Positions 1 to 64,000 of a stretch of 64,000 nt of DNA are shown in pieces. Location: the NCBI GenBank assembly GCA_030653545.1, contig JAURZE010000024.1:62001-126000 (forward strand). Direction: 5' to 3'. Numbering within the stretch: position 1 is the first letter of the stretch; every line of letters starts with the position of its first letter. The translations under genes were made by a program, and so were the position numbers. This stretch comes from Nitrospira sp. (GTDB taxonomy: Bacteria; Nitrospirota; Nitrospiria; Nitrospirales; Nitrospiraceae). The notes under the pieces are model-generated. The model made no database searches and had not been told where the DNA came from. It worked only from the letters and a program-made list of their open reading frames with translations.

Positions 1-2
1 AC

Positions 3-815
3 TATGCCAGTCCACGAGCGCTCGGCCCGCTCATCGCGCTGAACTGTGCCGGCATTCCCGAACATCTGCTCGAATCGGAACTCTTCGGCTATCACCAGGG
101 CGCCTTCACCGACGCCAAACACACGAAGCCCGGACGGTTCCAACTCGCCGAAGGCGGCACGTTGTTCCTCGACGAAATCGGGGAGATGAGCGCCGCGGCT
201 CAGGCCAAACTACTGCGGGTCCTCGAAGATCACACGGTCGATCCGCTCGGCGATACGCACAGCCACAGGGTAAACATCCGAATCATCGCCGCGACCAACG
301 AAGACCTCCCGGCTCATATCAAGACCGGGCGATTCCGTCTCGATCTCTACTATCGGCTCAATGTGTATCAGCTCCGCATTCCTCCGCTACGCGAACGGCT
401 GGAGGACATCGAGCCGATCCTGCATTACTTTCTGGCCCAAGCGCGCCGCGACCACGGCTGTCGCATCACCGGCATCAGCCCGGAGGCGTCAACCGTCCTC
501 CGGCGTCATCATTGGCCGGGCAACGTCAGGGAGCTTCACAACGTGGTCGAGTGGCTTACGATTACCTGCAAGGCCAATCATATCGAACCCCAGCACCTCC
601 CGGCCTCCGTCAAAACCGGCAAAGCGCTCGAGCAGCCGAACGCCGAACTCAAGCCCTCTCTGCTCGCCTTCGGTCTGTCGTTTCAAGACATGGAGAAGAA
701 GCTGCTGGAGGAAGCCCTCAGCAAATCAGGCGGAAATGTCTCAGAAGCGAGCCGCCTTCTCAAAATCACACGAAATACCCTACGCTACCGTATGGCTAAG
801 CACCACATGTCCTGA
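3..815 (+). CDS. sigma54-dependent transcriptional activator (NtrC family), 3' part only
   Basis: The frame is open from the window edge, so the start, the Walker A motif and any receiver domain lie upstream. Visible in order are the sigma54-contact loop in the context ELFGYHQGAFTDA, the Walker B segment GGTLFLDEIGEM, the sensor/arginine-finger part of the AAA+ domain (LYYRLNVYQLRIPPLRER), the WPGNVREL motif, and a C-terminal Fis-type helix-turn-helix (NVSEASRLLKITRNTLRYR). Such proteins hydrolyse ATP to open sigma54 holoenzyme complexes at distant promoters. The loop reads GAFTDA instead of the usual GAFTGA; the Thr that contacts sigma54 is kept. The signal sensed cannot be told because the N-terminus is missing. 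Confidence 0.93.
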   Translation, partial: YASPRALGPLIALNCAGIPEHLLESELFGYHQGAFTDAKHTKPGRFQLAEGGTLFLDEIGEMSAAAQAKLLRVLEDHTVDPLGDTHSHRVNIRIIAATNEDLPAHIKTGRFRLDLYYRLNVYQLRIPPLRERLEDIEPILHYFLAQARRDHGCRITGISPEASTVLRRHHWPGNVRELHNVVEWLTITCKANHIEPQHLPASVKTGKALEQPNAELKPSLLAFGLSFQDMEKKLLEEALSKSGGNVSEASRLLKITRNTLRYRMAKHHMS

Positions 816-1036
816 TTCCCGCCCACTACCACCGCCGCACGCGACACGCCGCAACCTTTGAGTACCTGTCTCAGAGAACGGCCATATCCTCCGAAATCCT
901 GCCTGCTCACTGCGACTGAGTACTGACGGGTCAGACTCAATACTGTCCGGCTTTTCACAGGGCTCAAGCCTCAGGCAGGAGCACCGATAAATAAGACACG
1001 CCATCCGACCCACCGCAGACTCAGAAAAGGCGTCAT

Positions 1037-1720
1037 ATGTTCAAGAATCGACGTCAGCCCAAGATTAATCTCCTTGCGTGTCATGCAATGATCCCAATAC
1101 TCCTCCTGATCATCTCGTTCATCGGCACGGTCTCCGCGACTTCCGCTACCGCCGCCCCACGCGAACAGATGATTCCAGTCTTAAGTCAAGTGGGGGAAGC
1201 AAGCGCACGAGGGACAGTAGGGTATGTGCACATCACATTCGACCGGCGGTCGGACGCGGCGGGATTAGCCATCCGATTTAATACCGAGCCGGGACGCTTT
1301 TCTCGTTCAGCCCAGGCCTCCATCGAAGAGGCCATTCGCCGCACCGCCCACTCGTTGAAACTCTCGACTGATTCCTGGACGGTGGTGCTGACCGTTCCCT
1401 ATTCGGATATTGTGGTCTCCGGTGGGCACTTGTCTGGAATGGTAGGGCTAAGTGTTGCCGCAATGGCAACAGGACGCACGATCGACCCGGGACTCCTCGT
1501 GACAGGCAGGATTACTCAAGAAGGAAAGATTGGACCAGTGGGGTCTGCTCCCCTACAGGTGCCCGCGCCAGGACGTGCACGGTTGCGGCGGGTCGTCGTA
1601 TCAAAAGAACAGTCGCTCGTCGAGCGCGACCAACCGGCGCGTGAGCTCGTACAGGTCACGCCCGTTAGTTCTGTCACCCAAGCGTTTCAAGAACTCACTG
1701 GCGAACCACCCAAGCCCTAA
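1037..1720 (+). CDS. exported Lon-like (S16 fold) domain protein, probably inactive
   Basis: The 227-residue protein begins with a basic stretch and a hydrophobic signal segment (about residues 10-40), so it is probably exported. Residues about 105-195 resemble the C-terminal proteolytic domain of Lon: a helix ending in ATGR, then LLVTGRITQEGKIGPVG and a VVVSKEQ strand, matching the order of TGR, TGEI..G.I..VGG and IIPKEN in Lon. The Lon serine motif (GPSAG) is here GHLSG, and the catalytic lysine after VGG is not found (VGSAPLQV). I infer a Lon fold without normal Ser-Lys chemistry. ATG is preceded by AAGGCG. It stands alone, 221 bp after the activator gene; the gap shows nothing I recognise. 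Confidence 0.6.
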   Translation: MFKNRRQPKINLLACHAMIPILLLIISFIGTVSATSATAAPREQMIPVLSQVGEASARGTVGYVHITFDRRSDAAGLAIRFNTEPGRFSRSAQASIEEAIRRTAHSLKLSTDSWTVVLTVPYSDIVVSGGHLSGMVGLSVAAMATGRTIDPGLLVTGRITQEGKIGPVGSAPLQVPAPGRARLRRVVVSKEQSLVERDQPARELVQVTPVSSVTQAFQELTGEPPKP

Positions 1721-1747
1721 GCGTGATTCTTAATTTTACCCGTCTCT

Positions 1748-4162
1748 CTACCGAAGCGTCGCAATCGACACCCCGTCTCCCCCTTCAGCCCGATCACCGG
1801 GACGGAACCCTGCAACATAGGGCGACTCCGACAGATACTTACGTAATGCGGATTTCAAACGTCCTGTCCCATGTCCATGAATGATGCGCAGAAACGGCGC
1901 GCCCTCAAGCGTCGCCCGATCCAGCGCGGCAATGACGTGATCAAGCGCCTCATCAGCCGCCTGCCCGCGCACATCGACCACCGTCTGTTCGTCGAGACCC
2001 AGCCCGCCGCCGGTTGAAAACCGTCGCGGACTAGATGCCGACGAGGGGGCCGCGGAAGCTGGCGCAGCCGCTCCGGATGCGACGCCAATGAGATTCGCCA
2101 CGGTGGCCAGGACTTCACCTTCGCCCACTTTCACCCGAACGCGTTTCTTCCCCTGCGGAGCTTCGAGTAGACTGCCGGTCAAGCCCAACCCGGCAATTTC
2201 CACCTGGTCGCCGATCCGGAGCTGTTCGACCGGAATCGGTGCGCCGACAGGAACCAGTTCGTGTTTGGTCTGGATTTCCAATTCACTGAGACGCTGGGAG
2301 GTCTCCTTGGCCTTGATCAGCTTCTGCTCGCGCTTGAGGGCATCGACGGTCGCCTGCACCTCCGCCCGCGCCCGCTGAAACTGCTCGCCCAGTTTCTTCT
2401 TCAACCCCTTCCGCGCTTCCAGTTCCGCCTCTTCCAAGCGTGCCTGCAACGCCTTCGCTTCAACGGCGGCGCGCTCGGCCTCGGCCCTCGCCTGCGCCGC
2501 CCGTTCCACATCGTCGGCCAACTGCCGCTGTTTCTGCTGGAGATCGACCATGAGGTCTTCCAACCGTCGGTCATCCTTGGGCAAGCGCTGACGCGCATCG
2601 TCCAAAATCTTTCCATCCATCCCAAGACGACCGGCGATCTCCAATGCCGACGAGCCTCCGGGCACACCGAGAAACAAGCGGTAGGTCGGCGCCAAGCGAG
2701 TCACATCAAACTCAACACTGGCATTGGCAAATCCCGGCATCGTTTGGGCCAGTTCTTTCAACGGTCCGTAGTGAGTCGTCACCACGACTTTCATATTCAG
2801 CGATGCGAGGTGGCACAACAGGGCTTCTGCCAGCGCCGCCCCTTCCTGCGGATCGGTCGACGTCACCGGTTCGTCGAGTAAGACCAGCGACTGTCCGGTA
2901 TCCGCCCCGCTGCTCAGCGACCGTGCCGACTCTGCGAGCAATTGCACCATCTGCGACATGTGGGCGGAGAAACTCGAAAGGTCACGGCTCAAATCCTGTG
3001 CATCCCCGATGTCGGCATAGAGCGCTGGGAAGATGGCCATCTCCGACTCGGGCGCACAGGGGAGATGCAACCCCGCCCGCACCATCAGCGAAAACAAACC
3101 GACAATCTTCAGCGTGACCGTCTTGCCGCCGGTATTAGGACCGGAAATAACCAGGACGCGGATGGACTCATCGAGCAGAATATCGTTCGCCACAACGTCA
3201 TCTTTTGCCAGGATCAACAGCGGATGACGGGCCTGTTTCAGCAGGACCCGCCCCTGCTCATTCAACAGGACGGGATTGGCCTTGAGCCGCCGGCTGAACG
3301 CCGCCTTCGCCTGCACCGCATCAAGCTCCGCCAGTCCTTCGACCCCGGCCTGCAACGCCTCCGCCTGCCCGGCCACCAGAAGCGTGAGCTCGCGCAGGAT
3401 GCGCCGCACTTCCCGCTCGATCTCCAGATCGGCAACTTTGATCGAGTTGTTCAACTCCACCAGCTCGCGCGGCTCAAGAAATACCGTCGCGCCGCTGGCC
3501 GACACATCGTGCACAATCCCCGGCATACGCCCTCGCATGTCCGCCTTCACCGGCAGCACATAACGGCCTTCCCGCTGAGCGAAATACGTTTCCTGCAGAA
3601 CGTCCTCGTATCGACTGGAGTGCAGTATCCGATCCAACTGCTCGCGCATACGCTGTTTCAGTTCCTGCGCGGCATGGGTAAGGCGCCGCAACTCCGGCGT
3701 GGCCGATTCTTTGATCGCCCCATCGGGCTGAATCGCGGCGTCGAGCGCCCGCGTTATCTGCTGAAGCTCGCGAGTCGACTGGAGGCCCTCTGCCAAAGCC
3801 ACCACCATAGGGACCTCGTGTGCATGGCGAGCGCAAAAGCGCGCGACCTCGTCCATCCGCGTCAACACGAGTCCGCAGTCCCGCAACTCCAGCGCCTCAA
3901 GCACGCCCCCCTTGCTGGCCCGTTCGACGAGCTCGCGCGTATCCGGAAACGACAGCACCGGGGCCGGATCACTCCCATCGCTAAGCCGCAACCACTCCGT
4001 CGTCTCCTGCTGACGCCTGACAAGACCCTCTAGATCATTGCCCAGAGCCATCGCCCGACAACGTGCAGCCCCCAGCGCAGATTGAGCTCCTCGTGCCAGG
4101 CACTCAAGGACCTTCGGCCACTCCAATGCCTGCGCGGCTTTCTCCGACAGCGTATCCGCCAT
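1748..4162 (-). CDS. mutS2: endonuclease MutS2
   Basis: This is a MutS-family ATPase with a C-terminal Smr nuclease domain, which acts on branched DNA and, in some species, on collided ribosomes. The order seen is a helical core and clamp (about residues 1-320), Walker A GPNTGGKT (about 341-348), Walker B with LLDEPVTSTDP, a long charged coiled coil (about 510-630), and the Smr domain with HGHGTGRL near the end. The length (804 residues) is normal. A longer frame starts with TTG at 4180, but the GGGAGG it would include is the natural Shine-Dalgarno for the ATG at 4162. The Walker B region differs from the DELGAGTDP usual in MutS2, although the Glu is kept. The last codons lie close to the convergent upstream gene. 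Confidence 0.95.
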   Translation of the reverse strand: MADTLSEKAAQALEWPKVLECLARGAQSALGAARCRAMALGNDLEGLVRRQQETTEWLRLSDGSDPAPVLSFPDTRELVERASKGGVLEALELRDCGLVLTRMDEVARFCARHAHEVPMVVALAEGLQSTRELQQITRALDAAIQPDGAIKESATPELRRLTHAAQELKQRMREQLDRILHSSRYEDVLQETYFAQREGRYVLPVKADMRGRMPGIVHDVSASGATVFLEPRELVELNNSIKVADLEIEREVRRILRELTLLVAGQAEALQAGVEGLAELDAVQAKAAFSRRLKANPVLLNEQGRVLLKQARHPLLILAKDDVVANDILLDESIRVLVISGPNTGGKTVTLKIVGLFSLMVRAGLHLPCAPESEMAIFPALYADIGDAQDLSRDLSSFSAHMSQMVQLLAESARSLSSGADTGQSLVLLDEPVTSTDPQEGAALAEALLCHLASLNMKVVVTTHYGPLKELAQTMPGFANASVEFDVTRLAPTYRLFLGVPGGSSALEIAGRLGMDGKILDDARQRLPKDDRRLEDLMVDLQQKQRQLADDVERAAQARAEAERAAVEAKALQARLEEAELEARKGLKKKLGEQFQRARAEVQATVDALKREQKLIKAKETSQRLSELEIQTKHELVPVGAPIPVEQLRIGDQVEIAGLGLTGSLLEAPQGKKRVRVKVGEGEVLATVANLIGVASGAAAPASAAPSSASSPRRFSTGGGLGLDEQTVVDVRGQAADEALDHVIAALDRATLEGAPFLRIIHGHGTGRLKSALRKYLSESPYVAGFRPGDRAEGGDGVSIATLR

Positions 4163-4334
4163 CCGTACCTCACCTCCCAAACATCACTCTTTCCAGCGGG
4201 AACTCTAGCGAAGAGGGATCCGGAGAAGCAACCCGCCTTGCGCCACACTGCCCCCCTTGTTTCTACTGAGGCCACCGTTGGGGAAAAGGCCTCAAATACT
4301 GGGGTTTCTTCACGTATTCCTACCTTCGTATAGC

Positions 4335-4363
4335 TTGACAAGGGTTCGGACCGCCGATACTAT
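4335..4363 (+). promoter_or_regulatory. sigma70-type promoter for gapA
   Basis: TTGACA (4335-4340) and TACTAT (4358-4363) are separated by exactly 17 bp. The -10 box lies about 60 bp before the gapA start and points away from mutS2. This is the likely promoter for gapA-pgk-tpiA-secG. Confidence 0.75.
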
Positions 4364-4384
4364 CGCGAACACGATTGCCGGTGA

Positions 4385-5437
<1,053 letters not shown>

Positions 5438-5512
5438 CCAACGGGCGATCGGCATTCACGCGGGATGCACGTCTGAACGCGACCTGCTGCGGAGGCCTGT
5501 AAAGGAGCTCTC

Positions 5513-6712
5513 ATGAATTTGCGCAAGCAAACAATCGATGACGTCAAGCTTCGAGGGAAACGCGTGATCATCCGCGCGGACTTCAACGTTCCCCTCGACG
5601 AGTCGCTCCAAATCACCGACGACACCCGCATCCGTTCAACCCTGCCGACCATCAACCGTGTCGTCGACGAAGGCGCCAAAGTCATCCTTTGCTCTCACCT
5701 GGGACGCCCGAAGGGAGCGTTTGACCCGAAGTACAGCTTGGCCCCGGTAGCAAAGCGGCTGAGCCGGTTGCTCGGCAAAGAAGTGATCTTCGCGCCGGAT
5801 TGTATTGGGCCCGCCGTCGAGAAGCTGGTCGCGAAAATGAATCCTGGCGATGTGATGCTGCTGGAGAATCTTCGTTTTCATCCGGGCGAGGAAAAGAACG
5901 ATGACGCCTTCGCAAAGGCGCTCGCGTCACTCGGCGACGTCTTTGTGAATGATGCATTTGGCGCCGCGCACCGGGCGCACGCCTCAACCGTCGGGATCAC
6001 CAAATTCATCAAGGCTTCGGCCGCGGGCGCGCTCCTGAAGAAAGAAATCGAATACCTGGAAGGCGCCGTGGAAAATCCGGTGCGCCCGTTCGTCGCCATT
6101 CTCGGCGGCGCCAAGGTGTCCGGAAAAATCGGGGTCATCGAAAACCTGGGGAAGCGTGTCGACAAGGTCATCATCGGCGGCGGTATGGCTTTCACCTTCC
6201 TGAAAGCCAAGGGCCTGGAAATCGGCAACTCCCTCGTTGAAAAAGACATGCTCGATTTTGCGCGAGGTATTGAGGAGCATGCCCTCTCACGGGGCGTGAA
6301 ATTCTATCTCCCTGTCGATTGCGTCGTCGCCGCCAGCCGTGAGCCGGGGGCTGAAACGAAGATTGTTCCCGTGCAGGAAATTCCCAAAGGCTGGTATGGC
6401 TTGGATATCGGGCCGGCGTCCGTGAAGTTGTTCAGCGAGGCCCTGCAGGATGCCAAAACGATTTTGTGGAACGGTCCCATGGGAATGTTCGAAATCGATG
6501 CCTTCGCCCGCGGAACGCTGTCCATCGCCCATGCCGTGGGTAATGCCTATGCGTTGACGATCGTCGGAGGCGGTGAAACCGCCATGGCCATTCACCGGGC
6601 AGGGGAATCGGACAGCATCTCCTTCATTTCAACCGGCGGAGGCGCGGCACTCGAACTTCTGGAAGGCAAGCAACTGCCCGGATTGGTCGCCCTCCCGGAC
6701 CGAGCCCTCTAG
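5513..6712 (+). CDS. pgk: phosphoglycerate kinase
   Basis: It transfers phosphate from 1,3-bisphosphoglycerate to ADP, or runs the reverse step in carbon fixation. The motifs are RADFNVP near residue 21, SHLGRPKG, GGAKVSGKI, GGGMAFTFLKA, WNGPMGMFE and GGGETA at the nucleotide-binding end. The 399 residues match the family length. The ATG follows AAAGGAG at good distance. It lies 75 bp after gapA and 43 bp before tpiA, so the three probably share a transcript. Confidence 0.97.
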   Translation: MNLRKQTIDDVKLRGKRVIIRADFNVPLDESLQITDDTRIRSTLPTINRVVDEGAKVILCSHLGRPKGAFDPKYSLAPVAKRLSRLLGKEVIFAPDCIGPAVEKLVAKMNPGDVMLLENLRFHPGEEKNDDAFAKALASLGDVFVNDAFGAAHRAHASTVGITKFIKASAAGALLKKEIEYLEGAVENPVRPFVAILGGAKVSGKIGVIENLGKRVDKVIIGGGMAFTFLKAKGLEIGNSLVEKDMLDFARGIEEHALSRGVKFYLPVDCVVAASREPGAETKIVPVQEIPKGWYGLDIGPASVKLFSEALQDAKTILWNGPMGMFEIDAFARGTLSIAHAVGNAYALTIVGGGETAMAIHRAGESDSISFISTGGGAALELLEGKQLPGLVALPDRAL

Positions 6713-6755
6713 ACATTTGAGCCCACGTTCATCGTAAGTCAGAACGAAGGACACT

Positions 6756-7529
6756 GTGCGCATACCCCTGATCGCCGGCAACTGGAAAATGAACAAGACC
6801 GCCTCCGAGGCGGCCGCGTTCGTTCGTGAGTTGGTTCAAAGGAAACTCCCCGCCTCCGCCGTCGAAATCGTCATCGCCCCGCCATTTACCGCGCTGGACT
6901 CCGTCCGTCAGACGCTGGGGTCCGGCTCATCCATCGGCCTGGCTGGCCAGAACCTCCACTGGGAGGACCACGGCACCTATACCGGCGAAGTCTCCGCGCC
7001 AATGCTGAAAGATCTTGGCTGCAGGTACGTCATTCTCGGACACTCTGAGCGACGCGCCCTATTCGGCGAAGGTGACGACGTGATACGGAAGAAACTCGCT
7101 GCAGCCTTTCGGCATGGGCTCAAGCCGATCCTCTGCATTGGTGAATCGTTGGACCAACGTGAAGCAGGACGCACGACAGAGATCATCACCGGACAGCTCA
7201 AGGGAAGCCTGGCTGGGTTCGAAGCCGCACAACTGGCGACCCTCACCATTGCCTACGAGCCGGTCTGGGCCATCGGAACGGGAAAAGCCGCATCGCCGGA
7301 ACAGGCGATTCCGGTGCATCAGACCATCAGACAACTCTTGCAGCAGGAATGGTCTTCCGCCATTGCGGAGGGAACCAGAGTTTTGTATGGCGGCAGCGTC
7401 ACGCCACAAAACGTGTCGGATTTTCTGGCGTCGGAAGAGATCGACGGCGCATTGGTCGGTGGGGCTTGCCTCAAGGTCGAGTCCTTTGCTAGTATCGCCA
7501 CTCTCGCACAAAAACGAACGGGGCATTAA
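6756..7529 (+). CDS. tpiA: triose-phosphate isomerase
   Basis: It interconverts dihydroxyacetone phosphate and glyceraldehyde 3-phosphate. Visible are AGNWKMNKT with the substrate Lys, GHSERR with the electrophilic His at about residue 96, AYEPVWAIGTGK with the catalytic Glu and the flexible loop, and YGGSV at the phosphate site. Translation starts at GTG (6756) behind GAAGGA. The 257 residues are normal. The stop is only two bases before secG, which indicates translational coupling. Confidence 0.97.
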   Translation: MRIPLIAGNWKMNKTASEAAAFVRELVQRKLPASAVEIVIAPPFTALDSVRQTLGSGSSIGLAGQNLHWEDHGTYTGEVSAPMLKDLGCRYVILGHSERRALFGEGDDVIRKKLAAAFRHGLKPILCIGESLDQREAGRTTEIITGQLKGSLAGFEAAQLATLTIAYEPVWAIGTGKAASPEQAIPVHQTIRQLLQQEWSSAIAEGTRVLYGGSVTPQNVSDFLASEEIDGALVGGACLKVESFASIATLAQKRTGH

Positions 7530-7531
7530 GC

Positions 7532-7882
7532 ATGTTGTATACGCTGGTAGTCATTCTTCATGTGTTTGTCTGTTTCCTGATGATCGGCGCAATTTTGCTG
7601 CAGTCGGGAAAGGGAGCGGAAATTGGGGCGTCTTTCGGCGGGTCAAGTCAGACCGTCTTCGGAAGCCGTGGCCCCGCGAACTTCCTGAGCAAATTAACCG
7701 TCGGCGTCGCCGCGGTCTTTATGCTGACATCCTTTAGTTTGGCCATTCTCGCCAAGCAGCGGAACTTTGCGTCAACCGTGATCGATCTCAAGCCGAAAGA
7801 AACTTCGTCCGCCCCTGCGGCTCCTCCGGCCCCTGCGCCAGAATCGCATCCGGCGGGGGATGCTCCGGCAGCCGCGCATTGA
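7532..7882 (+). CDS. secG: preprotein translocase subunit SecG
   Basis: A small membrane subunit of SecYEG. The first helix (LYTLVVILHVFVCFLMIGAILL) is followed by the family signature LQSGKGAEIGASFGGSSQTVFG and a second helix near residues 50-70. A Pro/Ala-rich cytoplasmic tail ends the 116-residue protein. Its place directly behind tpiA is common in bacteria. The ATG is two bases from the tpiA stop. Confidence 0.93.
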   Translation: MLYTLVVILHVFVCFLMIGAILLQSGKGAEIGASFGGSSQTVFGSRGPANFLSKLTVGVAAVFMLTSFSLAILAKQRNFASTVIDLKPKETSSAPAAPPAPAPESHPAGDAPAAAH

Positions 7883-7920
7883 TTCAACCTCTTTACGCAA
7901 TTACAGCGTTCCATCGATAG

Positions 7921-7960
7921 AGTGAGGCCCGCCTGCGAAGACTCGCAGGCGGGCCTCACT
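7921..7960. terminator. perfect 18-bp hairpin between convergent secG and ilvE
   Basis: Bases 7921-7938 pair without mismatch with 7943-7960 around the four-base loop AGAC. The stem is very GC-rich. No T tract follows on either strand, so it may act as a bidirectional barrier or mRNA end stabiliser rather than a textbook intrinsic terminator. Confidence 0.7.
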
Positions 7961-8053
7961 ACGTTGCGATTATACCGAGACCCTGCCCCAGATCTAATGT
8001 TCAGAGAAGCCCAATGGATCGAGCTATCGACTGTGCAGAGCTCGACAAAATCG

Positions 8054-8968
8054 TCAGATGCGGGTAATCCAGGATTCGTGCGCAGGATCCTCCCCGCGTA
8101 CGATGGCAAAGAAGGCCTTCTGCAACGCGAGGGTAATGGGACCGGGCTTGCCCGTTCCGATTCGTCGATTGTCTATTTCCCGCACCGGCGTCAGTTCCGC
8201 CGCCGTGCCGGTAACAAACACTTCATCGGCCAAATACATTTCGTCGCGGGTAAACCGCTCTTCCGTCACAGGGATCTTCCGTTCCCGAGCCATGTCGATA
8301 ATCGAGTTTCGCGTAATGCCTTCGAGAATGGACGTCAAGGGTGTGGTCTTGATTTTCCCGCGGCGCACGATAAAGATATTCTCCCCCGTGCCTTCAGCCA
8401 CGTACCCCTCGGGATCGAGCATGATGGCTTCATCGTACCCATCCGCTTTGGCCTCGCGCTTCGCCAGGATTGAATTCACGTAATACCCGGAAATTTTCCC
8501 CCGCGTCATCGACACGTTCACATGATGCCGGGTGAAGGACGACACCCGCGCACGCATCCCGTTGGCCAGCGCCTCGTCACCGAGATAGGCCCCCCACCGC
8601 CAGGCAGCCACCGCCACCCTGATCGGATTGTTGCCGGGATGCACGCCCATCGCCCCATAGCCGATGTAGACCAAGGGCCGAATGTAGCAGGCATCCAAGC
8701 GGTTCGCCCGTACGGTCTCCACAATCGCCTCGGCAATCTGTTTGCGATCGTAGGGCATCTCCATCATCCCGATATGCGCAGAATCAAACAGCCGGTCGAC
8801 ATGCTCCTGAAGCCGGAAGATCGCAGACCCCGATTTACCTTTGTAGCAACGGATTCCCTCGAATGCGGCCAATCCATAGTGCAGGGAATGCGTCAGAATA
8901 TGGACATTGGCCTCAGCCCAGGGAACCAACTTGCCGTCCATCCAGATCTTGTCAACAGGCTCTAACAT
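8054..8968 (-). CDS. ilvE: branched-chain amino acid aminotransferase
   Basis: A fold-type IV PLP aminotransferase that makes valine, leucine and isoleucine from their 2-oxo acids. The PLP lysine is in [11 protein letters not shown]. Family marks that follow are [28 protein letters not shown] and the [12 protein letters not shown] segment. The length, 304 residues, is typical. ATG follows AGAGGAG. It is a single gene with its own promoter upstream and a shared hairpin at its 3' end. Confidence 0.95.
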
Positions 8969-9021
8969 CGACGAACTCTCCTCTGTAAACGAATCACCAC
9001 TGGCGGCGAAAACGAGCGCAA

Positions 9022-9050
9022 ACTATAGCCTGGGCCTTGATAGGGGTCAA
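9022..9050 (-). promoter_or_regulatory. sigma70-type promoter for ilvE
   Basis: On the minus strand TTGACC (9050-9045) and TATAGT (9027-9022) stand 17 bp apart, about 55 bp before the ilvE start. Confidence 0.7.
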
Positions 9051-9110
9051 GCAAGCCCCAGCCTCCTCGTTGGCATTGTTCGGGGAAGTACCTTCTCGCG
9101 GAAAGAAAGA

Positions 9111-9455
9111 CTAGGACGAAGCGCAGTAAGACCGCAGTCTGGCGCTCAAGAAGCTTCCCACCCGTTCCTCACCATCCGGAGCCAGCGTCACAATCTTGGC
9201 TCCGAAGAGCAGACCGCGAACCCATCGGACCACCACGCGCTGAATCTCCACAGGCTCGTCTTTATCAGGAAGCGAGAGACGCAGGACGAGCTCCATGCCG
9301 GGCACCACCTGATGATCACCCAGGACACGCATCCCATTCCTCGACATATTCACCACCGTCCCCTTCCCGAGAAACTCTCCCCCCATGTAATAGAGGAGAC
9401 ACCGGACCGGAATACGATGGTACGTTCGAATCACAAATCGCGTCGCTTGGGGCAT
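9111..9455 (-). CDS. PilZ-domain protein
   Basis: A stand-alone PilZ domain of 114 residues, expected to bind cyclic di-GMP. Both halves of the ligand motif are present: YHRIPVR (RxxxR type) near the N-terminus and NMSRNG (D/NxSxxG) about 25 residues later, followed by the beta-barrel with VQRVVVRW-like strands. The ATG at 9455 has GAGGTG six bases upstream; a longer frame to 9503 lacks such a signal. The output partner is unknown. It points away from rplU. Confidence 0.85.
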   Translation of the reverse strand: MPQATRFVIRTYHRIPVRCLLYYMGGEFLGKGTVVNMSRNGMRVLGDHQVVPGMELVLRLSLPDKDEPVEIQRVVVRWVRGLLFGAKIVTLAPDGEERVGSFLSARLRSYCASS

Positions 9456-9630
9456 GTCGCTCACCTCGCCGGGTAAAAATCTGGTATACATAGCCGGTCG
9501 CACGGCTGTTTGGGAGAGTCTCAGAGTACTGCCAATGACTCACGCCCTCCTAGCCCCCAAAAGAGGGTAGGAAGGAACCTGCACCAGTCACAACAATGGA
9601 CGGGTTCTGAGGGACGTCCCGGTCATTCGC

Positions 9631-9659
9631 TTGACACTCGGATCACCCCTCTGTTATAT
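9631..9659 (+). promoter_or_regulatory. sigma70-type promoter for rplU-rpmA
   Basis: TTGACA (9631-9636), a 17-bp spacer and TTATAT (9654-9659) lie 32 bp before the rplU start. This leaves only a short leader. Confidence 0.75.
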
Positions 9660-9690
9660 GAGCCGTTCTGCTTTGGAGGAGATATAGGAC

Positions 9691-10005
9691 ATGTACGCGA
9701 TTATTGAAACAGGCGGGAAACAGTATCGAGTCGAGTCTGGGTCACTGTTGCAAGTGGCCACACTTGAAGGCGATGTGGGATCAACGATTGAGCTCGACCA
9801 AGTCCGGCTTGTGCACGGAGACGGCGGGGTGGTCATCGGACAACCTCTGGTGAAGGGCGCGAAAGTCACAGCGGAAATCGTCCGGCACGGACGCACCCGC
9901 TCGATCACCGTGTTCAAGAAGAAGCGACGCAAAAACTACCGGCGTACTCGCGGGCATCGTCAGGGCTTTACGAGCTTGCGCATCACCGGCATTGCAACGG
10001 CATAA
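9691..10005 (+). CDS. rplU: 50S ribosomal protein L21
   Basis: The 104-residue protein starts MYAIIETGGKQYRVESG, the L21 signature, and ends in the basic KKRRKNYRRTRGHRQ and IGITA-like tail (LRITGIATA). It binds 23S rRNA in the large subunit. A GGAGGAGAT ribosome site precedes ATG. The order rplU-rpmA-obgE is conserved in most bacteria. Confidence 0.98.
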   Translation: MYAIIETGGKQYRVESGSLLQVATLEGDVGSTIELDQVRLVHGDGGVVIGQPLVKGAKVTAEIVRHGRTRSITVFKKKRRKNYRRTRGHRQGFTSLRITGIATA

Positions 10006-10029
10006 GCACTTTATTGAGAAGGACCTGCC

Positions 10030-10293
10030 ATGGCAACAAACAAAGGCGGCGGATCGTCACGGAACGGACGGGACAGTAACCCCCAGTATTTGGGCGTCAA
10101 GGCCTATGGCGGCGAAACCGTCAAGGCCGGCAGCATCATCGTCCGTCAACGTGGAACCAAGTTTTTCCCCGGGTTTAATGTCGATCTCGGACGGGATCAC
10201 ACATTGTTCGCGCGAGTGACCGGCGTTGTGAAGTTCGAAGGTGGAGAAGACCGACGGAAAGTCAGCGTCTACCCTGCCCCTGTCAAAGCCTAA
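10030..10293 (+). CDS. rpmA: 50S ribosomal protein L27
   Basis: This 87-residue protein reaches toward the peptidyl-transferase centre. The start [16 protein letters not shown] and the [10 protein letters not shown] and VGRD-like ([10 protein letters not shown]) segments are diagnostic. It begins directly with the functional MA.. N-terminus, so no processed leader as in some Firmicutes. It lies 24 bp behind rplU. Confidence 0.98.
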
Positions 10294-10333
10294 CTCTCTT
10301 TTCTTTCGCGCTCACTACTCGGCTCAAAACCAC

Positions 10334-10365
10334 CCTGACCCTCCCCTATCGGGGGCAGGGTCAGG
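10334..10365. terminator. hairpin between rpmA and obgE
   Basis: CCTGACCCT (10334-10342) pairs with AGGGTCAGG (10357-10365), extended inward by CCCC/GGGG around TATC. No T run follows, so it may attenuate or process the transcript between ribosomal protein genes and obgE rather than end it. Confidence 0.5.
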
Positions 10366-10395
10366 TATACTCTCGACTCTGAACGGGGACATGCC

Positions 10396-11421
10396 ATGTT
10401 TGTCGATGAAGTAAAGGTCTTTGTAAAAGCCGGGCGAGGCGGAGACGGCTCGGGCAGTTTCCGTCGCGAAATGTTTGTCCCGCGCGGCGGGCCTGACGGC
10501 GGCGACGGCGGAAACGGAGGCGACGTCATCTTCACGGCCTCGCATCGACTCACGACCCTGCTCGACCTCCGCTATCAGAAACATTACGAAGCCGAAGACG
10601 GACGGCACGGCGGCGCCTCCCATTGCAGCGGACGCCGCGGCAAGCCCGTCACCGTCGCACTCCCCGTCGGCACCGTAATTTACGATCAGGAGACCGGCGA
10701 AGTCCTAGCCGACCTGGTCGCCAACGGAGAGAGCGTCGTCATTGCCCATGGCGGACGTGGCGGACGCGGCAATAGCCACTTCGCCACTCCCACGAATCGT
10801 GTACCGACCCACTTCGAGCACGGCACCGAGGGCGAAGAAAAGCACCTCCGCCTCGAGCTGAAGCTCTTAGCAGACGTCGGACTCGTCGGCTTTCCGAACG
10901 CCGGCAAATCGACCCTCATCGCGGCCATTTCATCTGCGCGTCCAAAGATCGCCGACTATCCCTTTACAACACTGATTCCGAACCTCGGCGTCGTCCGCTG
11001 GGGGACAGACCGCAGCTTTGTCGTCGCCGATATTCCCGGGCTGATCGAAGGCGCCTCCGAAGGCAAGGGCCTCGGCTTTCAGTTTCTCCGGCACATCGAA
11101 CGTACCGCGATGATCCTCCACCTCGTGGACGTGTCCGAATGGGCGCCGGACGAACCGGTCCAGAGTCTGGAGATCATGCGGCAGGAATTGGATGCCTACG
11201 ACGAATCGCTAAACCACCGCCCCTGCGCGATCGTGGCCACCAAAATTGATATCAGCGGAACGTCTGACCGCCTGAGCCAGCTCCAGGCCTACTGCAAGAA
11301 GCGCAAGTACAAGTGTTTCCCCGTGTCGGCCGCCACCCGGGAAGGGCTCACCGAACTCATCGCGTATGTCGGGAAACAAGTCGAGTCCCTGAGGACGACG
11401 CCGTGCGAGACGAACTCCTAA
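10396..11421 (+). CDS. obgE: GTPase Obg
   Basis: A ribosome-associated GTPase in 50S maturation. The glycine-rich Obg domain (residues about 1-158; RGGDGSGSFRRE, GGDGGNGGDV) precedes the G domain, with G1 GFPNAGKST, G3 DIPGLIEGAS and G4 TKID. The 341 residues end soon after the G domain, so no extra C-terminal OCT domain. Its 3' end overlaps proB by 19 bases. Confidence 0.97.
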   Translation: MFVDEVKVFVKAGRGGDGSGSFRREMFVPRGGPDGGDGGNGGDVIFTASHRLTTLLDLRYQKHYEAEDGRHGGASHCSGRRGKPVTVALPVGTVIYDQETGEVLADLVANGESVVIAHGGRGGRGNSHFATPTNRVPTHFEHGTEGEEKHLRLELKLLADVGLVGFPNAGKSTLIAAISSARPKIADYPFTTLIPNLGVVRWGTDRSFVVADIPGLIEGASEGKGLGFQFLRHIERTAMILHLVDVSEWAPDEPVQSLEIMRQELDAYDESLNHRPCAIVATKIDISGTSDRLSQLQAYCKKRKYKCFPVSAATREGLTELIAYVGKQVESLRTTPCETNS

Positions 11422-12524
11422 AACAAGCCACACGCATCGTCGTGAAAGTCGGGAGCAGCCTGATCGCCTCTCGAGAGACCGGGTTGCGCCCCGAGCAGAT
11501 CGAGCGATTGGCCGGAGAAATTGCCGCATTACGTACAGACGGACGAGAGGTCCTTGTCGTCTCGTCCGGCGCCATCATCTCCGGCATCAAAAAGCTGCAG
11601 CTCAAAGAATATCCGAAGAGTCTCCCCATCAAACAAGCCGCCGCCGCCGTCGGACAGAGCCGGCTGATGTGGGCCTATGAAAAAGCGTTTGAGCCGCTCG
11701 GCATTCAAGTCGCCCAGATTTTGCTGACTCACGAGGACCTCGCCGACCGCCGCCGATTTCTCAACGCCCGCTACACCCTCACGGCCCTGATTGGCTTCGG
11801 CGTGCTGCCGATCATCAACGAAAACGATACCGTCGCCGTCGAAGAAATCCGCGTCGGTGACAACGATACGCTCGCCGCGCAAGTCGCGCAGCTGGTCGAT
11901 GCCGACCTGCTCGTCATCTTGTCGGACGTCGACGGCATGTTCACGGATGATCCGCGCAAGAATCCCGACGCGACGCTGATCCCGCTCATTCCGGATATCA
12001 CCGAAGAAGTCGAACGAAAAGCCGGCGCCTCCAGCACCTTCGAGGGCACCGGAGGCATGGCCACGAAAGTACGCGCGGCCAAGAAGGTCGGTGAATACGG
12101 CGTCGCCACATTGATCGTCAACGGCCAACAGCCCGGCTTGCTCCCCAGGGTCTTGAAAGGGGAGCCCGGTGGGAGCCTCTTCCTCGCAAAGGAACGCCGC
12201 CTAAACAGCCGCAAGCATTGGATCGCCTTTACCCTTCGTCCGCGCGGACACATCCGGGTCGATCAGGGAGCCGTCGAAGCCCTGACCCTGCGTGGAAAGA
12301 GCCTGCTCGCGTCAGGAATCATTGAGGTCACCGGGCAATTCGACTCAGGCGATCCGATCAGCTGCATCGATCAGGACGGAAAAGAGTTTGCCAGAGGTCT
12401 CGTGAATTTCTCCTCCGACCTGCTGGGCCGCATGAAAGGGCTGAAGACTCAGGACATCCAGCAACAGATCGGCCCGCAGGAATATGACGAAGTAATCCAT
12501 CGCGACAACCTCGTCATCTTATAG
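11403..12524 (+). CDS. proB: glutamate 5-kinase
   Basis: First step of proline synthesis, phosphorylating glutamate. The amino-acid-kinase fold begins TRIVVKVGSSL; INENDTVAVEEI and SDVDGMFTDDPR are substrate and nucleotide segments, and GTGGMATKV is conserved. Residues about 285-365 form the C-terminal PUA domain. GTG at 11403, inside the end of obgE and behind GAGGAC, gives 373 residues, the normal length. A longer open frame back to 11313 is the out-of-phase obgE coding strand. Confidence 0.95.
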   Translation: MRDELLKQATRIVVKVGSSLIASRETGLRPEQIERLAGEIAALRTDGREVLVVSSGAIISGIKKLQLKEYPKSLPIKQAAAAVGQSRLMWAYEKAFEPLGIQVAQILLTHEDLADRRRFLNARYTLTALIGFGVLPIINENDTVAVEEIRVGDNDTLAAQVAQLVDADLLVILSDVDGMFTDDPRKNPDATLIPLIPDITEEVERKAGASSTFEGTGGMATKVRAAKKVGEYGVATLIVNGQQPGLLPRVLKGEPGGSLFLAKERRLNSRKHWIAFTLRPRGHIRVDQGAVEALTLRGKSLLASGIIEVTGQFDSGDPISCIDQDGKEFARGLVNFSSDLLGRMKGLKTQDIQQQIGPQEYDEVIHRDNLVIL

Positions 12525-12540
12525 GCGCGAGTGCTGAGCC

Positions 12541-13281
12541 ATGATTGCCCCCGATTCTGCCCCCTCAGTACCCGACGCTCAAAATTCACACCCACGATGC
12601 CTCGGCCTCTTCGGCGGCAGCTTCAACCCCATTCACAATGGCCATCTGGCCATCGCCCGGAAAGCGCATGAGATTCTGGCCCTCGACCGGACGCTGTTCA
12701 TTCCGACGGGCGATCCTCCGCACAAGCAAGACAGCGCCCTCGCCCCGGCCCATCACCGATATGAAATGGTGCGCCTCGCCATCGCGAACACGCCAGGATT
12801 CGAGCTCTCCGATATCGAAATCTCACGCCAGGGGAAATCCTACTCGATCGATACCGTCCGTGAACTTCAGCGCCGGTACGGATCGGGAACCAGGCTGTAT
12901 TTCCTGATCGGCCTGGATGCGTTCCTCGACCTAGCCAGTTGGCGAGAGCCCGATGCGCTGCTGGCGGCCTGCTCGTTCGTGGTCATCTCCCGGCCTGGTC
13001 AGTCGTTCCAGAGCTTGACCGCTCTGCCCTTCCTTCGACACGTCAGCCCCAACCAGCTGGCGCCGTTGGATACCGGGGCACTCGATCGGCTTGACCTGCC
13101 GCTCCCGTCCGGACAGACGATCATTTGCTTGCCGCTTCCGCCCTCTCCCATTTCTGCCTCCGACATCAGACACCGCATTCAGGGCGGGGCAATGCTGGCA
13201 AATTTGTTGCCGCCCCCTGTGGAATCTTATATACTTCGCCAACAGTTATATCGGGAGGATCAGCATCGCACGCACATCTAA
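12541..13281 (+). CDS. nadD: nicotinate-nucleotide adenylyltransferase
   Basis: It adenylates nicotinate mononucleotide in NAD synthesis. The nucleotidyltransferase motif GGSFNPIHNGHLAIA is at about residues 22-36, and ISASDIRHRI (ISSTxIR type) is near the C-terminus. The 246 residues include a slightly long N-terminus. Its last 17 bases overlap rsfS. The pairing nadD-rsfS is widespread. Confidence 0.95.
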   Translation: MIAPDSAPSVPDAQNSHPRCLGLFGGSFNPIHNGHLAIARKAHEILALDRTLFIPTGDPPHKQDSALAPAHHRYEMVRLAIANTPGFELSDIEISRQGKSYSIDTVRELQRRYGSGTRLYFLIGLDAFLDLASWREPDALLAACSFVVISRPGQSFQSLTALPFLRHVSPNQLAPLDTGALDRLDLPLPSGQTIICLPLPPSPISASDIRHRIQGGAMLANLLPPPVESYILRQQLYREDQHRTHI

Positions 13282-13699
13282 GGTTACAGCTATTGAAATC
13301 GGTCGAGCGATGCTCGACAAGAAGGCCCTGGATGTCCAGATCCTGCACGTCGGTCCGTTAACCTCGGTAGCAGACTACCTCGTCATCGGGTCAGCGGAAT
13401 CAGATCGGCAGACACGCGCCATTGCAGACCATGTCAGCGACGTCCTGACCGGCCAGGGAGACCGGCCCCTCAGCGTCGAAGGCACCACATCAGGCCAGTG
13501 GGTCTTGATGGATTTCGGCGACGTCGTCGCGCATATCTTTCGGCAGGACGCCCGCGAGCACTACGCGCTGGAGCGTCTCTGGAGCGATGCGAAGCCACTG
13601 AGCATTCCGGAAGAGAAGCCGGAAGAGAAGCCCGAAAAGCCTGTCGCACCCAAACGGCGCATTATCGTCAGGACACCCAAAGCACGAAAATCGGTCTAG
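13265..13699 (+). CDS. rsfS: ribosomal silencing factor RsfS
   Basis: RsfS binds L14 and blocks subunit joining when growth slows. The RsfS core is clear: MLDKKALDVQILHVG, SVADYLVIGSAESDRQTRAI, GQWVLMDFGDVVAHIF and REHYALERLW. A Lys/Glu/Pro-rich tail ends the 144 residues. No ATG, GTG or TTG lies at a sensible place: the nearest in-frame ATG is 174 bp upstream inside nadD. GGGAGG at 13253-13258 stands six bases before ATC at 13265, so I place the start at a rare ATC codon. The downstream gene follows after three bases. Confidence 0.9.
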   Translation: MARTSKVTAIEIGRAMLDKKALDVQILHVGPLTSVADYLVIGSAESDRQTRAIADHVSDVLTGQGDRPLSVEGTTSGQWVLMDFGDVVAHIFRQDAREHYALERLWSDAKPLSIPEEKPEEKPEKPVAPKRRIIVRTPKARKSV

Positions 13700-13702
13700 A
13701 CC

Positions 13703-15103
13703 ATGTTCAGACTGCTGCTCACCATCTTCCTCATCAGCGCCGGCGTCTTCATCTATAGCTATTTCCGTGAGCTGAACCCCGGCATGGTGATGGTCCGCAC
13801 GAGCTCTGCCGTGGAATTTGAACTGAGCCCGGTGACGCTGGTGCTCATTTCCATGGCGATCGGCGCCGTGGTCGTGACCTTCGTGGTGGGCTTACAGCAA
13901 ACCGCGCACGCCATCATCACCTGGCAAAGCAGCCGCCTGGCGCGACGGAAAGAAAAAGTGGACGCTCTGCATCGCGAAGGCACCCACGCCTTCATGTCCA
14001 AGCGCACGGTCGAGGCCATGAGCCTCTTCGAGAAAGCGCTGGCGATGGATCCCAATCGCGTGGACTCCCTGCTGTGGCTGGGCAATATCTACCGATCCGA
14101 ACTCAACTACGCCGAAGCCATCCGGCTGCACCAGCATGCCCATCGCGTCGACGATCGAAACATCGAAGTCCTGCTGGAGCTGGGGAAAGATCTGGAAGGC
14201 GCCAAGCGCTATGAAGACGCGCTGCAGGCCTTGCAGAAGATCCTCAAGATCGAACCGGATAACCTGACCGCCTTGATCCGCAAACGCGACCTTCTTATCC
14301 GTCTGGAGAAGTGGAGCGATGCGCTGGAAATTCAACACCGCCTCTTAAAAGCGAATCTGCCTGAGTCGGAAAAGCAGGCCGAAGCGGACCTCCTCGTCGG
14401 CTGCATGTACGAAGTCGGCCGCCAGCTGCTGGAGCGAGGGCACCCCGACAAGGCTCGCCGGTATTTCCGCGGCGCCATCAAGAAAGAACGGAGCTTCCTG
14501 CCGGCCTACATCGGCATCGGGGAAATCCTGATCCATGAAGGCAAGACGAAGGACGCGGTAGAAATCTTGAAGAAGGTCTACAGCCGGACCAGGAGCGTCA
14601 TCATCCTCCATCGTTTGGAAGAACTCTTCCTGGAGCAGGGCGAGCCCGGCGAGATCATCCGCGTGTACCAGGAAGCCCTGCAGCAAGACCCCCAGAATCC
14701 CGTGCTGCAGTTCTATCTGGGGAAACTCTACTATCGGCTTGAAATGGTCGACGAAGCGTTCGACGTGCTCTCCACAATCGAAGGGCCGCAAGATCATCTG
14801 CTGGACTATCACAAGATCATGGCCAATCTGTATCTGCGCAAGCAGCACTTCGAGCAGGCCATCGTCGAACTCAAGAAAGCGCTCAGCTTCAAGAAGCGCG
14901 TGATCGTCCCCTATATCTGCACCCAGTGCCAGCAGGAATCATTGGAATGGTCGGGCCGCTGCCGCCGCTGCGCCCGCTGGAACACCCTCACCGCCCTCCC
15001 CTGGCTCGAAGCCGGCCAACCGGCCGCGGGCGCAGAGAATGCTCCATCTTCTGCCCGCACCGTCCCCTACCAGGGCATTGCTTCTCCGTTTGAAACCGTG
15101 TAG
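13703..15103 (+). CDS. LapA-LapB fusion-like membrane TPR protein
   Basis: Two transmembrane helices at about residues 3-20 and 45-68 form a LapA-like (DUF1049) unit. It runs straight into a TPR array (about residues 90-390) and a C-terminal rubredoxin-type zinc ribbon with CTQCQQESLEWSGRCRRC, the hallmark of LapB (YciM). In enterobacteria LapA and LapB are separate proteins that control LpxC turnover by FtsH and so lipopolysaccharide supply. Here one 466-residue chain appears to hold both. A Pro/Ala tail of about 40 residues follows the ribbon. It is three bases behind rsfS. The function is inferred from LapB. Confidence 0.8.
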   Translation: MFRLLLTIFLISAGVFIYSYFRELNPGMVMVRTSSAVEFELSPVTLVLISMAIGAVVVTFVVGLQQTAHAIITWQSSRLARRKEKVDALHREGTHAFMSKRTVEAMSLFEKALAMDPNRVDSLLWLGNIYRSELNYAEAIRLHQHAHRVDDRNIEVLLELGKDLEGAKRYEDALQALQKILKIEPDNLTALIRKRDLLIRLEKWSDALEIQHRLLKANLPESEKQAEADLLVGCMYEVGRQLLERGHPDKARRYFRGAIKKERSFLPAYIGIGEILIHEGKTKDAVEILKKVYSRTRSVIILHRLEELFLEQGEPGEIIRVYQEALQQDPQNPVLQFYLGKLYYRLEMVDEAFDVLSTIEGPQDHLLDYHKIMANLYLRKQHFEQAIVELKKALSFKKRVIVPYICTQCQQESLEWSGRCRRCARWNTLTALPWLEAGQPAAGAENAPSSARTVPYQGIASPFETV

Positions 15104-15181
15104 GTTTTCTCCCGTCCCGATCTCGTACAACCCGTATCGATCAAACCCGTTTCCCGCACGCACGACTGAAAGGTGTCTGTC

Positions 15182-16177
15182 ATGACCGATTACATGCAAC
15201 TGGCGAACAAAGCGCTCAACGACGAGCCCCTCACGAGAGCGGAATCGCTGTCCGTCTTGAACAGCCCGGACGACGACCTCCTCGCCTTGCTGCATGCCGC
15301 CTTTCAAGTCCGCTCGAAATACTTCGGCCGCACCGTCCGCCTGCAGATGTTGCAGAACGCCAAGAGCGGCGCCTGCATGGAAGACTGCCACTATTGCTCG
15401 CAATCTGCCGTCTCGAACGCGCCGATCGAACGCTACAATCTGCTCCCGCAGAAACAGATGATCCAAGGCGCGCGCGAAGCCGCCGCCTCGAAGGCCCAGC
15501 GCTATTGTATCGTCATCAGCGGACGCAGCCCGTTGGATCGGGAAATCGACGAAATCGCCGGAGCCGTCCGGTCCATCAAACAGGAAATCCCGATTCAGAT
15601 CTGCTGCTCACTCGGTTTGATGAGCGATGAACAGGCCAAGCGGTTGAAAGCCGCGGGTGTGGATCGCGTGAACCATAATCTGAACACCAGTGAGGCCTTT
15701 CACGAATCGATTTGCACGACTCACACATTCCAGGACCGCCTTTCGACTATCAAGAACGCACGCGCGGCCGGATTGGAAATCTGCTCGGGCGGGATCGTCG
15801 GCATGGGGGAAAGTAACGAAGACCTCATCGATCTGGCCGACGCCCTGCGCGACGTGAAACCCGACTCGATTCCCTTGAACATGCTCAATCCGGTAGAAGG
15901 CACGCCGCTGGAGAACATCGACGCCCTCACACCGCAGCGCTGCCTCAAAGTCCTCTGCTTATTCCGCTTCCTGCATCCGCGCACGGAAATCCGTATCGCC
16001 GGCGGCCGCGAGCACAACCTCCGCAGCCTCCAACCCCTCTCCCTCTACCCGGCTGACTCGGTCTTCGTGAATAACTATCTGACGACACCAGGCTCCCCGG
16101 CCCCCGAAGTCTGGGGCATGATCGAAGATTTGGGCTTCAAGATCGAAGTGGATTACCAACAGCCGGTGGCGAGCTGA
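15182..16177 (+). CDS. bioB: biotin synthase
   Basis: A radical SAM enzyme that inserts sulfur into dethiobiotin. The SAM cluster cysteines are C65, C69 and C72 in CMEDCHYCSQS. SGRSP, NHNLNTS, CSGGIVGMGE and IRIAGGRE are further BioB motifs. ATG at 15182 follows AAAGGTG; GTG three codons earlier is the other choice. The length (331 residues) is normal. The last 27 codons, from LTTPGSPAPEVWG on, occur again about 775 bp downstream beyond a toxin-antitoxin pair. Confidence 0.96.
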   Translation: MTDYMQLANKALNDEPLTRAESLSVLNSPDDDLLALLHAAFQVRSKYFGRTVRLQMLQNAKSGACMEDCHYCSQSAVSNAPIERYNLLPQKQMIQGAREAAASKAQRYCIVISGRSPLDREIDEIAGAVRSIKQEIPIQICCSLGLMSDEQAKRLKAAGVDRVNHNLNTSEAFHESICTTHTFQDRLSTIKNARAAGLEICSGGIVGMGESNEDLIDLADALRDVKPDSIPLNMLNPVEGTPLENIDALTPQRCLKVLCLFRFLHPRTEIRIAGGREHNLRSLQPLSLYPADSVFVNNYLTTPGSPAPEVWGMIEDLGFKIEVDYQQPVAS

Positions 16178-16183
16178 TCGATC

Positions 16184-16212
16184 TTGTAGTCTTTCAACGC
16201 TTCGGCTAGCAT
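16184..16212 (+). promoter_or_regulatory. candidate promoter of the first toxin-antitoxin pair
   Basis: TTGTAG and TAGCAT are spaced by 17 bp. The expected start of transcription falls at or next to the antitoxin ATG (16219), and no Shine-Dalgarno is seen, which suggests a leaderless mRNA. Confidence 0.4.
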
Positions 16213-16218
16213 AACGCC

Positions 16219-16503
16219 ATGCGATCATCCAACGCGGTACGAAAAACCATTCCGGCCACTGAAATCAGACGTCGAGGACTCTCTGTCATCGACAATGCGC
16301 TGAAGCGTGGGCCGGTCCATGTCCTCAAGGACAACGAACCCACCTACGTCATTATGGCCGAAGCGCAGTACCAGGAATTGACCGAGCGATATCGCAAGTC
16401 ATACGTGACCCGAATCAAACGATCCTTGACCGACCTCAAGGAAGGGCGCATCCGTCGCATCTCTGCCAAAACACTCATCGACGAGCTTCACCTCGAATCC
16501 TGA
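16219..16503 (+). CDS. type II antitoxin, Phd/YefM-like
   Basis: A 94-residue protein with a Phd-type DNA-binding N-terminus (IPATEIRRRGLSVIDNAL, then GPVHVLKDNEPTYVIMAEAQYQEL) and a basic helical C-terminus that would wrap the toxin. It should neutralise the next protein and repress the pair. The stop overlaps the toxin start (TGATG). It sits directly behind bioB on the same strand. Confidence 0.85.
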   Translation: MRSSNAVRKTIPATEIRRRGLSVIDNALKRGPVHVLKDNEPTYVIMAEAQYQELTERYRKSYVTRIKRSLTDLKEGRIRRISAKTLIDELHLES

Positions 16504-16778
16504 TGTACGCGCTGGCTACCACCAGCTATTTTGATCGACGTGTGGCCAAATTCACACGAGCCCACCCCGAACTGAAAAAGCCGTTGGCTAAAGTCCTTAG
16601 AGACCTAGAAGCCAATCCGTTTCAGCCGCAGTTACGTCTGCATGCACTCAAAGGCGAGCTGGAAGGCCTGCATGCCGTCAGCCTGACTCATTCGCACCGC
16701 ATCACGCTTACCTTGAGAGTGACCAAGAAAGAGATTGTCCTTCTCGACATCGGAACACATGACGAGGTATATCGGTAG
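16503..16778 (+). CDS. type II toxin, RelE/YafQ-like mRNA interferase
   Basis: The 91 residues show the YafQ pattern: YFDRRVAKFTRAHPELKKPL, then NPFQPQLRLHALKG, and the closing IGTHDEVYR. Family members cut mRNA on the ribosome. The conserved C-terminal HDEVY end carries the usual catalytic His region. It overlaps the antitoxin by one base, the classical antitoxin-first order. A remnant of the bioB 3' end follows 75 bp later. Confidence 0.85.
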   Translation: MYALATTSYFDRRVAKFTRAHPELKKPLAKVLRDLEANPFQPQLRLHALKGELEGLHAVSLTHSHRITLTLRVTKKEIVLLDIGTHDEVYR

Positions 16779-16853
16779 CAAATCGTCTCCATTCTAGCCG
16801 TGGGAAAATGGGAAGCATGTGGCGAAGAAGCCATGAAAATTGTGAGCGGCGAC

Positions 16854-16935
16854 CTGACGACCCCCGGCTCACCGGCCCCCGAAGTCTGGGGCATGATCGA
16901 AGATCGGGGCTTCAAAATCGAAGTGGATTACCAAA
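16854..16935 (+). pseudogene. duplicated 3' fragment of bioB
   Basis: These 82 bases match 16079-16160 inside bioB with six mismatches. Four are silent (Thr, Pro, Ser and Lys codons); the adjacent pair changes one Leu to Arg. The translated piece reads LTTPGSPAPEVWGMIED. There is no bioB sequence before it. The mostly silent differences suggest the fragment once belonged to a functional bioB, either the displaced original end or one brought in with the inserted toxin-antitoxin segment. Confidence 0.85.
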
Positions 16936-16936
16936 C

Positions 16937-17056
16937 GGCTGCTGAAAAAGGCCCTCAGCTTCGTTCTCAGTCGCTCGAACCCCTCAACGTGCAGCACTAG
17001 CACGCCTCGGGGTCCTCGTCTCCCTGCGGCCTTGCTGAAAGCCTTTTTGAGCAACC
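16937..17056 (-). repeat. palindromic element copy A
   Basis: About 120 bp, inverted relative to copies B-D. The ends GGCTGCTGAAAAAGGC and GCCTTTTTGAGCAACC are inverted repeats. Inside are the family marks GCGGCCTTGCTG and CGTTCTCAG. The central stem here is CGTGC/GCACG, where other copies have CGTAC/GTACG, and it is flanked by ACCCC/GGGGT. It begins at the end of the bioB fragment. Confidence 0.85.
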
Positions 17057-17094
17057 TCCGCAAGCAAGAACTGACTACTCAGGAGGAAGGATCA

Positions 17095-17709
17095 ATGAAA
17101 TCATTGCTTCTGGCAATCACCTTATTCAGCTTAGCTCTCACAGCAGGCTGTGCGAATCCTATCAATGCCAAGACAGCAACAAACTATGCTCAAGCCGCTG
17201 CCCAAGCACAGAACGCAGGTGATTGGACCAACGCCAAGATGTATTGGAGCAGGGCTATTATAAACGCCCAGCACGGTGGCGCTACTCCAAATCAGCTGGC
17301 AGTTTTGAACTACGAATACGGTCGATCATCGGGTGTTGTCTGTGATTTCGCCGAAGCTGAACGCGCGCTGATTGTTGCACATGACCTAGATAGCAAATCA
17401 GGTGGCCCAACATTTCTTTCGCTATTCGAGCTTGCGCATCTTAATTATGACCAGAAGAAGTTCCCTGAATCGATTTCATACTTTGAGCGTGCATTCCCAG
17501 TCGCAGAAGAGAAAGGCGCAAGTAAAGCTGCTCCTATTGCAACTGCGGATCTACTGGATGAGTACTCCCGAGCACTGCAAAATGTAGGCAGGACTTCTGA
17601 TGCTCAAGCAGCAGCTACACGAGCCATTTTACTCCGCAGAGGCAGTCCCATTGGACACTCAATCACTGACCGTACCCCTTATGGGAAGCAATGCCAAAGC
17701 AATCCATGA
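17095..17709 (+). CDS. lipoprotein with TPR-like helices
   Basis: The signal peptide ends in the lipobox LTAGC with Cys19, so it is probably anchored to a membrane. The mature part has alanine-rich helix pairs of TPR type (AQAAAQAQNAGDWTNAKMYW, AEAERALIVAHDLD and YDQKKFPESISYFERAF). ATG at 17095 follows AGGAGGAAGG, a strong ribosome site; an earlier in-frame TTG is ignored. The base composition looks clearly less GC-rich than that of its neighbours, and it lies beside the toxin-antitoxin insertion, so transfer is likely. No specific function is recognised. Confidence 0.7.
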   Translation: MKSLLLAITLFSLALTAGCANPINAKTATNYAQAAAQAQNAGDWTNAKMYWSRAIINAQHGGATPNQLAVLNYEYGRSSGVVCDFAEAERALIVAHDLDSKSGGPTFLSLFELAHLNYDQKKFPESISYFERAFPVAEEKGASKAAPIATADLLDEYSRALQNVGRTSDAQAAATRAILLRRGSPIGHSITDRTPYGKQCQSNP

Positions 17710-17738
17710 CCCGACTCAGTCATTTCGAGTAAAAACTT

Positions 17739-20351
17739 TTACTCCTCTCTCAACCCCTCCACCACAGGCTGCTGAGCCGCCCAGCGGGCGGGGAAGTAGC
17801 CGGCAACTAGCGTCGCGGCAGCCGCTAAGCCGACGGCTTGTGCGAGGGCGCCGAAGGGAAGGATCATCTGAATCGTCCAGCCGAATGATTGTTTGTTGAT
17901 CACTTTGATCAGCAGCAATGACAGCAGCCCGCCGCCAACAAGTCCCAACGCGATACCCACCAGCCCCAGATAAGCCGCTTCCCACAAGACCAACTGTCTG
18001 ATTTGGCCCTCGCTGCCGCCGATGGCGCGTAGCGTAGCAAACTCTCTGCGGCGTTCGAGTACCGATGTGACCAGCGTGTTCACGATGCCGAGCATGGCGA
18101 TGATCACCGCAATCGCTTCGAGCACATAGGTGAGCAAGAACGTCCGGTCAAAGATGTCGAGGATCTCCTTGCGCAACTCACCATTGCTGATGATGAGCGG
18201 TGGTAGGGTCCGGTCCGGTGCTTGCTGCAAGGCGTCGGCGATCGCCTGCCTGACCTGCTCCCTATCCGCCCCCTCGTTCAGATAGAGCGGAAAGACCGTC
18301 ACAAGTTCATCCTGCCAAAGCGATTGATAGAGCCCGCGATCCATGACCAACTTTCCGCCGTCGGTGGCGTAGTCGTAGAACACGGCCACGACCGGAAACG
18401 ACCGCGCTCCTTGCGGGGTCATGATCGCCAGCGAGTGGCCTTCACGAACGCCGAGCCGATTGGCCAGCACTTCAGACAGAATGATCCCGCCGGTCTCGAC
18501 CGCCTGGTTCAGCAGGTCGGTGGAATTTCCCTGACGGACGAGATACTGGCTGCGCCTGGCATGGAGCCGCAAATCGCGTGAGACAATCGCTACACGCTGC
18601 CCCTTCACCTCCACCCGCACATCCCGATAGGTATCCACCTCCGCCACACCGGGAATTGCGACCAGCACTGCTTGCCAGCCGGGGGGCAGACTCTTCGTGC
18701 CGTTCCCGCTGTTTGCCTCCCGTAGCCAAGTCGAAGGAGCCACGACGATATCGGCGATCACGGTCTCGTTGATCCAGACTTCGACGGTGTGCCGGAAACT
18801 GCGCACCATGATGAGCACCCCGATCATGATCGCCAGCCCCACCATCAACGCCGAGACCGTCACGCCATTCCGGCCCGGGTTTCTCGCTGCATGCTCCACG
18901 GCAATCTCTCGCATTGCGCCCTGCGCTCCGGCAAGACGTTCGCTATGGAGGATTCGTTTTCTCCAGCCTGTCACACAGAGCGGAGCAAGGCACGACAGTC
19001 CGGCCAATAAACAGAATGTCGCGAGATAGCCCAGAATCGGCGCTCCGCCCAACGGCCCGGCAAAAGCAAGCAACCCGGCTAAGACGAGCAACCCGATCCC
19101 GCCAACCGCCAATCCCCCTACCCGCACCTGTCGGCTGCTCTCGTAGTCGCCAGGTGCCAATGCCCGCACCGTGGCGGTGCGGCTGGCGTCGAGGCTCGGC
19201 CCGATCGCTCCGATCATGGAGACAAGACAACCGATCAGGATCCCTTCAGCGGAAGCCTGCCAGAGTTCAGCTACGTCGAACCAGGATGCGGTCCCCTGAC
19301 TCACCGGGGTATAGAGATCCGAGATCGTCCGGCTGACCAGTATGACAAGTTTCTGCGCCAGCAGAATTCCGCCCACACTCCCGGCAATTCCACCCAGCAG
19401 CCCGAACAGAGCCGCCTCAGCCAGAAAGAGCCCGGCCACGCGTGCCTGGGTCATCCCAATCGCGCGGTAGATCCCGATCTCGCGCCGGCGCTGCGCCACG
19501 GCGAAGGCCATCGTGTTGTAAATGAGAAACATACCGACCAGCAGACCGACCCAGCTCAGGACCGTGAGATTCAATCGGAACGCCCGCACCATCTGCTCGA
19601 CCTGCTGCGTCCGGCTCGCCGGCCGCTCGACCGTGACATGCGGCGGCACAACGGCGCGCACGGCCTCCGCCGCCGCGCCAATCTCAACCTCCAGATTCGT
19701 CACCAGATCGATCCGGTCCAGCTTTCCGACCATGTCGAAGAGAACTTGAGCGGCGGCGATGTCCATCACGGCTAGATGATCCCAGGACGAGACCCGGTCG
19801 GCCTGGTCCTGAATCACACCGGCAATCCGCGCCTCTACCTGCCGGGGGCCGACTTGGAGCTGGACCGTACTCCCCTTTTCGAGATGCCACTCCGCCGCTA
19901 ATTTTCTCCCGATATAGAGGCTGTCGGCTTTCAGCAAGTCCGCGAGCGGATTGTCACCCTGCTCCGGCATCACTCGAAAGCCGCGGGTATCGAACTCGGC
20001 GAGGAGATCCAGTCCAATGACTTGTGCCGCTCCAGCCGGACGCCCGGCATCGAGCCGCACCGCCGTCTGCACGATCACCGGCGACGCAGACGTCAGGCCC
20101 GGTACGTCCCGCACCTTCGCGATCAGCTGTTCATCCAGCCCGAAGTCTCCTCCGGAGACCTCCAAGGTGGTTGGTCCGGCAACGGTCAGCACGGCTTGCT
20201 CGAACGAGTGCAGCACCTCCACATTGGCCGTCCGCACCGCCACCGACGCCGCCACGCCCAGCGCCACGCCCACAATCGTAAGCACCGTCCGGAACGGCCG
20301 TTGGGTCATGTGGGACCACAGCAGAAGCGCGACGACTTTCAACCAGGCCAT
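17739..20351 (-). CDS. ABC transporter permease, YbbP/FtsX family
   Basis: An 870-residue membrane protein with two FtsX modules. A first helix (about residues 15-40, LTIVGVALGVAASVAV) is followed by a large extracytoplasmic domain, then three helices (about 265-385). Two more lie around 425-480, followed by a second helix-plus-domain unit (about 505-750) and three C-terminal helices. The length and plan resemble YbbP of E. coli, which pairs with the LolD-like ATPase YbbA. The matching ATPase is 1.4 kb away on the same strand, separated by pyrD and by luxR on the other strand. Substrate is not known; lipids or lipoproteins are likely by family. Confidence 0.85.
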   Translation of the reverse strand: MAWLKVVALLLWSHMTQRPFRTVLTIVGVALGVAASVAVRTANVEVLHSFEQAVLTVAGPTTLEVSGGDFGLDEQLIAKVRDVPGLTSASPVIVQTAVRLDAGRPAGAAQVIGLDLLAEFDTRGFRVMPEQGDNPLADLLKADSLYIGRKLAAEWHLEKGSTVQLQVGPRQVEARIAGVIQDQADRVSSWDHLAVMDIAAAQVLFDMVGKLDRIDLVTNLEVEIGAAAEAVRAVVPPHVTVERPASRTQQVEQMVRAFRLNLTVLSWVGLLVGMFLIYNTMAFAVAQRRREIGIYRAIGMTQARVAGLFLAEAALFGLLGGIAGSVGGILLAQKLVILVSRTISDLYTPVSQGTASWFDVAELWQASAEGILIGCLVSMIGAIGPSLDASRTATVRALAPGDYESSRQVRVGGLAVGGIGLLVLAGLLAFAGPLGGAPILGYLATFCLLAGLSCLAPLCVTGWRKRILHSERLAGAQGAMREIAVEHAARNPGRNGVTVSALMVGLAIMIGVLIMVRSFRHTVEVWINETVIADIVVAPSTWLREANSGNGTKSLPPGWQAVLVAIPGVAEVDTYRDVRVEVKGQRVAIVSRDLRLHARRSQYLVRQGNSTDLLNQAVETGGIILSEVLANRLGVREGHSLAIMTPQGARSFPVVAVFYDYATDGGKLVMDRGLYQSLWQDELVTVFPLYLNEGADREQVRQAIADALQQAPDRTLPPLIISNGELRKEILDIFDRTFLLTYVLEAIAVIIAMLGIVNTLVTSVLERRREFATLRAIGGSEGQIRQLVLWEAAYLGLVGIALGLVGGGLLSLLLIKVINKQSFGWTIQMILPFGALAQAVGLAAAATLVAGYFPARWAAQQPVVEGLREE

Positions 20352-20460
20352 TGTGCGGCTCCTAGAGATCCGATTGCTGTTCGCACTTACGTAGAACCAC
20401 GGTGATGGGAAACACCTGCACGCACGAAGGATTTACCGGCTGCACAGAATGGCCGTTTCG

Positions 20461-20489
20461 TTTACAGGTCGCCGACCCTTTGCTAGATT
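20461..20489 (+). promoter_or_regulatory. candidate promoter of the LuxR-type gene
   Basis: TTTACA and TAGATT are separated by 17 bp, 30 bp before the ATG at 20519. Confidence 0.45.
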
Positions 20490-20518
20490 GACGAGGAACA
20501 TTTGATCGGGAGTCACAC

Positions 20519-20788
20519 ATGGCACGTAGTCGAGGGAACAACGCACTTCAGATAGACCGGAGCCCGAAGGCCGAGTTCTCCATTACCCCCCGGCAACGGG
20601 AAATCCTGAAGATGGTCGCCCTCGGCCATACGAATCGGGAAATTGCGGAAACACTGGCGATCAGCATCCGCACCGTCGAGGTGCATCGCTTCAATCTGAT
20701 GCGGCGGCTGAATGTCCGGAACGTGGCGCAGTTGCTTCGCCAAGGCCTTCAGCAAGGACTACTGCCACGCAACTTCGGCCTGAAATAG
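20519..20788 (+). CDS. single-domain LuxR (GerE) type regulator
   Basis: Only a DNA-binding domain is present: TPRQREILKMVALGHTNREIA, then LAISIRTVEVHRFNLMRRL and NVRNVAQLLRQGL, with a short N-terminal tail (89 residues in total). No receiver or ligand domain is attached. It could act as a constitutive or interacting regulator. It is divergent from the large FtsX permease and ends two bases before the stop of the convergent dihydroorotate dehydrogenase gene. Confidence 0.85.
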   Translation: MARSRGNNALQIDRSPKAEFSITPRQREILKMVALGHTNREIAETLAISIRTVEVHRFNLMRRLNVRNVAQLLRQGLQQGLLPRNFGLK

Positions 20789-20790
20789 CG

Positions 20791-21720
20791 TCACAGCTCT
20801 TTCACCTTCCCCCGGCATTCCGTCACTGACCCGTAGCCCTTCTTCTTCAGCTGCGCTGCGAGTTCCGTCTCCAGCCGTCCGAAGGCGCCAAGCCCCTCTT
20901 CAACCAGAACCGTGCCGACCTGCACCGCCGACGCTCCGCAGAGAAAGTGCTCGAAAGCATCGACTCCGTTCATGACGCCGCCGGTGCCGATGATCGGAAT
21001 CTTTCCCTGAAAGATTTTGTAAAAGGCCCGCACATTCGCGAGCGCCACGGCCTTGATGATGGTGCCGCCCAACCCGCCGAATCCGCCCTTTGGCTTGATG
21101 ACGACTTCTTCCCGCTCCGGATCGACCACGAGGCCGTTGCCGACCGAGTTAATCATGTTGAGAAAGTCGACCTCGCACCGGCCGATCACCTTCCCCATCA
21201 CCTCATGGTGCGCCGGATCGAAATAAGGCGGCAGCTTCACACCCATCGGGACGGTGATAACCTTGCGCACCCGCTTGAGCAGACGCTCGGACGCCTCCGG
21301 GTCATAGCCGATCTGCGGCTTGCCGGGAATATTCGGGCAGGAGAGATTCACTTCGATCAAGTCGGGCTTCGCTGCATTGATGGCGGCCGCGATCGTCGGG
21401 AAATCGTCTTCGCACAGCCCCGCCACGCTCGCAATGACCGGCTTGCCGAACTGTTTCAACTCGGGAATGAGTTCGGCATAGGCCCGATAGCCGAGATTGG
21501 GCAAGCCCATCGAATTGATCGAGCCGCCCGGAAAGCCATAGTACCGGGGCTCCGGATTCCCCTGGCGCGCTTCGACGGTCATAGACTTGGTGACAATCGC
21601 CCCTGCGCGCGATGTGCCCAGCGCCACCAGTTCGTCCCGCGTGACACAGAGCGCGCCGGCTGCGTTCATGAAACAGCTGGGAAACTTCACCCCTGCAATC
21701 GTCGTCGAGAGATCGGTCAT
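20791..21720 (-). CDS. pyrD: dihydroorotate dehydrogenase, class 1A-like
   Basis: It oxidises dihydroorotate in pyrimidine synthesis. The FMN barrel shows NAAGALCVTRDEL, GFPGGSINSMGLPNLG, VNLSCPNIPGKPQIGYD, MGVKLPPYFD, NMINSVGNGLVVDP, GGFGGLGGT and IIGTGGVMNGVDAFEHFLCGA. The combination of NLSCPN(I/V)PGKPQ and VKLPPYFD is that of the soluble fumarate-linked class 1A (Lactococcus PyrDA), not the quinone class 2. ATG at 21720 follows GGGGGT and overlaps the ATPase stop (ATGA); a longer frame to 21798 runs inside the ATPase gene. Length 309 residues. Confidence 0.88.
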   Translation of the reverse strand: MTDLSTTIAGVKFPSCFMNAAGALCVTRDELVALGTSRAGAIVTKSMTVEARQGNPEPRYYGFPGGSINSMGLPNLGYRAYAELIPELKQFGKPVIASVAGLCEDDFPTIAAAINAAKPDLIEVNLSCPNIPGKPQIGYDPEASERLLKRVRKVITVPMGVKLPPYFDPAHHEVMGKVIGRCEVDFLNMINSVGNGLVVDPEREEVVIKPKGGFGGLGGTIIKAVALANVRAFYKIFQGKIPIIGTGGVMNGVDAFEHFLCGASAVQVGTVLVEEGLGAFGRLETELAAQLKKKGYGSVTECRGKVKEL

Positions 21721-22415
21721 GCTACCCCCGTTAAAGCCGTCGATGGTGTGCGCGAGACGAGCCGCCCGTCCTGCATCGTCCAGATATAGTCGGCACATTG
21801 CGCGGCAGTCTGGCTATGCGTCACCAACAAGACCGTGACGTCGCCTGCTTTCGTCAGCGATCGAATCAACGTCATGATCTCTGCCCCCTGATGGGAGTCG
21901 AGATTGCCGGTCGGTTCGTCAGCCAGAAGCAATTTCGGCCGATGCGCGAGCGCCCGGGCGATCGCGATCCGTTGTTGCTCGCCGCCCGACAATTCTCCGG
22001 GACGATGATGCTTCCGATGCCCCATATGGACCAGCTCCAGCACTTCCTCGACCCGCTGTGCGACTGACCGGCCGCCGTCTCCGCGCAACATCAATGGCAG
22101 CGCGACATTCTCCAAAGCCGTCAGCCCTGGAACCAAGTGAAACGCTTGGAACACGATGCCGATCAGTTCCCGCCGCGCCACCGTCCAATCGTGACTGGTA
22201 AATGTGGTCGTCGCCCGCCCGTCGAGATAGAGCTCTCCGGACGAAGGCCGATCGAGGCCGCCTGCCAGATTCAGCAACGTACTCTTCCCGCAACCGCTGG
22301 GCCCGACGAACGCGCAGAACTCGCCGCGTCCGACATCGAGACTCACCTCATGCAGCGCCGCCACCGCAGCCTCGCCACGCTCATAGGTCTTGGACAACCG
22401 GACCAGCTTCACCAT
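21717..22415 (-). CDS. ABC transporter ATPase, LolD/YbbA/MacB type
   Basis: Walker [11 protein letters not shown] loop [17 protein letters not shown], signature [15 protein letters not shown] and Walker [14 protein letters not shown] are all present. The insert and size (232 residues from the ATG at 22415) fit the LolD/YbbA group, which drives FtsX-type permeases; the large FtsX protein at 17.7-20.4 kb is the best partner. In-frame starts at 22448 and 22559 would add residues not found in the family. The stop overlaps the pyrD start. Confidence 0.88.
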
Positions 22416-22496
22416 GCCCGCGAGACACCTCAGATTCTGCAATGCCATATAGAACGATCGTCCTCGTATAACACAACCATTTAGAACCCCACAACC

Positions 22497-22525
22497 TTGA
22501 CAGGCGCCCGTTCCTGTCCTACAAC
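22497..22525 (+). promoter_or_regulatory. sigma70-type promoter for comF-fmdB
   Basis: TTGACA and TACAAC stand 17 bp apart, 35 bp before the comF ATG. Confidence 0.6.
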
Positions 22526-22560
22526 CAGCCGCATCTCTCCCTGTCTGAGAGTGGCGCAAG

Positions 22561-23376
22561 ATGGAATCGTGGCCTCAGAAACTGCCTGGCCTGATACGGC
22601 ACGCCGTCAGATTTATTCTGCCGGCTGACTGTGCCGCCTGCGGAGTGCCGCTCACGACCGATCCCGTTCCGCTGTTTTGTACGACCTGCTGGGATACCGT
22701 CGCTCCGCTCAGGCTGGCTCGCTGCTCGCAATGCGATCGTCCGCTTCCCTCGCCCGTCGCACTCACCTACAGCCCCACCCATCGCTGCCACCACTGCACG
22801 GTTCGCCCACCCGCCTATGTGAAAGCCTGGACACTGTATCCCTATCTGCCGCCTTTGCAAGACGCTATCTGCCTCTTCAAATACAGGGGGAAAGTCTCGC
22901 TGGCCAAGCCGCTGGGACGCTTAATGATCGCAGCCATCCCTGCTTCGGTGGATGCCGACCTCGTCATCCCGGTCCCGTTGCATCCCACCCGTTTGAGAGA
23001 GCGTGAATTCAATCAATCGCTGCTGCTTGCCGATCAGGTGGCCACACATCTGCATCTCCCTCTTTCGTTCACCAATCTCGTTCGAACCGTTCCATCAGAA
23101 CCCCAAAGCACGTTGTCGCGAAAAGAACGGATGAAGAATCTTCGCCGGGCCTTTGCAGTCCGCCGACCGGAGTCGATCGCTCAGAAACGTATCCTGCTGA
23201 TCGATGACGTCTTTACGACTGGCACGACGACAAACGAATGTGCCAAGGTACTTCGAATAGCTGGAGCAGAAGCCGTCTTCGTCCTCACCCTGGCACGAAC
23301 GATCGAGTCGAGTGTCGTGCCTGACCGAATCCTGGCCCAACGTGCCACCGGCCTCCTAGGAGTCTTGAGGGGATAG
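22561..23376 (+). CDS. comF: ComF family phosphoribosyltransferase-like protein
   Basis: The N-terminus carries cysteine pairs of a double zinc finger (DCAACG, CTTC, CSQC, CHHC). The C-terminal half is a type I phosphoribosyltransferase fold with ILLIDDVFTTGTTTNEC as the PRPP-binding loop and VIPVPLHPTRLRERE-FNQ as the conserved lead. Members take part in DNA uptake (ComFC) or purine-related salvage (GntX); the role here is not fixed by context. 271 residues is slightly long. fmdB follows after two bases. Confidence 0.88.
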   Translation: MESWPQKLPGLIRHAVRFILPADCAACGVPLTTDPVPLFCTTCWDTVAPLRLARCSQCDRPLPSPVALTYSPTHRCHHCTVRPPAYVKAWTLYPYLPPLQDAICLFKYRGKVSLAKPLGRLMIAAIPASVDADLVIPVPLHPTRLREREFNQSLLLADQVATHLHLPLSFTNLVRTVPSEPQSTLSRKERMKNLRRAFAVRRPESIAQKRILLIDDVFTTGTTTNECAKVLRIAGAEAVFVLTLARTIESSVVPDRILAQRATGLLGVLRG

Positions 23377-23378
23377 CC

Positions 23379-23723
23379 ATGCCGATCTACGAATACCTTT
23401 GCCGCGATTGTCGGAAGCGAAGCACCTTGCTGGTGCTGAGCCTGGCCAGCTCGACCCCGCCGGCCTGCAAACAGTGCGGGAGCCAGTCTGTGGACCGCCT
23501 CCTCTCCCGATTCTCTTCCCCAAAGTCCGAAGAGGCCCGGCTTGCTTCCCTTTCAGACCCGGACAACTTCGATGGACTGGATGAGAACGACCCGGAGTCA
23601 ATGTCCCGCTTCATGAAGCACATGGGAGACGAGATGGGTGAGGACGTCGAACAGGATGTCGAAGCCATGATGGATTCAGCCGATAGTGGAGCCTCCGATG
23701 ACGGTAGCACTGACAGTCTATGA
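23379..23723 (+). CDS. FmdB-family zinc ribbon protein
   Basis: It starts MPIYEYLCRDC, with CxxC at the N-terminus and a second CxxC in ACKQCGS, which together form a one-zinc ribbon. A strongly acidic tail (DEMGEDVEQDVEAMMDSAD) makes up the second half of the 114 residues. FmdB-type proteins are widespread putative regulators of unclear function. The ATG is two bases behind the comF stop. An imperfect operator-like palindrome (ATGACA-N5-TGTCAT, 23720-23736) overlaps its stop codon. Confidence 0.85.
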   Translation: MPIYEYLCRDCRKRSTLLVLSLASSTPPACKQCGSQSVDRLLSRFSSPKSEEARLASLSDPDNFDGLDENDPESMSRFMKHMGDEMGEDVEQDVEAMMDSADSGASDDGSTDSL

Positions 23724-23746
23724 CAGGCATTGTCATGTATTTTTAC

Positions 23747-23774
23747 TTGACAATCCGGCCTCACTCTCTAAAAT
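23747..23774 (+). promoter_or_regulatory. sigma70-type promoter for the HTH-mraZ-rusA group
   Basis: TTGACA (23747-23752) and TAAAAT (23769-23774) with a 16-bp spacer, 56 bp before the HTH gene. The small palindrome at 23720-23736 is just upstream of the -35 box. Confidence 0.65.
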
Positions 23775-23830
23775 GGCCCTTACCTTTTGGAGTCTTATGA
23801 GAAACAGGCCCTCTCAGAACAGGTGGGACG

Positions 23831-24028
23831 ATGGGGACAGCCCCGAAGAGCGAATTGATGACAGTGTCGGAGACGTGTCTGTACCTGAAGATTACGACCC
23901 GCACCCTCTATCGCTATATACAGAACAGACAGATTCCAGCCTTCAAGCTTGGGAAAGAATGGCGATTCGTTCGTTCGGATCTGGAGCAGTGGATTCGCGA
24001 CCGGACCAGAACAGCCCTCCCGTCATAA
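23831..24028 (+). CDS. excisionase/MerR-like helix-turn-helix protein
   Basis: A 65-residue winged-HTH of the excisionase DNA-binding group: LMTVSETCLYLKITTRTLYRYI, then QNRQIPAFKLGKEWRFVRSDLEQWI. The pattern (helix, turn, tyrosine-rich helix, wing with lysine, closing helix) is typical. No integrase is nearby, so it is more likely a regulator than a recombination factor. It is 14 bases before mraZ and could co-regulate it. Confidence 0.85.
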   Translation: MGTAPKSELMTVSETCLYLKITTRTLYRYIQNRQIPAFKLGKEWRFVRSDLEQWIRDRTRTALPS

Positions 24029-24042
24029 ACTAGGATCGATCT

Positions 24043-24483
24043 ATGTTCGCTGGCGAATATCTCTGCAAAGTCGACGAGAAGGGGCGTTTCATCGTCCCCT
24101 CCCCGATCCGCGAGCAGATTGAAGCCGACGGCCAGGCCGTCACCTTCCTCAAGGGCCCGGAACAATCCCTCCTCATCTATTCGTTGAAGGAGTGGGAAAA
24201 GGTCCTCGACCGGACCAAGACGACGTTGGACGAAGACCAGAGCCGCCTCTTCATGCATTTTGTCGTATCCGAAGCCGGCACCTCCGAAATCGACAAGACC
24301 GGCCGCATCCTCATTCCAGGTCGTTTACGGAAACAGATTCCCTTGGATGAAGATCTCGAAATTATTCTGGTCGGGATGTATCACCGGATGGAAGTCTGGA
24401 ATCCCAGCGAGTGGCGCCGCTACATTGCCCGCACCGAAGACCGCTACGAACAGAACATGTCGAAGATTCAGAACCTGCTGTAA
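24043..24483 (+). CDS. mraZ: MraZ-family DNA-binding protein
   Basis: Two SpoVT/AbrB-like repeats are seen: FAGEYLCKVDEKGRFIVPSPIRE and VSEAGTSEIDKTGRILIPGRLRK, the DxKGR / DKxGRIxIP signatures of MraZ. The 146 residues match the family. MraZ normally opens the division and cell wall cluster and represses it. Here rsmH and ftsL do not follow; a rusA-like gene does. Either the cluster has been split or this is a second copy. Confidence 0.9.
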   Translation: MFAGEYLCKVDEKGRFIVPSPIREQIEADGQAVTFLKGPEQSLLIYSLKEWEKVLDRTKTTLDEDQSRLFMHFVVSEAGTSEIDKTGRILIPGRLRKQIPLDEDLEIILVGMYHRMEVWNPSEWRRYIARTEDRYEQNMSKIQNLL

Positions 24484-24492
24484 GTTCGCTCC

Positions 24493-25065
24493 ATGCCTGC
24501 CGGACGACGTCACACAGGCTCCCCTCGTTCAAAAGTCCCCGTTCGCGTCGTCTCCTATCGACCGGCCGCCAAGTCTGAACCAACCTCGAAGCAACCATCT
24601 GCCCCCAGTCTACGACCAACCGTTAGGTCGTCACGTACCCAAGCGCCACTTCATATCCCTGCGCCCGCTGCAATCGTGACAACCGAGTCCATCGCGATCA
24701 CGCTGCCGGTTCCCCCCAGCATCAACCATCAGTACGCCACGGTTCAGGGCCGCCGGGTCCTGTCTTCGGCAGGTCGAACGTATAAGCAGCATGTCGGGCA
24801 GCAGCTCTGGCTGGCCTTGTCTCAATCTCCCCACAAGCGAGTGCTAATGCATCGGCTTCAATCGGAACCTCTCGCCCTCTCCATTCGGTTTTATTTCACC
24901 TCGCCCCTCAGACGCGACGTCGACGGCGGACTCAAAATCGCTCAGGATGCCCTCTGCGAGGGGATCGGCCTCAATGACAATCGCATAGTGGAAACCCATC
25001 TCTATAAGGATGTCGATCGAACCAATCCCCGCATCCAGATTGCCCTCTCCCTGGCCGCCCGATAG
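24493..25065 (+). CDS. RusA-like Holliday junction resolvase
   Basis: The core begins at VPPSINHQY and contains RRDVDGGLKIAQDALCEGIG followed by LNDNRIVETHLYKD, the acidic residues that bind metal in RusA. RusA enzymes cut four-way junctions; many are phage-derived. ATG at 24493 gives 190 residues with a Pro/Ser/Thr-rich N-terminus of about 60 residues that looks unstructured. An in-frame GTG at 24676 would give about 129 residues, close to the 120 of E. coli RusA, so the start is uncertain. It is nine bases behind mraZ. Confidence 0.8.
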   Translation: MPAGRRHTGSPRSKVPVRVVSYRPAAKSEPTSKQPSAPSLRPTVRSSRTQAPLHIPAPAAIVTTESIAITLPVPPSINHQYATVQGRRVLSSAGRTYKQHVGQQLWLALSQSPHKRVLMHRLQSEPLALSIRFYFTSPLRRDVDGGLKIAQDALCEGIGLNDNRIVETHLYKDVDRTNPRIQIALSLAAR

Positions 25066-25159
25066 CGACCCCAAGATACCCCGGCAACCCTCTTCAGATT
25101 CCCCCAGACTCAACCGATAAGAGTGTGAACTCTTTTAACTATTTGCCGTATCCATCGCC

Positions 25160-26407
25160 ATGACCACAAAGACTATTTCCATCAATCAACTCCGCGTCGG
25201 GATGTACGTTGCGAAGATCGACCTGTCCTGGTTTCGATCGCCGTTTCTCCGGCGCTCGTTGCCCATCGAACACACGATTCAAATTGAGAAGCTGCGCCGC
25301 GCCGGAGCACAGCGCATCGTGATTGATCTGTCCCGCGGGGATGACGTTGAAACGGTGAGTACGCTCGACCCGCTGATCTCCTCGCAAGAGATGACGCTGA
25401 CGCCGCAGGCACCTCCATCGAAATCGGTTCCCAAGCCGTTAACCCAGCTGAACGAAGAGTATGCCCAAGCTCTGGTTGCCAGAAAGCAATTGGAGCAAGC
25501 CGTTCACTCGGTCTTCTCGTCTATTGCAGAACAGGGATCCGTTGACCCTCAGTTGGCAGCCGAAGCCGTGCAGGAAGTCGCAATCGTCACACGAACCCTC
25601 CCGAATTCAGCCATCTTCATGGCGCTCAGCCAGCAACGGGCAGGAGATTCGTCCCTGAGCCAACATGCGCTTTCAACCTGCACCTTGTCGCTCGTCGTCG
25701 GACAATCGTTCGGCTATAACCCGCTCGAACTCCAGGAACTGGCCATGGCCGCGTTGCTTCACGACATCGGCCTGCTCCAGATTCCCGCGCCGATCATTCA
25801 GCGAAGCGCCAACACCTCCCATCCGCCCTCACGGCAAGACCGGCTACTGCTCCAGTCGCATCCCCGATTGGGTATTCTCGCGCTTGAACGGCAAGGGGGA
25901 TTCGAAACCAGAGTCTTGCAAATGATCGGAGAGCACCATATCCGCCTCGATGACTCGGGCTATCCCCAAGGCACCAAGGGCGAGTTTACGTCGGAACGCT
26001 CGCGCATTCTGATGATTGCCGATTACTACGATGAGTTGATCACCGGATTCGGCGGAGCGTCGCCGCTGGCACCCCATCAAGCGCTGCAACGGATTTTCCG
26101 AGAATCCCAGGACGGGGCGTTCGATCAGGTCATCCTGTCGCGCTTTATCAAGCTGATCGGCATCTACCCGGTTCACAGCCGCGTGCAGTTGAACACGAGC
26201 GAAAAGGCTGTTGTGACGGAGTTGAATCCGTCAGCGCTGCATCGACCTGTCGTCACAATCACTCATACTCCCAACGGGAATGAGACACCAACCCCTTTCG
26301 TTGTCGACCTGTCAGACCAAGTCAATGTCACGCCCGAACGGGCTATCGATAAGGTGCTGGAGTCCTCGGACCCATCCCGCCCTCTTACAGCCTCACAGGC
26401 CGCCTAA
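25160..26407 (+). CDS. HD-GYP domain protein with DUF3391-like N-terminus
   Basis: Residues about 1-60 (INQLRVGMYVAKIDLSWFRSPF) resemble the DUF3391 domain that often precedes HD-GYP. The HD pair is H201-D202 in LLHDIG. The second metal site is HH (259-260) in GEHHIRLDDSGYPQG, where the usual HHExxDGxGYP is slightly altered but GYP is kept. Such enzymes degrade cyclic di-GMP, so this and the PilZ protein at 9.1 kb may belong to the same signalling network. A C-terminal segment of about 90 residues is not recognised. Length 415. Confidence 0.85.
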   Translation: MTTKTISINQLRVGMYVAKIDLSWFRSPFLRRSLPIEHTIQIEKLRRAGAQRIVIDLSRGDDVETVSTLDPLISSQEMTLTPQAPPSKSVPKPLTQLNEEYAQALVARKQLEQAVHSVFSSIAEQGSVDPQLAAEAVQEVAIVTRTLPNSAIFMALSQQRAGDSSLSQHALSTCTLSLVVGQSFGYNPLELQELAMAALLHDIGLLQIPAPIIQRSANTSHPPSRQDRLLLQSHPRLGILALERQGGFETRVLQMIGEHHIRLDDSGYPQGTKGEFTSERSRILMIADYYDELITGFGGASPLAPHQALQRIFRESQDGAFDQVILSRFIKLIGIYPVHSRVQLNTSEKAVVTELNPSALHRPVVTITHTPNGNETPTPFVVDLSDQVNVTPERAIDKVLESSDPSRPLTASQAA

Positions 26408-26471
26408 CTCTCGACCGGGCGCGCCGTCGGCACGCCTGCACAGCATTGACGGGAGCGAACTGAAGAAAGAA

Positions 26472-27707
26472 TTACTCGTAGCGCAGCGCGTCAATCGGAT
26501 TGAGACGCGCCGCTTTATTGGCAGGATACAGACCGAAGAACAGACCGACCGCGAGGGAAAAGAAAAACGCTGCGATCACAGTATCGCCGGAAATAATCGT
26601 GGGCCATCCCGCAATGACGGTCGTCAGCCGGGCGCCCACCACCCCGACGACAATTCCAAGCGTCCCGCCGACGACACTCAAGGTCATGGCCTCGATCAAG
26701 AACTGCATGAGGATATGCCGCCGCTTGGCCCCCACCGCCATCCGAACGCCGATCTCCCGCGTCCGCTCCGTCACGGAGACCAGTAGAATATTCATAATGC
26801 CGATGCCGCCGACCAGCAGCGAAACTGCCGCAATGGAGAGCAGCATCACCGTCAACGTCTGACTCGTACCTTCTTGAACTTTTCCAATATCGACCTGCGT
26901 GCGGATCGTAAAGTCGTCGCCCTGTTCGGCCTGGAGCCGATGCCGGGCCCGCAAGAACTCACGAATCTGGTCGACGGCGGCAAACAAATCCTCCTGCCGC
27001 TCCGTCGTGGCAAACAAGGCCCCGACCGATCCGATGAACTGCGTCCCAAAGACTTTCCGCTCCGCGGTACTGAAGGGGATAAACACGATGTCGTCCTGAT
27101 CCGATCCTTGGGCCGATTGGCCTTTCGGCGCAAGCACCCCGATCACACGGAACGGCACATTCTTGATCCGAATGACGGACCCGACCGGCTCCTCACCCGC
27201 CTCAAACAGATTTTCCACCACGGTTTGCCCGACCAGCGCCACACGGACCGCGGCATCCAGATCGGCCTGCGTAAATGGGCCACCACTCGTAAACGACCAG
27301 TCGCGGATCGTCAGATAGCTGGGGGAGACTCCATTTACGGATCCATTCCAATTCTTGTTCCCATTGACGATCTGCATGACATCACGCTTCGCCCACCCTG
27401 TATCTTGCAGCAACGGGATGCGCTTCTTCATCTCCAGCGCATCGGACACATTCAGCGTGACTGCGCCGCCCTGTCCGCCCCGCACGCCGCTGACAGTCGT
27501 CGACCCCGGCAGCACGATGATGACATTGGTTCCCATACTGGCGACTTGCGCTTGCACCGCCGCCTTGGCTCCCTCTCCGATACTGACCATGGCAATCACG
27601 GCACCAACCCCGATGACGATCCCCAACATTGTCAGCCCGGCCCTGAGCCGGTTGCGGCTGAGGATACGGATCGCCGTCATGAGCGTGAGGAGAAGAAATG
27701 CCGGCAT
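26472..27707 (-). CDS. MacB-type ABC permease
   Basis: One N-terminal helix (residues about 20-45, LTMLGIVIGVGAVIAMVSIGEG) is followed by a periplasmic core domain (about 50-275, with GTNVIIVLPG) and three C-terminal FtsX helices (GGIGIMNILLVSVTERTREIG, then VGVVGARL and the end ALRYE). This is half of MacB: the permease without its ATPase, which is the next upstream gene. With MacA and an outer membrane channel it would pump out peptides, macrolides or lipids. The start overlaps the ATPase stop by one base. Confidence 0.92.
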   Translation of the reverse strand: MPAFLLLTLMTAIRILSRNRLRAGLTMLGIVIGVGAVIAMVSIGEGAKAAVQAQVASMGTNVIIVLPGSTTVSGVRGGQGGAVTLNVSDALEMKKRIPLLQDTGWAKRDVMQIVNGNKNWNGSVNGVSPSYLTIRDWSFTSGGPFTQADLDAAVRVALVGQTVVENLFEAGEEPVGSVIRIKNVPFRVIGVLAPKGQSAQGSDQDDIVFIPFSTAERKVFGTQFIGSVGALFATTERQEDLFAAVDQIREFLRARHRLQAEQGDDFTIRTQVDIGKVQEGTSQTLTVMLLSIAAVSLLVGGIGIMNILLVSVTERTREIGVRMAVGAKRRHILMQFLIEAMTLSVVGGTLGIVVGVVGARLTTVIAGWPTIISGDTVIAAFFFSLAVGLFFGLYPANKAARLNPIDALRYE

Positions 27708-28447
27708 CAGCGCCCCACCAGAGGGGACGGATGCCCGGGCTTGGTATGCCGATCGGTGAGAACCTGGCCGTCTTTGATCACAATTTCACGGGCGGCATAG
27801 GCCGCGATGTCCGGTTCATGAGTCACTAAGATAACCGTGATGCCTTCTTCCTTGTTCAACCGATCGAGGATCGTCATGATTTCCCGGCTCGATTCTGTAT
27901 CCAGATTTCCGGTCGGTTCGTCGGCCAACAAGAGGGATGGCGTCGTGACCAATGCGCGGGCAATGGCCACCCGTTGTTGCTGCCCGCCGGACAATTGCGT
28001 CGGATAGTGCTGTTCGCGGCCCTTCAATCCCACCCGTTCCAACGCCGCCGCCGCCAGCGCTCGCTGTTCGCGAAGAGAGAGGCCGCGATAGAAGAGCGGA
28101 AGCTGCGCATTTTCCAATGCGCTGGTACGGGGGATCAGATTGAAGCTTTGAAAAACGAATCCGATCTGCCGATTCCGGATCTCAGCCAGCTCATCGGCGC
28201 GAAGCGCCGCAACATCGACGCCGTTCAGCCAATAATGGCCCTTGGTGGGCTGATCCAGACAACCCAACATGTTCATCAGCGTCGACTTCCCTGACCCCGA
28301 TGAACCCATGATCGCAACAAACTCGCCTTGCTCGATCGTGAGATTCAGCCCGCGAAGAGCTTGCACCTCCACATCGCCTAGGCGATACACTTTCCACAAG
28401 TCTTCGCACTGAATCAACGAAACCGGCCGGCCATGTCCACTATCCAT
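27707..28447 (-). CDS. MacB-type ABC ATPase
   Basis: Walker [11 protein letters not shown] loop [21 protein letters not shown] is shortened here to VFQSFNLIP, signature [15 protein letters not shown], and Walker [14 protein letters not shown]. 246 residues, a separate polypeptide in the middle of the macA-ATPase-permease order. It lies 60 bp behind the adaptor gene, so the three most likely form one transcript. Confidence 0.93.
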
Positions 28448-28506
28448 GAGCGCCCTGCCTTGTCAGCGGCATTCGATCACACCGTGCACGAAGTGAGTCA
28501 TGACCA

Positions 28507-29793
28507 CTACATACCCCGGTCACGCGTGCGGCGCTGTCCGCCGCCGCCACCGAAGCCGGGCGGCAGCTCGCTCCCTTGGCGATTCGCTCGAGGCACATCC
28601 AGCCCCACGATGACCGTATCCTGCTCCCCGAGGGATCCGCCGACAATCTCCGTCGCCACGCCATCGGAAATCCCCGTCTGAACCGACACGGAGACCAGCT
28701 CGCCGGACTCATCTTGTTTCCAGACTTTACGTGCGGCGGCTCCGGTCTCCATAGCGCCGGATGACGCTCGGCTCGCAGCCGGTCGCCCCTCAGCCTTGGC
28801 CGGCTTTCCTTCAGCCGATCCGCCTTCTGCCCGCTCGCTCTTGGGAGGCGTAAAGCGTAACGCAGCGTTCGGCACCTTGAGCACCTGCTCTCGTTGCGCC
28901 ACGACAATGGAAACATTCGCCGTCATCCCCGGCTTCAGACGCAGGTCTTGATTGTCGACGGCCACCACAACATTGTACGTCACCACATTCTGCACATTGA
29001 TCGGAGCCAACCGCACCTGGCGGATCGATCCGGAAAACCGCACGCCGGGATAGGCATCCACGGAAAACGTCGCATCCTTTCCCTCGGCGATCCCGCCGAT
29101 ATCCGACTCGCTCACATTGGTGTCCACCTGCATCTTCGTCAAATCGAGCGCGATCAGAAACAGGTTCGGCGTGGCAAAGCTGGCGGCAACGGTCTGGCCG
29201 ACTTCGATGTTTCTGGCCACCACAATGCCATCGACCGGCGAACGGATCGTGGTGTATTTCAATTCCAGCTCCGCTGAGTTCAACGCCGCTTCCGCCTGCC
29301 TGACTTGCGCCTCGGCCACGTGCACCTGCGCTTCCGCGCCCTGCGCGTTGGTCACAGCCACATCCACATCATTCTGCGACACAAAATTCTGATCGATCAG
29401 AGAGCGGACCCGGTCGAGTTCGCGTTTACGCTGCGCCCCATCCGTCTTGGCGCGGGCCACATTCGCTTTCGCCATTTCCAGATTACTCGCAGCTTGATCC
29501 CGACGGGCCTTAAACGGTTCCGGATCGATCACCGCCACGATGTCGCCGGCCTTCACCCGCGAATTGAAGTCCGCGTGGAGACCCTTGATCATGCCGGAAA
29601 CTTGCGAGCCGACTTGCACGGACACGACCGGATTAATGGTGCCCGTTGCGCTCACGATAGAAACGATGGAACCCCGCTCGACGGCGGCGGTCCGATAGCG
29701 CACCGGCACCTTGCGCTCTCCGGTGAAGAACACATACCCGCCGATGGCAAGCCCCACCGCCAAAATGCCGAGCACAATCCCGAGTCGTCGCAT
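28507..29793 (-). CDS. MacA-type periplasmic adaptor
   Basis: A signal/anchor helix (residues about 3-23, LGIVLGILAVGLAIGGYVFF) leads to a biotinyl-lipoyl fold (VVSVQVGSQVSGMIKGLHADFN, then GDIVAVIDPEPF), a long alpha-helical hairpin with Ala/Gln-rich heptads (about 80-170) and a beta barrel (IRSPVDGIVVARNIEVGQTV). The Ala/Glu/Gly-rich insertion near residue 320 (EGGSAEGKPAKAEG) and the Gly/Arg-rich C-terminus are unusual. ATG at 29793 follows AAGGA; an in-frame TTG at 29811 is less likely. Confidence 0.92.
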   Translation of the reverse strand: MRRLGIVLGILAVGLAIGGYVFFTGERKVPVRYRTAAVERGSIVSIVSATGTINPVVSVQVGSQVSGMIKGLHADFNSRVKAGDIVAVIDPEPFKARRDQAASNLEMAKANVARAKTDGAQRKRELDRVRSLIDQNFVSQNDVDVAVTNAQGAEAQVHVAEAQVRQAEAALNSAELELKYTTIRSPVDGIVVARNIEVGQTVAASFATPNLFLIALDLTKMQVDTNVSESDIGGIAEGKDATFSVDAYPGVRFSGSIRQVRLAPINVQNVVTYNVVVAVDNQDLRLKPGMTANVSIVVAQREQVLKVPNAALRFTPPKSERAEGGSAEGKPAKAEGRPAASRASSGAMETGAAARKVWKQDESGELVSVSVQTGISDGVATEIVGGSLGEQDTVIVGLDVPRANRQGSELPPGFGGGGGQRRTRDRGM

Positions 29794-29878
29794 AGGGAGG
29801 TCCTTATCCAACCGGAAGAAGGATTATCATATCAGGAAGCTACGGGGCGAATCATCCCGTGACAGGCCCCAAAAGCAC

Positions 29879-29912
29879 GAGGGCCGTTCCCCCTTGCGGG
29901 GAAACGGCCCTC
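29879..29912 (-). terminator. intrinsic terminator behind the HhH lipoprotein gene
   Basis: GAGGGCCGTTtCCCC pairs with GGGGgAACGGCCCTC around GCAAG. On the minus strand it is followed by GTGCTTTT, and it lies 30 bp past the stop of the gene ending at 29942. It also isolates macA from that transcript. Confidence 0.8.
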
Positions 29913-29941
29913 ATCGAACACGTCATTGCCTCTGCAAACAG

Positions 29942-30646
29942 TTACGGGCTGACGGAAATACGATCCTTGATCATGTCGAAGGTCTCCTTGGGCACCACGT
30001 TCTTGGCGACCAATTCGCCCTTCACACGATAGGGACGATTCGTGACGATCCGATCGGCTTCATCCTTCTTCAACCCCAGAAACAACACCATATCGCTCGC
30101 GGACGCCTTGTTCACATTCATCGCCGCCGAGCCGGCCGCGGGAGCGCTCGGCGCCGGAGCCGTCGAGGCTGCTCCCGGAAGCGGAGGAAGTGGCGCGGAC
30201 GGCGTCAGGGAACCGGTCACCGAGCGGGATCGGTCTTTGAGCTCCTTCTGATAGCGGGCGACCAACGACTTCAGCGTCTCATTGTGTCGCTTCACATCCT
30301 CATACTCCGCCCGCACGTTCCGATTCTGGGAAGACACCGCTTTCAGCTTATCTTCCAACTCCTTCGTCCGCGTGTCGAGCGTGCCGCGCTCTTTATCTCG
30401 CCCATGCTCGATGCGCTGCAGTTCGTCACGAGCCGCTTGCGCCTCGCCGCCGAACTTGACGTTCAACTCCTTCAACGTCTTCACCTGCTGTTCCATTGCG
30501 TTCTTCTGCTGGCGCGTCTTTTCCAATTCCATCTTCGCGCTATCCGCCTCTGCCAGCGCATCCTGATATTTCTTATTCGAGACTACGCAACCGCTGGTCA
30601 TCATGGCCACGACCACCAGCACTGACAAGATCCACTCACGTCTCAT
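29942..30646 (-). CDS. lipoprotein with coiled coil and ComEA-like helix-hairpin-helix
   Basis: The lipobox MTSGC gives Cys20. Residues about 28-145 form a continuous charged coiled coil rich in Glu, Lys and Gln. A Pro/Ala/Ser linker follows. The C-terminal about 55 residues (MNVNKASASDMVLFLGLKK, then ADRIVTNRPYRVKGELV and IPKETFDMIKDRI) match the helix-hairpin-helix of ComEA, where N(I/V)N.A...L..L.G is typical and RPY(x)...LV aligns well. In ComEA this domain binds DNA. A lipoprotein carrying it on a coiled-coil stalk is unusual. The role is unknown. Confidence 0.75.
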   Translation of the reverse strand: MRREWILSVLVVVAMMTSGCVVSNKKYQDALAEADSAKMELEKTRQQKNAMEQQVKTLKELNVKFGGEAQAARDELQRIEHGRDKERGTLDTRTKELEDKLKAVSSQNRNVRAEYEDVKRHNETLKSLVARYQKELKDRSRSVTGSLTPSAPLPPLPGAASTAPAPSAPAAGSAAMNVNKASASDMVLFLGLKKDEADRIVTNRPYRVKGELVAKNVVPKETFDMIKDRISVSP

Positions 30647-30925
30647 ACGAACCTCCCCCTCTTACAAGTAATCGAGTATTAGTGAGATCGACCGGTGCGC
30701 TACTAACCGAACACAACTATATCTTCCATCCATACTATACATATTCAATTTGTGTGTATGCCAACAGTCCCTCTTTGTCAACTTATTTGCAGCTGTCCCC
30801 GTGGATCCACATCACTCAAGAGCACCCGGCAAGAAACATCGGCGAACTTGACGGCAGCGGATAGCTCTGTGATGATCACGACAATACGTACTCTCCACAA
30901 GCACACTTTTCAATACAGGAACGTC
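30647..30925. other. intergenic region between divergent lipoprotein gene and uppP
   Basis: An AT-rich patch (about 30700-30790) lies between the two starts and should hold both promoters. Several TATA-like boxes occur, but I cannot pair any with a good -35 box at normal spacing. Confidence 0.5.
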
Positions 30926-31801
30926 ATGACTGAATGGGGACCTGCATTAGCGGTTATCCTTGGCATTGTGGAAGGGCTGACGGAATTTCTGCCGGTCTCC
31001 TCAACTGGGCATCTGATCCTCGTGGGCCATGCACTCGGGTTTACGGGTGATGCTGCGGCCAATGCCGAAATCTCGATTCAGCTCGGGGCTATTCTCGCCG
31101 TCATCGTATTTGAACGGGAGAAAATCGCCCGCCTGCTTTCCGGCGCATGGCACGAGCAGGCGGCGTTGCAGACCTTGCAACGGAGCGGCCAACATCCGAC
31201 CCGGAGAGCATTGATCCGGGTGTCCATGCAGTCCCATCCCCACCTATGGTTTGTGATCGGCCTCGGACTGGCCTTCCTTCCTGCCGCGAGCGTCGGCTTC
31301 CTCGCTCACGGGTGGATCAAATCCGTGCTGTTCACGCCACAGACCGTCGCCGCCACCTCGATTGTCGGCGGACTGATCATTCTCGCGGTCGAAGCCCGGC
31401 AGCCGAAAGTCCACACCACCCAGCTGGACCGAGTTTCTATCAAGTCCGCCTTCTGGGTCGGCATCGCCCAATGTGCCTCGCTCATTCCCGGCATGTCACG
31501 ATCCGGTTCAACAATCATCGGCGGCTTGCTCGCCGGCCTCGACCGGAAAGTCGCGACCGAATACTCCTTCTTCCTCGCCTTGCCGACCATCATCGCCGCC
31601 ACCGCCTACCAAATGCTGAAGGCCAAGGCCACATTCAATCAGGCAGACTATGTGGCGTTGGGCATCGGCATGCTCGTGTCCTTCCTCGTCGCCTGGGCTG
31701 TCATCGCAGCCTTCCTGACCTACGTCCAGCGCCACACCTTGCGCGTGTTCGCCTACTACCGTATTGCCCTCGGCATCCTCGTGTTTCTAGTCGTGCGCTA
31801 A
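30926..31801 (+). CDS. uppP: undecaprenyl-diphosphatase
   Basis: A membrane enzyme that recycles undecaprenyl diphosphate for cell wall synthesis; also called BacA. The active-site motifs are EGLTEFLPVSSTGHL at about residues 16-30 and PGMSRSGSTIIGGLLAG near 190. About eight hydrophobic segments follow the family plan. ATG at 30926 has AGGA upstream and gives 291 residues. Longer in-frame starts (30752 onward) lie in the promoter region. Confidence 0.95.
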   Translation: MTEWGPALAVILGIVEGLTEFLPVSSTGHLILVGHALGFTGDAAANAEISIQLGAILAVIVFEREKIARLLSGAWHEQAALQTLQRSGQHPTRRALIRVSMQSHPHLWFVIGLGLAFLPAASVGFLAHGWIKSVLFTPQTVAATSIVGGLIILAVEARQPKVHTTQLDRVSIKSAFWVGIAQCASLIPGMSRSGSTIIGGLLAGLDRKVATEYSFFLALPTIIAATAYQMLKAKATFNQADYVALGIGMLVSFLVAWAVIAAFLTYVQRHTLRVFAYYRIALGILVFLVVR

Positions 31802-31817
31802 GCGACGTCCTCTGCAT

Positions 31818-31838
31818 CGTTTCGCGTGAATCGCGAAC
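31818..31838. terminator. weak hairpin between convergent uppP and lspA
   Basis: CGTTtCGCG and CGCGAACG can pair around TGAAT with one bulge. There is no T run, so it is only a candidate. Confidence 0.35.
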
Positions 31839-31898
31839 GAGACACTAGGCTGTCTTGCGGTGACGGGAAGACTGCAGGAAACTGACAAGAACGACTCG

Positions 31899-32435
31899 TT
31901 ACGTGCCCGGGGTCTGAACTGAGGGAGTCTCCGGCACCACCGGCGGGACATCCGGCTTTTCAAACATGAAGTGGATGATCAGAAAGATTACCCCGACCGT
32001 GATCGCGGAATCCGCCACATTGAATGCCGGCCAGTGGTAGTTGTCGACATACACGTCCAGAAAGTCGATCACTTCGCCGAACCGCAGCCGGTCGATGAGG
32101 TTACCGATCGCGCCGCCGAGAATCGCCGACACGCTCAAACGCCCCATCCACTCCCGTTCCGGCATGCGATAGAGAATCGTGCCGAGCAACACCAGCGCAA
32201 AAATCGATGTGAGCCCGAAGAACACCATCCGGAAGGCGTTGCTGCTCCCAGCCAATAATCCGAACGCGGCGCCCGGGTTGCGGATATAGGTCAAACTGAA
32301 GAGATTGGGGATAATCGGAATGGATTCATGCAGTCGCATGGTCTGCATGATATGCAACTTCGACAGCTGATCGGTGACGATGACACTGCCCGTCAGCGAA
32401 GCCAGAACCAGATTGCGCAAAGTGGAGGCGCTCAA
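31899..32435 (-). CDS. lspA: lipoprotein signal peptidase (signal peptidase II)
   Basis: It cleaves the signal peptide of lipidated prolipoproteins such as those in this window. The two catalytic Asp are in GNLIDRL and [16 protein letters not shown] is another family mark. Four transmembrane helices fit. TTG at 32435 follows GGAGG by seven bases and overlaps the ileS stop (TTGA); a GTG at 32453 is the other candidate. A Pro/Val-rich tail ends the 178 residues. Pairing with ileS is common. Confidence 0.95.
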
Positions 32436-35245
32436 CGGATCGCCTCCACACACCGGTCACAGAGTGTCGGATGTTCCGTATCCGCGCCGACCGCCTCGCG
32501 GTAATTCCAGCAGCGTTCGCATTTGCCGGCGGATGACTTGGCCACCGACACGTGGATTCCTGCCTGACCTGCGGCCCCCTGCGACAGCGTCACCTTCGAC
32601 ACGATGAAGATCGTCCCGAGATCTTTCTCGTACGGTTTCAGGAACTGATAGGCCTTGGCATCCGCCTCAAGCTGAACGTGCGCTTCAAGCGACGATCCGA
32701 TCACCTTGTCGCGGCGGCTCGCCTCAAGCACCCCCTGTACCTGGCTACGATAACCCAGCAACGTCTCCCAGCGTGCGGCCAGTTCCGCATCCCGCCACTT
32801 CGGGTCAACCTCCGGGAGCGAGCCCAGATGCACACTCTGCGTACCGAGACCTCCGGGCACCTGCGCAGACACCACCCGCCAGATTTCTTCCGCCGTAAAG
32901 CTCAGGATCGGCGCCATAAGTTTCGTCATGGCCATCACGATCTCAAACAACACCGTCTGCGACCCGCGGCGCAACGGAGAGTCGGTCCTGAACGTATAGA
33001 GCCGGTCTTTCAGAATGTCGAGATAGACGGAACTCAGATCCACTGAGCAAAAGTTGTTGAGCGCATGGAAGATCGTATGAAACTCAAAGTCGTCATAGGA
33101 CTTCCGCACCCGTGGGATCAGCTCGCTCAGCCGATGCAGGGCCCACCGATCCAACTCAGGCAACTGCTCGCAGGGAATGCGGTCTTTCGCCGGATCGAAG
33201 TCATACAGATTGCTCAGCAGGAAGCGGCAGGTATTTCTGATCTTCCGGTAGGCCTCAATGAGATGGGTCAGGATTTCAGGCGAGATTCTGAGATCGTCTC
33301 GATAGTCCTGCGCCGACACCCACAGACGCAGAATCTCTGCGCCCGATTGCTTGATCACATCCTGCGGCGCGACGACGTTCCCCGCCGACTTGGACATCTT
33401 CTTGCCCTGCCCATCGAGGACGAATCCGTGGGTCAGCACGGCCTTGTAGGGCGCGCGGCGATCGGTGGTCACTCCGGCCAATAACGCACTATGGAACCAC
33501 CCCCGATGCTGGTCGGACCCTTCGAGATACAGATCAGCCGGCCACCACTTCCTCGGCTTCAACACCGCGGCAAAGCTCACCCCGGACTCGAACCAGACAT
33601 CGAGAATATCCCGCTCTTTTTCAAACGTCGATCCGCCGCACTTCGCGCAAGCCGTCCCGGCCGGGAGCAACTCGGCGGCCGGTCGCTCGAACCAGACATC
33701 CGCGCCCTTCGACTCCATGAGCCCGGCGACGTGCTCGATAATGGTTGGATCGGCGACGACGGTCCGGCAACCCGCGCAGGTAAATCCGGGAATCGGCACA
33801 CCCCACACCCGCTGGCGCGAGAGGCACCAGTCCGGCCGGTTTTGAATCATGCCGTTGATGCGATCACGGCCATAGGCCGGAATCCATTGGACCCGCTCGA
33901 TCTCCGCCAACGCTTCCTTGCGCAGATCGTTCTGGTCCATCGAGACGAACCATTGTTCGGTGGCCCGGAAGATGACCGGGCTCTTGCAACGCCAGCAATG
34001 CGGATAGGAGTGATTCAGCGAGCCATGGCCCAGCAGCCGCCCGTTGCCCTGAAGGAATTCCACGACTTTCGGATTGGCCTTGAACACATGCTGACCGGCG
34101 AACTCCTTCACAACGTCCGTAAACTTCCCGCCGTTATCGACCGGCGCCAGAATCTCCAGCTTCTCCCCGACCGACGCCGTCGCGTTGTGGTTCAGGACCA
34201 GGATGTAGTCCTCCATCCCGTGGCCCGGCGCGATATGCACGCAGCCCGTTCCCTGCTCCAACGTCACAAAGTCGCCGAGCAGAATCGGCGACAGGCCGGT
34301 CGTCAGCGGCCGTTGCGTTTCCAATCCCTCGAAACCTTCTCCGCCCTTCTTCACCCCGACGACGCGATAGCCTTCGAGCTTGCACTCCTTCGCCACACTG
34401 TCCAGGAGCTTTTCGGCCACGACCAGCAGCTCGTCGCCGGCCTGAACGAAGGCATAGTCGAAGTCGCGATGAAGACAGACCGCCTGATTGGCCGGAAGCG
34501 TCCAGGGCGTGGTGGTCCAGATGACGACCGAGACCGACTTGATGCCCTCAGGGAAGGCGATGCCGGGGAAGGTCGCGCTGAGCACCGACGGCGACGTCAC
34601 GATCGGAAATTTCACATAGACCCAGGGGGAGGTATGGTTGTCGTACTCGACCTCCGCTTCCGCCAGCGCCGTCTGATCCTGCGTGCACCACAACACCGGC
34701 TTGAGCCCTTTATAGACTCCGCCTCGTTCCACAAACTTTCCGAACTCGCGAATGATCGACGCTTCGTAAGCCGGCGTCATCGTGAGATAGGGCTGCTGCC
34801 ATTCGCCCAGCACGCCAAGCCGCTGAAACTCCTCGCGCTGAATCGCGACGTACTTCTCGGCATATTCTCGACAGAGCTTGCGGATCGCCGGCGTGTCCAA
34901 GTCTTTCTTCTTGTCGCCCAACTCCTTCATCACCTGATGCTCGATCGGCAGGCCGTGACAATCCCAGCCCGGCACATAGGGCGCCTGGAAGCCCGCCATC
35001 GTCTTGGACTTCACGATGATGTCTTTGAGAATCTTGTTCAGCGCATGGCCGATGTGAATGCGCCCGTTCGCATAAGGAGGGCCGTCATGCAACACGTAGC
35101 GGGGCCGCCCCTGGCCGGCCGCCTGGATCTGCTCATACAGCTTCTCCTGCGCCCACCAGGCCAGCATCTCCGGCTCCCGCTGCGGCAGGTTGGCTTTCAT
35201 CGGGAAATCGGTCTTCGGCAGATTGAGTGTGGCTTTGTAATCCAT
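32432..35245 (-). CDS. ileS: isoleucyl-tRNA synthetase
   Basis: Class I synthetase of 937 residues. The HIGH motif is in [16 protein letters not shown] in [10 protein letters not shown], and the editing domain with [11 protein letters not shown] lies between. The C-terminal zinc ribbon has [12 protein letters not shown] and LCDRCV, typical of the bacterial IleS1 form. The ATG at 35245 gives [10 protein letters not shown]; a 10-codon longer frame exists. The ribosome site is weak. lspA is coupled downstream. Confidence 0.97.
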
Positions 35246-35335
35246 AGCAATAGAGCAGCAGCCAGGTCGGTCCAAGTGAATTGACGGGTGAATATACCGG
35301 AATGGCGGGCGAGGTACTAGTCCTTAGCCTGCGTG

Positions 35336-35458
35336 CGGGATCGTCAAAAACGTCTTCCGGCAAGGCCGCAGCGAGCGAGGATGCGAGGCGTACCCTTGCG
35401 GTACGTTGAGCTTACGAGCGGCGCGAGAACGCAGCTGGAAGCGCTTTTCACGATCCCG
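35336..35458 (+). repeat. palindromic element copy B
   Basis: About 123 bp. Ends CGGGATCGTCAAAAACG and CGCTTTTCACGATCCCG are inverted repeats. Inside are GGCAAGGCCGCAG, GAGGCGTAC, GGTACGTTGAG and GAGAACG as in the other copies. It abuts the nadA stop codon (35459-35461) and lies before ileS. The middle arms pair less well than in copies C and D. Confidence 0.85.
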
Positions 35459-36568
35459 TTAACTGACGGACATCATTCGATCGAGAGCTATCTTTGCCCA
35501 TCGCTTATCTTCATCGGGCACCACAATGTGGTTCACCACATGGCCGTCGGCGAGGTTTTCCATGGCCCAGCAGAGATGCGCGCCGTCGATGCGAAACATC
35601 GTGGCACATTGGCAGACGGTGGAAGAGAGAAAGAACACCTTCTTGTCGGTCAGGTCGCGCTTCAAGCGATTCACCAGATTCAGTTCCGTGCCCACCGCCC
35701 AGGCGGTACCGGCCGGCGCCGCCGTGACGGTCTTGATGATGAACTCGGTCGATCCTGAGAGATCCGCCTTGTTCACCACATCCTCATGGCATTCCGGATG
35801 GACGATCACCTTGCCGTCCGGAAACTGCTTCCGGAAATTATCGATATGGACCGGCTGAAACATCTGGTGCACGCTGCAGTGCCCTTTCCAGAGAATCAGT
35901 TTCGCCTTCTGTATCGCTTCGCGGGTATTGCCGCCGTTGGGTTGAAACGGATCCCAGACAATCATCTGCTCGCGGGGCAGCCCCATCCTGTTGGCCGTAT
36001 TGCGGCCCAAATGTTCATCGGGAAAGAAAAGAATCTTCTCGCGTCTGGCCCAGCACCATTCAATGACCGCTCTGGCATTGGATGACGTGCAGGTAATCCC
36101 GCCATGCTCGCCGCAAAACGCCTTGAGGACCGCGGCGCTATTCACATAGACCGCCGGCATCACCGTCTCTTCCACCGGCAGGATGCGCCCCAACGTCTCC
36201 CAACATTGATCGACCTGCTCGATCGCCGCCATATCCGCCATCGAACAACCGGCGGCCATGTCAGGAAGAATCACCGTTTGTTGCGACCGGCTCAGGATAT
36301 CCGCGGTTTCCGCCATAAAATGAACGCCGCAGAACACAATATAGGGTCGCTCGGAACGCTCCGCAGCCAGCTTCGACAGCAACAACGAATCGCCGCGAAA
36401 GTCAGCATGCTCAATGACTTCGTCCCGCTGGTAGTTATGGCCCAGAATCATGACCCGATCGCCCAAGGCACGCTTCGCCTCGGCCGTTCGGCGAAAGAGC
36501 TCCTCAGAGGTAAGGCCCTGATAGTCGGTAATCGGTTTAGGTATCGTCGCCGTTGTTTTCACACACAC
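35459..36568 (-). CDS. nadA: quinolinate synthase
   Basis: It condenses iminoaspartate with dihydroxyacetone phosphate in de novo NAD synthesis using a 4Fe-4S cluster. GHNYQRDEVI, FCGVHFMAETADIL, GITCTSSNA, HPECHEDVV and STVCQCATMF hold the conserved cysteines and substrate residues. Start is GTG at 36568 or GTG at 36562; the GAGG just upstream favours either. Length 369 residues. nadD is present at 12.5 kb. Confidence 0.96.
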   Translation of the reverse strand: MCVKTTATIPKPITDYQGLTSEELFRRTAEAKRALGDRVMILGHNYQRDEVIEHADFRGDSLLLSKLAAERSERPYIVFCGVHFMAETADILSRSQQTVILPDMAAGCSMADMAAIEQVDQCWETLGRILPVEETVMPAVYVNSAAVLKAFCGEHGGITCTSSNARAVIEWCWARREKILFFPDEHLGRNTANRMGLPREQMIVWDPFQPNGGNTREAIQKAKLILWKGHCSVHQMFQPVHIDNFRKQFPDGKVIVHPECHEDVVNKADLSGSTEFIIKTVTAAPAGTAWAVGTELNLVNRLKRDLTDKKVFFLSSTVCQCATMFRIDGAHLCWAMENLADGHVVNHIVVPDEDKRWAKIALDRMMSVS

Positions 36569-36592
36569 CTCAGCAATAATCCGGAAGAGTGG

Positions 36593-36621
36593 ATTCTACG
36601 TTAGCCCCTCTCCACAATCAA
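36593..36621 (-). promoter_or_regulatory. sigma70-type promoter for nadA
   Basis: On the minus strand TTGATT and TAGAAT lie 17 bp apart, about 25 bp before the nadA start. Confidence 0.7.
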
Positions 36622-36672
36622 CGAACCGGCTTCGTGAAGAAGGCCTAGCAGCCCGGTAGGGCTATTAGCCCG

Positions 36673-36701
36673 TTGACAACGACCGGAGCCGAGCATACGA
36701 T
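36673..36701 (+). promoter_or_regulatory. sigma70-type promoter for thiC
   Basis: TTGACA (36673-36678), a 17-bp spacer and TACGAT (36696-36701). The predicted transcription start (about 36708) falls at the 5' edge of the TPP aptamer, so the leader has almost no extra 5' sequence. Confidence 0.7.
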
Positions 36702-36707
36702 CTTCCC

Positions 36708-36793
36708 ATAGCTAGGGGGGCCATCAGGCTGAGAGTCCGAATGATCGGACGACCCTCACAACCTGACCTGGGTAATACCAGCGTAGGGAAGCG
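36708..36793 (+). promoter_or_regulatory. TPP riboswitch (THI element)
   Basis: The conserved aptamer segments are all present in order: AGGGGGGCC, GGCTGAGAGTCC, CGGACGACCCTCA, ACCTGACCTGGGTAATACCAG and CGTAGGGAAGC. These bind thiamine pyrophosphate. An intrinsic terminator lies 35 bp further on, so control is probably by premature termination of thiC when TPP is plentiful. Confidence 0.95.
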
Positions 36794-36826
36794 GACACGT
36801 CGCCGGGTCACCGGAACGACTTTCAG

Positions 36827-36859
36827 CCGCACCCCTCCTGTCAGGTGCGGTTTTTTTTT
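36827..36859 (+). terminator. intrinsic terminator of the TPP riboswitch
   Basis: CCGCACC (36827-36833) pairs with GGTGCGG (36844-36850), followed by nine T. It lies between the aptamer and thiC and is the expected off-switch. Confidence 0.9.
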
Positions 36860-36881
36860 GCATCACCGGCTCCGCCCATAG

Positions 36882-38810
<1,929 letters not shown>

Positions 38811-38931
38811 GGCTGCTCAAAATGGTCCTCCGGCAAGGCCGCAGGAGAGACCAAACCGGAAGCGTACCCTCCGGGGTACGTTGAGGATTTGGGCGAGCCG
38901 AGAACGAAGCCAGAGGCCATTTTCAGCAGCC
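38811..38931 (+). repeat. palindromic element copy C
   Basis: 121 bp directly behind the thiC stop. Ends GGCTGCTCAAAATGG and CCATTTTCAGCAGCC are inverted repeats. The centre holds CGTACC/GGTACG, flanked by CCAAA/TTTGG arms that are unlike those of copy D but still pair. GGCAAGGCCGCAGG and GAGAACG are conserved. Confidence 0.9.
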
Positions 38932-38949
38932 GTCGAGGGAGAGTTCAGC

Positions 38950-39750
38950 ATGGGAAAGCCAACACCAGCCCCGTTAAGAGAACGCGACATCACCCGACAG
39001 ATCGCGCGGGAATACTACAAAGAATTCGACTCCCTCATTGAGAGCGATGTCATCATCGTCGGCGCCGGCCCCTCCGGGCTGATCTGCGCCCACGACCTGG
39101 CGAAGATGGGATTTCGCACGCTCGTCGTCGAGCAGAGCCTCGCGCTCGGCGGCGGCTTCTGGCACGGCGGCTATCTGATGAACAAAGCCACCATTTGCGA
39201 GCCGGCCAATGAAATCCTCGAAGAGATCGGCGTTCCCTGCAAGAAAATCAATGAGTGCGAGGGGATGTATATGGTCGACCCCCCGCATGCGACGGGCGCA
39301 CTCGTCGCCGCTGCCTATCGCGGCGGAGCGAAGGTCCTGAACCTCACCCGGGTGGTCGATTTGATCTTGAGAAAAGACGGCATCCTCGAAGGCATCGTCG
39401 TGAACAACACCACCGCCGAGATGGCCGGTCACGACATCATCCACGTCGATCCCATCGCGCTGGAGAGCAAGATCGTGGTGGATGCCACCGGGCACGATGC
39501 CATCGTCGTGGAACTCCTGCACAAGCGCAACCTGCACAAGGCCATTCCCGGCAACGGAGCCATGTGGGTCGCGCAGTCCGAGCAGGAAATCATGGACCGG
39601 ACCGGCGAAGTCTATCCCAACTGTTTCGTCATCGGATTGGCCGTGGCAGCCGTCTACGGGACGCCCCGCATGGGCCCGGCCTTCGGCTCCATGCTCCTCT
39701 CGGGCCGCTACGGAGCAGAACTGATTAAGAAGAAACTCAAGAACGAATAA
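38950..39750 (+). CDS. thi4: Thi4-family thiazole synthase, sulfide-dependent type
   Basis: It makes the thiazole precursor of thiamine from NAD and glycine. The FAD/NAD fold opens with VIIVGAGPSG, then LVVEQ, GGGFWHGGYLMNKATICEP and the closing RMGPAFGSMLLSGRYGAE. At the position of the yeast sulfur-donor Cys205 this protein has His165 (IIHVDP), as in archaeal enzymes that use free sulfide and turn over repeatedly. ATG at 38950 is behind GGGAGAG. Length 266 residues. It follows thiC, with a repeat between them. Confidence 0.92.
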   Translation: MGKPTPAPLRERDITRQIAREYYKEFDSLIESDVIIVGAGPSGLICAHDLAKMGFRTLVVEQSLALGGGFWHGGYLMNKATICEPANEILEEIGVPCKKINECEGMYMVDPPHATGALVAAAYRGGAKVLNLTRVVDLILRKDGILEGIVVNNTTAEMAGHDIIHVDPIALESKIVVDATGHDAIVVELLHKRNLHKAIPGNGAMWVAQSEQEIMDRTGEVYPNCFVIGLAVAAVYGTPRMGPAFGSMLLSGRYGAELIKKKLKNE

Positions 39751-39767
39751 CCACACCAGTCTCCTGC

Positions 39768-39886
39768 GGCTTCTCAAAAACGTCTCCAGCAAGGCCGCAG
39801 GGAGTACAATCGACGAGGCGTACGTTTCCGGTACGTCGAGTCGATTGAACGACCGAGAACGCCGCTGGAGGCGTTTTTCAGAAGCC
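39768..39886 (+). repeat. palindromic element copy D
   Basis: 119 bp, four bases before the next ATG. The outer 23 bases (39768-39790) pair with 39864-39886 at 21 positions. An inner arm CAATCGAC (39807-39814) pairs perfectly with GTCGATTG (39840-39847) around the CGTAC/GTACG core. AGCAAGGCCGCAGGGAG and CGAGAACG are as in the other copies. Confidence 0.92.
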
Positions 39887-39890
39887 GATT

Positions 39891-40406
39891 ATGGATGTAC
39901 AAGACTTTTTAGAGCAGGGCCAAGGTCGTGAAGAGGACAAGCGCGAAGCCTGGCACCTCTTTCAGCAGGCCTACGAACGCCAGATGAAAGGCGACCTGGA
40001 AGAGGCCGTCAATCTCTACAAGAAATCGCTGGCCGTGCATCCCACAGCCGAAGCCTATACCTTTCTCGGCTGGACCTATAGTTTCATGGGACGGCTCGAT
40101 GACGCCATCGAGGAATGTCACAACGCCATCGCGCAGGACCCCGACTTCGGCAACCCCTACAACGACATCGGCGCCTATCTGATCGAAAAAGGGGATTTCG
40201 ACGAAGCGATCGTCTGGTTTCAGAAAGCCATGCAGGCCAGACGGTATGAAAGCCCGGCCTTCCCGCACCTAAACATCGGCCGGGTCTACGAGAAAAAGGG
40301 CCGCTGGACCGAGGCCATCGATGCCTACAAAAAGGCCCTCACGCTCAACCCGAACTATGCCCTCGCAAAGAAATCGCTGGGACGACTGATCAGCTCCTTA
40401 AATTAG
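39891..40406 (+). CDS. TPR repeat protein
   Basis: 171 residues without signal peptide. At least four tetratricopeptide repeats are visible: AWHLFQQAYERQMKGDLEEA, AEAYTFLGWTYSFMGRLDDA, GNPYNDIGAYLIEKGDFDEA and FPHLNIGRVYEKKGRWTEA. A protein-interaction role is likely; the partner is unknown. The stop is seven bases before a receiver-like gene, so these and ygfZ may form one transcript. Confidence 0.85.
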   Translation: MDVQDFLEQGQGREEDKREAWHLFQQAYERQMKGDLEEAVNLYKKSLAVHPTAEAYTFLGWTYSFMGRLDDAIEECHNAIAQDPDFGNPYNDIGAYLIEKGDFDEAIVWFQKAMQARRYESPAFPHLNIGRVYEKKGRWTEAIDAYKKALTLNPNYALAKKSLGRLISSLN

Positions 40407-40412
40407 GATGAC

Positions 40413-40796
40413 ATGGACAACACCGAACGCACGATCCTCGTCGCCGTGACCGATATCTTTTTCTACACCAAAGTCCGCGACGCCTTGCGCACCGGCGGCT
40501 ATCGCATCGAGAAGGCCCGAGCCCAGCAGGACATCGCCGAGAAAGCTGCGGCCACGGCCCCGGCAGCCGTGATTCTGGATATGAACGATCTGACCCTCGA
40601 CGCCTTTCAGGCCATCGAAACGCTGAAAGCCGATCCCCGGTCGAAATCCATTCCCATTCTTGCCTACGCGAACCATGAGGAAGTGGATACCTGGAACAGG
40701 GCCAAGGCACTGGGAGTCACGAAAATCGTCTCGCGAAATGAATTCTCGGCCCGGACCAAAGATCTGGTCGACGAAGTACAGAAGGGCGTCCGATGA
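40413..40796 (+). CDS. receiver-like (CheY fold) protein
   Basis: 127 residues with a single receiver-like fold. The presumed phosphoacceptor D56 is in AVILDMND. The N-terminal acidic pair is reduced to one Asp (VAVTDIFF), and the conserved Lys region reads VTKIVSRNEF without the usual K-P. It may not be phosphorylated normally. The stop overlaps the ygfZ start by four bases (ATGA). A link to iron-sulfur or thiamine genes is only positional. Confidence 0.75.
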   Translation: MDNTERTILVAVTDIFFYTKVRDALRTGGYRIEKARAQQDIAEKAAATAPAAVILDMNDLTLDAFQAIETLKADPRSKSIPILAYANHEEVDTWNRAKALGVTKIVSRNEFSARTKDLVDEVQKGVR

Positions 40797-41884
40797 AACA
40801 ATCCCGTCTGCACGCACAGCATGTCCAACTCGGCGCCACGTTTGAAGAGGTCACCGGCTGGGAGATGCCCGCCCATTACGGAGACTGGCGCGCGGAATAC
40901 CGAGCGGTCCGGCAGGCCGTCGGCGTCGCCGACCTGTCCCATCGCGGCAAGATCAGAGTCACCGGCGACGATCGAGTGAAGTGGCTGCAGAGCGTCATCA
41001 GCAACGACATCCTTCCCCTGCAGCCCGGCCAGGGCCGCTACTCCAGCTTTCTGACGCACAAGGGGAAGATGCTCACCTACTTCCGCTGCTACCTGCAGAC
41101 CGATGCCGTTATGCTCGAAGACGTCGGAGAAATCGGCGAGGCGACCCACGCCGCGCTCAAAAAGTTTCTCCTCTATGGCACAAAGGCCAAGATGGAAAAC
41201 TGTGCGGAGAGCTGGGGATTGCTGCTGGTCAGCGGGCCCAAAGCGGCGCAGACCGTGAAATCAGCCTTCGGCGTCGACTGCGGCGATTTGCAGCCAATCA
41301 ACTTTGTGACCGCCCAGATCGGCGGACAGCAGGCCCTTGTTATTCGAACCGAAGAAACCGGCGAGATCGATCTGGAAATTCTGCTTCCTGCCGATGCGGT
41401 CGCGACAGCCTGGAACAGCCTCATGGAAACCGGCGCGGCCAGCGGCATCACGGCCGTGGGAAGCCAGGCCCGTGAAGCTCTTCGCATGGAAGCGGGTATC
41501 CCGAAAGCCGGTTCTGAACTCAACGAGGAAATTGTCCCGCCGGAAGCCAACCTGGAAGGCAAAGCCTTCAGCCTCACCAAAGGCTGCTACCCCGGCCAGG
41601 AAGTCGTGGCGCGAATGGACACCTACGGCAATGTGCGACGAAAGCTCGTCGGTCTCGTGTTACGTGATGCGGCGATTCCGCCCAAAGGCGCCAAGCTGTT
41701 TAGCGGAGATCGTGAAGTGGGCTGGATGAGCAGCGCGACGACGTCACCGCATCAGAACGGCATCATCGCGCTCGGATTTCCATTAAGAGACTTCAGTACG
41801 GCGGGCACGGCGTTATCGATCGAGGTCGAAGGCAAGAAGCACGACGCGACGGTAGCGGATCTCCCCTTCTACCGCCGCGCCTAA
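40793..41884 (+). CDS. ygfZ: folate-binding YgfZ/GcvT-like protein
   Basis: GcvT-fold protein of 363 residues. The YgfZ signature KGCYPGQEVVARMDTYG is at about residues 263-279, with the conserved Cys265. YgfZ helps build or repair iron-sulfur clusters with tetrahydrofolate, which suits nearby cluster enzymes such as ThiC. The N-terminal part (GVADLSHRGKIRVTGDDRV) resembles GcvT. It is not the glycine cleavage protein because that motif is absent there. Confidence 0.9.
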   Translation: MKQSRLHAQHVQLGATFEEVTGWEMPAHYGDWRAEYRAVRQAVGVADLSHRGKIRVTGDDRVKWLQSVISNDILPLQPGQGRYSSFLTHKGKMLTYFRCYLQTDAVMLEDVGEIGEATHAALKKFLLYGTKAKMENCAESWGLLLVSGPKAAQTVKSAFGVDCGDLQPINFVTAQIGGQQALVIRTEETGEIDLEILLPADAVATAWNSLMETGAASGITAVGSQAREALRMEAGIPKAGSELNEEIVPPEANLEGKAFSLTKGCYPGQEVVARMDTYGNVRRKLVGLVLRDAAIPPKGAKLFSGDREVGWMSSATTSPHQNGIIALGFPLRDFSTAGTALSIEVEGKKHDATVADLPFYRRA

Positions 41885-41892
41885 CAGAATCG

Positions 41893-42375
41893 TTACTTCT
41901 CGGGATTTCTCGCAGCCGATACCGCCTTGGCGAAAGCCAGCAAGCTGGCCCGCTCTGCGTCGTCCAGCGCCAGCAAGAGATGCGCTTCTTCGCCGTGCAT
42001 CAAACGCAGGCTCAGGAACGGTTCTTCCTTGCGCTTTTCCTTGTTGTCCCACATCGCATCGATCACCTGCACTTTATCCAACTGTCCGACCGACACCACG
42101 TCGTACCGGAAGTAGGAATCGCCGATGACGATGTCGAACACGACGTTGCCGGCGGTGAGCAACACCAGATTAAACCGGCCCTGATCTTCGTACCCTTCCG
42201 GCAAAAACTTATTGATATGGAACAAGGCCACTTTGCGATCGCCCAGGGCCGCGTGGAATTTTTCCTTCAGCGCTTGATAATCGATCTGCAACGCCTTTTC
42301 ATCCGGGCTCGTCGCCGCTGCCGCCGCATCTTCCGCTCTCTGATACACTTCGTCTGCTGACATCAACCCTGCCAT
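41893..42375 (-). CDS. conserved hypothetical protein
   Basis: 160 residues, no signal peptide or membrane segment. An Ala-rich N-terminal helix is followed by alternating strands (KVALFHINKFLPEGYEDQG, FNLVLLTAGNVVFDIVIGD) and a helical end (LLLALDDAERASLLAFAKAV). Codon use fits the neighbours, so it is likely a real gene. It converges with ygfZ (eight bases between stops). I do not recognise a family. Confidence 0.65.
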   Translation of the reverse strand: MAGLMSADEVYQRAEDAAAAATSPDEKALQIDYQALKEKFHAALGDRKVALFHINKFLPEGYEDQGRFNLVLLTAGNVVFDIVIGDSYFRYDVVSVGQLDKVQVIDAMWDNKEKRKEEPFLSLRLMHGEEAHLLLALDDAERASLLAFAKAVSAARNPEK

Positions 42376-42414
42376 GACGTGATCTCCCCTCTGTGTCGTG
42401 CTATCCGACGTGAT

Positions 42415-42672
42415 TTATAAGACTGCGTCCGCTGTTTTCCGTGCCTTGATCGCCCGCACGACCCCGATACACCCGAGCCCGGCCCAGGCAAACTCCAACA
42501 AGATGAACCCTGCCCGCTGATCCTCGATCGCCACGATGCCCAGCAGCAGCGACCCGATGATGTTCAAGGCCAGATAGCCCGCATCCAGTTCGCGCCAGAT
42601 CCCGCTTTGGATCAAGGCGTAGGCGGTCAGCACCATGAGAGCGCCGACAACCGACAACACCTGGAACAACAT
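42415..42672 (-). CDS. small membrane protein, CBU_0592-like
   Basis: 85 residues with three hydrophobic helices: VLSVVGALMVLTAYALI, YLALNIIGSLLLGIVAI and FILLEFAWAGLGCIGVV. The pattern of Gly-Ala, Ala-Tyr and the Leu-Asn-Gly-Ser second helix is that of the CBU_0592 membrane family. The function is unknown. ATG follows GGAGTG. It precedes the hypothetical gene at 41.9 kb on the same strand. Confidence 0.65.
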   Translation of the reverse strand: MLFQVLSVVGALMVLTAYALIQSGIWRELDAGYLALNIIGSLLLGIVAIEDQRAGFILLEFAWAGLGCIGVVRAIKARKTADAVL

Positions 42673-42764
42673 AGTGGGAACACTCCTGCCGACCGGCCCG
42701 GACCGAATTGGTACGGTAACTGGCCCGCGGTCGGGATTGCAAGAGGGATATTCGGGCCGGTCGG

Positions 42765-44243
42765 CTATTGCGCCGCGAGGTGATGAGAAAAACGAACCGT
42801 TCCCTTGTCGTCGAGCACGGTCACATCCAACGCCGAGCCGGACACCCGCACCAGGCCGAAATTATAGTACCCGCCCTCTTGAATGAGATTCGTCGCGTTG
42901 AGCGCCAGCGTCGGAGGCGACATGCGTCCGGGAGCTGCGGAAAGCGGCCCTGCCACAAACTCATAAAAGTCCGGCACCCCGTCCCCGTTCGGATCGTACG
43001 AACTGGCTTGCACGTAGTGCACGTCCCCCGCCAGGAACACCACATTCTTGAGGTGTTGCGTGAGAATCGTATCGACGATCACCTGCCGTTCATACTCAAA
43101 CCCGGTCCCATCAGGCCCGCCCGCCCATCCATCGTTGCCGGGAACCGTCGCCCCTCCCCCCTTGGGGACCGAAAGCGGGACCGACGTCGCGATCACCTTC
43201 CATGTGGCCAACGAATTGCGCAACCCCTGAAACAACCACCGCAACTGCTCCTTGCCGAGCATCGTCTTCTCCGGACCGTCCGGATCTGAATTTTTGTTGC
43301 GATACTGGCGATCGTCCAGAATGAACAGTTCCAGATCCGCGCCATAGCGAACCGTTCGATACAGCCGCTGCGGATCGTCGGGCGGCGACACAATCGGCCA
43401 ATACTCGCGCAAGGCCTGACGGCCCGCCGGCATGTGCTCCTCATAAGGCCCGGCGAAGTTATTCTTCACTTCATGATCGTCCCAGGTCACGTACACCGGC
43501 ACCGATGCCAGAAACCGTCGCAGCGGCAATGATCCGCGTTGATACCGATGCCGCGCCCGATACTGGTCCAGCGTAGTGGCTTTGAAATCGGCACCCGGCT
43601 CATTCGGAGGGGACGGACAGGTATCGTCGCTATAAATCGTGTCCCCCAGGAACAAGAAGAAGTCGAGGTGCTGTCGCCGCAGGAGATCAAAGATCGGATA
43701 CCCGTCCGGTCCGACCCGGCACCGCTGCTGGCCGCCCAGATCGCCGCTCCACGCAAACGTGACCGGCACCGACGTCCCCTCATCCGGCAAGGTCACGAAT
43801 TCCCCGCGCGCCGCCAGCACCGCCTCAATATGCTCATGGGGAACTGCCACATGCCCCACCAAGACGTGATACCGATAGCGCGTGCGCGGAACCAGGTCGG
43901 ACAATGGAATCGTCGCGGTAAAGTCGCTCTCCGCCGTCGTGCTCACCCGATTCGTCCGCAAGAGAGGCCACACCGCCGTCCCCATCTTTTCCGCCGCATC
44001 CCAGGCCGACGCAGGAGCCCATTCGATATGCACCATCGCCGGACCATCCGTTCGCGCCCACAGCGCGGCGCTATGGCCGGAGACATCGCCGACCGCGATC
44101 CCTTGAGGAAGCGCCTTTGGCTTCACAAACCCTGCAGCCAGGAACGGACTGCCCGGAGGCAAGCCTTCTCGCGAGGCAGACGTGCAACCGACCGAAATAA
44201 GGGAGAGCAGAATCGTGGCAATCAACGGGGTGATGAATCGCAT
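42765..44243 (-). CDS. phoD: PhoD-like alkaline phosphatase, lipoprotein
   Basis: The lipobox ISVGC (Cys20) predicts a lipid anchor. An N-terminal fibronectin-like domain (residues about 40-155) precedes the metallophosphatase core with WSGDLGG, LFLGDTIYSDDTC, VTWDDHEVKNNF, LFILDDRQYR and FLAGDVHYVQ. PhoD enzymes release phosphate from mono- and diesters outside the cytoplasm with Ca and Fe. 492 residues. No Pho box is evident upstream. Confidence 0.92.
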   Translation of the reverse strand: MRFITPLIATILLSLISVGCTSASREGLPPGSPFLAAGFVKPKALPQGIAVGDVSGHSAALWARTDGPAMVHIEWAPASAWDAAEKMGTAVWPLLRTNRVSTTAESDFTATIPLSDLVPRTRYRYHVLVGHVAVPHEHIEAVLAARGEFVTLPDEGTSVPVTFAWSGDLGGQQRCRVGPDGYPIFDLLRRQHLDFFLFLGDTIYSDDTCPSPPNEPGADFKATTLDQYRARHRYQRGSLPLRRFLASVPVYVTWDDHEVKNNFAGPYEEHMPAGRQALREYWPIVSPPDDPQRLYRTVRYGADLELFILDDRQYRNKNSDPDGPEKTMLGKEQLRWLFQGLRNSLATWKVIATSVPLSVPKGGGATVPGNDGWAGGPDGTGFEYERQVIVDTILTQHLKNVVFLAGDVHYVQASSYDPNGDGVPDFYEFVAGPLSAAPGRMSPPTLALNATNLIQEGGYYNFGLVRVSGSALDVTVLDDKGTVRFSHHLAAQ

Positions 44244-44348
44244 GGAGAGTCCTTATCCTATGAAGCCGAAGGGATCAAGTCAGGCACTGAGGCCTTGAAA
44301 ATGAGAGGCGCCCACCGGCATACTGAGTCCCATTACACGAGGCACACT

Positions 44349-44585
44349 ATGCATGACGTCAACTGCTGCGCACCAAACTGTCAATCCAATCCCTACGCCC
44401 CGGCGGGCACCAAGTCCCTGTGCAAGGACCATTTCCTGAATTTCCTCACGTGGCGCCGCCGCCGCGGCCCGCAGATGTTCCTGAAATATGCCGCCATGAC
44501 GATGGAAGAGCGCGACACGGTCTCCGCCGAATGGCAGAAAACCATCCAAATCGATGAAGTCCCCTCCAACTCCCCGAAGACCTGA
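44349..44585 (+). CDS. small Cys-motif protein, first copy of a tandem pair
   Basis: 78 residues. The N-terminus has CCAPNCQSNPYAPAGTKSLC, a small zinc-knuckle-like set of cysteines, followed by KDHFLNFLTWRRRRGPQMF and MTMEERDTVSAEW. No known family is recognised. The C-terminal about 50 residues occur again 195 bp (65 codons) downstream in the same reading frame. It is divergent from phoD. Confidence 0.55.
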   Translation: MHDVNCCAPNCQSNPYAPAGTKSLCKDHFLNFLTWRRRRGPQMFLKYAAMTMEERDTVSAEWQKTIQIDEVPSNSPKT

Positions 44586-44616
44586 ACCAATCGATTCAAT
44601 ACATCTTTTTCCCCGC

Positions 44617-44819
44617 GCAAGGACCATTTCATGAATTTCCTGATGTGGCACCTCCGCAAGGGGCCGCAGATGTTTAACAAGTATACGGGCATGATCATGG
44701 AAGAGCGCGATCCCATCCCCGCCGAATGGGCCAAAGGCGTCACCGTCATTGAATCTCCCAACGCACCTGCCCATACCCCTGATCTATTCCTAATTTCTCC
44801 ACCATCAATAGCTAGATAA
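44617..44819 (+). pseudogene. in-frame second copy of the Cys-motif protein, lacking the cysteines
   Basis: The frame continues without a further stop after the TGA at 44583-44585 and encodes RKDHFMNFLMWHLRKGPQMF and MIMEERDPIPAEW, parallel to the first copy at roughly two-thirds identity. The cysteine part is missing. A start at ATG 44631 would give 62 residues. It could be a decayed second domain, a separate short gene, or a read-through extension. Confidence 0.5.
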
Positions 44820-45716
44820 TCCTTCCAGTTCTGGGTAGTTTTGCCCTCGAAAGAGATAGGTCAACTGATAGGCACACTGTTCAGCTACGTTCCATTGGCT
44901 TGTAGCTATTCTCGACTGCTCCCACTTTCCCCACTGCGAGTACGCCTTCCCTCGAACTTTTCCCGTCCATTCCAAGAAAACCGGGCTACCGCTACTCCCA
45001 AGAAAGAACCACGATGAAGTAGATACCCAACACCGTGCCGTCCACAGCACTTCGGACTTGCTCAAGTCAACAAGACGTGCCTCCGCAGCATATTCTAATG
45101 TTCTCCACGCAGGTTCATGCTTCCGCAACGGTCTGCCACGAGTGGCCTCTGTAGAATGAAAAATTTGCGTCTCAAGTGTAAACACAACTCCGCTATGAAA
45201 ACGTTCTTGGAGTCGCTCAATCATTAGTCCTGGGTGCCTCTCATATCCACGACCAAATACATCCTCCGGTCTCTCTTGCTCAACATAAGGACAAGTGGCA
45301 TTCATGTCACTCGAGACACCAATTGCACTCAGAAAATATTGTGCAAGGCTTATTACCGGGTCATTCTGAAACCCGACCTCTTGCACATAGGATTCGCTCC
45401 CCCTTCTTTTAGAGTTACTTTCTGCTAGAACTGGCATATAGTCCCTTGCCGAACAGAGCAGGTGCGGTGTCTGCGTTCTAGCCAATACCTCCGCTAAGCG
45501 TTCAGCATCCATACTCTTCGCTGAACAGGCTGCAAGCATGCCTTGAAGAACGCACATAAGAAAAACCGTCCCCGTCTTGCTGAAATGCCTTGCTGTTGGC
45601 CACTCATGGCGCAAGTACACTTTCTTTCCCCCGCTGTCGGCCCATTGACTGATGTGGGCCAACAACCTCGATAAAGTAAGCGCCAAAACACTGACCACCG
45701 AATTCATTTTCCACAT
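44805..45716 (-). CDS. hypothetical lipoprotein, AT-richer
   Basis: An internal hydrophobic segment with lipobox (VFLMCVLQGMLAACSAKS) suggests that translation may begin near this segment (around 45560), giving a lipoprotein of about 250 residues; the longer frame up to 45716 has no signal peptide at its start. Nothing else is recognised. The C-terminus has several aromatic strands (WTARCWVSTSSWFFLG). GC content is visibly lower than around it, and it lies next to repeats and a toxin-antitoxin pair, so acquisition is likely. Confidence 0.5.
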   Translation of the reverse strand: MWKMNSVVSVLALTLSRLLAHISQWADSGGKKVYLRHEWPTARHFSKTGTVFLMCVLQGMLAACSAKSMDAERLAEVLARTQTPHLLCSARDYMPVLAESNSKRRGSESYVQEVGFQNDPVISLAQYFLSAIGVSSDMNATCPYVEQERPEDVFGRGYERHPGLMIERLQERFHSGVVFTLETQIFHSTEATRGRPLRKHEPAWRTLEYAAEARLVDLSKSEVLWTARCWVSTSSWFFLGSSGSPVFLEWTGKVRGKAYSQWGKWEQSRIATSQWNVAEQCAYQLTYLFRGQNYPELEGLSSY

Positions 45717-45814
45717 CCCCCACCCCTAAGCGATGGCTCAAAGGCACCTCAACTGTACGCATGCGACAAGCATCTCTCCACTTCCACCCTCACCAGGGGT
45801 GAGGCCTGAGGGCG

Positions 45815-45902
45815 TTCTCCTGCGCGCATTGAGCGAACACTGCCCACATTTTAGGCTCTCAATAAATTCTTGCGTGCACGCTCAGCGAGCACAGAACGCG
45901 CC
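45815..45902. repeat. 87-bp repeat R1
   Basis: From TCTCCTGCGCGCATT to GCTCAGCGAGCACAGAA and CGCC, nearly the same unit as R2 at 46639-46725. Both ends are strongly conserved; the middle 30 bases diverge. A small hairpin, CCTCACC-AGG-GGTGAGG, precedes it by about 15 bp. It stands 12 bp behind the toxin stop. Confidence 0.75.
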
Positions 45903-45914
45903 TCCACCGTCTAG

Positions 45915-46211
45915 CTAGCCTACACCTCTCACTTTCCAATAACCGGGGCGCCGGTATTGATGCGCGACCGCCTCAATACGCAACACATCATCAGTGACAC
46001 TGTAATACAGGGTAAACGGGAAGCGGGTCAGAATGAACTTCCGAAGATTTTGATCGGCAGGAATCCCAATCGCAGGCTGGTCAAGCAAGAGGTCGGCTGC
46101 GCGGCGAATCTCCGTCTCAAATCGCCCGCCTAAACCCGGCACTTGTCGTTCATAGAAAACAGCGGCCGCAATAAGTTCCAACTCCGCTTCGGGGTGGAAC
46201 TCCAGCTTCAT
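45915..46211 (-). CDS. type II toxin, RelE/ParE-like
   Basis: 98 residues with the ParE/RelE pattern: LEFHPEAELELIAAAVFYERQ, LGGRFETEIRRAADLLLDQP, then FILTRFPFTLYYSV and the strand VLRIEAVAHQYRRPGYW. Whether it attacks gyrase or mRNA is not decidable here. It starts inside the antitoxin stop (four-base overlap), antitoxin first. Confidence 0.85.
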   Translation of the reverse strand: MKLEFHPEAELELIAAAVFYERQVPGLGGRFETEIRRAADLLLDQPAIGIPADQNLRKFILTRFPFTLYYSVTDDVLRIEAVAHQYRRPGYWKVRGVG

Positions 46212-46441
46212 TTCTTCAGGCGGGCACGAAGACGATCGAACACCTGCCGGGCAGGAACTGGCTGGACCTTCCCCTCGGCGATCTCTCGATGGCGACGCTG
46301 CGCTTCCACCAACCAGGCCTGTTCAACTTCGGTGTCAGCCGGGCCGTCGAGCTCACCGATCAGAGCCCTCAACAACTCGGTCTTGTCCTCGAAACTCAGC
46401 AACCGAATCTTTGCTTCGATCTGGGCAACCTCGGTTGACAT
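46208..46441 (-). CDS. addiction-module antitoxin, short RelB-like
   Basis: 77 residues: EAKIRLLSFEDKTELLRALI and AWLVEAQRRHREIAEGKVQPV match the short addiction-module component family (TIGR02574 type) that partners ParE/RelE toxins. GGGAGG precedes the ATG. The promoter upstream (46478-46506) should drive both genes. Confidence 0.83.
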   Translation of the reverse strand: MSTEVAQIEAKIRLLSFEDKTELLRALIGELDGPADTEVEQAWLVEAQRRHREIAEGKVQPVPARQVFDRLRARLKK

Positions 46442-46477
46442 AACAACCTCCCTGCGCCTGATACTTGTAGTGATTTG

Positions 46478-46506
46478 ACTCTAGCCAGAGGGTCACAAGT
46501 TGTCAA
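46478..46506 (-). promoter_or_regulatory. sigma70-type promoter of the second toxin-antitoxin pair
   Basis: On the minus strand TTGACA, a 17-bp spacer and TAGAGT, 37 bp before the antitoxin start. TGAC and GTCA around the -10 box (TGAC-N12-GTCA) could be an autoregulation site. Confidence 0.7.
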
Positions 46507-46572
46507 TGACTTCCCTGCCAGGGGTGTTTCGGTCACTCTCTTCCCCCTCTCTCAAGGGGTCGTTGTGTGGTT

Positions 46573-46601
46573 TTCTCCTGCGTGCATTACCGATCATCGC
46601 C
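46573..46601. repeat. partial repeat R3
   Basis: TTCTCCTGCGTGCATT and CCGATCATCGCC repeat the left third of R1/R2. It lies 38 bp before R2. Confidence 0.6.
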
Positions 46602-46638
46602 TCTTCTTCCTTCTCTTATCAGCGGGCGGTGGGGGGGG

Positions 46639-46725
46639 TCTCCTGCGCGCATTCACCGAGCATCGCCCACAATGTAGAAATACGATTCACTCCCGCATGC
46701 GCGCTCAGCGAGCACAGAAAACGCC
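46639..46725. repeat. 87-bp repeat R2
   Basis: Same unit as R1, on the other side of the toxin-antitoxin pair: TCTCCTGCGCGCATT at the left, GCGCTCAGCGAGCACAGAA at the right. Each unit itself contains two related half-sites (TGCGCGCATT..CGAGCA and TGCGCGCTCAGCGAGCA) about 60 bp apart. The whole stretch 46507-46747 has no gene; it holds R3, R2 and a G-rich run. Confidence 0.75.
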
Positions 46726-46747
46726 ACAACGACCCGCACCACCCCCG

Positions 46748-47140
46748 CTACCCCATCACCGCCGACCCATGATGATGAATCATGAGCCACTCGTCGCCGA
46801 TGCGTTCGAAGAGGTTTGTCGCGAGCACTTTGGCCTCTTGCGGCTCGTCGGATTGCTGGCTGGTGATGCTTTCGACGCAGATCACCCAGGCCATGTCGCC
46901 CGCGACCTGGATCATGACTTCGGACAATTCAAATTGCATGGAGAACGTATTGTTGAAAATCAGCACCCAGGAATCACGCACTTCGGGCCAGTCCGACCGG
47001 AGTGTCCAGCCGGGATGAATGCAGGTGACATATTCCTGGTGCGCCCAGATGCGATCCATCTTGGCGATATCGAGGCTCCCGAAGGCCTCGTAAAAGGCCT
47101 GATTGGCTTTGGTCACTTCGTCGATGCGTTGTTCGAGCAT
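46748..47140 (-). CDS. SnoaL-like (NTF2 fold) protein
   Basis: 130 residues in the NTF2-like cone fold: VTKANQAFYEAFGSLDIAKMDRIW, then HPGWTLRSDWPEVRDSW, FELSEVMIQVAGDMAWVICVES and the closing FERIGDEWLMIHHHGS. The fold binds small ligands or works as a subunit; some members are enzymes. ATG begins MLEQRIDEV. No partner gene is evident. GC content matches the core genome. Confidence 0.75.
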   Translation of the reverse strand: MLEQRIDEVTKANQAFYEAFGSLDIAKMDRIWAHQEYVTCIHPGWTLRSDWPEVRDSWVLIFNNTFSMQFELSEVMIQVAGDMAWVICVESITSQQSDEPQEAKVLATNLFERIGDEWLMIHHHGSAVMG

Positions 47141-47229
47141 GCGGCCTCCTCCGTGAGAGGGGCATCATACTGCAATCACCGTCAGGAGGGCGAGGAGAGA
47201 ATCATGGTCAGAGGCAGTGAGCCGGCGTC

Positions 47230-47640
47230 TCAACTGGAGGGTCTGGCGCGAACGATCTCCTGAATCAGCAGAGGAAACTCTTCCCGCAGATGGTGCTTAT
47301 CAATGGCCTGGTCGACCAACGGCATCCTCCGCGCAATGGCGAGATGGACTTCGTCGAAGGACATGATGACCACGCGCACGGACGAATTCCATTGCTTGAT
47401 CGGTTCGACGGCTTCGATGCCGCCCATGTCGGGCATATTCGCATCGAGCAACACCAGCTCAGGCCGCCGCTCAGGGAGGACGCTGAGGGCCTCTCTGGCC
47501 GATCCGCAGATCCCGACCAACTTCACCAGCGGCACCCCGCTCAGCCAGTCTTCCAAGGCGCGGAGAAGAACCTGATGATCGTCGACCACCAGCACCCGGA
47601 TCGGGCCTCCCGCTGAACGGTGGTTATTTTCAGGAAGCAT
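47230..47640 (-). CDS. single-domain response regulator
   Basis: 136 residues from the ATG at 47640. The receiver shows VLVVDDHQVLLRAL, the phosphoacceptor in LVLLDANMPDMGG, VVIMSF and an Asp-Lys in QAIDKHH. No output domain follows. It may pass phosphate to or compete with the neighbouring NarL-type system. It overlaps the upstream small gene by 11 bases. A frame to 47679 would place the start in that gene. Confidence 0.82.
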   Translation of the reverse strand: MLPENNHRSAGGPIRVLVVDDHQVLLRALEDWLSGVPLVKLVGICGSAREALSVLPERRPELVLLDANMPDMGGIEAVEPIKQWNSSVRVVIMSFDEVHLAIARRMPLVDQAIDKHHLREEFPLLIQEIVRARPSS

Positions 47641-47887
47641 CTGGAGTGAGCCCCTGAGGTGGCCAGGGAACTCCGACACCGAATTGCCTCGCCATCTTAT
47701 AGATCCCGATCATCGACTCGGCGCGCAAGCGGGCCTGCTCATCCGTCGACAAATTGGTCAAGACCCAGCCTTGCGGCTCGCGCCGAAAGATCCCAAACGG
47801 CCTGGGAGCATCGCCGGCCTCGGACTCGCCGGTCACCCAATACTCTTCCCCTTGAGGCCCCTTCACCAAGAGTCCAATGACAACCAT
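47630..47887 (-). CDS. small hypothetical protein
   Basis: 85 residues from ATG 47887, which has GAGGG eight bases upstream. LLVKGPQGEEYWVTGESEAG and RPFGIFRREPQGWVLTNLS suggest a small beta-rich domain. I recognise no family. Overlap with the receiver gene suggests joint expression. Confidence 0.55.
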   Translation of the reverse strand: MVVIGLLVKGPQGEEYWVTGESEAGDAPRPFGIFRREPQGWVLTNLSTDEQARLRAESMIGIYKMARQFGVGVPWPPQGLTPDAS

Positions 47888-48032
47888 CACGCACGCCCTC
47901 ATATGAAACATTCAGGGGCGATCGCCCGTCAGGGAGATAGTCTTACCAGATGCCTCCCTCCCTACCCAGTGAGGAAATTCCTGATGGGACATCTTTCCCA
48001 GTACCAGCATCGTGAACAGGAACCGCTGGACT

Positions 48033-48686
48033 TTATGAGGAGGGATGGACCAACCCGACCTGGATCGCAAACCGGACGAGCCCGGCGACATCATGGATAT
48101 CCAGCCGCTCCATCAGCTGGGAACGATGCGTTTCAACCGTTTTAGCGCTGAGACTCAATCGAAAGGCAATTTCTTTGGTGGAATGACCTTCGGCGATAAG
48201 CTGCAAAATCTCCCGCTGACGCGGGCTGAGCCGATCGAGCGGATTGAGCGGACGCCCCCCTTCATGCTGATAGGCCTCAATCGCATACCGCGCCACCGAG
48301 GGAGTCAGATAAGGCTCGCCCTTGCCGACCGTTCTGATCGCCAGCTCCAGTTCCTGAATGTCGGCGCCCTTCAACAAGTACCCTGTCACTCCGGCCTTCA
48401 AGGCCTGGCGAAGGTACTCTTCATTGGCATGCATCGATAAGATGACCACCTTGACCTTCGGCCAGCTCTTCGTAATCCGGCCGGCGGCTTCCAACCCATT
48501 CAGCCCGGGCATCGCAATGTCCATGAGCACCAGATCGGGCTGATGCGTCTCCACCGCCTTCACCGCGGCCTGCCCATCGCTGACCTCGGCCACCACCGTG
48601 ACGCCGCCCATCTTATCCAGGAGCGCATGAATCCCGGCTCTGACCAGCTGGTGATCTTCGGCCAACAGCACGCGGACCTTCGTCAT
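48033..48686 (-). CDS. NarL-family response regulator
   Basis: Receiver with LLAEDHQLVRAGIHALL, phosphoacceptor in LVLMDIAMPGLNGLEA and Lys in GYLLKGAD; then a LuxR-type HTH (LSPRQREILQLIAEGHSTKEIA, LSLSAKTVETHRSQLMERL). 217 residues. The ATG overlaps the kinase stop (ATGA), which marks the kinase as partner. A longer frame to 48872 reads through the kinase gene. Confidence 0.93.
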   Translation of the reverse strand: MTKVRVLLAEDHQLVRAGIHALLDKMGGVTVVAEVSDGQAAVKAVETHQPDLVLMDIAMPGLNGLEAAGRITKSWPKVKVVILSMHANEEYLRQALKAGVTGYLLKGADIQELELAIRTVGKGEPYLTPSVARYAIEAYQHEGGRPLNPLDRLSPRQREILQLIAEGHSTKEIAFRLSLSAKTVETHRSQLMERLDIHDVAGLVRFAIQVGLVHPSS

Positions 48687-50515
48687 AACGACAACGCCTC
48701 CTGCTGCGGCTCGGTCAGCGGGACGGAGAAGACCAAGGACGTTCCTTGCCCGATCGTCGATTGAACCCGCATGATGCCTCCCACAAGGCTGACCCGTTCC
48801 TCCATCCCCAACATCCCCAGGCTCAACCCCTGGTGGGCTCGGACTCGCATGGCCGCCACGTCGAACCCGCACCCGTCGTCCTGCACCACCACGCGCACCT
48901 GTTCGGAAGCCACCGCCAGGGAGAGCGAGACCGATGTGGCCTTGGCATGGCGAGCAATATTGGTCATCGCCTCCTGCACGACGCGAAAACAGGCAATGCT
49001 CCGCGAGCCCGTCAAAATCAGCGGGGCCTCGTCCAGATGCAGCTGCAGCTTCCAGCCGGCCCGTTCCGCCTGCTTGGTCACGTACCAGCGCAGGGCCGGC
49101 ACCAGCCCGAGGTCGTCCAATAGCGAGGGCCGCAGATCCAGCGCCAGGCTCCGAACTCGGACCAACAGCTGGTCGCTGATCTCGATACTTTCGTTCAACC
49201 CCGTCGAAGACGCTGTCCCTGGCCCGTCACGCTGCACCTGTTGCAAGTTCAGTTTGAGCGCCGTCAGGACCTGGCCGATTTCGTCGTGAAGATCCTGCGC
49301 GACGGCGCGACGCTCCGCTTCCTGCACGTCGAAGAGGCGCTGGGCCAGCGTCCGGGCCCGCACGGTGGCGTCGCCGAGTTCAGCGGTCCGCTCGGCCACG
49401 CGCAACTCCAGCATGGCATGCGCCTCGCGGAGCAGGTCTTCGGCCTTTCTCCATTCCGTCACATCGTCGACGACAAATGAACACCGCGCCGCCCCATCGG
49501 CTCCCCGGCCGATCATCGACACCGTCGCCAGCAACGATCGCCGTTCACCCTGGCCGCCTCGCGCATCATCGTGCTCGTACTCGAACCGTACCGGTGACTG
49601 TTCCGTGATACAAAGACGATAGTGACTCAGCCACATCCGAGCCACATTCCTCGGCACACCCAGCTGAGAACAGAGCCGCCCGTTCATCCTGTCCGGAGTG
49701 GTGCCAAAGAGCCTGGCGGTGGCACGATTGCTGGACAGATGCCGGACGTCGTCGTCGAGCACCTCCACTACGCCCATCATGAGCGCCGCACTTTCGAAGA
49801 ACGCCCGCAACATCCCTTCGCTTTCCTTGAGCGAGGCCTCCGCTGCTTTCCTGGCGGTGATGTCGTGCGCGATGGTGGACAGACCCACGACGGAACCGAA
49901 CTGGTCCCGAATCGGGGAGCGGCTCAGCGCCAACGCGATCACAGATCCATCACGATGCGGCCACGCCGTCTCATACTGAGATATTTCGACGCCAGACAGC
50001 AGTTGCCGGCTCTTCTCAGCTTCTTCGGCCGCCTGCTCCGATGCCATGATTGCGCTCAGAGGGTGACCGATCCGTTCAGAGGCGTCATAGCCGAACAGAC
50101 GCTCCGCTGCCCCATTCCAGCTGGTCACCATGCCATTGAGATCCTGGCTGATAATCGCATCCCCCGAGGAATCGACAATGGCGGCCAACTGCCTGGTCCC
50201 ACGATCCACTAAGATGGTACGGCTCCGAATCACAAGAACCGCAATCACCCAGAAGAGGACGGCGCTGAGCGACCGGTTCAGGAAGGCCACCTCCACGGGA
50301 ATGCCGAGTGGAGAGAGAATCAATCCGAGATAGGTTGTCAGCATCGCCAGGCCCGCGACCAGATAGGCAGACCGTTCCTGCTCCAACCAGAGCGTGAGCA
50401 CAATCGGCACCGTATAGAGGAGGAATACCTGATACCCCAGGGGCGTGAGGTAATCGAGCAGGAACGTCCCTGCCAGCATCAAGCCGATCGCGATATGGAT
50501 GGTCCGAGTCGTCAT
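48683..50515 (-). CDS. membrane histidine kinase with two PAS domains (HisKA_3)
   Basis: Residues about 5-105 form a four-helix membrane sensor with DYLTPLGY, LSPLGIPV and LNRSLSAV. Two PAS domains follow (about 110-235 and 245-370), then HisKA_3 with the phospho-His in HDEIGQVLTALKLNLQQ and a HATPase with DDGCGFDV. 610 residues. The same membrane sensor is found in the kinase at 54.1 kb. It phosphorylates most probably the NarL regulator with which it overlaps. Confidence 0.93.
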   Translation of the reverse strand: MTTRTIHIAIGLMLAGTFLLDYLTPLGYQVFLLYTVPIVLTLWLEQERSAYLVAGLAMLTTYLGLILSPLGIPVEVAFLNRSLSAVLFWVIAVLVIRSRTILVDRGTRQLAAIVDSSGDAIISQDLNGMVTSWNGAAERLFGYDASERIGHPLSAIMASEQAAEEAEKSRQLLSGVEISQYETAWPHRDGSVIALALSRSPIRDQFGSVVGLSTIAHDITARKAAEASLKESEGMLRAFFESAALMMGVVEVLDDDVRHLSSNRATARLFGTTPDRMNGRLCSQLGVPRNVARMWLSHYRLCITEQSPVRFEYEHDDARGGQGERRSLLATVSMIGRGADGAARCSFVVDDVTEWRKAEDLLREAHAMLELRVAERTAELGDATVRARTLAQRLFDVQEAERRAVAQDLHDEIGQVLTALKLNLQQVQRDGPGTASSTGLNESIEISDQLLVRVRSLALDLRPSLLDDLGLVPALRWYVTKQAERAGWKLQLHLDEAPLILTGSRSIACFRVVQEAMTNIARHAKATSVSLSLAVASEQVRVVVQDDGCGFDVAAMRVRAHQGLSLGMLGMEERVSLVGGIMRVQSTIGQGTSLVFSVPLTEPQQEALSL

Positions 50516-50801
50516 AGAGAGCGGGTCATACGATGATGGAACAGTCTGGCTCAGAGTAAGGTCCTGTCACCTGCCGTGACAAATCAACATCGAAGATCAC
50601 TCTGGGCAAACTTCCTGGAAATGGGCACACTTCTATGGGACGTGGCCTGGTCGGCCATGAGATGGCGGGAACTATCAGACACGGAACCTGTGCGGCACAG
50701 ATGAGCGCGCATGGATGGGGCGCATCCTACAGGAAAGGCCCTACTAGAAGCAGTACTAGGGCAGTTATCCCAGATCAGGAATTTCCTGATAGGTAAACAC
50801 C
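50516..50801. other. intergenic region upstream of the kinase, without a gene
   Basis: 286 bp between the kinase start and the EamA stop. No open frame with coding character, no repeat of the families described here and no clear terminator was found. It should hold the kinase promoter. Confidence 0.4.
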
Positions 50802-51722
50802 CTACTCATGAGTACGCTCCGAACTGGCCGGCAGCTTCGTGGATCGATCGACGGCCCAGACACCGGCGAGGATGAGCGCAATCCCGATGAACTCCACCGG
50901 ACCGACCGGCTCATGCAGAATCAGCGCTGAAAGCGCGACCGCGGCCACCGGCGTGAGATTGCCGAGGATCGACGCCCGGGAGGGCCCGATCCCTTGAACC
51001 CCGAACAACCAGGCTTGCTGCGCCACAGCCGTCGCGAAGACGACGAGATACCCGAGCGCCAGCCAATCCGGCACCGTTACCGAAGCCGCGCCGGCATCGA
51101 GCATCTTGCGATCCGTCCACAAGAGAGGAATCTGCAGCACGGTCGCCACCAACAACGTCGTCCAATTCACCGTAAGCGGCGAGATCCGGTCCATCACGGC
51201 GCGGCTGCCGATACTATAGAGCGCCCAACTGACGACGCCCAGGAATACCAACAGACTGCCTAACACCGGATGTTCGCCGGCTGCCTGAAAGCCTGCAATC
51301 GACACCAGCGCCACACCGGCGCAAGACAGCAGCCCCCCGACCCACACCGATCGGAGCGGCACATCCTGAATCATCACGGCCGACAGCAGCGCCGTGACCA
51401 CGGGGGCCGACCCGATAATCACGCCCGCCACCGCCCCGCTGACATACGTCAGCCCCATCAGAATCAGGAGGTGATTGCCCAACACCCCGAGCCCGAGGAG
51501 AAAGAGTGTGCGGATGTCGCCCCCGGACAACTTGGCCAGCGTCCCCTCCTGCCACCACCAGGTCGTGAGCAGAATCGCCAGCCCGCCGATGTCACGCAGC
51601 ACGGATGCTTCGACGGCGGAGAAGGATCCCAGCGCCAGCTTTTGCGCCACAATCGATCCGCCCCACAGTACGGCGGCAAGCGCAAGGGCCCCATAGGCCG
51701 CGCCAATGGACGACGACTTCAC
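50802..51722 (-). CDS. EamA-family (DMT) transporter
   Basis: 306 residues with ten hydrophobic helices in two EamA repeats; LAAVLWGGSIVAQKLAL opens repeat one and VSWALYSIGSRAVM opens repeat two. The end ALILHEPVGPVEFIGIALILAG is the usual closing motif. It probably exports amino acids or metabolites. The start overlaps the methyltransferase stop by four bases. Confidence 0.88.
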   Translation of the reverse strand: MKSSSIGAAYGALALAAVLWGGSIVAQKLALGSFSAVEASVLRDIGGLAILLTTWWWQEGTLAKLSGGDIRTLFLLGLGVLGNHLLILMGLTYVSGAVAGVIIGSAPVVTALLSAVMIQDVPLRSVWVGGLLSCAGVALVSIAGFQAAGEHPVLGSLLVFLGVVSWALYSIGSRAVMDRISPLTVNWTTLLVATVLQIPLLWTDRKMLDAGAASVTVPDWLALGYLVVFATAVAQQAWLFGVQGIGPSRASILGNLTPVAAVALSALILHEPVGPVEFIGIALILAGVWAVDRSTKLPASSERTHE

Positions 51723-52372
51723 GACACCGCCGCCTTCTTCCGAATCACCAGCACCCCGTCGCGGATCGTCACCAACACCGCTGTCACGCGCGGATCGCCG
51801 GCCACCGTCCGATTCAGTTCCTGGATCGCCGCCGTTTTCTCATCGGGCGGCGGCTGCTTCAGCACCTCGCCGTCCCACAGCACATTGTCGATCAGCATGA
51901 CGCCGGCGGGCGACAACAGATCGAGCGCCCGGCGATAGTAGTTCAGGTAGTTGACCTTGTCGGCATCGATAAAGATGACATCGAACGGTCCGCACAGCTC
52001 CCGCATGGTCTCCAGGGCTGGTCCGAGGCGGATCTCGATCTTCTTGCCGTGCGGGCTGTTGGCGAAATGCTTCCGTCCCAATGTCGCCGAAGATGCGTCG
52101 ATCTCGCAGGTGATCACGCGCCCGTCATCGGGGAGCGCCTCGGCAAAACAGAGCGCGCTGTAGCCTGTGAACATGCCGATCTCCAGCACCCGCGTCGCCC
52201 CGACCAGCTGCGCCATCATTTTGAGAAACGCCCCTTCCAGCGGCCCGACGAGCATCTGCGCATACTCCATGGTTCGCTGGGTCTCCTCGCGGAGCGCACG
52301 GGCCACGTCGGACTCCGGCATGGAATGCGCCTGCGCATAGGCTTCGATTTCAGGGGCGACCAACGTCTTCAT
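51719..52372 (-). CDS. class I SAM O-methyltransferase
   Basis: 217 residues of the caffeoyl-CoA O-methyltransferase type. The SAM site is VLEIGMFTGYSALCFAEAL and VITCEIDA; the metal-binding acidic residues are in IFIDADKVNYL and LIDNVLWDG. Substrate is likely a catechol-like small molecule, not known here. Overlap with the EamA transporter suggests that its product may be exported by it. Confidence 0.88.
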   Translation of the reverse strand: MKTLVAPEIEAYAQAHSMPESDVARALREETQRTMEYAQMLVGPLEGAFLKMMAQLVGATRVLEIGMFTGYSALCFAEALPDDGRVITCEIDASSATLGRKHFANSPHGKKIEIRLGPALETMRELCGPFDVIFIDADKVNYLNYYRRALDLLSPAGVMLIDNVLWDGEVLKQPPPDEKTAAIQELNRTVAGDPRVTAVLVTIRDGVLVIRKKAAVS

Positions 52373-52475
52373 TCGCGATCCTTCCGCATCCTGTCGGCAT
52401 CATTTGAAAAACCCTGCCCGCCTTGCGTAGACTGGCTGAAGAATCGAGATTTTAGCATAAGCGAGGAGGCCGGAC

Positions 52476-54008
52476 GTGAAGACTGTTGCGACGCTTGCAC
52501 CACTGACAACCAAGCTGCTGGAAATCACCAGAATCAACAGCGCCGCATCCGTCTTGTCATGGGATCAGGAAACGCACATGCCGGCCGGCGGCGGGGAAGC
52601 GCGCGCGGAACAGATCGCCGTGCTCCAAGGCCTCGCCCACGACAAACTCGTCTCCCCGGATATCGAACGGCTTCTCGCCGCCACCGTCGACCCGACGACG
52701 GGACAGGCCATCGATCAACCGGGCGATCTGTGGGACGAACCCTCGCGCTCGCTGCTGCGGGAAATCTGGCGGGACTTCAGCCGGGCAAAAAAGCTCCCCT
52801 CCGATTTTGTGGTCCGGCTCAGCCGGGAAACCTCCCTGGCGCAGCAGGTCTGGGCCGAGGCCAAAGAGCAGAACAACTTTCGCCAGTTTCTCCCCAACCT
52901 CCGCACGGTGCTCGCGCTCAAACGGGAAGAGGCTGAATACCTCGGGTACAAGACCTCCCCCTACGACGCGCTTCTGGACGTCTACGAACCAGGGTCCACC
53001 ATCGCCACGCTCCGGCCGTTGTTTGCGCAGATGAAAGCGCGACTCGTGCCGCTGCTCAAGCGCGTGACCCAGAGCCCGAATCAGATCGACGACAGCATCC
53101 TCCGGCATTCGTACGATCAGGCCCGGCAGCTGGAATTCGGCCGGCTTGTGCTGATCGCCATGGGCTACGATTTTGAGCGCGGACGGCTGGACCTCTCCGC
53201 CCATCCGTTCACGACATCGTTCCATCCGACCGACGTACGCGTGACCACGCGCGTCCATGAGCACGAACTGCAATCCTGCCTCTTCAGTTGCATTCACGAG
53301 GGCGGCCATGGCCTCTACGATCAGGGACTCGACCAGCGCTACTTCGGCACGCCGCTCGGAGAATCCGTGTCGCTCGGCATCCATGAGAGCCAGTCGCGCA
53401 TGTGGGAAAACTGCGTGGGGCGCTCGCGGGCCTTCTGGCAGTTCTTTTACCCGATCCTGCAACAGACGTTTCACCACCAATTGCGCGGCATCGATCTGGA
53501 GCACTTCTATGCCGCCATCAATTGCGTGAAGCCCTCCTTCATCCGCGTCGAGGCCGACGAGCTGACCTACAATCTGCACATCATGCTGCGCTTCGAAATC
53601 GAGCAGGATCTCATCGAAGGCCGGACACAACCGGACGATCTGCCCGGCATCTGGAATCAGAAGATGCAGGACTATCTCGGCATCACGCCCCCGACTGATG
53701 CCGAAGGCGTATTGCAAGACGTGCATTGGTCGTTCGGCGCCTTCGGCTACTTCCCGACCTATACGCTGGGCAACCTCTATTCGGTCCAGTTCTTCGAACA
53801 GGCCAAGCTGGAGATTCCCCACCTGGACGATGAAATCGCGGCCGGCCAATTGCTGGTACTGCGCCGCTGGCTGGAGCAAAAGATCCATCGCTGGGGCCGC
53901 ATGTTCGCCCCGGACCACCTCGCCCAGCGCGTGACAGGGAAAAGCATCAACCCGGAGCCCTTCCTGACCTACCTCGAAAAGAAATACGGCGAGCTCTACA
54001 AGCTGTAA
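52476..54008 (+). CDS. M32 family carboxypeptidase (Taq type)
   Basis: A zinc metallocarboxypeptidase of 510 residues, as in Thermus. The metal motif HEGGH is at residues 274-278 (CIHEGGHGLYDQG), and HESQSRMWEN gives the third ligand region. Translation starts at GTG behind GGAGG. It is divergent from the methyltransferase. The large open frame on the other strand is its mirror and not a gene. Confidence 0.94.
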   Translation: MKTVATLAPLTTKLLEITRINSAASVLSWDQETHMPAGGGEARAEQIAVLQGLAHDKLVSPDIERLLAATVDPTTGQAIDQPGDLWDEPSRSLLREIWRDFSRAKKLPSDFVVRLSRETSLAQQVWAEAKEQNNFRQFLPNLRTVLALKREEAEYLGYKTSPYDALLDVYEPGSTIATLRPLFAQMKARLVPLLKRVTQSPNQIDDSILRHSYDQARQLEFGRLVLIAMGYDFERGRLDLSAHPFTTSFHPTDVRVTTRVHEHELQSCLFSCIHEGGHGLYDQGLDQRYFGTPLGESVSLGIHESQSRMWENCVGRSRAFWQFFYPILQQTFHHQLRGIDLEHFYAAINCVKPSFIRVEADELTYNLHIMLRFEIEQDLIEGRTQPDDLPGIWNQKMQDYLGITPPTDAEGVLQDVHWSFGAFGYFPTYTLGNLYSVQFFEQAKLEIPHLDDEIAAGQLLVLRRWLEQKIHRWGRMFAPDHLAQRVTGKSINPEPFLTYLEKKYGELYKL

Positions 54009-54136
54009 CATCCATCCGCCACCGACAGCGCTGACGACAATTGGCTCTACCCCAAAAGGCCCTATCGCCCAGGTTCATAAATGGCTACCCTCCGCCTACG
54101 TGAGTCTCGTGATGTCCGTCATGGCCGGATGGCATT

Positions 54137-56794
54137 TTGGAAGGCAGTGGTACCCACGTGCTTCCTCAGCCAAGTTCCAGGTTGGCAATCAGCGTTCTCC
54201 TCTGTACGATCGTCGTTTTCATTGGCGACATCCTCACCCCGCTTGGCTATGCTGAAGCCATCCTCTATCTCGTCCCGCTCCTCCTGAGTTCGTTTCTATA
54301 CGAACCGCGGCTCCCGTTTCGCATCGCCGGGACGTGCACCCTGCTGATCGCGGCCGGCTTTGCGCTGTCTCCACCAGGGGCCCCCGTAGCCTATGCCGTC
54401 CTCAATCGGACATTGGCTGTGATCACCCTCTGGACGGTCGCCTTCGGGCTCCGCCGATTGATCCGGGACCGCATCGCCCATTTCCAGGCCGAACGGCGCT
54501 GGCAGTTGCTGGCCCGTCAGACCAACGACATCCTCTGGGACTGGGACCTTCGCACCAACGCCCATTGGTGGAGCGAGAACGCGGTCGCGGTATTCGGATA
54601 CGACCCGGTCCGCGAGCCTTCCATCAAAGCCTGGCAATCGCGGCTTCATCCAAAGGATCGCAGCCGCGTCCTCCAAGACATCCAATCGGCCATCGAGAAC
54701 GGGCAATCCGGCTGGACTGGCGAGTATCAATTTCAAGTTCTGGATGGCACCTTTCGCACGTTTCTCGATCGTGGCACCATCATCCGAAACGGGTCGGGCT
54801 CAGCGATCCGCATGATCGGCGCGATGATCGATATCACCGCGCGCACACGCGCCGAAGCAGCGTTGCGACTGTCCGACGCACGGTTCGCCAATCTCGTCAA
54901 TCATCTCGACAGTGTCGTCTGGGAAGCCACTCCGGGGACATTGGCCTTTACCTTTGTCAGCCCGCACGCGGAAACCCTCCTGGGCTATCCCGTAAGCCGG
55001 TGGCTCGAAGACCCGGCCTTCTGGCCCGATCACATCCACCCGGAGGACCGTGACGCCACCGTACAGGCTTGTCTCGCGGCAACGGCACAAGGGCTCAATC
55101 ATCGTGCGGAGTACCGCATGATCGCCGCAGATGGACGCATCGTCTGGGTCCACGATGTCGTCACCGTGACCTGTGAGGAGGGTCGTCCGAAGACGGCGCA
55201 GGGCATTCTCATCGACATTACCAGCCAAAAGCATCTGCAAGCCGCCTTGCGCCAAAGCGAAGAGCGGCTGGCGCTCGCCGCAGAAGGCTCGACCGACGCC
55301 TGGTGGGACGGACACCGCCTGCCGGGGCGCGCCATGCTCGATCCGGAGAATCCGATCTGGTGGTCGCCCAAAATCCGCGACATCCTGGCGCTGAACGAGT
55401 CAGACCCGTTTCATACGCTCGCCCACTGGGCTCAGCGATTGCACCCTGACGACAGCGGCCAGGTGTTTGCCGCCCTGCAGGAACACCTCCAGCAGCAGAC
55501 TCCGTTCGATGTGGAATACCGCATACGAACAAACCGGGGCGACTTCCGCTGGCTGCGGGGACGCGGCCGGGCCATCCGAGACCTTCACGGCGAACCCCGG
55601 CGCATGGCCGGATCCTGCCAGGACATCACGGACCGAAAGATCGCCGAGGAAGCCCTCCGCCGGAGCGAAACACAATTGAAAGAAGCCCAGCGGATTGCCG
55701 GACTGGGGAGCTGGGAATGGACAGCAGAATCCGTCGTCACCTGGTCGGATGAGACCTACCGCATCTTCGGCTATATTCCCCGGAGCGTCCTCCCATCCTA
55801 CGATCTGTTCGTCGAATCCGTACATCCGGACGACCGCCGGCAGGTCATCGCCGCCCTCCGCGAGACGCTGATCCAGGACACGCCCTATGACCTGGTCTGT
55901 CGCATTCTCCGTCCATCAGGAGAAGCGCGCCACATCCGCTGCCGCGGGGAGGTGACCCGCGATGGAACCGGCGCCCCCCTGCGTGTGACTGGCACGGTCG
56001 AAGATATCACTGACCGACACTTGGCCGAGGCCAAGCTACGCACCGCCTATACACGGCTCCAGGAAGTCACCCGGCAGACCGCGACGGTGGAAGAAAACGA
56101 ACGCCGCCGCATTGCCCGGGAAATTCACGATGAACTGGGACAGCTGCTGACCGCCATGCGCTTTCAGCTGGCATCGCTGAAGAAGAGCCGGCACTCGCAC
56201 GCCTCCCGGGAGGCCACGCAAGACGACGATGCCCGGCTGAACGATCTGTTACACCTGAGCGATTCGATGCTCAAGCAGGTGCGACACGTGAGCACCTCTC
56301 TCCGTCCCGCCATTCTGGATGAACTCGGGTTGATTCCCGCTGTGCAGGCTCACGCGCAACAATTTGAAGTCAGAACCGGAATCGCCTGCGACGTCGTGGT
56401 CGAGCCCGCGCTAGTCGAAGTCCCGTTTGACGATGCCACGGCCTCGGCCGTCTTCCGGATCGTGCAGGAACTTCTGACCAATGTACTGCGTCATGCGCGC
56501 GCAATGGCCGTGAGCATCTCCTTGATCCGCACCCGGAATCTGCTGACCGTGGTGGTCCATGACAATGGGACCGGCATCACGCCGAACCATCAGACGCGGC
56601 ACGACTCGTTCGGGCTGAAAGGGATCACCGAGCGCGCCATGCTCCTTGGCGGCACGTTTACGATTGCACCCCATCCGTCGGAAGGTACCGTCGCCACACT
56701 GCATATTCCACTGGCCGTCCTCCTTCCTCCGCCTTCGGCCTCCACCGCTCGCTCACCCCTGAACCAGGAGGGACATGAAAATCCTGTTGGTTGA
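54137..56794 (+). CDS. membrane histidine kinase with four PAS domains (HisKA_3)
   Basis: The N-terminal four-helix sensor (about residues 18-112; DILTPLGY, LSPPGAPV, LNRTLAV) is the same as in the kinase at 48.7 kb. Four PAS/PAC domains follow (about 125-640, e.g. DILWDWDLRTNAHWWSE, GSWEWTAE), then HisKA_3 with REIHDELGQLLTAMRFQL and HATPase with HDNGTGITPN. 885 residues. The start is uncertain: TTG 54137, GTG 54158 and TTG 54182 are open. It overlaps the next regulator by 20 bases. Confidence 0.9.
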   Translation: MEGSGTHVLPQPSSRLAISVLLCTIVVFIGDILTPLGYAEAILYLVPLLLSSFLYEPRLPFRIAGTCTLLIAAGFALSPPGAPVAYAVLNRTLAVITLWTVAFGLRRLIRDRIAHFQAERRWQLLARQTNDILWDWDLRTNAHWWSENAVAVFGYDPVREPSIKAWQSRLHPKDRSRVLQDIQSAIENGQSGWTGEYQFQVLDGTFRTFLDRGTIIRNGSGSAIRMIGAMIDITARTRAEAALRLSDARFANLVNHLDSVVWEATPGTLAFTFVSPHAETLLGYPVSRWLEDPAFWPDHIHPEDRDATVQACLAATAQGLNHRAEYRMIAADGRIVWVHDVVTVTCEEGRPKTAQGILIDITSQKHLQAALRQSEERLALAAEGSTDAWWDGHRLPGRAMLDPENPIWWSPKIRDILALNESDPFHTLAHWAQRLHPDDSGQVFAALQEHLQQQTPFDVEYRIRTNRGDFRWLRGRGRAIRDLHGEPRRMAGSCQDITDRKIAEEALRRSETQLKEAQRIAGLGSWEWTAESVVTWSDETYRIFGYIPRSVLPSYDLFVESVHPDDRRQVIAALRETLIQDTPYDLVCRILRPSGEARHIRCRGEVTRDGTGAPLRVTGTVEDITDRHLAEAKLRTAYTRLQEVTRQTATVEENERRRIAREIHDELGQLLTAMRFQLASLKKSRHSHASREATQDDDARLNDLLHLSDSMLKQVRHVSTSLRPAILDELGLIPAVQAHAQQFEVRTGIACDVVVEPALVEVPFDDATASAVFRIVQELLTNVLRHARAMAVSISLIRTRNLLTVVVHDNGTGITPNHQTRHDSFGLKGITERAMLLGGTFTIAPHPSEGTVATLHIPLAVLLPPPSASTARSPLNQEGHENPVG

Positions 56795-57410
56795 TGACCA
56801 TGCCCTGGTCCGCCGCGGTGTCGCCCATGTGCTCCAGGAAGACCTCCCCGACCTGACGATCGTCGAGAAAGGCACCGCACTGGATGCCCTTGAGGCCGTT
56901 CACGCCACTCCCTGGGATCTCGTCATTCTCGACATCAATCTGCCTGACAAAAGCGGTCTCGATGCGCTCAAAGACATCAAGCGGATCTCTCCAGACTTGC
57001 CGGTGCTGATACTCAGCCTCTACCCGGAAGCTCAGTATGCCAGACGCGCGCTGAAAGCCGGTGCCTCCGGTTATCTCACCAAAGACACCGCGCCGGAAGA
57101 AGTCACGACTGCCGTGAAACGGATCTTGCAGGGGGGCCGGTATGTGAGCGCCGCGCTGGCAGAGCAACTCGCCGCCGATCTCGGCACCACCTCCGGCGAG
57201 GCTCGGGAACCGCACGAAAGGCTCTCGGATCGGGAACTCGAAGTGCTCCGACTCATCGGATCAGGCCGGACTCCCACGGAAATTGCCGAGCAGCTTGCCC
57301 TCAGTATCAAAACCGTCAGCACCTATCGAGCACGCATCCTGGAGAAGTTGAACCTTCGAACGACGGCTGAGTTGATCCGCTTTGCCGTTGACCATCAGCT
57401 GGCGAAGTGA
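56775..57410 (+). CDS. NarL-family response regulator
   Basis: 211 residues: LLVDDHALVRRGVAHVL, phosphoacceptor in LVILDINLPDKSGLDAL, Lys in GYLTKDT, then LuxR HTH (LSDRELEVLRLIGSGRTPTEIA, LSIKTVSTYRARILEKL). ATG follows AGGAGGGAC and lies inside the kinase end, so they are a cognate pair. Confidence 0.93.
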   Translation: MKILLVDDHALVRRGVAHVLQEDLPDLTIVEKGTALDALEAVHATPWDLVILDINLPDKSGLDALKDIKRISPDLPVLILSLYPEAQYARRALKAGASGYLTKDTAPEEVTTAVKRILQGGRYVSAALAEQLAADLGTTSGEAREPHERLSDRELEVLRLIGSGRTPTEIAEQLALSIKTVSTYRARILEKLNLRTTAELIRFAVDHQLAK

Positions 57411-57562
57411 CCCCGCCGCCGCGCACCCTCCCGTCAGACTTTCCCTGACAAGCTAACGGTATTGAGTCCTACGCAATAATGAGACTGCCGCCGATTGCCG
57501 AAATCCTGCCGACCGCGCATCTGTACAGAATAGTTCACTGTACCCTGATGGTGTTTCACAAT

Positions 57563-58333
57563 ATGCCCATACGCCCCGCACCCCGCGCCGCTCGTACCAT
57601 CCTCATCGCTGACTCCGAACTGCCCACGCGCATGGGGCTTCACACAATTCTGGCAGCCTTGCCTGGCCTGAATGTGCTGTTTCCCGTTTCCTCGGCCACC
57701 GAACTGCTGACAGACGCAGGCCGGTGGCGGCCGGACTTGGTGCTGATGGGCACCAGATTTTCAGATGGCGACGGGATCGAAACCTGTCGAGCCCTCCTCA
57801 GTCGATGCCCGGACCTGCGTATCGTGTTCGTCGCCAATGCCGCCACCGCACAACTGCTCCTCCACACGATGCAGGCCGGCGCGATGGGCTTCATTCTCAA
57901 AACCTTTCACCCTTCCAGGCTGTCCGGAGTCGTCACGCAGGTGCTGGCCGGAAAACCGGCGTTCGATTACGATCTCATGAGCACCGCCCTGAAGTGGATG
58001 GGGCAGCAGGCAGAATCCCCGCAAGGGCTGGCCCCACACCTCTCTCCCAGACATCAGCAGATCCTCCCGCTCCTGAGCGAGGGTCTTACCAACAAGGAAA
58101 TCGGCGCCCAGCTCAACTTGAGCGAGAAGACCGTCAAAAACTACCTCGCCGACCTCTTCGACCGGCTGCACATGTCGCGCCGCTCCCAAGTCGCCGCCTG
58201 GTTCATCAATCGCACAGTCCAGCATATCCCGCCTCCCTATACATCCATGGCGGCCGAGACAATCCGGGGACGCACTCGCTCCCGCTCACTGATTCAAGAG
58301 GAGCTATTGCATGCCCACAATTCTGCTTATTAG
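57563..58333 (+). CDS. LuxR-type regulator with degenerate receiver
   Basis: The receiver-like domain reads TILIADSELPTRMGLHTIL and LVLMGTRFSDGDG, where the phosphoacceptor Asp is replaced by Gly63; the Lys is kept in GFILKTF. The C-terminal HTH (LSPRHQQILPLLSEGLTNKEIG, LSEKTVKNYLADLFDRLHM) is intact. It probably binds DNA without phosphorylation. The start is uncertain (ATG 57563, 57548 or 57479). It overlaps the next gene by 23 bases. Confidence 0.82.
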   Translation: MPIRPAPRAARTILIADSELPTRMGLHTILAALPGLNVLFPVSSATELLTDAGRWRPDLVLMGTRFSDGDGIETCRALLSRCPDLRIVFVANAATAQLLLHTMQAGAMGFILKTFHPSRLSGVVTQVLAGKPAFDYDLMSTALKWMGQQAESPQGLAPHLSPRHQQILPLLSEGLTNKEIGAQLNLSEKTVKNYLADLFDRLHMSRRSQVAAWFINRTVQHIPPPYTSMAAETIRGRTRSRSLIQEELLHAHNSAY

Positions 58334-58706
58334 CGACGATGACACCTTCCGAAACTCACTCCGCCAATCCATGGGGCATGACGGAGCTGCCGTGCTCGGC
58401 GTCCCGAACACCCGAGCGATCCTCAGCCAACCGGGAGCGCGACAAGTGTCGGGGTACGACCTCATTGTCGCAGAGGTCCTCTCAAGCGATCATGACGGAC
58501 TCTCCCGGCTGGTCCTGTTCCGCAATCTGCACCCCAACACACCCTTCATCGCCGTGACGCGCGAAGACCACAGCGGGGGGCTGGCCTATGGCGGAGCTGC
58601 CGCACGAGCCTTGCGCGCCTGGCACGTTCCCGTCGCGGCCGACTCCTTGGCTGGACTGACCGACACCACCACCCGTGCCCTCAGGGGCGAATCGCCTCCC
58701 CGGTAG
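58311..58706 (+). CDS. degenerate single-domain receiver
   Basis: 131 residues, fold ILLISDDDTFRNSLRQSM, then DLIVAEVLSSDHDGLSRL, where Glu55 replaces the phosphoacceptor Asp. Asp-to-Glu can mimic phosphorylation. FIAVTRED fits the Thr region; the conserved Lys is not evident. ATG follows AGAGGAG. It ends the kinase-regulator series on this strand. Confidence 0.72.
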   Translation: MPTILLISDDDTFRNSLRQSMGHDGAAVLGVPNTRAILSQPGARQVSGYDLIVAEVLSSDHDGLSRLVLFRNLHPNTPFIAVTREDHSGGLAYGGAAARALRAWHVPVAADSLAGLTDTTTRALRGESPPR

Positions 58707-58789
58707 CGGACTCACGCCCGCTGAGGTGTGACGCCGTCCGGCACAGCCCCCTACCAGCCTCGTCTGATCGTCCGCCGGCCGTGAAACGA

Positions 58790-59353
58790 CTAATACCCCA
58801 TCGCGATGTTGAGCTTGGACAGGATGGCGGGCGAGAGCGTGAATTCCGCCTGCACCTCGATGCGATGCGGAACCAGCAGTGTAGTGTGGAAGACAATGTC
58901 GCGTATGGGAATCTTGAACTCGGGATCTTGAGGGGTACTCAGTTCGACGGCCTCGACGGAATTCGTGATGGCGCCGCTGTCCTGCGGGCCATAGGTCGTC
59001 ATAACCGCGTCGATAATCTCCTTCACCTTCTCATTCGCTTCCACACCCTCCATGCTTTTGAGCAAGAGCGGAATGACTTCCTCTTTTGCCTGATCGGACA
59101 GGGTGAAGTTTTCGACCCGCTCTTTCCGGCGCAGTGACATCAGGTCGTTGTCGAGATCCTTACTGAAGGCGCCGTACGCGAACCGAAAAAACTCGAAATG
59201 AAACCCCTTGAAGCCTTTCCCAAACGTCTGGAGCTCGCACAGAAAGCCTAGCTGCTGCAACTTGACGTCGCTCAGCAGTCCGTGCGGTTCGGCAAGATAC
59301 AGCACATACAGCAGCAGCGCTCGATCCACCGTAATCTGATTCGGCTTTCTCAT
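58790..59353 (-). CDS. hypothetical protein, weakly Panacea/SocA-like
   Basis: 187 residues, no signal peptide. The N-terminal half (ALLLYVLYLAEPHGLLSDVKL, LGFLCELQTFGKGFKGFHF and RFAYGAFSKDLDNDLMSL) recalls the KLQKLLYL...YGP pattern of the Panacea (DUF4065) domain, but the match is weak. The C-terminal half has strands ending in NIAMGY. It is convergent with the signalling series and divergent from fur. Confidence 0.55.
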   Translation of the reverse strand: MRKPNQITVDRALLLYVLYLAEPHGLLSDVKLQQLGFLCELQTFGKGFKGFHFEFFRFAYGAFSKDLDNDLMSLRRKERVENFTLSDQAKEEVIPLLLKSMEGVEANEKVKEIIDAVMTTYGPQDSGAITNSVEAVELSTPQDPEFKIPIRDIVFHTTLLVPHRIEVQAEFTLSPAILSKLNIAMGY

Positions 59354-59438
59354 CGATGGTCTCCGTTTATCCTCGAATGATCGAACTATAGACAGCCTGC
59401 TGGAGCATCGTCAAACCCATCCGCTCGCCATTTCCCCC

Positions 59439-59467
59439 TTGACCCACCGCCGGCTTTGGTCTTTAAT
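59439..59467 (+). promoter_or_regulatory. sigma70-type promoter for fur
   Basis: TTGACC and TTTAAT stand 17 bp apart, 32 bp before the fur ATG. Confidence 0.7.
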
Positions 59468-59499
59468 GTCTCTCCTTACAGGAGGGTCGGCCGGACTCT

Positions 59500-59931
59500 A
59501 TGCCCAAACATGTGAAAGAGATGGAAGCGCTGAAAGCGCACCTCGGCAAACACCAGCTGAAGTACACGCGCCAGCGCGAACTCATTCTTGACGCGTTCCT
59601 CCAGCAGGAACACATCACCGCCGAAGAGATGTACCACCAACTGGCGAAGAAAGACCCGCACCTGGGGCTTGCCACCATCTACCGTACCCTCAACCTGTTT
59701 TGCGAAGCCGGTCTGGCACAGGCCCGGCATTTCGGCACGCAGACGCAATATGACAACATTTCCCACAAGGGTCATCACGACCATCTGATTTGCACCGACT
59801 GCGGCAAGATCGTGGAGTTTGAAAACTGCGAGATTGAAAAGCTTCAGCAGGAAGTCGCCACCCGGAACGGCTTCACCATTTCCACTCACCGCCTTGAACT
59901 CTACGGCCTCTGCGGACGCTGTCGTCATTGA
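59500..59931 (+). CDS. fur: Fur-family metal regulator
   Basis: 143 residues: winged helix with TRQRELILDAFLQQEHITAEE and GLATIYRTLNLFCEAGLA, then the metal-binding HHDHLICTDCGKIVEFE and C-terminal CGRC zinc site. The position just before an iron importer favours Fur over PerR or Zur, although sequence alone does not exclude those. ATG has GGAGGGTCGG upstream. Confidence 0.92.
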   Translation: MPKHVKEMEALKAHLGKHQLKYTRQRELILDAFLQQEHITAEEMYHQLAKKDPHLGLATIYRTLNLFCEAGLAQARHFGTQTQYDNISHKGHHDHLICTDCGKIVEFENCEIEKLQQEVATRNGFTISTHRLELYGLCGRCRH

Positions 59932-59958
59932 CCCCTGCCGTTTTTTTTGCTATCTTAT

Positions 59959-59973
59959 TGAGACGATTTATCA
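59959..59973. promoter_or_regulatory. candidate Fur box upstream of the iron importer
   Basis: TGAGACGATTTATCA agrees with the 7-1-7 consensus TGATAATNATTATCA at 10 of 14 fixed positions, with TGA and TCA arms intact. It lies 28 bp before the fbpA start and 28 bp after the fur stop, in the only AT-rich stretch here. Confidence 0.5.
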
Positions 59974-60001
59974 ATTTCAATTGCGAGGCAAACCGCGCAT
60001 T

Positions 60002-61069
60002 ATGGCTACTTTTCTAACACGATTTTACTCGTCCATGATCTCGCGTCACCATCGCCACATGCCGGCCCTGCTTCTGATCCTCATCACATTCTGCGCACTG
60101 TCCTTTCCGCTCACCGATTCGATTGCGGCCGACAAATTGGTCGTCTATTCAGGTCGGGCAGAACGTTTAATCAAGCCGGTGTTCGATGCGTTCACCGCGA
60201 AAACCGGCATCCAGGTGGATCTCCTGTCATCCGGTACTACAGAACTCGTCAACCGGCTGAAGGCGGAAGGCGATCGAACCCCCGCTGACCTCCTGTTGAC
60301 CAATGATGCCGGAAGCCTTGAACTTGCGCGCGGGGCCGGACTCTTGCGGCCGCTCAACATGCGCGAGGTCGAACGAGCCATTCCGTCCCAGTTCCGCGCC
60401 GCAGACAATAGCTGGGTGGGCCTCTCCGGCCGGTTTTGGATTATTGTGTACAACACGACGATGGTGAAGCCCGATCAGCTCATCTCCCTGCTCGACCTGG
60501 CGAATCCCCAATGGAAAGACAAGCTTGCGATCCCCAACTCCGGCAGTGAATATCTTCAGGCGGGCGTGTCGGTGATCCGCGCCGCTCACGGCGACGAGCG
60601 CACCAAGAAATTCCTGGAGGGCCTGCGGGATAACGCCGGCTCGCAGGTCTACCAGAAAAGCTCCCAGATCGTGGATGCCGTGGCCAAAGGGCAGGTCGCC
60701 GTGGGCATCGTGAATCACTATTACGTGTACCGCCACCTCGCCACGCAGCCCGCCGCGCCGTTGGCCGTCATCATGCCGGATCAAAAAGACGGCGGTATGG
60801 GCGCGATTATGAATGTGACAGGGATCGGGATCACCAAATCGAGCACCCATGTCGACAATGCGAAGCTGCTGATCGAGTTTCTCGTCGCACAAGCCGGACA
60901 GAAGATGTTTGCCGATTTGGACAAGGAATATCCATTACATCCGGAAGTAAAGGCAGACCCGGCCCTGGTCGATCGAAAGAGCTTCCGCGCGGCCCTCGTG
61001 CCGCTGACACGATTGGCTGAGCTCCGGGAACCGACTCTGACGCTCATCGAGCAAGTGGGCCTCCGCTAA
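60002..61069 (+). CDS. fbpA: iron(III) ABC transporter, periplasmic binding protein
   Basis: 355 residues with an N-terminal signal segment (about 18-42, ending SIAAD). The mature protein begins KLVVYSGRAERLIKPVFDAF, typical of the FbpA/FutA group. The paired tyrosines that bind iron are Y240-Y241 in NHYYVYR. Start at ATG 60002; ATG 60059 would still leave a signal peptide. A candidate Fur box precedes it and the permease and ATPase follow. Confidence 0.92.
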   Translation: MATFLTRFYSSMISRHHRHMPALLLILITFCALSFPLTDSIAADKLVVYSGRAERLIKPVFDAFTAKTGIQVDLLSSGTTELVNRLKAEGDRTPADLLLTNDAGSLELARGAGLLRPLNMREVERAIPSQFRAADNSWVGLSGRFWIIVYNTTMVKPDQLISLLDLANPQWKDKLAIPNSGSEYLQAGVSVIRAAHGDERTKKFLEGLRDNAGSQVYQKSSQIVDAVAKGQVAVGIVNHYYVYRHLATQPAAPLAVIMPDQKDGGMGAIMNVTGIGITKSSTHVDNAKLLIEFLVAQAGQKMFADLDKEYPLHPEVKADPALVDRKSFRAALVPLTRLAELREPTLTLIEQVGLR

Positions 61070-61084
61070 ATCACGAGGCCCGTT

Positions 61085-62668
61085 GTGACGACGTTTCGCC
61101 AGCAGCTCGCCTCTCCGCTGCAACTTGCCGCCATCGCCACCGCCGGGCTGATCCTGCTTCCGCTCGGCTATGTCACCGTCCTTGCGCTCTCAGCTGACCC
61201 GGCGGTCTGGTCCCGCCTCTGGGCGACGAGAATTCCTGAACTGCTGTTCAACACCGTCACCCTCGCAGGGGCGGTGGCCGTCCTCACATTGATCCTGGGC
61301 GTCTCCACGGCATGGCTGGTCGTTCGGTTCGATTTCCCGGGACGCCGCCTCTGGGAAGTCGCATTGATTCTTCCGCTCGCCATGCCGACCTACGTCCTGG
61401 CCTACGTCTACACCTATCTTCTGGGATTCGGCGGACCGGTGGAACGCCTCTGGCAACTCTGGGCCGGGCCGCAAGCCCACATTGTGTCACCGCAAAGTTT
61501 TTGGGGCACGACCCTCGTGATGGCGCTCGACACCTTCCCCTTCGTCTACCTGCTCACCCGAAGCGCGCTCTTAAGCCTGAATGTGTCGTTCGAGGAGGTA
61601 TCGCGAGTCTGCGGAGTGTCCCGGCTCATGACGCTCTGGCGCGTGACCCTCCCCCTAATGCGCCCGTCGATCGCCGCAGGAGTCGCGCTGGTCATTCTCT
61701 ATGTGGTCTCGGATTTCGGCGCGGTGTCGCTGCTGCGCTACCAGACGCTGACTTACGCCGTCTTTCAACAGATGACCGGACGGTCCGACAATACCGCCGC
61801 CAGCATTCTGAGTGTCTTGCTCGTCGTCCTGGCGCTGCTCTTTCTCGTCACCGAACGCTGGTTTCGCCAGCGCAGCCGCTTCTACCAGACCACCGGCCGC
61901 TATCGCCCGCCGCAGCGCGTGCGCTGCACCTGGGTCGGCACGGCCTCGATCACTGCGGTCATGAGCCTGATCGTCGCCATGTCTTTCGGCGTTCCCGCCT
62001 ACTTGCTGATCACCTGGAGTCTCTCGCCGGAAGCACAAGCGATCGTCGATAGCCGATTCTTTGGCTTTATCTGGAACAGCGCCCTGTTGGCGGCCGCCGC
62101 CGCCACCGTCGGCGTGATCATCGGCCTGCCATTGGCGTATCTGGCAAGCCGACGCCCGACGGCTCTCAATATCGGCTGTCTCCAAGCCGCCTATGCCGGC
62201 TATGTACTACCAGGGCCGGTCGCCGCGCTCGCAGTGCTCGTGCTTTGCCTGAAGATCGCCCCGGTGATGTACGGGACAATCCTCTTGTTGGTGATCGCCT
62301 ATGTGATCCACTTTCTCCCCGCCGGGCTCCAATCGCTGGAACCGGCCCTGCAACAGATCACGCCGAATCTCGAAGAAGTCGCCCGCACGCTGGGGCTGGG
62401 CGTCCGCGACACCTGGCGCCGCGTGACGCTGCCGCTGGTTCGCAACGGGTTTGTCGTCGCCTGGGTGCTCATGTTTCTTCAGACCATGAAAGAACTGCCG
62501 GCGACGCTGCTCTTGCGCCCGGTCGGCTTCGATACCTTGGCCATTCGCGTCTGGCTGGAAGCGAGTGAGGAGTATTTCCAATTAGCGGCGCCGGCGGCGC
62601 TGCTCATCGTGCTCTTGAGTCTGCCGGCCTTGTTCCTCTTGGTCTCAAAAGACTGGAGGGCCGCGTAA
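61085..62668 (+). CDS. fbpB: iron(III) ABC transporter permease
   Basis: 527 residues with two fused permease domains of six helices each. The EAA loops are FEEVSRVCGVSRLMTLWRVTLPLM and LEEVARTLGLGVRDTWRRVTLP shortened here to the core EEVARTLG. GTG at 61085 follows GAGG by seven bases. It lies 15 bp behind the binding protein gene. Two-domain fusion is usual for FbpB. Confidence 0.93.
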   Translation: MTTFRQQLASPLQLAAIATAGLILLPLGYVTVLALSADPAVWSRLWATRIPELLFNTVTLAGAVAVLTLILGVSTAWLVVRFDFPGRRLWEVALILPLAMPTYVLAYVYTYLLGFGGPVERLWQLWAGPQAHIVSPQSFWGTTLVMALDTFPFVYLLTRSALLSLNVSFEEVSRVCGVSRLMTLWRVTLPLMRPSIAAGVALVILYVVSDFGAVSLLRYQTLTYAVFQQMTGRSDNTAASILSVLLVVLALLFLVTERWFRQRSRFYQTTGRYRPPQRVRCTWVGTASITAVMSLIVAMSFGVPAYLLITWSLSPEAQAIVDSRFFGFIWNSALLAAAAATVGVIIGLPLAYLASRRPTALNIGCLQAAYAGYVLPGPVAALAVLVLCLKIAPVMYGTILLLVIAYVIHFLPAGLQSLEPALQQITPNLEEVARTLGLGVRDTWRRVTLPLVRNGFVVAWVLMFLQTMKELPATLLLRPVGFDTLAIRVWLEASEEYFQLAAPAALLIVLLSLPALFLLVSKDWRAA

Positions 62669-62691
62669 ATGACAGCACCTCAACCGCAGCG

Positions 62692-63804
62692 GTGGATTGT
62701 ATGCACACTGAAACACATCACGTCGTGAACCAACCGGACCTCTACCAGCCCGCGTCCAATGTGCTGGAGCTGCGCGCCGTGGCCTGCGCCTATGAAACCG
62801 GAAGGCCGGCGATCCGCAATATCTCCTTTGCCGCACGCGAGGGAGAAATTCTCTGCCTGTTAGGCCCCTCCGGTTGCGGGAAGACCACGATCCTCCGGGC
62901 AATTGCCGGATTCGAACCGGTCCGGTCCGGCGAACTGTTTCTTTCCGGGCGCCTGGTGTCGAATGCGAATCTCACCGTCCCGACCGAAGAGCGGCGTGTC
63001 GGCATGGTCTTCCAGGAATATGCGCTGTTCCCCCATCTGCGCGTGGCGGACAACATCGCCTTCGGGCTCCAACACCTGTCCCGGGGGGACCGGAGGTGCC
63101 AGGTCCAAGAGATGCTCACACTCACCGGCCTGGAAGGATTTGATCGCCGCTATCCGCATGAACTGTCGGGCGGGCAACAGCAGCGCGTCGCGCTCGCCCG
63201 CGCACTCGTGCAGAATCCCGTCGTCCTCCTGCTGGATGAGCCCTTCAGCAATCTGGATCCCGACATGGCCGGCCGGATGCGCCAGGACCTGCATGCGCTG
63301 CTGCGGCGCACCAAGACCACGACCATCCTTGTCACGCACGATCACGAAGAAGCCTTTGCGATGGCCGACCGGATCGCGGTCTTGAACCAGGGCGTATTGG
63401 AACAGATGGATACGCCGGAATTGATCTACCACATGCCGGCCAGTCCCTTCGTAGCAGACTTTGTGGGGCAGGCCGACTTTATCCAGGGCGAAATCCGTGA
63501 CGGGATGATTCACACGGAGCTGGGCGAGTTTCCCAATACGCTTCCCGGCGAGGAAGGCACCGCCGTCGTCGTCATGATCAGACCGGACGATATCCACCTC
63601 TCGCCGGCCAAGGGGGCAGGCGCCCGCATTCAAGCGCGCCAGTTCCGGGGATCTGAAAACCTGTATACCGTCAGCCTTCCCTCGGGACAGATCGTTCACA
63701 GCAGCGAGGGCTCGACCAGTGTGTATCAGGAAGGGACCGCCGTAGAGCTGCAGGTTCTGGCCACGCACACCGTTGTGTTCCCTGCTCCCACTGCGACAAG
63801 CTAG
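62692..63804 (+). CDS. fbpC: iron(III) ABC transporter ATPase
   Basis: Walker A GPSGCGKTT, signature [15 protein letters not shown], Walker B LLLDEPFSNLDP, the switch His in ILVTHDHEEA and the C-terminal TOBE regulatory domain (about residues 240-370, MIRPDDIHLSP). 370 residues from GTG 62692; ATG 62701 is also possible. It completes the fbpABC importer. Confidence 0.93.
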   Translation: MDCMHTETHHVVNQPDLYQPASNVLELRAVACAYETGRPAIRNISFAAREGEILCLLGPSGCGKTTILRAIAGFEPVRSGELFLSGRLVSNANLTVPTEERRVGMVFQEYALFPHLRVADNIAFGLQHLSRGDRRCQVQEMLTLTGLEGFDRRYPHELSGGQQQRVALARALVQNPVVLLLDEPFSNLDPDMAGRMRQDLHALLRRTKTTTILVTHDHEEAFAMADRIAVLNQGVLEQMDTPELIYHMPASPFVADFVGQADFIQGEIRDGMIHTELGEFPNTLPGEEGTAVVVMIRPDDIHLSPAKGAGARIQARQFRGSENLYTVSLPSGQIVHSSEGSTSVYQEGTAVELQVLATHTVVFPAPTATS

Positions 63805-63920
63805 GCACCACAGTGCTCCAGTTGACAGGTCTTTTCACCATCTGGCATTGATGAGGAGCGATCGGGCCTCTGTCCCGGCCGGTCCTGACTCAGAACCAGT
63901 ACTACCGAAGGAGTACGTGC

Positions 63921-64000
63921 ATGGACTCACTGAAACATGTCGTGGACTATGGCATCATCGGACTCTTGCTCGGCCTGAGTCTGTGGTCGGTCGCCGTCGC
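63921..64000 (+). CDS. ExbB/TolQ-like proton channel protein, 5' part
   Basis: Only the first 26 codons are in the window. MDSLKHVVDYGIIGLLLGL followed by SLWSVAV is very like the N-terminal helix of ExbB. AAGGAG precedes the ATG. ExbB energises TonB-dependent iron uptake, which would complete the outer-membrane side of the pathway encoded by fbpABC. Confidence 0.65.
   Translation, partial: MDSLKHVVDYGIIGLLLGLSLWSVAV

Follow-up and report, generated by a model that had tools for sequence, protein, structure and literature searches.

What becomes of response regulators that have lost the Asp accepting the phosphoryl group, and do two such genes side by side form one signalling branch? These questions are raised by a locus of Nitrospira sp. 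in which the neighbouring genes pLux and pREC encode Gly and Glu in place of this Asp. The stretch of DNA analysed here, referred to as the window, comprises 64,000 nucleotides (bases 62001-126000 of contig C24 from a genome of 3.94 Mb, labelled G000). Its features are collected in Table 1. An earlier note on this DNA had described both replacements, a normal kinase-regulator pair upstream and the overlap of the two genes on the same strand, and had proposed a phosphorylation-independent branch, for example by binding to the active regulator. Positions, strand and residues were all confirmed, as was the normal make-up of the pair: the RR protein contains PF00072 (90.4 bits) and GerE domains, and HK is a sensor kinase with the expected domains. 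Both pLux and pREC start with ATG, and the start of pLux is the same in the four orthologues. Their overlap is present at three of the four loci that carry the HK-RR-pLux unit (hereafter called the cassette) and is missing in G032. The HK of G095 (L078 1760-5704) covers a longer region than that of G000, with overlapping PAS matches that suggest extra PAS repeats. At E <= 1e-30, COI, encoded downstream, was found in 69 of the 79 genomes of the genus; its sole family hit was a weak one to SocA_Panacea (E 0.065, below the cut-off), NCBIfam giving none.

Table 1. Features of the locus (positions within the window; aa, amino acids).
Feature	Position	Strand	Basis or remark
CP, M32 carboxypeptidase gene	52476-54008	+	
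Leader/promoter region, 3' of CP	54009-54136	+	counterpart directly before pREC in cassette-free genomes
HK, sensor histidine kinase	54137-56794	+	Pfam: PAS_3 repeats, HisKA_3, HATPase_c
RR, response regulator of NarL/UvrY type (Asp, Ser and Lys present)	56775-57410	+	Pfam, residues
Palindrome TGTCRG-N7-CYGACA, putative operator before pLux	57432-57450	.	here CGTCAGACTTTCCCTGACA, one mismatch
TCCTAC, conserved, possible -10 element	57467-57472	+	alignment of four loci
pLux, DevR/NarL-type regulator with pseudo-receiver	57563-58333	+	PF00072 (54.1 bits) and GerE
Receiver domain of pLux (aa 12-121), evolving fast	57596-57925	+	dN
pLux Gly63 codon GGC at phosphoacceptor Asp site	57749-57751	+	
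DNA-binding domain of pLux (aa 156-216), evolving slowly	58028-58210	+	dN; alignment with 27 Asp-bearing relatives
pLux/pREC overlap, 23 nt	58311-58333	+	
pREC, stand-alone receiver-like protein, 131 aa	58311-58706	+	PF00072 24.6 bits, under cut-off
Conserved block of pREC (aa 44-85), region of beta3-alpha3-beta4	58440-58565	+	alignment
pREC Glu55 codon GAG at phosphoacceptor Asp site	58473-58475	+	
COI, 187-aa protein	58790-59353	-	
Fur-family gene	59500-59931	+	

The genome of G000 contains 131 PF00072 matches at E <= 0.001, three of them under the cut-off, and the Asp column could be read in 130 (the last being a second-half fragment without that column). With pLux and pREC counted in, this column holds Asp in 123 cases, Glu in five, and Gly and Pro in one each. 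A review puts the directly counted share of pseudo-receivers at about 6% (about 13% had been inferred earlier) and cites about 4% for receivers lacking Asp (PMC12632262), while Glu (26%) has been reported as the commonest replacement, with Gly at 11% (PMC4395418). Since 7/130 is near the published shares of about 4% and 6%, each loss by itself is ordinary. Two other Glu-bearing sites were noticed in this genome. A receiver-like match under the cut-off, some 190 bases ahead of the start of the window (C24:61487-61810), lies within a 493-aa frame and lacks the DD pair, Thr and Lys in addition to Asp. A NarL-type relative of pLux (C33:6834-7166, 30% identity) has retained Thr and Lys and is, judging from these residues, a phosphomimetic-looking sister of pLux. 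Among the matches listed in our literature searches on pseudo-receivers and Nitrospira two-component systems, none was on this locus by title or abstract.

We then asked how the active site of pLux compares with that of its orthologues. These occur in only four of 79 genus genomes (E <= 1e-46), namely in G000, G025 (64%), G032 (67%) and the most divergent, G095 (57%). The Asp column holds Gly in the first three, which group together in the tree (support 98), and Asp in G095. All four proteins have Ala in place of Thr (Ala91 in G000) and have lost one acidic residue, which some alignments place at DD1 (Ala) and others at DD2 (Ser or Arg). Three of them have retained Lys (Lys113 in G000), whereas G032 has Gln. 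The best pLux matches of 27 further genomes (L004-L030), by comparison, have Asp, Thr and Lys intact throughout. Thr and the acidic residue appear to have been lost before Asp, because the G095 protein lacks both and still keeps its Asp. The earlier note had taken an Asp-bearing orthologue as a sign of sequencing error or recent decay; the single case found, G095, points to a derived loss and not to an error. Such an error, or a very recent decay, was excluded for Gly63 and Glu55, since both residues are shared with other species: Gly is present in three of the four pLux orthologues and Glu in all 11 genomes that contain pREC. The pLux receiver passes the curated PF00072 cut-off of 30.2 bits. 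The best solved relative, over the whole length, is DevR/DosR of Mycobacterium tuberculosis (119.8 bits), whose aligned chain has Asp, Thr and Lys where pLux has Gly63, Ala91 and Lys113. A structure model of pLux, of fair quality for the receiver, resembled mostly NarL-type regulators among its best 50 Foldseek matches.

A possible origin of pLux as a duplicate of the neighbouring RR gene was ruled out, as the two proteins share only 24% identity in the receiver (20-24% over the four species) and 33% in the DNA-binding domain (HTH). They belong to different NarL branches, which neither shows nor excludes binding between them. Substitution rates were determined by the NG86 method, pairwise among the four cassette species (six pairs). 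In five pairs, dN was 0.27-0.48 for the pLux receiver and 0.07-0.09 for its HTH, which is a 4-6-fold difference; in the closest pair, G025/G032, the values were 0.09 and 0.04, and the ratio was only 2.5. The HTH is 91-93% identical at a dS of up to about 2. For the RR receiver, dN was 0.05-0.07 (0.025 in G025/G032). The dN/dS ratio was 0.04-0.09 for RR, 0.16-0.40 for the pLux receiver and 0.37-0.77 for the pLux tail over pREC (five computable pairs).

To the 27 Asp-bearing relatives, pLux is 47-64% identical in the HTH and 30-37% in the receiver. The motif LSEKTVKNY, which we take to be the recognition helix, is exactly matched in 15 of these 27 proteins, and three DevR-like paralogues in G000 that have kept their Asp contain KTVKNY or KTIKNY. 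Because such a near-identical recognition helix is kept, pLux may act on sites like those of its Asp-bearing paralogues. Taken one step further, pLux could pair or compete with these paralogues at shared sites, as a constitutive agonist or antagonist. The kept helix and the kinship to DevR speak for this idea, but the receiver identity of just 30-37% and a search for target sites that found none speak against it, and we regard it as doubtful. We rather propose that pLux would be a DevR-type transcription factor that no longer uses phosphorylation and whose amount is set by the neighbouring pair.

Between RR and pLux (gaps of about 150 nt at the four loci), the alignment is poor apart from a palindrome, the sequence TCCTAC and a short segment following the latter. 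TGTCRG-N7-CYGACA is found at all four cassette loci, in each case with TCCTAC 16 nt further on. In its arms, 22 of 24 positions are paired, with one compensated change (in G032), and none of 1000 column shuffles reached that. Taking TCCTAC as a -10 element would place the centre of the palindrome near -38; a promoter scan called nothing at pLux. The arms resemble the half-sites of the UvrY consensus TGTAAGNNNNNNCTTACA, written TGTAAGN6CTTACA (PMC4682653), but the spacing is 7 here and 6 for UvrY. Furthermore, the UvrY site is located far upstream of csrB, whereas the palindrome is close to the putative promoter. The RR protein itself has UvrY/SirA/GacA (NF007018) as its best NCBIfam model, but scores far below the equivalog cut-off (165.1 vs 280).

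We also looked for a regulon of the palindrome. In the G095 genome, its exact long pattern has a single copy, at pLux, as has the control; it is absent from the G000 genome, whose copy has one mismatch. A shorter pattern was found 24-44 times per genome (control, 15-34) and was no commoner in cassette-bearing genomes. The window contains 14 matches with up to two mismatches as compared to 9.35 expected, a number reached by 10 of 100 shuffles. Overall, these searches in the genomes and the window gave nothing specific.

According to a review, an atypical regulator beside a normal system can either interact with it directly, or be a constitutive regulator whose level that system sets (PMC12632262). 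The second possibility is favoured here, because the palindrome precedes pLux and the pLux receiver drifts: phosphorylated RR would act on the palindrome and thereby determine the amount of pLux. The dN/dS of the receiver and the 2.5-fold ratio in G025/G032 would also fit a slow decay of pLux as a gene without a function of its own, and so would the value for its tail and its presence in just four of 79 genomes. However, the frame is open in all four species, the HTH is highly conserved, the palindrome is kept with a compensating change, and the arrangement of the genes recurs in the genus (see below). Decay is therefore very improbable.

Orthologues of RR at E <= 1e-115 are restricted to the same four of 79 genus genomes as pLux (up to 39 candidates were scored per genome), and at all four loci HK, RR and pLux are adjacent on one strand, including G095 with its Asp-bearing pLux. 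The next matches (E <= 1e-70) are relatives of about 58-59% identity in G025, G031 and G062. In G031 and G062, a large kinase and the RR relative are followed by a DevR-like regulator whose Asp column holds Thr; the G062 locus has a further receiver between the latter two. The second RR relative of G025 (L208) has no LuxR gene behind it, and a copy of the palindrome near this gene lies within a kinase gene. A genus search with the G062 regulator yielded a second Asp-less group of 16 loci in 16 genomes (L212-L227; 42-100% identity to the G062 regulator; G100:C26, at 48%, and most of the listed matches at 38-44% were left out of the count). None of the 16 regulators has Asp, the column being occupied by Glu (7), Lys (4), Thr (3), Ala (1) or Gly (1), whereas the other 14 loci read from this search all have it. 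We scored an RR relative as present if at least 44% identity over at least 70 aa was found on the same strand within 1.5 kb upstream. This applied to 14 of the 16 second-group loci (exceptions, L220 and L222) and to none of 41 loci of Asp-bearing relatives (14 plus the 27 mentioned above), some of which had less than 1.5 kb of upstream sequence. A kinase was present at both second-group loci that were opened (G031 and G062). At five second-group loci (L215, L216, L217, L219 and L221), two RR relatives stand in tandem upstream of the Asp-less regulator.

A Fisher test on these counts (p 1.6e-11) treats related loci, picked by similarity, as independent and is unreliable; for the same reason, the neighbourhood evidence amounts to two lineages and not to 57 independent cases. 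GTCRG-N6-8-CYGAC was not found in any of the 16 upstream stretches (up to 400 nt) of second-group regulators. The palindrome is therefore no general mark of the arrangement. In a tree built without the active-site columns, pLux and the second group stand apart, but one common clade was not rejected (p-AU 0.27), so that a surely separate origin of the two is unsupported. Since G095 keeps its Asp, two losses are the simpler count either way: unless it was regained in G095, Asp would have disappeared from RR-linked regulators on at least two occasions. Taken together, the arrangement of a normal regulator followed by an Asp-less DevR-type regulator recurs in Nitrospira.

The link to the kinase-regulator pair suggested in the earlier note thus gained support from the position of RR upstream of pLux at 4/4 loci and of its relatives at 14/16 second-group as compared to 0/41 Asp-bearing loci. 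The recurrence indicates that RR-type and Asp-less genes belong together; it does not distinguish between control of the pLux level and binding. In the latter case, pLux or an Asp-less relative would contact the active RR or the kinase, either forming a mixed dimer or restraining or assisting phosphotransfer. The repeated neighbourhood is in line with such a contact, and in Clostridioides difficile pull-downs revealed binding between the regulators CmrR and CmrT, although two-hybrid assays gave no signal (PMC12548384). But the pLux and RR receivers share only 20-24% identity over the four species, and that of pLux drifts fast while that of RR does not, which is unlike the expectation for a shared interface. 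We therefore consider direct contact unlikely and favour control of the pLux level by the pair.

Does pREC belong to the same branch? Nine of the 68 genomes lacking pREC were opened, and in all of them CP and COI are located end to end, and the gap of about 26 nt between them contains none of HK, RR, pLux and pREC. The 11 genomes with pREC form one clade (support 100; some inner nodes, 9-56), and pREC was therefore probably gained once. The gene order is CP-leader-pREC in seven of them, and in the other four HK-RR-pLux lies between leader and pREC. In the seven cassette-free genomes, pLux and RR are absent genome-wide. An obligate pairing of pLux and pREC was thus ruled out, and the suggestion of the earlier note that both may form one branch was not supported, because 7/11 pREC genomes are without the HK-RR-pLux unit at the locus. 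The same number argues against a direct contact of pREC with RR. Rather, pREC appears to be an older, separate piece that has been in place longer than the cassette can be traced.

The closest genome compared, G093 (CP dS 0.04), is without the cassette. The leader of G000 is identical to its CP-pREC gap at 123 of 129 nt and can be aligned in the other cassette-free genomes. It contains GCTAYCCT, exact in 7/11 pREC genomes, which is perhaps the ancestral pREC promoter. The 90 nt before pREC of G093 resemble those of G065 (0.72) and G026 (0.70), but not those of G000 (0.44). The identity between G000 and G093 is 0.58-0.75 at 58.6-58.9 kb (partly due to alignment gaps), 0.91-0.96 up to 59.3 kb and about 0.95-1.0 on both sides; dS was 0.21-0.22 for pREC and COI. 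This dip (58600-59335) is likely the border of a recombination tract. The simplest reading would be an allelic exchange at the cassette border in G000 or G093.

At E <= 1e-12, pREC was identified in 11 of the 79 genomes of the genus; among 295 genomes sampled from the phylum, nine contained it at E <= 1e-15, all of one genus. At E <= 0.001, 30 of 59 genomes gave a match, and the weaker ones (about 25-33%, two at 42%) were excluded as orthologues. We call the protein receiver-like, because its PF00072 score is under the cut-off of 30.2 bits and its profile matches PDB receivers at E 0.01-0.05 only. Glu55 aligns with the Asp of DctD and of G000 receivers and is present in 11/11 genomes (G032 and G095 were read from two contig ends each). 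In G095, the pREC pieces on the two ends (L077 and L078) differ in their shared part, and the assembly seems to be strain-mixed. DD1 is Ser or Cys, Thr83 is invariant in nine sequences, and the Lys site, where MAFFT places Ala103 and alignment by eye Val106, has no conserved Lys.

In nine full-length pREC sequences, 64 of 131 columns are invariant, with 34/42 in aa 44-85 and 30/89 elsewhere (the p-value of 6e-7 for this block is optimistic, as it was picked after looking). Only six of 17 columns are invariant in aa 86-102, and the alpha4-beta5-alpha5 half is the variable part. Mean pN was 0.204, 0.059 and 0.225 for aa 1-43, 44-85 and 86-129, respectively. The corresponding pS values were similar (0.635, 0.585 and 0.557), which rules out a constraint at the DNA level as the cause of the block. 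Between G000 and the eight others, dN/dS of pREC was 0.06-0.37. An AlphaFold2 model was too poor for use (mean pLDDT 48.3). The invariant Glu55 might mimic phosphorylation and so lock the domain in a permanent "on" state, in agreement with the conserved Thr83 and with Glu being the commonest replacement of Asp in the published survey. This is improbable, given that there is no kept Lys for Glu55 to pair with, that DD1 is Ser or Cys and that the alpha4-beta5-alpha5 half is variable. More probably, pREC would dock to a partner via the constrained region 44-85. A precedent for a docking pseudo-receiver is FrzS of Myxococcus xanthus, which docks via alpha3-beta4-alpha4 (PMC12632262). FrzS has a predicted C-terminal coiled coil, whereas pREC has just 131 aa, is most constrained in beta3-alpha3-beta4 and varies in the alpha4 region.

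Combining these results, we suggest that the HK-RR pair sets the amount of a phosphate-deaf pLux, while pREC, which now presumably ends the transcription unit, is a separate docking protein. We assign this whole reading a probability of roughly 0.48. Of the phosphorylation-independent branch proposed in the earlier note, it retains that both proteins lack residues for normal phosphorylation and that both are maintained, but not their union in a single branch.

The pLux system is a variation on already known pseudo-receiver regulators. BldM and WhiI of Streptomyces are NarL-type regulators. They are likewise atypical; they work together and are described as orphans (PMC4125116), whereas pLux has a kinase-regulator pair next door, and a heterodimer of the BldM-WhiI type would be hypothetical here. 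CmrRST of C. difficile also combines a kinase (CmrS), a normal regulator (CmrR) and a pseudo-receiver regulator (CmrT) in one operon, and its two regulators are not duplicates either. The normal regulator of CmrRST recognises an upstream site, for which the palindrome before pLux would be a putative counterpart (PMC12548384, PMC12632262). It differs in being of the OmpR type, as compared to the NarL/DevR (GerE/LuxR) type here, so that the Nitrospira system would work alike without being a member. Further differences are the recurrence within a genus, the palindrome inside the unit before pLux and the separate pseudo-receiver behind it.

More speculatively, and less probably than the reading given above, it may be the very place behind a UvrY-type regulator that costs a DevR-type regulator its phosphoacceptor. 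The first regulator alone would then read the phosphate, and the second would be a dose-controlled, phosphate-deaf output. In one lineage, this module would have landed before pREC, a genus-only docking protein in which conservation is reversed relative to ordinary receivers. What activates or inactivates bacterial pseudo-receivers has been called a "mystery" in a 2025 review (PMC12632262). Here, one genus offers a natural series, from relatives with a full active site to regulators without Asp: G095 still has Asp after the loss of Thr and an acidic residue, G000 and G025 are without Asp, G032 has also lost Lys, and the second group has Thr, Glu, Ala, Gly or Lys for Asp. The link to a UvrY-type neighbour makes it directly testable whether such a constitutive regulator is under dose control or whether the two regulators bind each other.
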